In this document: piece by piece, positions 1 through 33,382 of the stretch
How the letters are laid out: every line of letters starts with the position of its first letter
Numbering within the stretch: the first letter of the stretch is position 1
The notes under the pieces: model-generated
Told to the model about the DNA's origin: nothing
Database searches by the model: none
Seen by the model: only the letters and a program-made list of their open reading frames with translations
Translations under genes and position numbers: made by a program
Assembly (NCBI GenBank): GCA_026398255.1
Contig: JAPLTG010000018.1
Span: 1-33,382, forward strand
Source: Verrucomicrobiota bacterium
Lineage (GTDB): Bacteria; Verrucomicrobiota; Verrucomicrobiia; Chthoniobacterales; Terrimicrobiaceae
DNA length: 33,382 nt
Reading direction: 5' to 3'

Positions 1-1
1 C

Positions 2-157
2 AAGAAGGACAGGCAGCGGAACCACTCCTATTTCAGCGAGTCGATTTTTGTCCGGGCCGATTGGGTGATGAATGCCATGAACACGGTGATGTTTGGCAAG
101 CCTGTATCTGAGCGAGTTTTTTACATTCAACAACTTTTGTTCCCCCATGCTCCCTGA
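2..157 (+). CDS. C-terminal fragment of a probable excisionase or HTH protein (5' end missing)
   Basis: The open frame runs in from the window edge and stops at TGA 155-157, leaving 51 residues. It reads KKDRQRNHSYFSESIFVRAD and then WVMNAM. A basic turn followed by a 'hydrophobic-x-R-x-D-W' segment resembles the wing and last helix of excisionase or MerR-like small DNA-binding proteins, which end in phrases such as 'R..DLDAWL'. The fragment at the right edge of the window (33275-33382) has the matching N-terminal helix-turn-helix, so the two may be one gene. The frame is clear. The function is inferred from fold-like spacing only. Confidence 0.5.
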   Translation, partial: KKDRQRNHSYFSESIFVRADWVMNAMNTVMFGKPVSERVFYIQQLLFPHAP

Positions 158-344
158 AATCACCCTCCGCCTAGCGATTTGCGCCAACGCCTGCCCTATC
201 GGTCCACGGCTCGAGCGCGGGACGCCGATGCCGGCCTACCAGCACACCTACGCCCTCGAGGAGCGCGACCAGGCTGAGGCGGACATGCGGCGGGTGCGGG
301 AATATGTGGAACGGAACCAGAACACTATGAAGGGAAGGAAATAA
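147..344 (+). CDS. Small hypothetical protein upstream of the replication initiator
   Basis: The product has 65 residues, with a Cys-containing N-terminus and a charged helical C-terminus (EERDQAEADMRRVREYVERN). The ATG at 147 overlaps the stop of the previous gene by 11 bases, which fits the overlapping layout here. An internal ATG at 228 would give a 38-residue protein holding only the helical part, and it cannot be excluded. No Shine-Dalgarno sequence precedes either start. The next gene starts two bases after the stop. I do not recognise the family. Confidence 0.45.
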   Translation: MLPEITLRLAICANACPIGPRLERGTPMPAYQHTYALEERDQAEADMRRVREYVERNQNTMKGRK

Positions 345-345
345 T

Positions 346-801
346 ATGGCAGGAGAATGGATCAAAGTGGAGAACCACCTACACGAGAAGGTCGAGGTGG
401 CGGCGATTGCCGACCACACCGGCCTCGACCTCGACGCGGTGGTCGGGAAGCTCGTGAAGGTGTGGGCTTGGGCGTCACGGAATTGTCACGGTGACGGCGT
501 GACATCTGTCACGGCCCTCCGTGTCATTCGTGAAATCACGCGCGTTGAGAACTTCGACGAAGCACTCTCAAATTGCGGGTGGATTCGCATTAAGGGCGAC
601 AAAATCGAGTTTGTGAACTTCGACCGCCACAACAGCCAAACATCTAAAGACCGAGCACTTGCGGCGTTGAGAATGGCCAAGAAACGCGGCAACGATGCCG
701 TTACGGAGAAGTTACGGGACAAGCGTAACAAATCTGTAACCAGAGAAGAGAAGATAATAAAGGCGGTTGCCTACGGCAACTCGCCCGTCCTGTCCCTATG
801 A
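346..801 (+). CDS. Phage replication initiator or helicase loader, winged-helix N-terminus
   Basis: The product has 151 residues and opens with MAGEWIKVENHLHEKVEVAA, the style of phage replication proteins of the O / DnaT / replisome-organiser type ('EWIKM...L..hPKV..la'). Residues 1-90 fit a winged helix ending in 'GWIRIKGDKIEFVNFDRHN', and the C-terminus (95-150) is basic and probably flexible. A good Shine-Dalgarno (GGAAGG) lies just before the ATG. The next gene, a DnaB-like helicase, overlaps by four bases, so the product probably brings that helicase to the origin. The coding DNA itself carries clustered GTCACGG and GTTACGG repeats that may be the origin. The family assignment rests on pattern and context. 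Confidence 0.7.
   Translation: MAGEWIKVENHLHEKVEVAAIADHTGLDLDAVVGKLVKVWAWASRNCHGDGVTSVTALRVIREITRVENFDEALSNCGWIRIKGDKIEFVNFDRHNSQTSKDRALAALRMAKKRGNDAVTEKLRDKRNKSVTREEKIIKAVAYGNSPVLSL
474..764 (+). other. Candidate replication origin: phased iteron-like repeats inside the initiator gene
   Basis: Two clusters are visible. The first has GTCACGG at 474, 485 and 508, with palindromes GTCACGGTGAC (485-495), GTGACATCTGTCAC (499-512) and CGTGAAATCACG (529-540). The second has GTTACGG at 700 and 711, followed by the inverse GTAAC at 725 and 736. Several spacings are 11 bp, about one helical turn. An A-rich stretch with GATAATAAAGG (751-761) follows. This mirrors lambda, where O binds iterons inside its own gene next to an AT-rich unwinding segment. 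The repeats are observed. Origin function is inferred. Confidence 0.5.
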
Positions 802-2090
802 ACGCACTCATCATCCCCATGCCCAAGGCGGCGGTGCCTTTATCTGAATCGAGCGAGCGGGCGGCCATCTCGTGCTTGCTCCAGAACTTTGCCTGCCTGG
901 ACGCGATGAGCTGGCCCGAGGATCTGTTTTTTTACGAGAAGCACCGCATCATCCTCCGCGCGATCCGTGAACTCCACGAGGCGCGCGTCTCGACGGATTT
1001 CTTCGCCGTGCAGTCCCTCCTCGACCGGCAGGGGCTACTCGACGACGCGGGGGGCGCTCAGGAGTTGATCGACCTCTCTACGGTGATGCCGACGGGCGAT
1101 CCGGGAACGGCGGCATGGCATCGCGGCTACCTCATGGACGCGCGGCGTTACCGCACGGCTCTCTCGGCAGTCCGCAAGGCGGAGGAGGGCTTTCTCCGGC
1201 AGGAGGGGGACATCGCGGGGCTGGCGCAGGTATTGACCGAGACGGCGGCGATGCAGGACACGCAGAGGGCGGGGCTGAAGGACATCATCAAAAACCTGAC
1301 GATCGAGATGGAAAAGACCGAGCCGACGGAGTGCTTCGGCACCGGCCTGGGCGAACTGGATCGCACGGCACAACTCAAGCGGGGCGAACTCCTGACCGTG
1401 GCGGCTCCGACCTCGGGCGGCAAGTCGATCATGCTGATTCAAATGGCGCTCCATGCTCTGCGGGCTGGCAAGCGCGTGGCGGTCTTCTCCCTCGAGATGC
1501 CGGCGACTCAGGTCGTGGGCCGGATTCTCTCGGCGATGTGTGGCTTTAACATCGGCATCCTCAAGTATGTGAACCGCGCGGACACCAAGAACGAGCACCT
1601 GAACAAATTCACAGCGGCCACGGCCGAGCTGGCGCACTACGCGCTCGAGGTCGAGAGCACGCTGACCGAGTGGGAGCAGATCGATGGCGCCGTGCGCGAG
1701 CTGGTGGCCAAGGATAAGGCCGACATCGTGATCGTGGACTATGTGCAACTCGTCCACCTGCGGGCCCTTGGCTCCAACGAGACGCGCGAGCAGCATGTCT
1801 CGGAACTCACCAAGCGACTCAAATCCCTCGCCATTCATCTGAATGTGGCGGTGGTGACGGCTTCCCAGCTCAACGACGACAACCCGCCGAAACTGCGCGA
1901 GTCGCGGGCCATCGGCCACCACAGCGATCATGTGTGGTTCATCGGCCACGGTGACACAGGGAGCTGGCTCACGGTGGTCAAGAACCGCGAGGGCGAGCGA
2001 GGCGGGGCGTTCCCGATCCTCATGCACGGCGCGATATCCCAATTTGTCCCACGGGACGAGAGAGAAACCCAAACAACCAATAAGAAATGA
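798..2090 (+). CDS. dnaB: Replicative DNA helicase, DnaB family
   Basis: The product has 430 residues with both DnaB domains. The N-terminal helical domain covers about 15-120 ('SERAAISCLLQN', 'FFAVQSLLDRQGLLDDAGGAQEL'). The RecA-like motor covers about 180-425, with Walker A APTSGGKS at 203-210, 'VFSLEM' at 229-234, Walker B VIVDYVQL at 311-318, VTASQLN at 353-359, and the arginine-rich 'LRESRAIGHHSDHV' and 'NREGERGG' segments. It unwinds DNA at the phage fork as a hexamer. It is slightly shorter than a typical bacterial DnaB (about 450-470). The ATG overlaps the stop of the initiator gene by four bases, so the two are probably translated together. Confidence 0.93.
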   Translation: MNALIIPMPKAAVPLSESSERAAISCLLQNFACLDAMSWPEDLFFYEKHRIILRAIRELHEARVSTDFFAVQSLLDRQGLLDDAGGAQELIDLSTVMPTGDPGTAAWHRGYLMDARRYRTALSAVRKAEEGFLRQEGDIAGLAQVLTETAAMQDTQRAGLKDIIKNLTIEMEKTEPTECFGTGLGELDRTAQLKRGELLTVAAPTSGGKSIMLIQMALHALRAGKRVAVFSLEMPATQVVGRILSAMCGFNIGILKYVNRADTKNEHLNKFTAATAELAHYALEVESTLTEWEQIDGAVRELVAKDKADIVIVDYVQLVHLRALGSNETREQHVSELTKRLKSLAIHLNVAVVTASQLNDDNPPKLRESRAIGHHSDHVWFIGHGDTGSWLTVVKNREGERGGAFPILMHGAISQFVPRDERETQTTNKK

Positions 2091-2518
2091 AACTATACAT
2101 CGGCATAGACCCCGGCTTGTCCGGCGGCATCGCATTCATCCCAACCAGCGGGGAGCCTTGGGCGCACAAAATGCCCGAGACCGACCGCGATCTCATCGAT
2201 CTCATTCGGGACTCGATCAACCTGTTCGACGCGCGGGCGGTCATCGAATTGGTGCATTCCAGCCCGCAGATGGGCGTGAAATCGGCTTTCACCTTCGGCG
2301 AGGGGTATGGACGCCTTCAGATGGCTCTGACGGCGCTGGGCGTCCCTTACGAGCGCGTGAGGCCTGCCGTGTGGCAGAAGTCCATGGGTTGTTTGACCAA
2401 GGGCGACAAGAATGTGTCGAAGCGCCGGGCGCAGGAGCTTTTCCCTGCGCTGAATGTCACGCACGCCATCGCGGACGCTCTCCTCATCGCGGAGTTCGCC
2501 AGGAGGGCAGGGAAATGA
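2087..2518 (+). CDS. RuvC-like Holliday junction resolvase
   Basis: The product has 143 residues with an RNase H fold typical of RuvC-like phage resolvases. It opens with MKLYIGIDPGLSGG, which supplies the first acidic residue (D8). A second acidic residue sits in 'AVIELV' (E54), and the last cluster is 'HAIADALLIAE' (D130, with H126 nearby). These proteins cut four-way junctions during phage recombination or before packaging. The start overlaps the helicase stop as ATGA, and the next gene starts the same way, so it belongs to the replication operon. The family is recognised with good confidence. The exact substrate is not known. Confidence 0.87.
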   Translation: MKLYIGIDPGLSGGIAFIPTSGEPWAHKMPETDRDLIDLIRDSINLFDARAVIELVHSSPQMGVKSAFTFGEGYGRLQMALTALGVPYERVRPAVWQKSMGCLTKGDKNVSKRRAQELFPALNVTHAIADALLIAEFARRAGK

Positions 2519-2964
2519 GCGAGCAACCTACGCCAGAGACGGATATTTTTATCGCGTCACAAAATCACTCGCCAACAACGCATCAATCTAACCAACGAAA
2601 TCAAATGTCCAAACTACCCCAAAATGTTGCCGAAGCCAGTGATGGCGGGTTGCGCACCACTGCCTTGTTCGGCGTCTTCGTGACGGCCAAGCTCAAGGGT
2701 GAAATCTACCCGCTCCAAGGCTGGGTCATCTCGGAATCTCCGCTGCGGATCAAATGCTCGGACGGCGATGAACACGACTGCGAAGGCACGCCGACCGTGG
2801 TGATCAATCCACCTGAGCGGACGCCTGCCAGCATGGTCTGCGAGTGTGAAAATCCGGGGCCGCACATGAAGCCCGGCGCGGGCGGTAAATTCTGTGCGGT
2901 CTGCGGCTGGGATATTCCGCCGAACGACAAGGATCTGGCGCGGCGGGCGCTGGACTCCGAATAA
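2515..2964 (+). CDS. Hypothetical protein with a C-terminal zinc-ribbon-like motif
   Basis: The product is 149 residues from the ATG at 2515, which overlaps the resolvase stop and has a strong SD (AGGAGG) upstream. Residues 1-30 (MSEQPTPETDIFIASQ and on) look unstructured. A second in-frame ATG at 2605 (MSKLPQNVAEAS) could be the start of the folded part. Residues 35-95 look like a beta-rich domain. The end carries C-x-C and C-x-x-C pairs ('VCECENPGPH' and 'KFCAVCGW') that could bind zinc. The PTPETD peptide also opens the product at 3317. Function unknown. Confidence 0.65.
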   Translation: MSEQPTPETDIFIASQNHSPTTHQSNQRNQMSKLPQNVAEASDGGLRTTALFGVFVTAKLKGEIYPLQGWVISESPLRIKCSDGDEHDCEGTPTVVINPPERTPASMVCECENPGPHMKPGAGGKFCAVCGWDIPPNDKDLARRALDSE

Positions 2965-3013
2965 ACCAACAAGGCAGCTCCCGCCGTTGCCAGCATCCGC
3001 TTGTTCTCTGAAT

Positions 3014-3289
3014 ATGATTACCTTCAACGCCCAAACCAAGAATCTTGAAATCCCCGTGGCTACACTGGAACGTGTGAGCTACGAACTCACTTACACGCTC
3101 CGCAGCATCCGTGAAATTGCGGGACTGCCGATGGATAAATATCCCCGCCCGGGTCCTCTGGAACCCGCCGATCATGCACAACGCGCCGTGCTGGAAATCG
3201 CGAACGCGCTGGGGATCAACATGGGGGCGAAATGGGGAAATGAAATCGACCTGCGCAACGCTGACGACATTTCAGAGAACAATGTTTAG
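3014..3289 (+). CDS. Small hypothetical protein
   Basis: The product has 91 residues and starts MITFNAQTKNLEIPVATLER. I chose the ATG at 3014 because upstream sequence in the same frame overlaps the previous gene without sense. The middle ('TYTLRSIREIAGLPMDKYPRPG') and end ('AVLEIANALGINMGAKWGNEIDLRN') look helical and soluble. No membrane segment or known motif is visible. It lies 49 bases after the previous gene and 27 bases before the next. I do not recognise the family. Confidence 0.6.
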   Translation: MITFNAQTKNLEIPVATLERVSYELTYTLRSIREIAGLPMDKYPRPGPLEPADHAQRAVLEIANALGINMGAKWGNEIDLRNADDISENNV

Positions 3290-3316
3290 ACACACAAAAA
3301 TACAAAATAACAACTA

Positions 3317-3535
3317 ATGAAAAACAAAAGTGGACAATTAGACCGACCTACACCAGAGACGGATGCGCTAATTTCAAAAGCTGGATTTGGCCCGACCGCT
3401 TGGGAATGGCGACAGCATTCCAGACGGCTTGAACGCGAGCGCGACGATTACAAGTGGCAGTTGCATATAGCTAAAGGCGAGATTTCCGAAGCAAGGCAAA
3501 TGGAAAGAGCGTGGAAATTGGAGGGCGCGAAATGA
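3317..3535 (+). CDS. Small hypothetical protein with PTPETD N-terminal tag
   Basis: The product has 72 residues. The N-terminus 'DRPTPETDALISK' repeats the start of the protein at 2515, and the DNA matches at 17 of 18 bases (2527-2544 against 3347-3364). The rest ('WEWRQHSRRLERERDDYKWQLHIAKGE') is a charged helix that could form a coiled coil. Small proteins with a 'TPETD' opening seem common in related phages, but I know no function for them. The stop overlaps the next start as ATGA, preceded by GGAGGGCGCGAA. Confidence 0.6.
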   Translation: MKNKSGQLDRPTPETDALISKAGFGPTAWEWRQHSRRLERERDDYKWQLHIAKGEISEARQMERAWKLEGAK

Positions 3536-3708
3536 GACCACTAATCACCACGGCAGCCGCAATGGCAGCGGTTTTCATCCTGACCGGCTGCGATGTAAAA
3601 CCGCTTAAAGACATACACAGCGAACAGGCTCGCGCAATCGTCCATGTCGGCGAGTGCATTTTTTACGGCCTTCTTGGCGCGGCATTCATCCGAGGTTTTA
3701 CAAAATGA
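3532..3708 (+). CDS. Small phage lipoprotein
   Basis: The product has 58 residues. MRPLITTAAAMAAVFILTGC is a clear lipoprotein signal with lipobox L-T-G-C (Cys20). The mature part is about 39 residues and ends in a hydrophobic stretch ('CIFYGLLGAAFIRGF') that could touch or cross the membrane. The start at 3532 is chosen because it overlaps the previous stop as ATGA and has a strong SD (GGAGGG). It lies in the early region, far from the lysis genes, so a spanin role is less likely. Early phage lipoproteins such as T5 Llp block receptors and exclude related phages, and a similar role is possible but unproven. Confidence 0.65.
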   Translation: MRPLITTAAAMAAVFILTGCDVKPLKDIHSEQARAIVHVGECIFYGLLGAAFIRGFTK

Positions 3709-3977
3709 GCAATGAAAAACACACGCCTTACGAGCCAATGACGTCCAGACAAGTGGGGTTCAATGGCGAGGCTAATATCTTCACAGATGCTCGCTTTTCG
3801 TATTTAGCCCACCAGCGTTTGACGATTCGGTTTTTAAAAGGAAGGACTGAGCACCTAAGAAAGGCGCAAGAATTGCCGAATCATTTCTTTTGGAATAGAG
3901 AGACGGAAACTTTCTACTACATCAACCCCGAAAAAAGGTTGTTTCGCGTCCAGTTTGTTGAGGAGGGCGCGAAATGA
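3705..3977 (+). CDS. Small hypothetical protein
   Basis: The product has 90 residues, starting MSNEKHTPYEPMTSRQVGF. It is rich in aromatic and basic residues ('DARFSYLAHQRLTIRFLKGRTEH', 'FFWNRETETFYYINPEKRLFRV') and has no signal or membrane segment. The ATG overlaps the stop of the lipoprotein gene. The 3' end repeats the junction GGAGGGCGCGAAATGA also found at 3520-3535. Base composition is more AT-rich than in the structural genes. Function unknown. Confidence 0.6.
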   Translation: MSNEKHTPYEPMTSRQVGFNGEANIFTDARFSYLAHQRLTIRFLKGRTEHLRKAQELPNHFFWNRETETFYYINPEKRLFRVQFVEEGAK

Positions 3978-4015
3978 CCAAGAACCCTAACGTCAAAGCT
4001 GAGACACCACTATGA
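3974..4015 (+). CDS. Possible 13-residue linking peptide
   Basis: ATG at 3974 overlaps the stop of the previous gene, and the stop TGA at 4013-4015 overlaps the ATG of the next gene at 4012. The peptide is MTKNPNVKAETPL. A strong SD (GGAGGG) lies about six bases before the ATG. Translation here would carry ribosomes from one gene to the next. It may be a real short peptide, a coupling device, or the remnant of a lost gene. Confidence 0.35.
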   Translation: MTKNPNVKAETPL

Positions 4016-4281
4016 GCGCCAACGACTCCGAAAACACGAATGACGCAGCCGCGAATAGTGGTTGCTCTCCAGCGCCTTGTTCGGGCTTAGACTTCTCGGG
4101 AACAACCTGCGAAGGGGCCGAATGGCATCGTGCATGGTTGGCCTTCACGGATGGCGAATACTATCACCGCTGCCGTCAGATCATGCTCGACTACGGCATG
4201 GGTGGTGGTGATGTCGAAATGATTCTGGCAAACTTCTGGGAAGCCGGATTCATCGCCGCAAAACACCACGGCGATGAATAG
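4012..4281 (+). CDS. Small hypothetical protein
   Basis: The product has 89 residues. The first 30 are polar and low in complexity (MSANDSENTNDAAANSG) with several Cys. The rest is a compact helical region ('AEWHRAWLAFTDGEYYHRCRQIMLDYGMGGGDVEMILANFWEAGFIAAKHHG'). The ATG overlaps the stop of the 13-residue frame, and the stop overlaps the next gene by eight bases. No family is recognised. Confidence 0.55.
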   Translation: MSANDSENTNDAAANSGCSPAPCSGLDFSGTTCEGAEWHRAWLAFTDGEYYHRCRQIMLDYGMGGGDVEMILANFWEAGFIAAKHHGDE

Positions 4282-4504
4282 CCCGAACTACAATTATGGT
4301 TATCGCGCCCTAGCGGCTCGAATCATCCTGGATGCTTTTAAGGACTGCGACCGGAGGACGGGCTATAAAAGCCAATACGCCACCCTGGTCGCGCAGGACG
4401 CCAAGGACAGCGCGGTCCGGTTTTTCAAGAGCCCTTGGTTCATAGAACTCGCTGATGGCGTAAATGTTTCTAGTGAGAACATCAAGAAGGAGGCTTTAAA
4501 ATGA
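4274..4504 (+). CDS. Small hypothetical protein
   Basis: The product has 76 residues and begins MNSPNYNYGYRALAARIILD. The segment 'DAKDSAVRFFKSPWFIELADGVNVSSENIKKEAL' resembles small phage or plasmid proteins in which a short helical domain carries an 'FF.S..F..L....G.....I' pattern, but I cannot name a family. It overlaps the previous gene by eight bases and the next start at 4501 by four. The end holds an SD-like AAGGAGG that serves the next gene. Confidence 0.55.
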   Translation: MNSPNYNYGYRALAARIILDAFKDCDRRTGYKSQYATLVAQDAKDSAVRFFKSPWFIELADGVNVSSENIKKEALK

Positions 4505-5043
4505 ACCCACACGCCCACCCAACATTTCCAACCGAGGCCGACCGGCTCCACGCGGCCGGCGCGGTTTACCATCACGACTACGCGGGGGAGATCGACACCG
4601 AGGAGGAGATCCTTGCCGACATGTTAGGCGTCACGCCTCAGCAGGCGAGGGGAGTGATGGAGCACACTGAGGCCGAGGTCCGGCGCTCGCAATCGCTCAT
4701 ACTCGGCAAAGTCGTGGGCATGCTCCTCGAGACGAGCAACCTGCCCGTCATGGCCCACGCCCTGGCATTTGCGGCCGGCCTTGATCAACTCAACGGCAAA
4801 CGCTCCCAGGCTGAAGTCGCGCGGGAGTTAGGCGTTACCCGCGCGCTGGTCAGCCATTATGTCATTGGCGTGCGTGATGTCCTAAGCGGCAAGCGCGAAA
4901 CATTCGACTGCACCAAGTTCCGCAAATCCAATTCCTCCCGAAAGACCTTTCGAGACAAGGCGCTCTCGCCTTTCCTCGAAGCCAAGCGCGCGGCTATCGC
5001 CCGCAAGAAACAACAACAACCAGACACCACCACATGCAACTGA
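4501..5043 (+). CDS. Helix-turn-helix protein, candidate late-gene regulator
   Basis: The product has 180 residues. Residues 100-125 (KRSQAEVARELGVTRALVSH and on) form a classic helix-turn-helix like region 4 of sigma factors. Residues 30-60 ('DTEEEILADMLGVTPQQARGVME') may be a second helical domain, and the C-terminus (135-180) is basic. A strong SD (AAGGAGG) lies before the ATG. It is the last recognisable regulator before the packaging and head genes, the position that Q-like or sigma-like late activators occupy in other phages. DNA binding is likely. The late-activator role is inference from position. Confidence 0.65.
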   Translation: MNPHAHPTFPTEADRLHAAGAVYHHDYAGEIDTEEEILADMLGVTPQQARGVMEHTEAEVRRSQSLILGKVVGMLLETSNLPVMAHALAFAAGLDQLNGKRSQAEVARELGVTRALVSHYVIGVRDVLSGKRETFDCTKFRKSNSSRKTFRDKALSPFLEAKRAAIARKKQQQPDTTTCN

Positions 5044-5459
5044 TCGACACCACCATGGTCACACTCTCCGGCTTGACCCTACCCACCACCCTCACCAAAG
5101 AGGACTGGACAGACATCCACAGCCAGCTTCTTCTTTGCAAGAAGGCAGCAGCCAAATGGCTCCAACAATCCCGAGATTACAGCACGGATCGCTGGGGCAT
5201 GGAGTTCACGGCGGACACCGAGGCACAGCTCGAGCTTGACCTTGGCCTCGCCCTACCCGAAGCCAAGCCCGCCCTCAACCCAGCCGACAAGACCCGCGCC
5301 ATCCTGACCATCGAAGGGCTCAGCATGAAGTTTGAAATGTGGCAGCGCAAGATGAACGCCGAGATCACCGGGTGGGACGCCGACCGGCTCCACCGCGCCC
5401 TCGAACTCCTCACGCCATTCGAGCAGGAGGCCAAGCGCATCCGCTCGCTATTGAAATGA
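5034..5459 (+). CDS. Hypothetical protein
   Basis: The product has 141 residues and begins MQLIDTTMVTLSGLTLPTTL. The sequence looks helical and soluble, with 'EDWTDIHSQLLLCKKAAAKWLQQ' early and a long charged C-terminal helix ('MNAEITGWDADRLHRALELLTPFEQEAKRIRSLLK'). The start overlaps the previous gene by ten bases. A second ATG eight codons in (5055) is possible. It ends the early operon, followed by the hairpin at the start of the HNH gene. No family is recognised. Confidence 0.6.
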   Translation: MQLIDTTMVTLSGLTLPTTLTKEDWTDIHSQLLLCKKAAAKWLQQSRDYSTDRWGMEFTADTEAQLELDLGLALPEAKPALNPADKTRAILTIEGLSMKFEMWQRKMNAEITGWDADRLHRALELLTPFEQEAKRIRSLLK

Positions 5460-5491
5460 AAATGCCGGGCGCAAATTAAGATGACTCCTCA

Positions 5492-5544
5492 ATTTGACAC
5501 CCGGCCGTTGTCGTGCAAACAACGACAACAGGCTCGTGTCAAAT
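5492..5544 (+). promoter_or_regulatory. Long hairpin with TTTGACAC element enclosing the HNH start codon
   Basis: Outer arms ATTTGACAC (5492-5500) and GTGTCAAAT (5536-5544) pair over 9 bp. GCC/GGC (5504-5506 with 5531-5533) continues the stem, and an inner stem GTTGTCGT / ACGACAAC (5507-5514 with 5522-5529) closes on a 7-nt loop. The GTG start (5513-5515) lies at the top of the inner stem. It is the only TTTGACAC with an inverted partner. RNA from it should fold and hide the start. Confidence 0.6.
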
Positions 5545-6451
5545 CGAGCTATTCGCTGGGCTTTCCGCGCATCGCCGCAAGGGAAGCAGAATCCAACCAA
5601 CCCCATGCCCCGTCTGTGGTGGGGTATTCAAGCCGAATAACGGGCGCAAGTATTGTTCCCACAAGTGCGCGGTCATTCAGATCGGGAGGCAGAAGAAGGG
5701 CAAGACAATCGATCCCGACCTTATTGCATGGCACAAATGCGCAACCTGCCACGCGATCATGGGAATGCCGGGAAAGATGTCCGGCGACCTGTTACGCAAG
5801 GACAGATCCACCATCTGCACATTTAGAAAAGAGAACGCCCTGCCAACGCTGTCTAAGTCTCAGGCTACTAAGTCCACATCCATTAGGATGGGGAAGGCGC
5901 AAAGAGATGCGGAAGAGCAATGGTGGCAAGAGAACTGGGAAGGTGTCGTGGATACTTATTGGGATAAATGCTCGAACCTCATCATTGCAAAGATGAAGAA
6001 CCCTGAGATTCCACTCAGTTCATTACCTTACCATATGAACTTGGATAGAAATAGAAAGATAGTAAGGGACAGAGCAAGGCAGAAATACAACGAATTAAAG
6101 AGCAATAAAGACAACGTGTATTGGGTTAAGCATAAACTAAAAAGCGGTATAAAAAGAATCTACAGAAAAATAGCGGGTAAAAAGCAATTAAGAACCATCG
6201 AGCTTCTTGGCTGCACGGTCCTCGAAGCCAAGCATCACATTGAAATGCAATTCAAAGAAGGAATGACATGGGACAATCACGGGGTTGTTTGGGAGATCGA
6301 TCACATCATTCCTTTGGCGGCTTTTGACCTAACACGCAAAGATCAACAGATGCTTGCAAACCATTACACCAACCTTCGACCATTATGGAAGGCGTTGAAT
6401 AGATTAAAAGCCGACAAGATTGTGGTCACGCATCAACTGAGCTTCGCATGA
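5513..6451 (+). CDS. HNH endonuclease with N-terminal zinc-finger motif
   Basis: The product has 312 residues from GTG 5513, exactly 12 nt after a TTTGACAC element. Residues 30-53 carry Cys pairs ('CPVCGGVF', 'YCSHKC'), and 'CATCHAIMG' follows near 76. The C-terminal HNH domain (about 235-300) has 'WEIDHIIPLAAFDL' with the key D-H pair, then 'LANHYTNLRPLWKALNRLKADK' with the N and second H. Such enzymes act as homing or packaging nucleases, and many cos phages keep one next to terminase. The second half is clearly AT-richer than the first and than the neighbours, so it was probably acquired. The start codon sits inside a strong hairpin. Confidence 0.8.
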   Translation: MQTTTTGSCQIELFAGLSAHRRKGSRIQPTPCPVCGGVFKPNNGRKYCSHKCAVIQIGRQKKGKTIDPDLIAWHKCATCHAIMGMPGKMSGDLLRKDRSTICTFRKENALPTLSKSQATKSTSIRMGKAQRDAEEQWWQENWEGVVDTYWDKCSNLIIAKMKNPEIPLSSLPYHMNLDRNRKIVRDRARQKYNELKSNKDNVYWVKHKLKSGIKRIYRKIAGKKQLRTIELLGCTVLEAKHHIEMQFKEGMTWDNHGVVWEIDHIIPLAAFDLTRKDQQMLANHYTNLRPLWKALNRLKADKIVVTHQLSFA

Positions 6452-6464
6452 TACCCACCCCCAC

Positions 6465-6479
6465 TTAGAAGACTTCTAA
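6465..6479. repeat. Perfect palindrome before the terminase genes
   Basis: TTAGAAGACTTCTAA has 7-bp arms around a central A. It lies in the 101-bp gap between the HNH gene and terminase small subunit, where cos sites often sit in GpA-type phages. It could be a protein-binding or packaging site, or chance. No T-tract follows, so it is not a terminator. Confidence 0.35.
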
Positions 6480-6552
6480 AAACATTGAAAGCCAGCAGTT
6501 TGCCATTCGCTCGTTAGTTTCGTGTGAGCAATAAAATTCCCATTTCCCTATA

Positions 6553-6957
6553 ATGAAACCAAAGAAAACCCAAAAGCGGGGCAAGGGTCGCCCGCGCAAT
6601 CCGGTGACGGATCGCATTGCCGACGAGCTTGCTGTGACGAAGCGGCAGGCTCGCAACCTCGCCGCCGAATCCGAGACGACCGGCCTTCCCGTCGAGGACA
6701 TGAAGGCGGCGAGGTTGCGCAAGCTCAAGCTCGAGGGCGACCGCATTGAATATCTCCTTGAGGTGACTAAGGGAAAACACATTGCGAAAGAGAAGGTAGA
6801 GGAGGAAATGATCGCTCTCGGCATGGCCGTGAAGGCGCAACTCCTTTCGTGGGTGGGCGCATTGCCTGGCAGACTCGAGGGGCTATCGGCGGCGCAGATG
6901 GTCCCGATCCTCGAGGACGAAATAAGCCGCGTGCTGAAAACGCTCTCCGACGAATGA
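6553..6957 (+). CDS. Terminase small subunit (DNA recognition)
   Basis: The product has 134 residues. The N-terminus is very basic (MKPKKTQKRGKGRPRNP), followed by a helix-turn-helix-like segment ('DRIADELAVTKRQARNLAAES') and a long helix ('EDMKAARLRKLKLEGDRIEYLLEV'). The end is a helical domain ('QLLSWVGALPGRLEGLSAAQMVPILEDEISRVLKTLSDE') typical of Nu1-like or DUF1441-like small terminases. It binds the packaging site and recruits the large subunit, whose gene overlaps by four bases. The assignment rests on architecture and position. Confidence 0.8.
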   Translation: MKPKKTQKRGKGRPRNPVTDRIADELAVTKRQARNLAAESETTGLPVEDMKAARLRKLKLEGDRIEYLLEVTKGKHIAKEKVEEEMIALGMAVKAQLLSWVGALPGRLEGLSAAQMVPILEDEISRVLKTLSDE

Positions 6958-8633
6958 TCGCAGAATTCTTCAAACTCGGAGTCAACCCCGGCGAGCGGCT
7001 GAGTCCGGTGCAATGGATGTCTCGGCATGTCGTCGTCCCGCATTCCGCTCGGAATACGCAATTCGATTCCACGACAGCGCAATGGATGAACGAGCCCATC
7101 GAGGAAATCGCCAAAGACACGAACGACGAGATCATCATTTGTGCTCCTGTCGGCAGTGGAAAGACAACGCTTTTCGAGGCGCTGCTGGCGTGGATCATTT
7201 CAGAGAACCCCGGTCCCACACTTGTCACTGGGCAGACGGACAAGACGGCAAAGCAGTGGGCGGAGTCGCGCCTCGGGCCGATGCTCGAAGCGATACCCTC
7301 AGTCGCAAAGCTCTTCCCGAAAGACCGGCACCAAAAGCGCAAGACGGAAATCCTCTTTCCCCACATGCCCCTCTTCATCGGCGGGGCAAACCTCACCAGC
7401 CTTCAGGAGAAATCCATCCGCTGGGCGATAGCTGACGAAGTGTGGCGTTGGAAGCGCGGCATGCTCGAGGAATTCCGCCGGCGCACCCACGACCGATGGA
7501 ACGCCCGCCGCATCCTCGTCTCCCAAGGCGGAGAGGAAGGCGACGACTTCCACGATGCGGAAGACCTCTGCGAAAGGCGCGAATTCTCCTGGCAGTGCCT
7601 ATGCGGCGAGGTGCATCCGTGGGATTTCAAAAACATCGCTTTCGACCGAGAGACCGATGCCAATGGCGCCATGCTCTGGGACCGCGTCGCCAAAAGCGCG
7701 CGGCTCGTCTGCCCGACCTGCTCGCACGAATACATGGACGACCCCCGCATCCGCCGCGCCCTGTCATCCGGCTCCCGCTACACCGTCACCTCGCACGGCG
7801 CGCCAGGACGCATCGCCTTTCACTACGACGCCAGCGCCGTCTGGTGGATTCCGTGGGGAAGCCTCGCCGTCGAGTGGGTCAAAGCCGATCTCGACCGCAA
7901 GGCCGGAGACACCGAGGCCATGAAACAATTCATCCAAAAGCGCAACGCCCGCCGGTGGACCGTCCAAGGCACCGGAGCCACCAGCGCCGAGGTGCTCGCC
8001 TGTCGCAAAGACTACCTCCGAGGAGCCTGCCCCATCGAGCCCGTCGCCATCACCCTGTCAGCGGATGTCGGCCAAGACACCTCGCACTGGACCACCATGG
8101 CCTTTTCGGAAAATGGAGACTCCTATGTGCTCGACTACGGCACCGTCACCGGCATCGACGACATGATCCAGATCGCGCAGTCGCAGAAATTCAAAACGCC
8201 CGACGGCAGGGAAGTCACCCCCATCGGCGGCCTCCTCGACTCAGGCTTCAACGCCAACGCCGTCTATCGCGCCTGCTACCTCTCCGGGAATTTCTTTTTC
8301 CCCGCAAAAGGCTCCGGCGCGAATTTCGGCAGCATCTCCGAGAGCGTGCTGAAGGAATACCCGACGATGCCGCTCTACACCGTCAACGAATTCGCCTCGA
8401 AAGTCTCCCTCTTCATCGACCGCATCGCCAAGCGGAAATCCCCCTTTCTATTTTTCCCGAAAGACTCAGGCGAAGAATTCCTGTCCGCCTTCATGGGTCA
8501 AAAAATCATCGTCAGCAAAAAAGGCCGCAAAGAATGGCGCTCGGTCGCAGGCGACCACTTCGCCGACTCCGTTCGCCTCAACTACGCCTGCGCCCAACAA
8601 CTCCGCAAAGCCGGAGCCATCGAATTCAAATGA
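6954..8633 (+). CDS. Terminase large subunit, GpA family
   Basis: The product has 559 residues from the ATG at 6954, which overlaps the small-subunit stop. The ATPase motor has Walker A APVGSGKTT (64-72) and Walker B WAIADEVW (157-164). Two Cys pairs (215/217 and 253/256) suggest a zinc site between motor and nuclease. The RNase H-like nuclease begins 'ALSADVGQD' style (D371, D375), continues with 'GGLLDSG' (D429), and ends near 'AGDHFADSVRLNY'. The enzyme cuts concatemeric DNA and pumps it into the prohead. Lambda A relatives are slightly longer (about 640 residues). Confidence is high. Confidence 0.93.
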   Translation: MIAEFFKLGVNPGERLSPVQWMSRHVVVPHSARNTQFDSTTAQWMNEPIEEIAKDTNDEIIICAPVGSGKTTLFEALLAWIISENPGPTLVTGQTDKTAKQWAESRLGPMLEAIPSVAKLFPKDRHQKRKTEILFPHMPLFIGGANLTSLQEKSIRWAIADEVWRWKRGMLEEFRRRTHDRWNARRILVSQGGEEGDDFHDAEDLCERREFSWQCLCGEVHPWDFKNIAFDRETDANGAMLWDRVAKSARLVCPTCSHEYMDDPRIRRALSSGSRYTVTSHGAPGRIAFHYDASAVWWIPWGSLAVEWVKADLDRKAGDTEAMKQFIQKRNARRWTVQGTGATSAEVLACRKDYLRGACPIEPVAITLSADVGQDTSHWTTMAFSENGDSYVLDYGTVTGIDDMIQIAQSQKFKTPDGREVTPIGGLLDSGFNANAVYRACYLSGNFFFPAKGSGANFGSISESVLKEYPTMPLYTVNEFASKVSLFIDRIAKRKSPFLFFPKDSGEEFLSAFMGQKIIVSKKGRKEWRSVAGDHFADSVRLNYACAQQLRKAGAIEFK

Positions 8634-8845
8634 AAAAATCCCAACTCTGGAAAATCTATGTGGCAAAGAATCCCGCATTCGAGCGCGATGGCAATGTTAC
8701 TTTGTCAACGCGCGGCCTCCGCAAACTCTTCGATCAGACATGGGACTTGGCTCTACACGAAGGCGAAGAGGAACACGAGCCGACCCCTCAGCCAGAGAAC
8801 CCCGCCGCCGTTGCCGACCTTATGAAAATTTTCGGGATGTCCTAA
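8630..8845 (+). CDS. Small hypothetical protein after terminase
   Basis: The product has 71 residues, starting MKKSQLWKIYVAKNPAFERD. The text 'KIYVAKNPAFE...GNVTLSTRGLRKLFDQTWDLA' resembles short phage proteins found between terminase and portal, whose function I do not know. The C-terminus is acidic and Pro-rich and ends 'VADLMKIFGMS'. The ATG overlaps the terminase stop by four bases. Confidence 0.65.
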   Translation: MKKSQLWKIYVAKNPAFERDGNVTLSTRGLRKLFDQTWDLALHEGEEEHEPTPQPENPAAVADLMKIFGMS

Positions 8846-9311
8846 ATTTTCCCCGAACTTTTCCCCGAAGTCTTCCCCGAACATAAATAAGAACCGCCAG
8901 ATTTTTATCATGTCCAACGGCACGCGATAAACAAAAGCCGTTCCCTTTACACGATGTCGGAAAAACACCCCCGAATTTCCGACAAAACTATCCTCGCCGA
9001 GGTATAAATTCGGGATATTCGCTCACGAGTATAACCGCGCGGGGCGATTGAAAAGTGCCACGCGAAACCAAGCCACGCTTGAACTGCCGCGCAAAATCTA
9101 AACTTTGACTCGCCCGCAGACTTGCAGGCAGACGAGACACACTGATGGCTCCGTATGGAGCACATCGAGGTCGGGAGGCGCTTAAAAAAGAATCGGGCGC
9201 GAACCGAGGAGCCAAGTCGTAACGCACGGCGACAACCTTGGAAACCCGGCGTCTGAAAAGGCGCGGCCGCGCCGTCCCTGCATTCCCCCCTTTTGACACG
9301 CCCGCCGAGGC
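8846..9311. other. Non-coding gap between terminase and head genes; possible structured RNA or control region
   Basis: No convincing gene is seen on either strand in this 466-bp stretch, the longest gap in the window. It begins with three 12-bp tandem units TTCCCCGAACTT, TTCCCCGAAGTC, TTCCCCGAACAT (8849-8884). A 9-bp inverted repeat follows, CCCGAATTT (8970-8978) with AAATTCGGG (9006-9014), around CCTCGCCGAGG. Other small stems are CTCCGTATGGAG and GCCCGCAGACTTGCAGGC. A 14-bp palindrome GGCGCGGCCGCGCC lies at 9260-9273. It ends in a TTTGACAC hairpin. The density of inverted repeats suggests RNA structure, which is not proven. Confidence 0.45.
8849..8884. repeat. Three 12-bp tandem repeats
   Basis: Units TTCCCCGAACTT, TTCCCCGAAGTC and TTCCCCGAACAT follow the stop of the previous gene directly. 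The first nine bases differ at no more than one position between units. They are phased at about one helical turn and may bind a protein. Confidence 0.6.
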
Positions 9312-9314
9312 GTG
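9292..9314 (+). promoter_or_regulatory. TTTGACAC start-site hairpin (copy 2)
   Basis: TTTGACAC is at 9292-9299. Stem CACGCC (9297-9302) pairs with GGCGTG (9309-9314) around loop CGCCGA. The GTG start codon 9312-9314 is the last part of the stem and pairs with the CAC of the octamer. No Shine-Dalgarno is present. Confidence 0.6.
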
Positions 9315-9587
9315 ACCGAACTCGACAAAATCTCCGGCGTGAAATCCTTCCTCCGCCGCACAAAATCAAATGCCGAACTCGAAGCCCTCGCGCTCTCGAC
9401 CTTCGCGTCGGCCACCGAGGAAGTCGTCATTACCAGCATCGGCACCGAAGGAACATCCTCGTCCGGCCAAGTCTCTTTCCCCAAATGGCTCCTCCTCCAG
9501 GCCATCGAAGACCTCCTCTCTGAAGGCCCGAACGGCCGCCAGCTTTTCGCCATCGCCGATCGCTCCCGCTACGGCACCGCCGTTTGA
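9312..9587 (+). CDS. Probable head-tail connector (GpW-like position)
   Basis: The product has 91 residues from a GTG at 9312, placed exactly 12 nt after TTTGACAC. The text 'TELDKISGVKSFLRRTKSNAELEALALSTFASATEEVVITS' is helical, followed by a short beta-like part with Gly and Ser. In lambda the 68-residue gpW lies between terminase and portal, and this gene has the same place and a similar size. Sequence similarity to gpW is not obvious to me, so the call is positional. Its stop codon TGA lies within the next TTTGACAC. Confidence 0.5.
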   Translation: MTELDKISGVKSFLRRTKSNAELEALALSTFASATEEVVITSIGTEGTSSSGQVSFPKWLLLQAIEDLLSEGPNGRQLFAIADRSRYGTAV

Positions 9588-9605
9588 CACGCCCGCCTCG
9601 GCGTG
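9583..9605 (+). promoter_or_regulatory. TTTGACAC start-site hairpin (copy 3)
   Basis: TTTGACAC is at 9583-9590. CACGCC (9588-9593) pairs with GGCGTG (9600-9605) around loop CGCCTC. It is the same stem as copy 2, with a different loop. The upstream stop TGA (9585-9587) and the downstream GTG start (9603) are both inside the element, so a terminating ribosome would open the start. Confidence 0.6.
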
Positions 9606-11348
9606 CCGTCGAAAATCAAAAAATCAAGTTGGGGTGGAACCCGTCCTGGAGCAGGCCGCCCGCGCAAGCCAGATGCCAAAGCCGCCGCGTTTGAAGCCGC
9701 TCAGCCCTCGCTGAATCGCGGCCTCATCTGGGTTCCCACCACCGATCCCAAGCGCGAACTCACGGCACACACGCGCATGGAAATCCTCCGCCTCTCGCGG
9801 TGGCTCTACAACAACGCCGCGCAGGCAACTTACATCGTCGAGCACCTCGCCCAGCGCGCCATCGGCACCGGCATCGTCGTCCAACCCAAAACCTCGAATC
9901 TCGCGTGGAACAAAAAGGTCGATCAGTATTTCGAGGACCGCAACTGCGCCGAGGCATGGGCATTCGATGCCGGCGCGCAGGTCAATTTCTACACCGCGCA
10001 ATCTCTCATCCTCCGCCAGGTCGCCATCGACGGCGATTTCTTCGCGCAATTCCTCAAGACAAAAGAAGGCGCCGCGCGCGTGCGCTTCATCGGCGGCGAG
10101 TCCATCGGCGGATCCGCAGGCTACGGCAACCCGGACGACATGACCCACGACGGCGTCTCGATGGACCGCTTCGGCGCACCCGTCTCCTACACCATCAATA
10201 CCGAAAACGGCACACGCATCCCCGCCGAAGACATTCTCCATTTTCGCCACATTCGCCGCCACGCCCAGCCGCGCGGCGTTTCGTGGTTCCACTCCGCCGT
10301 CTCCAACCTCCGCGACATCTCCGAAATCAACGGATTCGTGAAGGGTGCTTACAAAGCAGGCGCACAGATCGGCTACATGGTGACATCCACCGAGGTCGCC
10401 AAGATCGGCCTCGGCGCTGGCTTGAAATCTACCACCAACGAAGTCGGCGACCTCCAAACCAGCGACCTCCCGAACGGCATCCTCCTCCCACGCCTCAAGC
10501 CAGGCGAAAAGCTCGAAGCCTTCAAGAACGACATTCCCGGCCAGACCTACGAAGCCGTCATGCGCGCGCTCCGCTCGGATGTCGCCTTCGCCGTGGGCCT
10601 CCCGCCCGAGGCCATGATGGTCAATGTCGGCCTCGCTGGCACCGAGCAACGCGCCGTCCTCGAGGTCACTCAAAACTTCCTCGAGCGTCTCCAGCAGCAG
10701 GTGATCGATCAGTTTTGCCGACCATTTTACAAATACTGGCTCTGGCACGAAATGCAGGCCGGTCGCCTCGAATACCCCGGTGACGACTGGTGGCGCCACG
10801 AATGGCTCGCACCGAAAAAGATCACGGTGGACAGCGGCCGCGACGCCCGCGCCTTCAGCGAGCAACTCGACAAAGGCCACCTCTCGCCGACCCGCTTTTA
10901 CAACATGCAGGGCCTCCGAGCCGAGGAAGAGGAGGCGGATGTCATCGAGACCTACCTCCGCCGCAAACAGAAATGCGAAGCCCTCGGCCTCGATGTCGCC
11001 CAGGTCTTCCCGAACTCCCTCCGCAGCGGCCTCGCCGCGCAACAGCCCGCCGAATCCAGCGACGACGACGCGGATTCTGCCGAACCGTCCGAGGGCTCTG
11101 CGGAATTAGATATGCAAGCCAAGGAAAAACTCGACGCCGTTGGCGCAGCCGTCCGCGCCGGTGTGATCACACCATCCGCTGAAGTCGAAAAATCCATCCG
11201 CTCCATGCTGGCGCTTCCCGAAATGGGCGAGGCCGTCATCAGCGAGTGGCAGGACAACCCGACCCGCTCGCCAATCACTCTCACCAACTCGCTCGCCGCA
11301 CCCGATGCGCCAGCGCAACCCGCACCAGAAGACCCTCAACAGCCATGA
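9603..11348 (+). CDS. Portal protein, lambda family
   Basis: The product has 581 residues. After a basic Gly/Pro-rich N-terminus ('GGTRPGAGRPRKP') comes the lambda-type portal core: 'ARMEILRLSR'-like text (HTRMEILRLSRWLYNN), 'NNAAQATYIVEHLAQRAIGTGI', 'VAIDGDFFAQF', 'IPAEDILHFRHIRRHAQPRGVSW' and 'VGLPPEAMMVNVGLAGTEQRA'. The C-terminal 90 residues are acidic and less ordered. Twelve copies form the ring through which DNA enters and to which the tail joins. GTG 9603 is chosen because no upstream start exists and it fits the element spacing. Lambda B is about 530 residues. Confidence 0.9.
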   Translation: MPSKIKKSSWGGTRPGAGRPRKPDAKAAAFEAAQPSLNRGLIWVPTTDPKRELTAHTRMEILRLSRWLYNNAAQATYIVEHLAQRAIGTGIVVQPKTSNLAWNKKVDQYFEDRNCAEAWAFDAGAQVNFYTAQSLILRQVAIDGDFFAQFLKTKEGAARVRFIGGESIGGSAGYGNPDDMTHDGVSMDRFGAPVSYTINTENGTRIPAEDILHFRHIRRHAQPRGVSWFHSAVSNLRDISEINGFVKGAYKAGAQIGYMVTSTEVAKIGLGAGLKSTTNEVGDLQTSDLPNGILLPRLKPGEKLEAFKNDIPGQTYEAVMRALRSDVAFAVGLPPEAMMVNVGLAGTEQRAVLEVTQNFLERLQQQVIDQFCRPFYKYWLWHEMQAGRLEYPGDDWWRHEWLAPKKITVDSGRDARAFSEQLDKGHLSPTRFYNMQGLRAEEEEADVIETYLRRKQKCEALGLDVAQVFPNSLRSGLAAQQPAESSDDDADSAEPSEGSAELDMQAKEKLDAVGAAVRAGVITPSAEVEKSIRSMLALPEMGEAVISEWQDNPTRSPITLTNSLAAPDAPAQPAPEDPQQP

Positions 11349-12487
11349 ACACACCCACAACCACCCCGAAATTCTATGCACTGGAAAAATCCGACAACGG
11401 CGAAGCAACGATACATCTCTACGATGAAGTCGGTGCTTTCGGCTCAGGCTCAAAAGAGTTCCTCGCCGACCTCGGCAAGCTCGACGGCCAACACATTCAC
11501 CTCCGCATCAACTCGCCCGGTGGGTCCGTGGTTGAGGGAACGGCCATTTACAACGCCCTTCGCCGGCACAAAGGCGGTCTGACCGTCCACATCGACGCGC
11601 TCGCCGCCTCGATGGCCAGCGTCATCGCAATGTCCGGTTCGCCGGTCTATATCGCCGATAATGCTCTCTTGATGATCCACAATCCGTGGACCGTTAGCGC
11701 AGGCGACAGCGACCAGCTCCGCAAAGAAGCCGACCTCCTCGACAAGCTCAAGTCCACCCTCGTCAACGCCTATGTCCGCAAGACCGGCATGGAGCAAGGC
11801 CAGATCGCCGAGATGATGGACGCCGAGACCTGGCTCGATGCCGTCGAAGCCGTGGCCCTCGGATTCGCCGACGCCATCGAGGAAGGCGTCGCCGCCGCAG
11901 CCACCGCGACACCCGAAAGTCTCCGCGCTCGGTTTGACAAATTCGCCAAGGGCATGACTGAAAACCCTGTCACCGAAACGCCCGAGATCGCCGAGGCTCC
12001 CGAAGCTCAAGCGCCCGTCGAGGCCACCGTCATCAGCGAAAACGCCGAAGTCTCCGCGCCCGAAGTCGTCGAAACTCCCGCCGCCGAGGAAGCCCCCGAA
12101 GCCCCAGCCGCCGAACAACCCGCCGAGGTCGTTGAGCCTCAAGCCAAAATCTCCGCCGCCGACTCGATCCTCGCCAAATTCAACGGCGCAATCGCCGAGC
12201 GTGACGCCGCCCTCGCTGAAGCCAGCGCCTACCGCGCCAAATTTGAAGCCCTCAACAGCGAAGTAGAAACCCTCCGCAGCGAACTCGCACAAGACCGCGA
12301 AGACCTCGGCCGTTTGCAACGCTCCTTCGGCCTCTCCGCCGCCCGCGTCGTTCCCGAAATCGATCAGTCCGCGAACACCGCGAGCATCTACGACCAGTGG
12401 AAAAACGCCACCGGAGCCGAGAAGACCCGCATTTTCCGCGCGAACCGCAAAGCCCTCGAAGCCCACGCCAAGACCGCCGCGATTTGA
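11345..12487 (+). CDS. Head maturation protease (ClpP/S49-like) fused to a scaffold-like C-terminus
   Basis: The product has 380 residues from the ATG at 11345, which overlaps the portal stop. Residues 1-185 are a ClpP-like protease. 'LRINSPGGSVVEG' (53-65) forms the oxyanion region, 'ALAASMASVIAMSG' (85-98) holds Ser89, and 'IHNPW' (111-115) holds His112. An Asp near 'MDAETWLDA' (159-165) completes the site. Residues 195-300 are Ala/Pro/Glu-rich linker, and 300-345 is a coiled coil ('AIAERDAALAEASAYRAKFEALNSEVETLRSEL'). This matches lambda C/Nu3, where the C-terminal part scaffolds the prohead. An internal start giving free scaffold is likely but cannot be placed. Confidence 0.88.
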   Translation: MNTPTTTPKFYALEKSDNGEATIHLYDEVGAFGSGSKEFLADLGKLDGQHIHLRINSPGGSVVEGTAIYNALRRHKGGLTVHIDALAASMASVIAMSGSPVYIADNALLMIHNPWTVSAGDSDQLRKEADLLDKLKSTLVNAYVRKTGMEQGQIAEMMDAETWLDAVEAVALGFADAIEEGVAAAATATPESLRARFDKFAKGMTENPVTETPEIAEAPEAQAPVEATVISENAEVSAPEVVETPAAEEAPEAPAAEQPAEVVEPQAKISAADSILAKFNGAIAERDAALAEASAYRAKFEALNSEVETLRSELAQDREDLGRLQRSFGLSAARVVPEIDQSANTASIYDQWKNATGAEKTRIFRANRKALEAHAKTAAI

Positions 12488-12540
12488 CACCCACACAATC
12501 CACGAAACCCAAAACCTAACCCACCAAACCACCCACTCAA
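12483..12540 (+). promoter_or_regulatory. TTTGACAC element with G-free leader before the capsid gene (copy 4)
   Basis: TTTGACAC (12483-12490) contains the stop of the protease gene. The next 50 bases to the capsid ATG hold only one G and are almost all A and C, so the mRNA would be unfolded and lacks a Shine-Dalgarno. GCCGCGATTTGACACCC (12476-12492) is repeated exactly at 14489-14505. Confidence 0.6.
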
Positions 12541-13446
12541 ATGGCCACAACCATCAGCTCCGAACTCAAACTGAATGTCGTCCTCGACAGCGCGCTCGTC
12601 GCACTGCGTGAGGCGCTTCTCCCGCTCAACTCCTTCTCGACTGTCTACAACAGCGTTCCGCTCCAAGGCACCGACAAGATCAGTGTTCCGTTCTACCCTC
12701 TCGCCACTGACGCGACGAGCGACTTCAACGGCACCTATTCTTTCGGCGATACAAACGCCATCAACAGCCGCGAGATCACGGTCAACAAGCGCAAGTATCA
12801 AGCGCTCTCGTTCACCTCGAGCGAACTCGCCCGCCAGCCCTACTTCAATCCTGAACAGTTGGGCTTCTTGAAAGGCCGCAAGCTCGCCGAAGACATCCTC
12901 CGTGATGTTCTCTCGGTCGTGACCCTCGCCAACTACGGCGCAGCGATCCACACCGGCGCGGCCTCCGCGTTCGACAGCGACGACATGATCACCATCAAGA
13001 CCGCGCTCGATTTTGCCAAGTGGCCAAAATCCAGCCGCGTCATGATCCTCGACAACGCTTATGAAGGCGCGCTCCTCAAAGACGCCGGCATCAAAAACGC
13101 CGCCGCAGTCGGCAGCGCATCCGCCATCCAAAACGGCCGCCTGCCACAGATCGCTGGCTTCGATGTCGTCGGAACCAACCTCATCCCCGGCAATAGCCAA
13201 AACCTCGTTGGTATGGTCGCACTCCCCGAGGCGATCTTGGTCGCCTTCTCCCCTGTGCAGCCAAGCCCCGGCGTCCGCAACAACCTCACCGCCTACGAAG
13301 TGGCAGTCGATCCAGAGACCGGCCTCGCCATCGAGTATCGTAGCTGGGGCGATCCCGACACCGACACCGAGAAGAGCGTCATCGAAGTCAACTACGGCTT
13401 CGCCCTCGGCCACGGTGCCGCCCTCAAGCGTATCGTCAGCGCCTAA
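12541..13446 (+). CDS. Major capsid protein
   Basis: The product has 301 residues, starting MATTISSELKLNVVLDSALV. The order protease, capsid, connectors is diagnostic. The text has features of HK97-fold coat proteins: an N-terminal helix, 'DKISVPFYPLATDAT', 'VNKRKYQALSFTSSELARQPYF', the 'RVMILDNAYEGALLKDAGI' helix of the P-domain, and 'NNLTAYEVAVDPETGLAIEYRSWGDPDT' near the end. It resembles coat proteins of other Gram-negative siphoviruses more than lambda E. It forms the icosahedral shell. It is preceded by an A/C-rich leader that should favour strong translation. Confidence 0.85.
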   Translation: MATTISSELKLNVVLDSALVALREALLPLNSFSTVYNSVPLQGTDKISVPFYPLATDATSDFNGTYSFGDTNAINSREITVNKRKYQALSFTSSELARQPYFNPEQLGFLKGRKLAEDILRDVLSVVTLANYGAAIHTGAASAFDSDDMITIKTALDFAKWPKSSRVMILDNAYEGALLKDAGIKNAAAVGSASAIQNGRLPQIAGFDVVGTNLIPGNSQNLVGMVALPEAILVAFSPVQPSPGVRNNLTAYEVAVDPETGLAIEYRSWGDPDTDTEKSVIEVNYGFALGHGAALKRIVSA

Positions 13447-13451
13447 GCCTG

Positions 13452-13694
13452 ATGCGCCTCGGCCTCACACTCAACCGCACCGGCGACACTTGGAAGGTCC
13501 AGCACCTTCCAAGCGTCCCGCTGGCCGACCAGCTCGCCGACTTCAAGTCCAAGCAAGTCGCCGGCGAACTAACCTGCGACGAAACGCTCGTTGTATCGCT
13601 TAGCGATACCATCAAGCGCCACGCCAAGAAAGCCAGCGCCCCCGTCGTCGCCACCGAGCCGGGAGAAGAGTCACCAAAGCCAAAGAAGAAATAA
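13452..13694 (+). CDS. Small hypothetical protein after the capsid gene
   Basis: The product has 80 residues, starting MRLGLTLNRTGDTWKVQHLP and ending in a Lys/Pro-rich tail (GEESPKPKKK). Position after the capsid and before the connectors suggests a head-associated role, such as the FI-like proteins of lambda, which are similarly small and charged. The sequence alone does not show this. A Rho-independent terminator follows. Confidence 0.6.
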   Translation: MRLGLTLNRTGDTWKVQHLPSVPLADQLADFKSKQVAGELTCDETLVVSLSDTIKRHAKKASAPVVATEPGEESPKPKKK

Positions 13695-13729
13695 CCCGCT
13701 ACCAGCGCGATTCCCCGCGCCAGCCCGCA

Positions 13730-13770
13730 AACGCCTCGCCGTCTCACTCCGGCGGGGCGTTCTGCTTTTT
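13730..13770 (+). terminator. Rho-independent terminator after the capsid genes
   Basis: AACGCCTCGCC (13730-13740) pairs with GGCGGGGCGTT (13751-13761) with a single G-U pair and a 10-nt loop. CTGC and five Ts follow. It separates the head genes from the connector and tail genes. The T-run merges into TTTGACAC copy 5. Confidence 0.75.
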
Positions 13771-13790
13771 GACACTTCCCCAGAAGCGTG
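13768..13790 (+). promoter_or_regulatory. TTTGACAC start-site element (copy 5)
   Basis: TTTGACAC (13768-13775) directly follows the T-run of the terminator. CACTTC pairs with GAAGCGTG with a two-base bulge, and the GTG start (13788) is in the 3' arm, again 12 nt from the octamer. Confidence 0.55.
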
Positions 13791-14108
13791 ACCGCCGCCG
13801 CGATTTCCGCTTTCCGAAACCAATCCATCCGAGTCGCCAACTCCGCGCACGGCGTCGAAGTCGGCTTCCGTGGTCAAACCCTCCGCGTGGTCTTGGCCCC
13901 CATCGCCATCAGCCTCGACCTCGCCACCGGCGGCCTCACCCAAGGCGGTCAATTCCGCGCCCACCTTCTCGCCGCTGACCTCGCCACCCCGCCCCAGCGC
14001 GGCGAGGCGCTCACCTACCGAGGCCGCAGCTACACGATCAAAGACATCGCCGAGCCCACCAGCGAGGCCGAGCACATCGTCACCATCGCCCCAGGAGGAA
14101 AGCTATGA
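13788..14108 (+). CDS. Head-tail connector, FII-like
   Basis: The product has 106 residues from GTG 13788. The C-terminal 'GEALTYRGRSYTIKDIAEPTSEAEHIVTI' has the '..Y.G..Y.I.DI.....G' pattern of small beta-barrel connector proteins such as lambda FII, and the size and place also fit. The middle is Leu/Ala-rich ('VVLAPIAISLDLATGGLTQGGQFRAHLLAADL'). It would attach to the portal side and receive the tail. The start follows from the 12-nt spacing to TTTGACAC. The end contains an AGGAGG SD serving the next gene. Confidence 0.65.
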   Translation: MTAAAISAFRNQSIRVANSAHGVEVGFRGQTLRVVLAPIAISLDLATGGLTQGGQFRAHLLAADLATPPQRGEALTYRGRSYTIKDIAEPTSEAEHIVTIAPGGKL

Positions 14109-14500
14109 ACCTCGCCGTCGAGCAATCCCTCGCCACCTGGCTGCAAAACCTCCCCGCGTTCGACGGCATCGCCATCCACACCGGCCAATCGAATGCCGAA
14201 ATCCCCGGCGACGCCCCGAGCATCATCGCCGCCTGCGAGTCCGTCGAGGCCATGAGCACCACGCTCCACAAAGCCACCGCCGCGATCCTTCTCTCGACGC
14301 CGAGCACCCAAGACATCGAGCAGCACCGCCAGCTCGTCGATTCCCTCCGCTCGTCCCTCTACGCCGCAACGGCCCTCGCCAACGCTTTCACCCCCGCCGC
14401 CACGCTCCTCGGCGCGGATCTCCAAACCTTCACCGAAAGCCAGACCGACGACCGCTGGCTCTGCACCGCGCAGCTGACCCTCGGCCTCGCCGCGATTTGA
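14105..14500 (+). CDS. Probable tail terminator or minor tail protein, U-like
   Basis: The product has 131 residues, starting MNLAVEQSLATWLQNLPAFD. The pattern of an N-terminal helix, a beta strand ('GIAIHTGQS'), a long Leu/Ala-rich middle and a C-terminal 'DRWLCTAQLTLGLAAI' strand resembles tail-terminator proteins that cap the tail tube, as lambda U does. Its place after the FII-like gene and before the tube gene agrees. It has an excellent SD (AGGAGG) and overlaps the previous stop by four bases. Its own stop is within TTTGACAC. Confidence 0.6.
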   Translation: MNLAVEQSLATWLQNLPAFDGIAIHTGQSNAEIPGDAPSIIAACESVEAMSTTLHKATAAILLSTPSTQDIEQHRQLVDSLRSSLYAATALANAFTPAATLLGADLQTFTESQTDDRWLCTAQLTLGLAAI

Positions 14501-14549
14501 CACCCGCACCTCTCCCGTAACCCGCAACCAACCCAACCAACTCAAAATC
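14496..14549 (+). promoter_or_regulatory. TTTGACAC element with C/A-rich leader before the tail-tube gene (copy 6)
   Basis: TTTGACAC (14496-14503) contains the stop of the U-like gene. The 46 bases to the next ATG are rich in C and A with few Gs and lack a Shine-Dalgarno. It shares GCCGCGATTTGACACCC with copy 4. Confidence 0.58.
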
Positions 14550-14918
14550 ATGGCAGCCACACTCTATCGCTCCTCGGCCGTTTCTTCGGCCACTTACGGC
14601 ACACCCGATGTCTCGGGCCTCATCGTCACCAGCTTCTCCGTCAACGACACCGCGTCACTTTCCGAGGTGAAGGATGACCAGGGTAGCGTGGTCGCGGTGG
14701 CAGTCTCCGAAGTCATCAAAGAAATCAGCATCGAAGGCATGCGCACCGGCTCATTCAGCGCCGATGTGGGCGACACGCTTTCGGTCACGATGCCCGCGAG
14801 CGTCACGCTTGGCTCTACGACCATCGTCACTGGACTCACAACCAACTTCGCAGCTGAACAGTTCGAGACCGTGAGCCTCACCGCCCGCAGCTACTCGGCC
14901 ACGATGACCGCTTCCTAA
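14550..14918 (+). CDS. Probable major tail (tube) protein
   Basis: The product has 122 residues, starting MAATLYRSSAVSSATYGTPD, and is rich in Ser, Thr and Val like beta-sandwich tube proteins ('SFSVNDTASLSEVKDDQGSVVAVAVSEVIKEISIEGMRTG', 'FETVSLTARSYSATMTAS'). The place after connector genes and before the frameshifting chaperone genes is that of the tube gene in lambda (V). It is short for the family (about 150-250 residues) but plausible for a single-domain tube. A strong leader upstream suggests high expression, as expected. The call is mostly positional. Confidence 0.65.
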   Translation: MAATLYRSSAVSSATYGTPDVSGLIVTSFSVNDTASLSEVKDDQGSVVAVAVSEVIKEISIEGMRTGSFSADVGDTLSVTMPASVTLGSTTIVTGLTTNFAAEQFETVSLTARSYSATMTAS

Positions 14919-14934
14919 TTCCCCAACGCCGCCC

Positions 14935-14964
14935 GCCGGGGCAGTCGCCACGCGGCTCCCCGGC
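14935..14964 (+). other. GC-rich stem-loop between tail genes
   Basis: GCCGGGG (14935-14941) pairs with CCCCGGC (14958-14964). No T-run follows, so it is not a typical terminator. It may slow RNA decay or transcription. Confidence 0.4.
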
Positions 14965-14993
14965 AGGGCACCCCACGAGAAATCCCACGACAA

Positions 14994-15383
14994 ATGAAAG
15001 CCGTCTTTTCCACCCGCGACCTGAAGCTCGCCGCCATCTTGGCGACTCTTGGCTTTGAGTTCGAGAATCCAGCCCGCCCCGCGACCCGCATCAAGCGCGA
15101 ATCCGGCGACGAGAGCACCGTCTTCCACTTCCTCGCCGATTCACCGACCGGCCAGCGTGCCGATGATGTCATGCGCTCCTTCGCCAAAGGCGAGGAATTC
15201 GTCACCGCACAGCCCGACTCCCCCGTGTCCTACATGATGGCCGTGCTCAAAAACCGCGACGAGCTGGTCAGCGTCGTCAAGCAAACCCCCCGCCAGATCG
15301 TCTTCGAGCGAAATGGCAAAATCATTTCCATCTCCGAAAACGCCACGGCCGAGGACAAAGCCCGATTCGCAAAATTCATCTAA
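14994..15383 (+). CDS. Hypothetical tail-region protein
   Basis: The product has 129 residues, starting MKAVFSTRDLKLAAILATLG. The text 'FHFLADSPTGQRADDVMRSFAKGEEFVTAQPDSPVSYMMAVLKNRDELVSVVKQTPRQIVFERNGKIISISENATAEDKARFAKFI' suggests a mixed alpha-beta fold in two parts: an N-terminal ~60 residues like small 'DUF5659-like' domains, and a C-terminal helical part. I cannot assign it firmly. It lies between the tube and chaperone genes, where tail genes of unknown role are common. Confidence 0.6.
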   Translation: MKAVFSTRDLKLAAILATLGFEFENPARPATRIKRESGDESTVFHFLADSPTGQRADDVMRSFAKGEEFVTAQPDSPVSYMMAVLKNRDELVSVVKQTPRQIVFERNGKIISISENATAEDKARFAKFI

Positions 15384-15386
15384 CCC

Positions 15387-15413
15387 AGGAACGCCGACGC
15401 CCTCGTCGGCACC
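15387..15413 (+). repeat. REP-like palindromic element (copy 1)
   Basis: AGGAACGCCGAC, loop GCCCTC, then GTCGGCACC. The stem GCCGAC (15393-15398) pairs with GTCGGC (15405-15410). A second copy at 29306-29332 keeps the flanks and changes both sides of the stem in a matching way (A-T to T-A). Confidence 0.5.
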
Positions 15414-15436
15414 TCCAACACACCCAACGACAAACC

Positions 15437-15844
15437 ATGAAAAAAACGAAAGAAACCCAAGACCTCGAAACCGACGACGAAGCCCTCCGCGAGGCCGGAA
15501 TGCGCGAAGGCACCCGCACCTCGGGAAAATTCAAGCTCCGCCCCTGCGTCCCCGGCACCATTAGCATCATCCGATCCAACATGCTCGAGAAGCGCGATGA
15601 GTTCTGGTTCGTCGCCGCCTTCGCATTCGTCCACACCGCACCTCTCGACGATGTCCTCGCCGTGGATTCCGACCCCGTCGCCTTCAACAAAGCCGTCCGC
15701 AAATGGCAGATTGAAAACATCGCCGACCTCGAGGAACAAAACGAACTCTCCCGCCTGGTCTCCGCCGCGTGGGACAAAGTGAACGCCTCCGAAACCCGCG
15801 CGCAGCACGCCTCCGCGCCTACCGGCTCGAGCGGGGGAAAGTAG
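15437..15844 (+). CDS. Tail assembly chaperone, G-like (frame-0 product)
   Basis: The product has 135 residues, starting MKKTKETQDLETDDEALREA. The N-terminus is charged. The middle 'GKFKLRPCVPGTISIIRSNML', 'EFWFVAAFAFVHTAPLDDVLAVDSDPVAFNKAVRKWQIENI' is a mixed alpha-beta domain. The end is flexible ('ETRAQHASAPTGSSGGK'). Like lambda G, it is a short protein made in excess and also extended by a -1 frameshift just before the stop. Together the two products load the tape measure during tail assembly. Place between tube and tape measure agrees. Confidence 0.75.
   Translation: MKKTKETQDLETDDEALREAGMREGTRTSGKFKLRPCVPGTISIIRSNMLEKRDEFWFVAAFAFVHTAPLDDVLAVDSDPVAFNKAVRKWQIENIADLEEQNELSRLVSAAWDKVNASETRAQHASAPTGSSGGK
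15835..15841 (+). promoter_or_regulatory. -1 programmed frameshift site G-GGA-AAG
   Basis: GGGAAAG reads G-GGA-AAG in frame with the G-like gene, one codon before its TAG (15842-15844). It has the X-XXY-YYZ form and is identical to the lambda G/GT slip site. Slipping back one base enters the open frame that continues to 16062. Confidence 0.85.
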
Positions 15845-16062
15845 CAAGCCCCAACTGGCTCGCTTCCTATGTCTATCGACTCGCAAGCGTCACCGGCTGG
15901 GGCTTCCACGAGTGCATGTGGGAAGTCCCGTATGCTGCCGGGCTGCAAATCCTGGACGCCGATTCATTCAGCCGTGGCATTCCTCGCGTTTATCTTCGCG
16001 ACGATCCGGCGGCGGTTTTTGACTCACTCGCAGCCATAGAAAGCGTTTTCCGAAAACTATAA
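15841..16062 (+). CDS. Tail assembly chaperone extension, T-part of a G-T fusion
   Basis: This frame has no good start of its own. It is reached by -1 slippage at GGGAAAG (15835-15841), giving a fusion of about 208 residues. After the slip it reads VASPNWLASYVYRLASVTGW, then 'GFHECMWEVPYAAGLQILDADSFSRG', a pattern like the T domain of gpGT relatives ('la..va..tgws..e....pl...l'). The final part ends 'DSLAAIESVFRKL'. In lambda, GT binds the tape measure while G coats it. The next gene starts on the last base of the stop. The upstream ATG at 15769 in this frame lies inside the G-like gene and is unlikely to be used. Confidence 0.8.
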   Translation, partial: VASPNWLASYVYRLASVTGWGFHECMWEVPYAAGLQILDADSFSRGIPRVYLRDDPAAVFDSLAAIESVFRKL

Positions 16063-16889
16063 TGGGAGCCAGCGTCACACTCGAAAAAACAGGCATGGAG
16101 GAATTCTTTGAATTCTATGCCAAGGCGCGTCAGAAAACGATGCCCGAAGTCCTGCGCATCAATGCGCGTTTGCTGGCCGTGGAGCTTGCACACCGCACCC
16201 AGCCTTACGGCAAGAATGACTCCGTGAAGAAAGTCGCCGAAGGAGCCATTGCAAGAGACTTACTAGGGGGCAAAGCACGATACGGCCTTTTTGCTCCGAT
16301 TACTGATTTTATGGCTGAAAACGCAGAGGACTACCCTAGTGGAAACATTCGGCTTTTCATAAAAAAGGACGGCACGGTTTACGGCACAGACAAAGCGCAT
16401 TTCCGTCGTTTTGCTACAAAGGGCTCTTTAAGGCTCCTACACAAAAAGGCTTTTACTAACGGTAAAATGTCATCTGCTGGCAGCGGCACGCGCGACATTG
16501 GACGGTGGAAGTTTATAGATAAATACTTCGTTCCGCCCGAGGTGCTCAGCGAATATGTGGCCAGCGTTCAAGCCAAAGTCGGGCTGGCCAAGTCCGGCTG
16601 GGCGGCTTGCGCCAAGCAACTGAAAGGCGCAGTGACAGGTAGCCCCACGCGAGGCATTCCCCGCTGGGTCACACGGCACCTCGGAGATTTCGGCTTCGGC
16701 TACATTCAAGACAATGCCGACAAGGCCGACAACCCTAGCATCACGCTTACGAACACCTGCCGGTATGCCGACAAGGTTTGTCCGGAAAACACCCGCGCCG
16801 CCGCCGTGGCCATGGTGAAGCAAAACATGGTGAAACAAGTCCTCAGTATGCTCCGCTACGAGCGCAAACAAATGAAAGCCGCCGCGTAA
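16062..16889 (+). CDS. Hypothetical tail protein, possibly minor tail or tail-completion
   Basis: The product has 275 residues, starting MGASVTLEKTGMEEFFEFYA. The N-terminal helix and 'ARLLAVELAHRTQPYG' segment resemble HK97 gp10 or Z-like minor tail proteins, which often carry 'A..l....r.P..tG.l'. The middle (16200-16500) is AT-richer than its flanks and contains 'ARDLLGGKARYGLFAPITDFM' and 'GRWKFIDKYF'. The C-terminus is GC-rich and ends in a basic helix. An inserted or exchanged segment seems likely. It sits directly before the tape measure. The call is tentative. Confidence 0.6.
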   Translation: MGASVTLEKTGMEEFFEFYAKARQKTMPEVLRINARLLAVELAHRTQPYGKNDSVKKVAEGAIARDLLGGKARYGLFAPITDFMAENAEDYPSGNIRLFIKKDGTVYGTDKAHFRRFATKGSLRLLHKKAFTNGKMSSAGSGTRDIGRWKFIDKYFVPPEVLSEYVASVQAKVGLAKSGWAACAKQLKGAVTGSPTRGIPRWVTRHLGDFGFGYIQDNADKADNPSITLTNTCRYADKVCPENTRAAAVAMVKQNMVKQVLSMLRYERKQMKAAA

Positions 16890-16893
16890 TTTT

Positions 16894-19101
16894 ATGGCCG
16901 ACGCAACAGTCACATTCGCCGCCAAAGACCTCAACCTCGGGTCCACGATCGAGAAACTCAAAAAGGAACTCGGGGCCACACAGAACGCTGCGCAAGGAGC
17001 CTCCAAAGGCTTCGACCTTTCTTTCGGCAAGATCGGCCTCGCCGCTGGCGTGGCCGGTGCCGCCGTGAAGGCAGGCATGATGGCGGTCGAGGGTGCGACC
17101 GCCGCCGCCCGCGCGGTGGTGGATGGATTTGGCAAAGCCATCGATCTCGGCGGCAAGCTCACGGATCTTTCCTCACGCACCGGCGAAACGGCGGGCAGCC
17201 TGATGGTGCTCCAGCGCGCTTTTGAAAACTCCGATGTCGGTGCGGACAAGGTCGGCTCCACGATTAACAAGTTGCAGAAATTCATGGCCGAGGCCGCTGC
17301 CGGTGGTGCCGAGCAGACCTCCACGATGCAGGCGCTCGGCATCTCGATGAGCGACCTGGCGGGAAAAACTCCCACCGAGCAGCTCCAAGTCTTCGCCCAA
17401 AAGATCGCCGGAATTTCCGATCCCGCCCAGCGCGCCCGCGCTTCGATGGAAGTCTTCGGCAAATCCGGCGGCGAACTCCTCCCTCTCCTCAATAATTTTT
17501 CCAACGAACTCGAAACCGCGAAGGGCCAACTCGGCTCGATGCCTGGCGTGATGGACCGAACGGCCAAGGCGCTCGACGACCTGGGCGACAACTACAAGGC
17601 GATCCAGGCGAAAACCATGGAGTTCGCCGCTGGCTTCCTCGAGGACGCGCTCCCCGCGCTCAATGCTTTCGTGGCCTCCCTATCCGGCGTCGATGCCGCC
17701 AGTTTCGGCCAATCCCTCATGAAGCAAGTCATGAGCGTGGCGGATTTCCTCGTCGGCGCTTTCAAGGCCCCGATGCCTGCGATTGAGGCGATCGGCCTCG
17801 GCCTCCTCGCCGGGGTGAAAATCGCGGGCAACAACTACCTCAACGCCCTGATCGACGCGGGCCGGTTCGCCAAGGCGTTTTTCTCATCCGATCTCCCTGG
17901 CGTGATCTCCGGCGTGCTCGGCAACACGCTCCTCAAGGTCTTTGTGGATGGCGCAAAAGCCCTCCTCGATGGAATAAACAGCGTGATCAAAGCCTTCGAG
18001 ACATGGCTCGGGGCGGCGACCGGCAATGTGGCCGATTTTTTCGCGACCAAATTCTCGGGAGTGATGAATGCGGTCGCCAAGGATTTCCAAGCCGCGATGT
18101 CCGACCCCATCGGATTCGTGAGCGGCAAGCTCGACAGTGCGCTGGCGGCCGTGATGAACAACGGCGGCGACACCTTCCAGACCTCGTTCGACAAAGCCGG
18201 TGGCAGCGCGCTCGACAAGATCAGCGCCGGTCTCGGCGCAGCTTCGGAGGAATACGGCAACAAGATCGTGGACGGCTCGATCCGCGCCAAGGATGAGTTC
18301 GACAAACTCGTGGGCACCCTCGGAAAGAGCGATCAGGACTTCTTTGGGGCGAATGAAACCGCCACGGCCGCCGCCGAGAAATTCGGCGAGGTCAAAGCCG
18401 TCGGCACCAAGCTCCGCGAAGATTTCGAGAAATCGACCGCCGAAGCAGGGAAAGCAAAAGACAACACCTCCGCCGCCGCCGCCGAGGCGGCCGCCCTCGC
18501 TGGCAGTTTCAACAAAGCCGAAGGCTCCTCCAAAAAAATCAAAGACGACATGAGCGAGTCGGCGAAGCTCATGAAATCCATCGCCGACGCCGAGGGCAAA
18601 GAGGGCATCGACAAAGGCGGCAAGCTCGCCAAGCGCGCCCAGGACCAGGTCGCCCGGGGAGACTTTGAAGGTGCGCGCAAGACCGCCGGGAAGATCGCCG
18701 AAAACGAATCCCAAGCCGCCATCACTGGCACAGGCAAAAGCCGCGACCGCCGCAACATCGCCGACATCGGCAAGGACTACGGCCTCAACCAAGGCCTCGG
18801 CGAAAGCTCGAGCGGCTTCCGCGAGCGCATTCGCTCCGCCCGCGAGGATGGCGTCTACAACGACTTTTCCAAAACCGCCAAGCCCGCCTCTGGACTCGAG
18901 GCGATGAAAGCCAAGGGCTCTCTGAAAGACGAACTCGCCGACCGCCGCGCCGGAGTGGACAAGCCCGGCCAAGACGGATCTCCAACCCCCACGAAATCCG
19001 AAAAATCTTCCGGCAAGCAAGGCCTTGAGAAGCTTGTAGAGGACATTTTCAAGCTCGTCGAAAAAATCGAACCCCGCCTCCCCGTCGCCGCCCTCGTTTA
19101 A
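16894..19101 (+). CDS. Tape measure protein
   Basis: The product has 735 residues and is the longest here. It begins with coiled-coil text ('DLNLGSTIEKLKKELGATQNAAQGAS'), then a Gly/Ala-rich hydrophobic stretch ('GKIGLAAGVAGAAVKAGMM'). The region about 120-240 has 'MQALGISMSDLAGKTPTEQLQVFAQKIAGISDPAQRARASMEVFGKSGGELLPLL', a widespread tape-measure motif. Hydrophobic segments near 290-350 may enter the host membrane. The C-terminal half is rich in Ala, Lys and Glu. It sets tail length and helps DNA entry. Position after the G/GT pair is decisive. The short length predicts a short tail. Confidence 0.9.
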   Translation: MADATVTFAAKDLNLGSTIEKLKKELGATQNAAQGASKGFDLSFGKIGLAAGVAGAAVKAGMMAVEGATAAARAVVDGFGKAIDLGGKLTDLSSRTGETAGSLMVLQRAFENSDVGADKVGSTINKLQKFMAEAAAGGAEQTSTMQALGISMSDLAGKTPTEQLQVFAQKIAGISDPAQRARASMEVFGKSGGELLPLLNNFSNELETAKGQLGSMPGVMDRTAKALDDLGDNYKAIQAKTMEFAAGFLEDALPALNAFVASLSGVDAASFGQSLMKQVMSVADFLVGAFKAPMPAIEAIGLGLLAGVKIAGNNYLNALIDAGRFAKAFFSSDLPGVISGVLGNTLLKVFVDGAKALLDGINSVIKAFETWLGAATGNVADFFATKFSGVMNAVAKDFQAAMSDPIGFVSGKLDSALAAVMNNGGDTFQTSFDKAGGSALDKISAGLGAASEEYGNKIVDGSIRAKDEFDKLVGTLGKSDQDFFGANETATAAAEKFGEVKAVGTKLREDFEKSTAEAGKAKDNTSAAAAEAAALAGSFNKAEGSSKKIKDDMSESAKLMKSIADAEGKEGIDKGGKLAKRAQDQVARGDFEGARKTAGKIAENESQAAITGTGKSRDRRNIADIGKDYGLNQGLGESSSGFRERIRSAREDGVYNDFSKTAKPASGLEAMKAKGSLKDELADRRAGVDKPGQDGSPTPTKSEKSSGKQGLEKLVEDIFKLVEKIEPRLPVAALV

Positions 19102-19104
19102 ATT

Positions 19105-19779
19105 ATGCCGACCCAAGTTTATTCCTCCACATCCGGGGCCACGAGTGACGGGTGGTATCTACAACCAAACGAAACGATCACAGAATATCCGTCCGGTTTA
19201 ATAAAAACGACGCGCCTTTACATTCATCCGCAAAAACAAAACAACGGCCCATCATTGAATGGTAATGTTTTCCCAAAACCCGAGATCAGAATAAACGACG
19301 CGGGTTTTTCAGAAGCGGTAGTAAACATCTACACATCTGCAGGTTCTGGAAGCAGTAACATTGCAAGCAGGGTCTTCCCGTCAAAAATTCTAAAAACCGG
19401 CGAGGCGATTAAAGAAACGGTGAAGCTAAAGACCGTAGAAATAGATACTCCAGATGGCCCGGGCACAATACAGGTGCCTTATTTATTTCGAGAAACATTC
19501 AGCTTTATCTATCTCGCCGAAAAGGTAACGAAGTCCTTGGTTCAATCCAGCAGTTCGACCTACACCCCGTCGATCCCGAGCGGTGGCGCGACCATTCAAG
19601 TGATGCAAAGGCCATTCGCCGCCGACCCCTACGGCTTAGCGTGGATCATGACAGACTACCAAGCCACCGATTACGGCGACATTCAGGAAATCGTTTATTC
19701 TTACGAAGCTGTCGGCAAGTTGTATCTTTATGTAAACAACACCGGCATGCAGGATTTAACCCCTCCCACGCCGCCATGA
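19105..19779 (+). CDS. Distal tail or tail-tip protein of unknown family
   Basis: The product has 224 residues, starting MPTQVYSSTSGATSDGWYLQ. Beta-rich text with many Ser, Thr and Tyr. Midway stands 'LKTGEAIKETVKLKTVEIDTPDGPGTIQVPYLFRETFSFIYLAEKV', and the end is 'QATDYGDIQEIVYSYEAVGKLYLYVNNTGMQDL'. Position just after the tape measure is that of distal tail proteins, but I cannot match a family. Composition is AT-richer than the tape measure gene. It overlaps the next gene by four bases. Confidence 0.6.
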   Translation: MPTQVYSSTSGATSDGWYLQPNETITEYPSGLIKTTRLYIHPQKQNNGPSLNGNVFPKPEIRINDAGFSEAVVNIYTSAGSGSSNIASRVFPSKILKTGEAIKETVKLKTVEIDTPDGPGTIQVPYLFRETFSFIYLAEKVTKSLVQSSSSTYTPSIPSGGATIQVMQRPFAADPYGLAWIMTDYQATDYGDIQEIVYSYEAVGKLYLYVNNTGMQDLTPPTPP

Positions 19780-20105
19780 GTCTCAGCATCCCCGTCGATT
19801 TTACAAAGCTCACGGGCAAGAGCAAAGAAGCCGGAGGCTATCCCACTCAGATCAAGGCCGCCGACCTGCAAAAAAATTTTGTCTACTGCGCACTCGACAC
19901 GCCCGACGGCATGGTCGAAGCCAGCACCGGCCCCGGCGGTTTGCCGACTCGCAAATTAAAAATCCTTGCCGGCAATAACCAAGGCCAATTTCTTTACTGG
20001 AACGGAAAAGAATACGCCCCATTTTCGCAGCCGCCAAGTTCGGGCACTTGGATTCTCGGCGCGGTGGATGGCGCGGTGGATTGGCTCGCCACGGAGGAGT
20101 GTTAA
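19776..20105 (+). CDS. Hypothetical tail protein
   Basis: The product has 109 residues from the ATG at 19776, which overlaps the previous stop. It reads MSLSIPVDFTKLTGKSKEAG, then 'DGMVEASTGPGGLPTRKLKILAGNNQGQFLYWNGKEYAPFSQPPSSGTWILGAVDGAVDWLATEEC'. The 'W......W' and Gly-rich turns suggest a small beta domain. Possibly a tip or adapter component. Family unknown. Confidence 0.58.
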   Translation: MSLSIPVDFTKLTGKSKEAGGYPTQIKAADLQKNFVYCALDTPDGMVEASTGPGGLPTRKLKILAGNNQGQFLYWNGKEYAPFSQPPSSGTWILGAVDGAVDWLATEEC

Positions 20106-20106
20106 G

Positions 20107-20727
20107 ATGACCCTCGGCCGCACATCCTCCGGAGCCATCAAAATCAAGACCGACGGCGGCCTCCGCGCTGTGAATTGCGCGTGTTGTTGGTGCCCTATCA
20201 CTGAAGCGCAATTTAATGCTATACGCTACGGGTTCACAACAAACATCTCAGCGACTCAAGGCATAGGAACAATAGTTCCTGTAATTCAACTTTATGAGTA
20301 TTCATTCCAAAATCCAACAGAGGATAGGGAAGAGATTTTTGGAGCACTTGAGAATCAAAATAATGTGGGAAGCCAAGGAGGGGCTTATAAATATATTGTT
20401 TCTACAACTGGCCCATTTACTTGCATTGTAGATGGCCCACCTGGAAGTGGAATAACGTATCCAGTTACTTACTATAACCAAAATACAGAATACCTGTCTC
20501 TGTATTGGTTCTATACCGCTTGGATACCTAACAATCCACAGATCGCGCCTACATATTTTCTGAATCAAAGTAACGGAGCTACATATTTAAGGACAGAAAT
20601 TGAATGCCCAAATGATGGCGGTATCCCTAATGCTGTAACCAAAGATTATAAGCAATCTGGAGACCTTTGTGGAGAGCCATTGTATAAATTGGTTCTTGAT
20701 GGGGCGTCATGGCCTCCTCAGCCATGA
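20107..20727 (+). CDS. Hypothetical AT-rich tail-region gene
   Basis: The product has 206 residues from ATG 20107, just after the previous stop. The start 'MTLGRTSSGAIKIKTDGGLRAVNCACCWC' carries four Cys close together. The rest is beta-like and rich in Tyr, Asn and Gly ('PVTYYNQNTEYLSLYWFYTAWIPNNP'). From about 20205 to 20690 the DNA is strikingly AT-rich compared with both sides, with many A/T third positions, while the first 90 bases match the local style. That points to a recent gene or domain acquisition behind a retained 5' end. Function unknown, perhaps a receptor-contacting part. Confidence 0.58.
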   Translation: MTLGRTSSGAIKIKTDGGLRAVNCACCWCPITEAQFNAIRYGFTTNISATQGIGTIVPVIQLYEYSFQNPTEDREEIFGALENQNNVGSQGGAYKYIVSTTGPFTCIVDGPPGSGITYPVTYYNQNTEYLSLYWFYTAWIPNNPQIAPTYFLNQSNGATYLRTEIECPNDGGIPNAVTKDYKQSGDLCGEPLYKLVLDGASWPPQP

Positions 20728-21527
20728 CTCGCCACGGAATAGTCGCAGGGTTTCCGCGCTCTGGAACTTCTGCCGCAATGCGATTATTACGCGATTCAGG
20801 AATCCCGATCTTTTACCAAGGCGAGCACTTCGACGAGTTTAACCCGCAAGGATATTTCGAGGCTCCGCAAATCATGGCAGCTTGCATGAATGGAAGTGCT
20901 GACAAGGTGCTCGACTCACTCGATGGACTAACTTTCAAGATGCCACTCCCGCATCACTTGGAAAAACTGCCCGCAAATGGAAGAGAGTTTTTTGTCATCT
21001 GGATGGATCGTTACCCAATGGAGTCGGCAATTAGTTTGAGAAAGCTCAATTTTGCTCGCGGCGCAAAGTTTCAGCCCGATCCTGAAACATTAGCCGCCAA
21101 CATTGAACGAGTCCGCGCCCGAGCATTGGAATACCTTACGGCAACACCAGCTTTCCATATTCTGCGCGTCCCACAATCCGAATTGGATAGCCATGTCCCT
21201 GCTATGATTGCGCACCTCCGCCCTGTGTCTGAGACGCTGAGCCATCCACTACCAACCGCCCGCGAAATGCTCTCGAACTTCGGCTCTGCCGCGCACCGCT
21301 TCGCTCGCGCAGGATTTGCCACAACATCACCCAAAGCCCTCGCCACCCGCGAAGCGACCTGCCGCGCCTGTCCCGAATGGGACGCCGCCGCGCTGAACGC
21401 CACCGGACGCTGCCGCAAATGCGGGTGCTCGACCTGGGCCAAGCTCCGCATGGCCACCGAATCCTGTCCGATCGGCAAGTGGAAAGCCGTCTCAGCCGCT
21501 CCCGAAGCCACTCGGAAGCCCGAGTGA
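20724..21527 (+). CDS. Sulfotransferase-like protein with C-terminal zinc ribbon
   Basis: The product has 267 residues. I chose the ATG at 20724 (ATGA overlap) over 20709. Residues 5-22 (GIVAGFPRSGTSAAMRLL) are a P-loop of the kind sulfotransferases use to bind PAPS, and 'VIWMDRYPMESAISLRK' (91-107) fits the 3'-phosphate site with R and S. The C-terminus (208-255) has six Cys in 'CRAC', 'GRCRKCGCS' and 'SCPIGKW', a zinc-ribbon module seen in other phage proteins. It would transfer sulfate from PAPS to an acceptor, perhaps a tail fibre or host surface glycan. Location between tail and fibre genes suggests fibres. Function is inferred. Confidence 0.68.
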   Translation: MTRHGIVAGFPRSGTSAAMRLLRDSGIPIFYQGEHFDEFNPQGYFEAPQIMAACMNGSADKVLDSLDGLTFKMPLPHHLEKLPANGREFFVIWMDRYPMESAISLRKLNFARGAKFQPDPETLAANIERVRARALEYLTATPAFHILRVPQSELDSHVPAMIAHLRPVSETLSHPLPTAREMLSNFGSAAHRFARAGFATTSPKALATREATCRACPEWDAAALNATGRCRKCGCSTWAKLRMATESCPIGKWKAVSAAPEATRKPE

Positions 21528-21557
21528 TTTGACACCAGCCGCTCGCGTAGCGGCATG
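21528..21557 (+). promoter_or_regulatory. TTTGACAC start-site hairpin (copy 7)
   Basis: TTTGACAC (21528-21535) follows a TGA stop directly. Stem GCCGCT (21538-21543) pairs with AGCGGC (21549-21554) around loop CGCGT, and the ATG (21555) comes right after the stem. The octamer-to-start gap is 19 nt here because the hairpin is longer. Confidence 0.58.
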
Positions 21558-22100
21558 AAACTCTTTCTCGATCTCAAAAACCGGCGCTTCGTGAAAAGCG
21601 CCGCGAGCAATGTCGCGCTCGACCGCCTCGTCCTCAAGCGCCGCGACACGCTCCCCATCGAAGTCGTCTATGTGGAAAACGGAGCCGTCGCCACGCCCCC
21701 CGTTGGCACGACCGCCGCCGTCGGCCTCAAGGCCAAATTCTCAGACTCCAATTTCCTAGCTTACGCGGCCCCCGGCCAGACCAACCTTGATCTAAATACA
21801 TTGCCGGTCGAGGCCGCGTTCTCTTCCAACCCCGCCACCGTCAGCGCCCTCCTCGAAATCAAGTGGGGCGCCCCAGGCACCGCCCACCGCACCGCCACCC
21901 TCGCCGTCGAACTCCAGAACGCAGTGATCACCGGCGACGAGGGCACCCCCGCCGCAATCCCCGACGGCAAAGCCACGCAGACCGAAGCGGAAGCCGGAAC
22001 GGACAACGCAAAGTGGATGACGCCGCTCAGGACCGTTCAAGCCATCTCGGCATTTAACTCCTCCGCCGGAATCGGATTCATGCCAGCACCCACGCCATGA
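21555..22100 (+). CDS. Baseplate or fibre-adaptor protein, BppU-like
   Basis: The product has 181 residues, starting MKLFLDLKNRRFVKSAASNV. The 'LDRLVLKRRDTLPIEVVYVENGAV' opening resembles the N-terminal domain of BppU-like upper baseplate proteins, which read 'l..k.gDt.pi.v.l...g'. The C-terminal 'IPDGKATQTEAEAGTDNAKWMTPLRTVQAI' is a motif common at fibre joints ('A...EA.aGtd..k.mTPl.v..ai'). It probably joins fibres to the tail tip. The start comes directly after a TTTGACAC hairpin. Its stop overlaps the fibre gene by four bases. Confidence 0.65.
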   Translation: MKLFLDLKNRRFVKSAASNVALDRLVLKRRDTLPIEVVYVENGAVATPPVGTTAAVGLKAKFSDSNFLAYAAPGQTNLDLNTLPVEAAFSSNPATVSALLEIKWGAPGTAHRTATLAVELQNAVITGDEGTPAAIPDGKATQTEAEAGTDNAKWMTPLRTVQAISAFNSSAGIGFMPAPTP

Positions 22101-23995
22101 GCCAGCAACTCGTCCGCTTCATCAATTTTGGCATCGACCAGCAGGCTCCGCAAAAGCCCGACCACGGCCGCCGTCTCTACCTCCTGCCCAATGGCGACTT
22201 CGCCACGATCGACGATGCCGGAGTCGTCACCCCGCTCGCCACCGATTGGGACAGCATCACCGGCAAGCCCTCAGTCTTCCCGCCCTCAAGCCACGCGCAC
22301 CCCACGAGCGAAGTCACCGGCCTCATCCAAAACCTCGCAGACCTCGAAGCCGCCGACACCGCGCTGGATGCACGGATCGACCATCTCACCGCCAATCTGG
22401 ACCCCGCCGCGCTCGACTCTGTCGCCGAAGCCGCCGCCAGCATCGGCACCCTTCAGACCCAACTCGACACCCACACCCACACGGCCAGCCAGATCACCGA
22501 TTTCGCCTCTGCCGTCGTCGCCGTCTCGCCTCCCGTCGATTGGTCGAGCCTCACCGGCAAGCCCGCAACCTTCGCCCCCTCCGCGCACACCCACGCGATC
22601 TCCGAAGTCACCGGCCTCACCGACGCCCTCGCAGGCAAAGCCACCGCCGCCCAAGGCGCCAAGGCCGACACCGCCCTCCAACCTGAGCCCGTGGACTATC
22701 GCGGTGCCTACGACAACGGCGGTGACTACTACCCTGGCCAAGTTGTCAACTTCAACGGCGCGCTCTATGTCCGCATCGGCGAACCAAATCCGGGCTATCC
22801 CCCAGGCACCAGCTATTGGGCCGAATTCGATCCCGCCGCCTCGCCAGCTTTCAAGCTCTGGGTCGATCTATCAAAAGCCGACACGATCCACACGCACACC
22901 GCTGCGGACATCACCGATTTCGCCGATGCCGTCGTGGCAGTCTCGCCACCTGTCGATTGGAGCAGCCTCACAGGCAAGCCCGCAACCTTTGCGCCGTCCG
23001 CGCACACCCACACGGCCAGCCAGATCACCGACTTCACCAGCGCCGTCGTCGCCGCTGCTCCCGCTCCCACCACCCCTTCAAACTCCGGCCTCTCCATCAC
23101 CGGCAACTCCCTCGCCACAGCCTACAACACCGCCATCGCCGATGGCGTCGTCTCCGTCTCAGTCGGCGGCGCTCCCGCAGCACCCGCCAGCGCGTGGAAA
23201 GCCAAGAGCCTCGTGCAAGTCCTCGACGACATCCTTTTCCCCACCATACTCGCCAGCGTCGGCTCCGCAAAATCCCTCGACCTCGCCGTGAGCGGCACCA
23301 GCGGCACGCTCGAGATCGGCACCTCCGTGTCCCGCACACTCACCGCCACATTTGCGCGCGGCACGATCACGAACGGCAGCGGCTCCGCAAATGCCAATCC
23401 CCTTGTCGGCGACGCCACAGGCTACACCTTCACCGGCACCGGAATCAGCAGCACCGCGCAGGCAGGCAACACCCTCGCCATCACCACCGCCGTCGTCAGC
23501 GGATCAAACAACTGGGCCGTCACAGCCACCCACGCCGCAGGCACCGGCACATACACCGACAACAAAGGCGTCGCCGGATCAAACCTCGCCGCCTCCCGCG
23601 CTGCCGGGAGCCTCACCGACAGCACCAGCTCGCCAGCCATCACAGGCGTCCACCCATACTACTACCTCAAGAGCGCATCGCCAATCAGCGCCTCTGCGAT
23701 GGTCACAGCCATCCAAAACGGCACCGCCACCAAAGTCATCGCCGCCAGCACCGGCACGCTCTCCATCCCCTACGCCCCGAGCGCCGAATACCTCGCCGTG
23801 GCCTACCCAGCCACCAGCACCACAAAGACCCGCTACCATGTCACCGCGCTGGATAACGGCGCGATCACCGTCGTCTTCTCACCCGTCGCCACCCAGACCG
23901 TCACCACCGCCCTCTGGAGCCAGAGCTACCGCATCCACACGAGCACCGGCGCGCTCACCAACTCCAACGCAACCATCGAACTGAGGAACACCTGA
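22097..23995 (+). CDS. Tail fibre with repeated His-containing modules
   Basis: The product has 632 residues. N-terminal 'LVRFINFGIDQQAPQKPDHGRRLYLLPNGDFATIDDAG' is an attachment part. Then come modules with 'WDSITGKPSVFPPSSHAHPTSEVTGL', 'VDWSSLTGKPATFAPSAHTHAISEVTGL' and a second copy of the same phrase at about residues 285-315. H-x-H pairs of this type hold metal ions along trimeric fibres. A segment near 200-230 ('YRGAYDNGGDYYPGQVVNFNGALYVRIGEPNPG') is a carbohydrate-module-like insert. The second half (about 320-632) is a beta-rich, Ser/Thr-rich shaft and tip. Repeats are also visible in the DNA. Confidence 0.8.
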   Translation: MSQQLVRFINFGIDQQAPQKPDHGRRLYLLPNGDFATIDDAGVVTPLATDWDSITGKPSVFPPSSHAHPTSEVTGLIQNLADLEAADTALDARIDHLTANLDPAALDSVAEAAASIGTLQTQLDTHTHTASQITDFASAVVAVSPPVDWSSLTGKPATFAPSAHTHAISEVTGLTDALAGKATAAQGAKADTALQPEPVDYRGAYDNGGDYYPGQVVNFNGALYVRIGEPNPGYPPGTSYWAEFDPAASPAFKLWVDLSKADTIHTHTAADITDFADAVVAVSPPVDWSSLTGKPATFAPSAHTHTASQITDFTSAVVAAAPAPTTPSNSGLSITGNSLATAYNTAIADGVVSVSVGGAPAAPASAWKAKSLVQVLDDILFPTILASVGSAKSLDLAVSGTSGTLEIGTSVSRTLTATFARGTITNGSGSANANPLVGDATGYTFTGTGISSTAQAGNTLAITTAVVSGSNNWAVTATHAAGTGTYTDNKGVAGSNLAASRAAGSLTDSTSSPAITGVHPYYYLKSASPISASAMVTAIQNGTATKVIAASTGTLSIPYAPSAEYLAVAYPATSTTKTRYHVTALDNGAITVVFSPVATQTVTTALWSQSYRIHTSTGALTNSNATIELRNT

Positions 23996-24741
23996 TGCCG
24001 CTCTCTGGAATCGAACTCTCAGCCGGAATCGTAGTCGGCGGCAACAAGCCCGTAGACGCCAAGTTTGGCCCCTACGCAAGCACCGCCGCCGCGCTCGCCG
24101 ACATCGGCAGCACCCTGCGCTACAAAGGCCTCACGGTCGGCATCGAAAACGCCGGGCAGGTCGTCGAATACTGGTTCCGCAACGGCGTGGCCAATGCCGA
24201 CCTCGTAGAAAAAATCACGCCGCTCGAAGCCACAAACATCATCGGCCTCTCCGACTTCATCGTCGCCGCAGCCCCCGGCCTTTCAATTACCACGACCACA
24301 CACATCGCGGACGGATTGACCGACACCTACTCCGTGAACGGCCTTGCCAGTGCCGACCCATCGCATGTGCTCGTCTCGTTGAACGGCGTCACTCAAAACC
24401 CCGGCACCGACTACATGGTCAACTTTGCCACCGGGAAGATCATATTCGACGGCTACCCCTCCGCAAATCAGCAGATCGTCTTCACCGCCCTCGGCCTCCG
24501 CAGCGTCCAGCGCCCGCTCGACCCTACGCTCTACCTCTACGCCTTCGCCCAAAGCGTCAACGGCCTCACCACCTACAGCGGCCGCTTGCTAAACGCCAAC
24601 CGCCCCGCCGCGCCAGCACTGCCAGAGACCGCCACCACCTGGACAATCCGCCGCACCACGCTCAATGCCGCCGGCCGCGTCCTTTCAACCGCCTCGGCCA
24701 TCGGCTCGTGGGCTAACCGGGAAAGCCTCTCCTTCCAATGA
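23995..24741 (+). CDS. Tail fibre component
   Basis: The product has 248 residues, starting MPLSGIELSAGIVVGGNKPV. It contains 'TDTYSVNGLASADPSHVLVSLNGVTQNPGTDYMVNFATGKIIFDGYPSANQQIVFTALG', a module frequent in phage fibres ('p....vsl.Gv.q.p...Y.v..g..i.F...p..g..i.v'). The C-terminal 35 residues ('TWTIRRTTLNAAGRVLSTASAIGSWANRESLSF') recur in altered form at the end of the protein at 26005. The start overlaps the previous stop (TGATG). Confidence 0.7.
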   Translation: MPLSGIELSAGIVVGGNKPVDAKFGPYASTAAALADIGSTLRYKGLTVGIENAGQVVEYWFRNGVANADLVEKITPLEATNIIGLSDFIVAAAPGLSITTTTHIADGLTDTYSVNGLASADPSHVLVSLNGVTQNPGTDYMVNFATGKIIFDGYPSANQQIVFTALGLRSVQRPLDPTLYLYAFAQSVNGLTTYSGRLLNANRPAAPALPETATTWTIRRTTLNAAGRVLSTASAIGSWANRESLSFQ

Positions 24742-24965
24742 CGACAATCACCGAGAGCAACATTACGCAGACGCTGGACCTGTCGTCCTTCGACCTCAGC
24801 CTCCCGCCCGTCGTCGTCGAATATCCATCGCGTTCAAATTTCCCATCCATCGGGAAACCAGACCGCCTCTACATGGCCCTCGACGAGGGCATGCCCTACC
24901 GCTGGAGCCCCTCCACGAACGCTTACGCCAGCCTCATTTCCGTCATCGATGGCGGCGGTTTTTGA
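24738..24965 (+). CDS. Small fibre-associated protein
   Basis: The product has 75 residues, starting MTTITESNITQTLDLSSFDL. The second half 'FPSIGKPDRLYMALDEGMPYRWSPSTNAYASL' is a common fibre motif ('FP..G....lY.d.....yrW....Y..i'). It may be a short adapter stacked between fibre proteins. It overlaps the previous gene by four bases. Its stop lies within the next TTTGACAC. Confidence 0.6.
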   Translation: MTTITESNITQTLDLSSFDLSLPPVVVEYPSRSNFPSIGKPDRLYMALDEGMPYRWSPSTNAYASLISVIDGGGF

Positions 24966-25009
24966 CACTCACCCCACCCACGAACACCAACCACTAACCC
25001 ACCACCACC
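24961..25009 (+). promoter_or_regulatory. TTTGACAC element with G-poor leader (copy 8)
   Basis: TTTGACAC (24961-24968) contains the upstream stop (24963-24965). The 41 bases to the ATG at 25010 contain one G and are otherwise C/A-rich, like the leaders of copies 4 and 6. Confidence 0.58.
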
Positions 25010-25921
25010 ATGCCACAAATCATCAAAGTAAAACGGGGCACAGGCTCCCCAGTGTCGCTCCAGCTCGCAGAGTTGGGCTTCGACAAACTGAACAAAAAAC
25101 TTTTCATCGGAACCGAGGAAGGCGTTTTCGACCTCTCCGGTGAGAGCTACGCGAAGAAAACCTTCGTTGACTCTGCCGTCGCAGCCGAAGCCGCTCTTCG
25201 TGAGTCCGGCGACTCGACTCTGACCTCGAGCCTCAACAGCGAAATCAGCCGCGCCCAAGGTGCCGAGAGCGATCTCGCCGCCGATATTTCTGCAGAAGAG
25301 ACAGCACGCATCGCCGCTGTTTCGGCAGAGCAGAGCGCCCGCGAAGCAGCCGACCTCGTTTTGGACGGCAAAATCACGACTGAAAAAGGCCGCATCGATG
25401 CGATCCTTTCCGCCTCCACAGCGGATGCCGATAATTTTAAAGAAATCGTAGATCTGATCAATTCGGTTGATTTGACGAACGACAATGCCCTTGCGTCCGC
25501 CGTCCTCTCGATCAATGACGACATCGCCGACGAGACCAGCGCACGCCAATCGGCCGACACCGCCCTCGGTCTCCGCATCGATGGCGTGGAGACAGCCGCA
25601 ACCGCGCTAACGACCCGTGTCTCTGCCGCTGAGCAAGACATCATCGACAACGCAGCCGACATCGCAGCCGAAGAGACCGCGCGCATCGCCGCCGTCTCGG
25701 CCGAAGCGACCAGCCGCGCGAATGCCGACACGACTCTTCAAAACAACATCGACGCCGAGGCATCCACCCGCTCCACAGCCGACACCAGCCTCAGCAACCG
25801 CATCACCACCCTCGAAAACGCCAGCGCCGACAGCCGCCTGGACGCAGTCGAGGCCGATGTCGCCGACCACGAGACCCGCATCAGCGCGCTCGAGACGACC
25901 ATCGACGGCGGAGTTTACTAG
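25010..25921 (+). CDS. Coiled-coil tail fibre protein
   Basis: The product has 303 residues. The N-terminus 'IIKVKRGTGSPVSLQLAELGFDKLNKKLFIG' is a fibre attachment domain known from many phages ('i..kr....p..l..gEl.....t..lyiG'). From about 45 to the end come heptad-like repeats rich in Ala, Asp, Glu and Ser ('AAEAALRESGDSTLTSSLNSEISRAQG', 'ARIAAVSAEQSAREAADL', 'TDTSLSNRITTLENASADSRLD'-like), a trimeric coiled-coil shaft. There is no obvious receptor tip, so another gene product may supply it. Confidence 0.75.
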   Translation: MPQIIKVKRGTGSPVSLQLAELGFDKLNKKLFIGTEEGVFDLSGESYAKKTFVDSAVAAEAALRESGDSTLTSSLNSEISRAQGAESDLAADISAEETARIAAVSAEQSAREAADLVLDGKITTEKGRIDAILSASTADADNFKEIVDLINSVDLTNDNALASAVLSINDDIADETSARQSADTALGLRIDGVETAATALTTRVSAAEQDIIDNAADIAAEETARIAAVSAEATSRANADTTLQNNIDAEASTRSTADTSLSNRITTLENASADSRLDAVEADVADHETRISALETTIDGGVY

Positions 25922-25930
25922 TCCAACCCA

Positions 25931-25973
25931 CTCCCCGGCGGGGCGGCCCATGCCGCCTCGCCAAGCGGGGGAG
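25931..25973 (+). other. Strong two-part stem-loop between fibre genes
   Basis: Outer stem CTCCCC (25931-25936) pairs with GGGGAG (25968-25973). Inner stem GGCGGGGCGG (25937-25946) pairs with CCGCCTCGCC (25953-25962) with one G-U pair and loop CCCATG. No T-run follows it, so it is more like an RNA-stabilising or attenuating hairpin than a terminator. Confidence 0.5.
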
Positions 25974-26004
25974 CCTAAAAAATCCGCTGAATAAAAAAAG
26001 GCCA

Positions 26005-26373
26005 ATGCCAAATCCCACAATCATTCCCAAAAAGTCGGTCCAGAGCGGAGCAGTTCCGCCCACTCTCGCCCTCGGCGAGATCGCCATAAACCACGCCGAC
26101 CGCCGCCTTTACTCGCGCAATCCCGCAACAGGCGAAATCTACAAGCTCGCCGGAGCAGGCGAAGCCCCCGACCGCGTGTTCGTTTTCGACTCCGCAGGAG
26201 ACACCACCTACCTCGGATATCTTTTGTATTCGGATGTGCCGTCCACCGGCTCCATCTACGACGCCGCAGACTGGGAAATCTCCCGAACTCAATTTTCCGC
26301 AGACGGCAACTCCTCCACCGAAGCCTCGGCAACAGGCTCGTGGAATTCTCGCAGCTCACTCCAATTTTCTTAA
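26005..26373 (+). CDS. Short fibre protein with attachment-type N-terminus
   Basis: The product has 122 residues. 'IIPKKSVQSGAVPPTLALGEIAINHADRRLYSRNPATGEIYKLAG' is the same type of N-terminal domain as in the protein at 25010. A 'FVFDSAGDTTYLGYLLYSDVPSTGSIYDAADW' segment follows. The C-terminus ('WEISRTQFSADGNSSTEASATGSWNSRSSLQF') matches the end of the protein at 23995 in pattern. It has the build of a small accessory fibre or tip made of an attachment and a cap domain. Confidence 0.65.
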   Translation: MPNPTIIPKKSVQSGAVPPTLALGEIAINHADRRLYSRNPATGEIYKLAGAGEAPDRVFVFDSAGDTTYLGYLLYSDVPSTGSIYDAADWEISRTQFSADGNSSTEASATGSWNSRSSLQFS

Positions 26374-26392
26374 ACCCTAAAATCCAAAATCC

Positions 26393-26674
26393 ATGAACGC
26401 ATCCGCACCATCCACCATCGAAGGCAAACAATACGACCGCTATGCGCTGAATCTCATCATCAGCGGAACCTACGACGCAGAGGGCCAGCCCGAGGCCAGC
26501 GTCGTCTGCAACCTCACACCGCTCCGCATCGCCGACGGCCAAGTCGAGACCGCCCCCGCGCACGCGAAATCCATCCGCCTCGGCACCCTCGCCGTAGCCG
26601 ACGAGCAGACCCTCGCCGCCGTCTCCGCCATCCAAGCCATCCTCCAGCAATTCATCGAAGCGAAAGGACTCTAA
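26393..26674 (+). CDS. Hypothetical protein in the fibre cluster
   Basis: The product has 93 residues, starting MNASAPSTIEGKQYDRYALN. It reads as a beta-strand part ('YALNLIISGTYDAEGQPEASVVCNLTPLRIADGQVE') followed by a helix ('DEQTLAAVSAIQAILQQFIEAKGL'). It is small and soluble, possibly a chaperone or cap for fibres. It lies 19 bases after the previous gene and one base before the next. Family unknown. Confidence 0.58.
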   Translation: MNASAPSTIEGKQYDRYALNLIISGTYDAEGQPEASVVCNLTPLRIADGQVETAPAHAKSIRLGTLAVADEQTLAAVSAIQAILQQFIEAKGL

Positions 26675-26675
26675 A

Positions 26676-28508
26676 ATGGCCAACGCACGCGCTATCGCAA
26701 ACGGCAACTGGTCGGCGACCAGCACATGGAACGGCGGCGTTGTCCCCGGCAACGGCGACACCGTTTACGCGAATGGATTCAATGTGACGCTCGACACCGA
26801 TGTGACCATCGGAGGAGCCAACAACCCCATCGTCAACACCGGCTCGCTCGTCAGCGGTCAGTGGTATGAGATCGTCAATGTCGGCGGGCAAAACTGGACG
26901 GCCATCGGGGCAGCCAGCAACACCACCGGCACCGTCTTCCAATCTACCGGCACCGGCACCGCTGGAAACCTCGGCACGGCCCGCGCCCTCGCTACGCTCA
27001 CCACGGCCACAAATACCGCCGCAGGAGCGACCACAGGCGGCGGCGTCTTCACGATGTCCACCGTCCGCGCCATGACAGCCGACCTACGCGCTGGCACGAC
27101 GACCTGCCTCAATGTCACCGCCACCAGCGGCACGCTCACGCTTTCTGGCCTGCGCGTGGTCAGCGGGAGTGCAACGGGAGCGCATGGAGTTAATACTACG
27201 GCCAACAGCGATCTCGCCTCCTGCACATTCACCAGCGGTAGCGGTGTCGCCAGCGCCCTGCACAACGCCTCGACAGGAACGGTGAATGTCACCGGCTCCT
27301 GCACATTCACAGGCGGTGTCGCCAGCGCCCCCGCGCTGAACAACGCCTCGACTGGCAGCGTCACCGTCACGAACTCCACCTTCACCGCCTCCGCATTTAC
27401 CAACGCCGTCGGTATCGCCAACACCTCCGCCGATGTCCGCTTGAGCGGCGATTTCCTCGACCACTGGAGCGGCTGGAAGGCCGTCAACGGAGCCAAATGG
27501 CGACTCGGCACAGCCCCAACTCTCGGCCAGACACGCTACGCTCTCGCAGGAACAACCGACTCGTATTTCACCGAGTTCGGCAGCGACTTCGGCACATTCG
27601 GCAACCCCATCGCCGCCAACGTCCGCAGCGGAGTCGTTTATGGAGGCGGCAACCTCACGGGCTCATGCGCAGTTCCAGCCGCCGGAAGCGTCAGTTTTGG
27701 CGTGCCCGTTGATAACACCACCGGCACGGCAATCCTCACGCAGGCCAATGTCCAAAGCGCCCTCACCGCGCAGGGACTCACCAGCGCCCGGGCAGGGAAT
27801 TTGGACAACCTGGACACAACCGTATCAAGCCGCCTCTCGCCGAGCGGCACGCTTGCCCGCGTCACGCTCACAGATACAGCCACCACGCTCACCAATGCGC
27901 CAACGGTTCCAACTGCCGCCGAAATCGCCACAGCCGTCGAAGGCTCACTCCTCAACGAAGCCGACGGCCAAGCAGTGCTGAACGCCATCGTCGGCGCAAT
28001 CGGAAACACGAACCTCTCCGAAGTCTCACTGGTCGCCGCCGTCCGCGCCGACCTCGAGCGCACCGGAGGCAAACTGGACAACATCCCGACAACCTCGGCA
28101 CCATCAGCCTCGGCAGTGGCAGGAGCCGTGCGAACTGAACTCGGAGTTGAGCTTGGGCGTCTGGATGCCTCGGTGTCTTCGAGACTCTCGCCGAGCGGCA
28201 CGCTTGCGACCGTCACCAACCTGACCAACGCACCGGCAAGCGTCACACCTTCGGACATCTGGTCGCACTCCAGCCGCACGCTCACCACATCGAGCGGACC
28301 GACGGCCGCCGAGATCAGGCAGGAGATGGATTCAAGCAGCTCGAAACTTGCAAATCTGGACGCCGCCATCTCCAGCCGCATGGCAGCAAGCGAAGCGTCC
28401 AAGCTCGATTCGATAAAAGGCAAAACGGACCTTTTGAACACGGATCGACTTTCGCAAGTGGCCACAACAAACATCGTCGGCACGCTTCTCGCTCAGGCAA
28501 ACTCATGA
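26676..28508 (+). CDS. Large tail fibre or receptor-binding protein, beta-helix type
   Basis: The product has 610 residues. The opening 'ARAIANGNWSATSTWNGGVVPGNGDTVYANGFNVTLDTDVTI' is a common start of phage and bacterial beta-helix proteins. A widely seen module 'GQWYEIVNVGGQNWTAIGAASNTTGTVFQSTGTGTAG' (about 60-95) is inserted in it. Repeats such as 'CTFTSGSGVASALHNASTGTVNVTGSCTFTGGVASAPALNNASTG' (190-250) form beta-helix turns. The C-terminal third (360-610) contains duplicated 'DTTVSSRLSPSGTLA' and 'DASVSSRLSPSGTLA' phrases and helical segments. It probably contacts the host surface. Confidence 0.75.
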   Translation: MANARAIANGNWSATSTWNGGVVPGNGDTVYANGFNVTLDTDVTIGGANNPIVNTGSLVSGQWYEIVNVGGQNWTAIGAASNTTGTVFQSTGTGTAGNLGTARALATLTTATNTAAGATTGGGVFTMSTVRAMTADLRAGTTTCLNVTATSGTLTLSGLRVVSGSATGAHGVNTTANSDLASCTFTSGSGVASALHNASTGTVNVTGSCTFTGGVASAPALNNASTGSVTVTNSTFTASAFTNAVGIANTSADVRLSGDFLDHWSGWKAVNGAKWRLGTAPTLGQTRYALAGTTDSYFTEFGSDFGTFGNPIAANVRSGVVYGGGNLTGSCAVPAAGSVSFGVPVDNTTGTAILTQANVQSALTAQGLTSARAGNLDNLDTTVSSRLSPSGTLARVTLTDTATTLTNAPTVPTAAEIATAVEGSLLNEADGQAVLNAIVGAIGNTNLSEVSLVAAVRADLERTGGKLDNIPTTSAPSASAVAGAVRTELGVELGRLDASVSSRLSPSGTLATVTNLTNAPASVTPSDIWSHSSRTLTTSSGPTAAEIRQEMDSSSSKLANLDAAISSRMAASEASKLDSIKGKTDLLNTDRLSQVATTNIVGTLLAQANS

Positions 28509-28774
28509 GCTTCGAGCAAGTAAAAAGCAGACCCGGAGTCAGACTGAGCGTCAGCGAGGCAATAGCCGCGCTGGCGCTTGTCGCCACGGTCTTCTCGATT
28601 TCGCAAGCCTGGTGGATTCTGCCCGAGAAAGTCAGCCGCGTGGAGGTCGAAAACGAAAAGCAGGAAGCCCGCCTGCAAAAGATCGAAGCCACCGCCGCCG
28701 ACCGCGCAGAGACCTTGGCCCGCATCGACGAACGCACCAAGCGCATCGAGCAAATCTTAGCCAATCGCCCGTGA
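28505..28774 (+). CDS. Membrane-anchored coiled-coil protein of the lysis cassette
   Basis: The product has 89 residues. One membrane helix ('SEAIAALALVATVFSISQAWWIL', about 17-39) is followed by a strongly charged coiled coil ('SRVEVENEKQEARLQKIEATAADRAETLARIDERTKRIEQIL'). This is the build of an inner-membrane spanin or a holin partner. With the lipoprotein gene at 28969 it could form a spanin pair, bridging membranes at lysis. It overlaps the fibre stop by four bases. The role is inferred from architecture and neighbours. Confidence 0.65.
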   Translation: MSFEQVKSRPGVRLSVSEAIAALALVATVFSISQAWWILPEKVSRVEVENEKQEARLQKIEATAADRAETLARIDERTKRIEQILANRP

Positions 28775-28783
28775 GGCTTTGAC

Positions 28784-28972
28784 ATGCGGCTAAGGGAGAT
28801 GAAAGCACTCCTCTACATCCTCGACCGGCTTGCGGAAAACTCCACATGGCGTGGTGTAATCTTAATCTGCACCGCTGTCGGTCTAAAGCTCGAGCCCGAG
28901 CATCAGGAAGCCATCGTGGCCGCCGGGCTTTCGCTGGTCGGCGTCATCAACATTTTCCGAAAAGGAAAATGA
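28784..28972 (+). CDS. Holin
   Basis: The product has 62 residues from 28784, or 57 from the second ATG at 28799 (MKALLYILDRLAENSTWRGV), which I think the better start. It has the text of small phage holins: 'WRGVILICTAVGLKLEPEHQEAIVAAGLSLVGVINIF', two short membrane segments with a turn at 'KLEPEHQ', and a basic end (RKGK). Holins pore the inner membrane at a set time and release the endolysin. A near copy of the octamer (TTTGACAT, 28778-28785) precedes the first ATG. The next gene overlaps by four bases. Confidence 0.85.
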   Translation: MRLREMKALLYILDRLAENSTWRGVILICTAVGLKLEPEHQEAIVAAGLSLVGVINIFRKGK

Positions 28973-29220
28973 ATCCGAAGCAAGTCGCCGCCGTGTTGAT
29001 GATCCTCGGCTGGCTGTTCTTGGCTCTCGCCTTCCTCACCTCCTGCGTGGCCGTTCCCATGCCGCCCTTCGGTGACCGCATCGGCGAGGCTGGCACTCTC
29101 CACATCCGCGCCACGGTCCGCTTCGAGCCGCGCCTCAGCGAAGGCGAAGCTGCCAACCGCGACCTATGGCACGCCCTCGGCCAATACCAGCAATCCCTGC
29201 CCGCCCTCAAAGACAAATGA
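28969..29220 (+). CDS. Lysis-cassette lipoprotein, possible outer-membrane spanin
   Basis: The product has 83 residues. A signal with lipobox (MNPKQVAAVLMILGWLFLAL, then AFLTSC, Cys26) is followed by a short mature part 'VAVPMPPFGDRIGEAGTLHIRATVRFEPRLSEGEAANRDLWHALGQYQQSLPALKDK'. Proline near the start of the mature part and small size fit outer-membrane spanins like Rz1, which pair with an inner-membrane coiled-coil protein. The gene at 28505 would be the partner. ATG 28969 overlaps the holin stop. The spanin role is an inference. Confidence 0.7.
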   Translation: MNPKQVAAVLMILGWLFLALAFLTSCVAVPMPPFGDRIGEAGTLHIRATVRFEPRLSEGEAANRDLWHALGQYQQSLPALKDK

Positions 29221-29816
29221 ATTTCCTCGACTTCCTGCGCCGCATGTTCCCCATGGCCCAGCCCCCCGCCGCGCCAGCACCAGCACCGGAGAAGTCAAAG
29301 TCCCTAGGAACGCCGTCGTCCCCGACGGCATCTTCACCCGTCCGCTACTACCCGCAGACCAACCGGAAAACACCCAATGTCTCGGCCGGCCGCGTCATCA
29401 AGCCCACCCACATCGTCCTTCACCACAGCTCCGGCGCTTACGCTGGCTCGGTCTCGTGGTGCATGGACCCGATTAGCAAAGTCAGCTACCACTGCCTCAT
29501 CGCCAGAAACGGCAAGCGCACCGTGCTCGCCACGCCCAGCCAACGCACATGGCACGCCGGCGTCTCAAGCTGGCAAGGCCGAAAAGACGCCAACTCCTTC
29601 GCCATCGGCCTCGCGTGGGAAGGCGACACCTATCAAGTCCCACTCAGCGACGACGCCATCCTAAGCGCGGTGGAATACCTCCTCCCGATACTCGACGAAT
29701 ACCACATTCCCCTTTCCAACATCATCCGCCACGCCGATGTCTCCCCCGGCCGCAAAGACGATTGCTCTCCAGCCGCCCACGCCGCGCTGATCGCCGCCCT
29801 CAACCGGGTGCTCTAA
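29217..29816 (+). CDS. Endolysin: N-acetylmuramoyl-L-alanine amidase (Amidase_2)
   Basis: The product has 199 residues. A Pro/Ala-rich linker (15-55) precedes the catalytic domain. 'THIVLHHSSG' (64-73) supplies the first zinc His, 'TWHAGVSSW' (111-119) is the substrate-side motif, and 'RHADVSPGRKDDCSP' (171-185) supplies the second His (H172) and a third ligand (D182). It cuts the amide bond between MurNAc and the stem peptide. The N-terminus (MNFLDFLRRMFPMAQ) is amphipathic and could be a membrane-contact segment. The linker holds a REP-like hairpin in its DNA. The start overlaps the lipoprotein stop. Confidence 0.9.
   Translation: MNFLDFLRRMFPMAQPPAAPAPAPEKSKSLGTPSSPTASSPVRYYPQTNRKTPNVSAGRVIKPTHIVLHHSSGAYAGSVSWCMDPISKVSYHCLIARNGKRTVLATPSQRTWHAGVSSWQGRKDANSFAIGLAWEGDTYQVPLSDDAILSAVEYLLPILDEYHIPLSNIIRHADVSPGRKDDCSPAAHAALIAALNRVL
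29306..29332 (+). repeat. REP-like palindromic element (copy 2), inside the endolysin linker
   Basis: AGGAACGCCGTC, loop GTCCCC, then GACGGCATC. Compared with copy 1 (15387-15413), the outer bases and loop ends are kept while the stem pair A-T is changed to T-A on both sides. It encodes GTPSSPTAS within the linker. Confidence 0.5.
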
Positions 29817-29818
29817 TT

Positions 29819-30058
29819 ATGGCAAAAAAAATCGCCCCGCCCAAAGACCGCGAGGCCGTCATGCTCCAAGCCCGCGCGCTCCTCGCCGAGCATTTCGATG
29901 TCGCCCTGTGCATCGTCTCGTGGGAGGACGAGGGCGAGACCTTCTATATGGACTTCAAGTTCGGGAACGATTACGCGGCCCGAGCCCTCTGCCGCGAAGC
30001 AGACGAAATCCTCTGGCCAATCCAAGAGGAAGAGGACGACGAGGAGGAAGTCGAATGA
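29819..30058 (+). CDS. Small acidic hypothetical protein
   Basis: The product has 79 residues, starting MAKKIAPPKDREAVMLQARA. A helix ('REAVMLQARALLAEHFDV') is followed by 'ALCIVSWEDEGETFYMDFKFGNDYAARALCREADEILW' and an acidic tail (EEEDDEEEVE). Small and probably soluble. It lies two bases after the endolysin gene and overlaps the next gene by four. Function unknown. Confidence 0.6.
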   Translation: MAKKIAPPKDREAVMLQARALLAEHFDVALCIVSWEDEGETFYMDFKFGNDYAARALCREADEILWPIQEEEDDEEEVE

Positions 30059-30312
30059 AAGCCACGCTGGAGTTCACCCTGCCCGACGAACGAACCGAAC
30101 ACATCTGCGCCGTAAAAGGCATGGACACCGTTTTAATACTGGATGACCTCCTTAACGAAATCCGCTCATTCCTTAAACATGGCGCCGGAGAGTTCCGCGA
30201 GTGGCGAGACGATGAAGGCGTCACGCAAAAAGGGTGCGATCACACCCTCGAAAAAGTCCGCTCCTACATTTGGGAACTAAGAAAAGACAACGAAATCCCC
30301 GACCTGCCATGA
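30055..30312 (+). CDS. Small hypothetical protein
   Basis: The product has 85 residues, starting MKATLEFTLPDERTEHICAV. The pattern of a short strand, 'MDTVLILDDLLNEIRSFLKHG' helix and 'EKVRSYIWELRKDNEIPDLP' end is widespread in small phage proteins of unknown role. It overlaps both neighbours by four bases, so it is part of the same late transcript as the endolysin gene. Confidence 0.62.
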   Translation: MKATLEFTLPDERTEHICAVKGMDTVLILDDLLNEIRSFLKHGAGEFREWRDDEGVTQKGCDHTLEKVRSYIWELRKDNEIPDLP

Positions 30313-31043
30313 CACCAATCAAGAAATGGAAAAAATGGATGGCTGTCGGGTGCTCGCATGGAGACCAAATCGACCCAGAAGCACGAAAGGCCGTGCTGAC
30401 ATTCAAGGAACGATGGAAGCCCGACACCACATTCCACCTCGGCGATTTTCTCGACCTCGCAGCCTTTCGCTCCGGTGCCGTCAGCGATCCGAACTCAAGC
30501 GACCGAGCTGCCAGTGTGAGCGATGACCTCAGCGCAGGAATTGATTTCCTGCACGAACTCCGGCCACAGCACATCCTTTTCGGCAACCACGAAGCCCGAC
30601 TCTACAAGCTCGCCGCCTCGCCAAATGCGCTTGCAGCACACGCCTCCACGCTCACCATACAAGCCATCGAGGAGACCGCCAAGAAACTCAAGGCGCGCCT
30701 CTACCCATACCACATCCGCAGCTACGCCGAACTCGGAGGAACGAAATTCCTTCATGGCTACATGTTCAATGTCCAAGCCATCCGCGACCACGCCGAGGCT
30801 TTTGGGAGCGATATCGTGATGGCGCATTTGCACCGAGTCGGCAGCGAACGCGCCCGCACCCTCGATGGGTCAACAGGCCACTGCACCGGCATGCTCGCCC
30901 GATTCGACATGGAATACGCCAGCACCCGCCGCGCAACCCTTGCATGGTCCCAAGGCTTCGCCTACGGCCACTACTGCGACACCGCTCTCACCGTGAATCT
31001 ATGCGAAAGAAAATCCGGCCACCCGTGGCTGCTCCCGCTATAA
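30309..31043 (+). CDS. Calcineurin-like metallophosphoesterase
   Basis: The product has 244 residues. Motifs are in the usual order: 'AVGCSHGD' (12-19, S16-H17), 'HLGDFLDL' (43-50, D46), 'LFGNHEAR' (90-97, N93-H94), 'FLHGYM' (147-152, H149) and 'MAHLHR' (171-176, H173 and H175). These bind two metal ions. In most relatives the first motif is D-x-H, and here the Asp place is Cys15, which is odd. It may act on nucleic acid ends or nucleotides. Its role in the phage is unclear. It overlaps the gene before it by four bases. Confidence 0.8.
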   Translation: MTPIKKWKKWMAVGCSHGDQIDPEARKAVLTFKERWKPDTTFHLGDFLDLAAFRSGAVSDPNSSDRAASVSDDLSAGIDFLHELRPQHILFGNHEARLYKLAASPNALAAHASTLTIQAIEETAKKLKARLYPYHIRSYAELGGTKFLHGYMFNVQAIRDHAEAFGSDIVMAHLHRVGSERARTLDGSTGHCTGMLARFDMEYASTRRATLAWSQGFAYGHYCDTALTVNLCERKSGHPWLLPL

Positions 31044-31276
31044 CAAAAGCCTGGAGCGCCTTCTTTGAGGAGGTCGCAGTCTGCGACCCCATCGAACTCA
31101 AAAAGGAAGGCTGGATGACCAACGCCGAAATTTCGGCGAAGTCGAAACTTAAAGGCGAAGCGGGAAGGCAGCTCGCAGACATCGCCGTCCGCCGTGGCGT
31201 CCTTGAAAAGAAAGTCGCCAAAATTCTAATCAACGGAAGGCGGTTCAATGTGAACTTTTACCGGCCTGTAGGATAG
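31001..31276 (+). CDS. Small hypothetical protein, possible winged-helix
   Basis: The product has 91 residues from the ATG at 31001, overlapping the end of the phosphoesterase gene by 43 bases. It begins MRKKIRPPVAAPAITKAWSA. The rest ('DPIELKKEGWMTNAEISAKSKLKGEAGRQLADIAVRRGVLEKKVAKILINGRRFNVNFYRPV') has a winged-helix feel, with a helix-turn-helix-like 'TNAEISAKSKLKGEAGRQLADIAVRRGVL' and a wing 'INGRRFNVNFYRP'. Possible regulator or replication aid. It is the last gene before the attachment site. Confidence 0.58.
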   Translation: MRKKIRPPVAAPAITKAWSAFFEEVAVCDPIELKKEGWMTNAEISAKSKLKGEAGRQLADIAVRRGVLEKKVAKILINGRRFNVNFYRPVG

Positions 31277-31281
31277 AAACA

Positions 31282-31301
31282 GGGCAACAGCGGGCAACAG
31301 C
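31282..31301 (+). repeat. Left integrase arm-type repeats
   Basis: Two tandem copies of GGGCAACAGC. The same GGGCAACA core occurs twice at 31502-31520 on the other side of the attachment core. This is the layout of arm-type integrase sites flanking a core. Confidence 0.55.
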
Positions 31302-31333
31302 GTTGCAAGTAGCTGATAATCAAAAGCTGTAAA

Positions 31334-31387
31334 GCGACTCAAAATCGCGTTTCGAAAGAAGTGTGGGTTCGAGACCCTCCGCCGGTA
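31334..31387 (+). other. Probable attP core: 3' half of tRNA-Leu(CAA)
   Basis: From the anticodon stem on, the sequence follows a tRNA-Leu: stem GCGA, loop CTCAAAA (anticodon CAA), stem TCGC, a variable-arm-like stretch, T-loop TTCGAGA between GTGGG and CCCTC (one T-T mismatch), and a 3' acceptor strand CGCCGGT plus A. No 5' half is present upstream. Phages often carry such 3' halves so that integration rebuilds the host tRNA. A terminator follows. Confidence 0.6.
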
Positions 31388-31399
31388 ATTTCTTCACCG

Positions 31400-31442
31400 A
31401 AAGCCCGCAGAGGTGCATAAACAAAGCCACTGCGGGCTTTTT
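31400..31442 (+). terminator. Rho-independent terminator after the tRNA fragment
   Basis: AAAGCCCGCAG (31400-31410) pairs perfectly with CTGCGGGCTTT (31430-31440) around a 19-nt loop, followed by more Ts. In a rebuilt tRNA-Leu locus it would end the tRNA transcript. Here it also ends late transcripts before the integrase gene. Confidence 0.78.
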
Positions 31443-31501
31443 CGTTTCTGATTTGTTTCGACTCGTTTTGACCGCTTGTGACATTAAAAGGTTGATTTCG
31501 C

Positions 31502-31520
31502 GGGCAACACGGGCAACAGA
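31502..31520 (+). repeat. Right integrase arm-type repeats
   Basis: GGGCAACA occurs at 31502 and 31511, with a further TGGCAACAC at 31532 inside the start of the integrase gene. Together with the left pair they bracket the tRNA-like core. Confidence 0.5.
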
Positions 31521-31530
31521 TGAAATTGCA

Positions 31531-32565
31531 ATGGCAACACGACTTTTGTCCGAGGGAACGCGATTCTTTGTTTCCTTCTACCCGGCGCGGCCCTCTACGC
31601 CGTGGAAAATGGAAATTCCTGCGGCGGTAGCGGGGACTAGAATTCGCCGTTTTTTTTCTGACGAGGCGCAGGCAACCATCGAGGGCGGCAGGTTGGTGAA
31701 GCAGCTCAAAGAGCAGGGGACGGATTCGCTGAAGGAGCCGACGGGCGTGTCGGTGGCTCGGGCGGTGGCGATGTTTAACGGGCAGTTTTCGGACTACTCG
31801 AAATCGCATCGGGAGAAAGTGGAAAAGGTGACGCGGTGGATTGCGGAGGGATTCAGCGGGCCGCTCAAGGGCGTGACGCCGGTGCGGTGCCTGGAGTGGT
31901 TCAAGACGATCAAGGGGTGCTCGACTTCGCGGGCGACGATCTACCGCTACGCTCGGATGTTTTTTAATTGGTGCGTGAAAATTGACCTTCTCGACAAGTC
32001 GCCGTGGCGGGCGGTGGTTTGCCCTGACTCGACGCCGAAAAGAAACATCCTGACTCCCGAGGAAATGGTGACGCTTTTATCAGACGAGGCGATGAGCGAC
32101 ACGCTGCGGGCTTCGATTTTGCTGGGTGGCTTCGCGGGCTTGCGGACGGTGGAGATTTTGCGGCTTCGGTGGGAGGATGTGGAGAGGGGACAAATTTATA
32201 TCGGGCCGGAAGTGGCGAAGCAGAAAAAGAAAGGGAACCGCGAGCGTCTTGTCGACATGACGGAGCCGTTGAAAAAACGCATGAAACTTTTCAACGGAAA
32301 GCGCGGGCCTCTGGTGGCCGGCACGGAGGCGGAATTTTACAAGGAGCGGCGCGCGCTCGTGAAGCGGCTCCGGCGGGAGGGCGCGGTGGCTTGGAAGACA
32401 TTTCCAGAAAACTCGCTCCGGCATTCTTTCGCCACCTACCACCTCGGCAAGTCCAACGACCCCGGCCGCACGGCTTACCAGATGGGCACAAGCATTCAGC
32501 TAGTCATCTCGACCTACGCCGTGCCTGCGCGCAGGGCGGATTGGCGGAGTTGGTGGAAGATTTAA
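31531..32565 (+). CDS. int: Tyrosine integrase
   Basis: The product has 344 residues from ATG 31531. An open frame continues upstream but crosses the tRNA piece and terminator. Residues 70-160 form the SAM-like core-binding domain. The catalytic domain shows 'FAGLRTVEILRLRWEDV' (R205), a basic beta part ('KKKGNRERLVDM'), 'NSLRHSFATYHL' (R297) and 'STYAVP' with the nucleophile Y329. The usual first His of box II is Asn294, and the second His/Trp place is Thr320. It would join attP to the host attB, and its gene lies next to attP as expected. The gene is convergent with the one at 32568. Confidence 0.9.
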   Translation: MATRLLSEGTRFFVSFYPARPSTPWKMEIPAAVAGTRIRRFFSDEAQATIEGGRLVKQLKEQGTDSLKEPTGVSVARAVAMFNGQFSDYSKSHREKVEKVTRWIAEGFSGPLKGVTPVRCLEWFKTIKGCSTSRATIYRYARMFFNWCVKIDLLDKSPWRAVVCPDSTPKRNILTPEEMVTLLSDEAMSDTLRASILLGGFAGLRTVEILRLRWEDVERGQIYIGPEVAKQKKKGNRERLVDMTEPLKKRMKLFNGKRGPLVAGTEAEFYKERRALVKRLRREGAVAWKTFPENSLRHSFATYHLGKSNDPGRTAYQMGTSIQLVISTYAVPARRADWRSWWKI

Positions 32566-32567
32566 AG

Positions 32568-32933
32568 TCAGGTCGTGGATCTCCGCCGACCACCCTTTGG
32601 GTAACGGATTGTCGGGCGAGTTAAGGGTCCACCATCGGAAGTTTCGGGCGTGACGACGACACTCGTGGCAGAGTCCTGGGGCGCTGTATTTCCCGGCGTT
32701 TCGGCAACTAGGCTGAGGTTGATGCTCTCACTAAACGGAAGATACTTGGCCGCGTAGTGTAAATCCCAAGCTAGGCGGATGCACTTTCTAATGGCTTGAG
32801 CTTGGGCCATGTCGGTGCGCTCGGCTTCATATTCATACTGCCGAATCTTGCTCAAAATATCGCGGCATTCGGCGTCGAGTGACACGCCGGGCTTTGTGGC
32901 TTTTTCTGACTCTGGCTTTTTTTTGCGGCCCAT
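32568..32933 (-). CDS. Ribbon-helix-helix-like regulator, candidate repressor
   Basis: The product has 121 residues from the ATG at 32933, reading leftwards. It starts MGRKKKPESEKATKPGVSLD. 'GVSLDAECRDILSKIRQYEYEAERTDMAQAQAIRKCIRLAWDLHYA' fits a strand followed by two helices, as in Arc-like ribbon-helix-helix proteins. The C-terminal 45 residues are Ser/Thr/Pro-rich and probably flexible. It is the only gene on this strand and is divergent from the regulator at 33117, with GTGCAC operators between, so it may keep the lysogenic state. Upstream in-frame ATGs would run across the operators. Confidence 0.62.
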   Translation of the reverse strand: MGRKKKPESEKATKPGVSLDAECRDILSKIRQYEYEAERTDMAQAQAIRKCIRLAWDLHYAAKYLPFSESINLSLVAETPGNTAPQDSATSVVVTPETSDGGPLTRPTIRYPKGGRRRSTT

Positions 32934-32953
32934 ATTTTGAAATAAAAAGCAAA

Positions 32954-33114
32954 GGTGCACCACTTGCAACCGATCTTTTTTTCGGTGCACCAAAAAAATA
33001 TTTTCGCCCGCAAACCTAGTCCCCATGCGGATGTCAATAAAAATCTTCGTATGGGGTAAACACCCCATTGACTTTTTTTATTGATAAAAGTGCACCGAAA
33101 TAAAAAAGTGCACC
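32954..33114. promoter_or_regulatory. Divergent control region with four GTGCAC operators
   Basis: GGTGCACC occurs at 32954-32961 and 32984-32991 (30 bp apart). AGTGCACC occurs at 33089-33096 and 33107-33114 (18 bp apart). Between them lie GTCAAT...ATTGAC (33033-33038, 33067-33072) and ATGGGGT-AAAC-ACCCCAT (33051-33068). The left pair lies before the leftward gene, the right pair before the rightward gene. This is a layout for divergent autoregulation. No canonical -35/-10 pair is clear. Confidence 0.6.
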
Positions 33115-33116
33115 GC

Positions 33117-33278
33117 ATGACAGCGACGAGCAGAAAACAAGGGGCCTGTTTCCCAGCAGAACTCTGGGAAGCAATCAAAAGGCAAGCGGAGGCCGAAAAC
33201 ATCACGCCAAGCAAAGTGATCGTTCAAGCGGTCCGCGAAATGGTGGAACGCAAGAGCAAGCGGAGGGCGCGGAAATGA
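33117..33278 (+). CDS. Ribbon-helix-helix (CopG/Arc-like) regulator
   Basis: The product has 53 residues, starting MTATSRKQGACFPAELWEAI. The 'GACFPAELWEAIKRQAEAENITPSKVIVQAVREMVER' stretch has the typical pattern of a short strand, helix, turn 'ITPSKVI' and helix. The C-terminus is very basic. It would bind as a dimer of dimers to palindromes such as GTGCAC just upstream (33089-33114). It overlaps the following gene by four bases at GGAGGGCGCGGAAATGA. It may be the early-side regulator of the switch. Confidence 0.72.
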   Translation: MTATSRKQGACFPAELWEAIKRQAEAENITPSKVIVQAVREMVERKSKRRARK

Positions 33279-33382
33279 TCTTTTCGCAGGAGTTCATGTC
33301 TATCGAAGAAGCCTGCCAAGAGTGCGGGCTGACCAAGCGCGGTCTCTACCCGCACATTCGGCAAGGGGAGTTTTTGGCGACG
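33275..33382 (+). CDS. N-terminal fragment of an excisionase-like HTH protein (3' end missing)
   Basis: The 36 residues visible read MIFSQEFMSIEEACQECGLT and KRGLYPHIRQGEFLAT. 'SIEEACQECGLTKRGLYPHIRQGEFL' is the helix-turn-helix and turn of Xis or MerR-like proteins ('s..EaA..lgvs...ly..i..G.l'). The gene runs off the window. The fragment at 2-157 looks like the wing and C-terminus that should follow. The start overlaps the previous stop, with SD GGAGGG upstream. Confidence 0.6.
   Translation, partial: MIFSQEFMSIEEACQECGLTKRGLYPHIRQGEFLAT

Follow-up and report, generated by a model that had tools for sequence, protein, structure and literature searches.

In the tail region of a phage genome, we found a gene (20724-21527, forward strand) whose product joins a sulfotransferase-like domain to a C-terminal six-cysteine ribbon, and the enzyme domain of this fusion lies in what appears to be an exchangeable cassette. 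The domain very probably belongs to the PAPS-dependent sulfotransferase superfamily, as judged from its sequence and its modelled fold. The stretch analysed here in full (33,382 nucleotides, hereafter the window) corresponds to positions 1-33382 of a contig of 38,860 bases in a 2.6-Mb assembly. Because the two ends of the contig have 141 bases in common, the genome is circular and measures about 38.7 kb, and PHROG matches on it include a replicative helicase, terminase, portal, head maturation protease, major head protein, tape measure, fibre-like proteins, endolysin and integrase. A metallo-phosphoesterase gene (30234-31043) is located between the endolysin and the integrase. The fusion gene sits after the tail tape measure (16894-19101) and before the fibre-type proteins (22097 onwards), and these matches bear out its placement between tail-tip and fibre genes in the preliminary description of this DNA. 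The phage is of freshwater origin, and its assignment to the Verrucomicrobiota host of the assembly comes from binning only. Related terminases, with 30-34% identity, are present in three other genomes of the genus, and no annotated phage matched the head-tail region in a Megablast search.

The frame is open from 20709 to 21527 (forward strand; 272 aa). The ATG at 20724 forms an ATGA overlap with the stop codon of the preceding gene, and relatives such as L091 start at a corresponding position; the 267-aa version (20724-21527) is therefore the likelier gene, with 20709 as the alternative start. The entire fusion protein has counterparts with 87-93% identity in two viral contigs (L001 and L002), and dN/dS between close copies is 0.11-0.14; the frame is therefore unlikely to be open by chance, and the enzyme domain is under purifying selection. 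An enzyme of this kind fused to a ribbon had been read from the sequence at the outset, and both parts are indeed present in one protein, with the loop GFPRSGTS at 20748-20771 and the six cysteines at 21360-21467.

The sulfotransferase-like domain spans 20724-21251 (forward strand). In an alignment of 11 phage and bacterial homologues (A1), the invariant residues are V, G, PRSGTS, D, NP, GY, E, K, R and S. The 5'-PSB loop, which in sulfotransferases binds the 5'-phosphosulfate and is of the PRSGT or PKSGT type, is represented by GFPRSGTS, in which G and PRSGTS belong to the invariant set. The 3'-PB element, which binds the 3'-phosphate of PAPS, is represented by R-x7-S (21009-21035), in which the arginine and the serine (R96 and S104 of A1) are both invariant. 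Between these elements lie a D-x2-NP-x-GY-x-E motif (20832-20861), in which D, N, P, G, Y and E are invariant and D and E may act as catalytic bases, and an invariant lysine (K72 of A1; 20937-20939), which known sulfotransferases suggest as the candidate catalytic lysine. The residues that bind the cofactor are kept in the window domain, whose enzymatic activity is putative.

Compared to the Pfam families Sulfotransfer_3 (PF13469) and Sulfotransfer_1 (PF00685), the window domain is alike in the PRSGT loop, the lysine and the R...S pair but is divergent, shorter on the C-terminal side and fused to a ribbon. On its own, the window protein scores 14.2 bits against Sulfotransfer_3, under the curated cut-off of 27 bits, and its viral relatives reach 19.7 and 20.4 bits; the bacterial homologues exceed this cut-off, and one of them also exceeds that of Sulfotransfer_1. 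When the A1 profile was searched against the PDB, the 26 distinct sequences matched with E values of at most 1 were without exception sulfotransferases (best E 1.5e-4). The nearest cellular homologues are sulfotransferase domains that end phosphodiesterase-TPR proteins of Verrucomicrobiota, Planctomycetota and Acidobacteriota, with 24-31% identity to the window domain in A1; these bacterial proteins are often about 900 aa long, with AlkP-type and TPR parts, and are without the ribbon in the loci read.

The ribbon module, which consists of a helix and the six-cysteine ribbon (21264-21494, forward strand) and also forms the downstream DNA anchor of the cassette, is the constant part of the protein. 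It was found in at least 80 viral contigs (a scan for ribbon relatives returned 168, of which 80 were kept), with protein identity of 73-88% across all ribbon loci compared. The pattern C-x2-C-x13-C-x2-C-x-C-x12-C has the same spacing in 82 of 82 ribbon ORFs, a set that includes the window gene twice (as the window and as L081), which upholds the six-cysteine ribbon initially described in this protein; the cysteines, and only these, suggest that it is zinc-binding and zinc-ribbon-like. The ribbon matches PHROG 13558 (E 1.1e-9; residues 207-258 aligned to positions 21-68 of the 69 in the profile) and, at 10.8 bits and hence under the curated cut-off of 27, the related Pfam family DUF6171 (PF19668), on which no literature was found. 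In cultured phages, namely Synechococcus phage S-SCSM2R and Leptospira phage LnoZ_CZ214, weak relatives of the ribbon stand alone near fibre or baseplate genes and have no enzyme domain, and a search of the full fusion protein against annotated phages matched its ribbon part only, in 5 records.

The sequence that precedes the ribbon is highly variable in kind. The N-terminus is short in 66 of the 82 ORFs, is another domain of about 190 aa in 11, and is a sulfotransferase in 5 (the window gene again counted twice); a dedicated scan added L091-L094, with L092-L094 encoding an identical protein. Because most ribbon genes are without any enzyme, sulfation does not seem to be needed for the core role of the ribbon. 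The domain of about 190 aa that takes the place of the sulfotransferase (L005:2215-3075, L067:1471-2256 and relatives) contains an invariant FPSFHFFPQSR and no PRSGT, shows no profile similarity to the sulfotransferase domain, and gave no Pfam match of note and no PDB profile match. Its model has a mean pLDDT of 57 and yields weak, low-confidence sulfotransferase matches, with E values of 0.05 and above, and we therefore assign the domain to no family.

The exchangeable character of the enzyme domain is apparent from the comparison of the window DNA with 68 ribbon loci that are without the sulfotransferase and share both anchors. The upstream anchor (about 20080-20200) is matched in 75-98% of these loci and the downstream anchor (about 21280-21490) in 75-100% over about 21280-21480, and the DNA between the anchors matches the window in 0 of 68. 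The enzyme thus lies in a cassette (20200-21240, forward strand) in which the variable block takes in the 3' part of the upstream gene together with the 5' part of the ribbon gene; in the window, the latter part encodes the sulfotransferase domain. Homologous exchange between the anchors would be the simplest reading of this pattern. Wherever the contig is long enough, the locus keeps its place, with the upstream tail genes on one side and the fibre genes on the other. The upstream tail-region gene (20107-20727, forward strand) has a constant Cys-rich start (MTLGRTSSGAIKIKTDGGLRAVNCACC), which lies in the upstream anchor, and in most relatives only about its first 30 residues match; with this start (CACC) and a highly variable remainder, it possibly encodes a variable tail-tip protein. 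A separate enzyme gene was sought in the upstream gaps of more than 1 kb in L018 and L068; these contain nothing other than variants of the upstream gene. Upstream of the first anchor, the DNA at 19120-20000 likewise has no match in any of the 68 relatives.

Relatives of the sulfotransferase domain that lack the ribbon occur in other phages as free-standing small genes. Three of them (L096, L097 and L101) are flanked by head closure Hc3 and DNA ejection genes, and two (L098 and L102) by portal and scaffold genes; L099, L105 and probably L103 lie downstream of the gene for the major head protein. L100 has a tail protein gene on one side and an internal virion protein gene on the other, and L109 lies among recombination, methyltransferase and helicase genes; the setting of L095 is ambiguous. 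Since much of any phage genome consists of structural genes, a location near them argues only weakly for a virion substrate. In L103-L107, sulfotransferase genes lie near major-head-like genes, and in L104 and L107 the frame extends through an additional C-terminal domain. Another viral contig encodes a 565-aa protein of the GRSGTS type that has other domains as well (L108:3866-5563).

The expectation that such an activity would be unusual in a virion module holds in part, given these relatives inside other virion clusters and the phage sulfotransferases already reported. In the portions of the reports available to us, a Sulfotransfer_3 gene is described in OM43 phages and in Synechococcus phage S-SRM01, with its function stated as unclear (PMC10580990), and phage sulfotransferases are also listed among auxiliary metabolic genes (PMC8290583). 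The same portions describe no ribbon fusion or cassette for the OM43 and S-SRM01 enzymes, and our literature search, which was thin on subscription papers, found no description of either. Accordingly, the ribbon fusion and the cassette appear to be new, phage sulfotransferases as such being already known.

The predicted fold complements the family profile and the active-site motifs in supporting a sulfotransferase-like domain. An AlphaFold2 model of the fusion protein, built from an 87-row alignment, has pLDDT mostly above 90 across this domain, with the ribbon portion at low confidence. In Foldseek searches against the PDB, a check that the preliminary description had proposed, sulfotransferases are the best matches, with human TPST1 first (E 9e-5); the tyrosylprotein sulfotransferases TPST1/2 have a similar loop of the GVPRSGTT type, although they share only about 13-19% identity with the window domain, and the fold does not imply the substrate. 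Because VIA-align gives a Z-score of 11.1 to TPST2 and likewise to guanylate kinase, the fold alone is indecisive between a sulfotransferase and a P-loop kinase, the assignment named beforehand as the one that would count against the sulfotransferase. Despite the tied Z-scores, we reject the kinase as highly improbable: a pattern search of the fusion protein found no Walker A GxxxxGK[ST], the 5'-PSB loop, the 3'-PB arginine and serine and the conserved lysine are all present, and the PDB profile matches comprise sulfotransferases exclusively. It could also be that the fold is kept in a domain that is inactive or serves in binding only, as might be suggested by RYP in the window copy where the relatives in A1 have RDP, and by the replacement of the domain elsewhere with one that resembles sulfotransferases only weakly and is without PRSGT. 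The intact PRSGTS, lysine and R...S pair and the low dN/dS argue against such a loss of activity, which we consider improbable.

With respect to function, we tentatively favour, at a probability of about 0.45, a PAPS-dependent sulfotransferase-type domain that is carried on the constant tail-region ribbon, acts late and, docked through the ribbon, sulfates a tail-tip or fibre protein or a host surface polysaccharide; we hold this whole account, docking and tail or fibre acceptor included, with far less certainty than the enzyme class. Placement in the tail cluster suggests that the enzyme would be made late in infection, and the ribbon would dock it on a tail or fibre partner common to all these phages. 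The domain would then use host-made PAPS to modify a tail-tip or fibre protein, which is slightly favoured, or, close behind, a host surface polysaccharide, and swapping of the cassette may alter surface recognition or protection. The host assembly contains one APS kinase and two PAPS-reductase-type matches; given the APS kinase, PAPS can be made and is probably available. The host assembly also has a Sulfotransfer_3 match of its own, just above the cut-off (G000:C28:8457-8810). Alternatively, the gene could be a moron in a late cluster whose product sulfates an envelope polysaccharide or lipid of the host, excluding other phages or aiding release, with the ribbon fusion a mere outcome of recombination at a conserved anchor. 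The integrase makes a lysogenic role possible, the free-standing ribbon-less relatives, one of which adjoins a ferredoxin gene classed as a moron, are in line with this scenario, and the nearest bacterial homologues belong to phosphodiesterase-TPR proteins, which are not known virion proteins; however, the gene lies inside the tail cluster and not in the lysogeny region. We regard a moron as quite possible, without expecting it.

A broader generalization would be that freshwater phages swap enzyme domains on a constant tail ribbon via two anchors, that one of these domains sulfates the tail or fibre as a variable modification of the virion, and that related enzymes do likewise for heads and tails elsewhere; taken as a whole, this picture appears unlikely. 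Because relatives of the domain occur among the clustered virion genes of several unrelated phages, sulfation during virus assembly is a testable idea. A tail-cluster copy that is fused to a ribbon and exchanged as a cassette, together with the relatives in virion clusters, points to virions or the host surface, late in infection, as the places to look for sulfate. This matters since the function of phage sulfotransferases is stated as unclear (PMC10580990).
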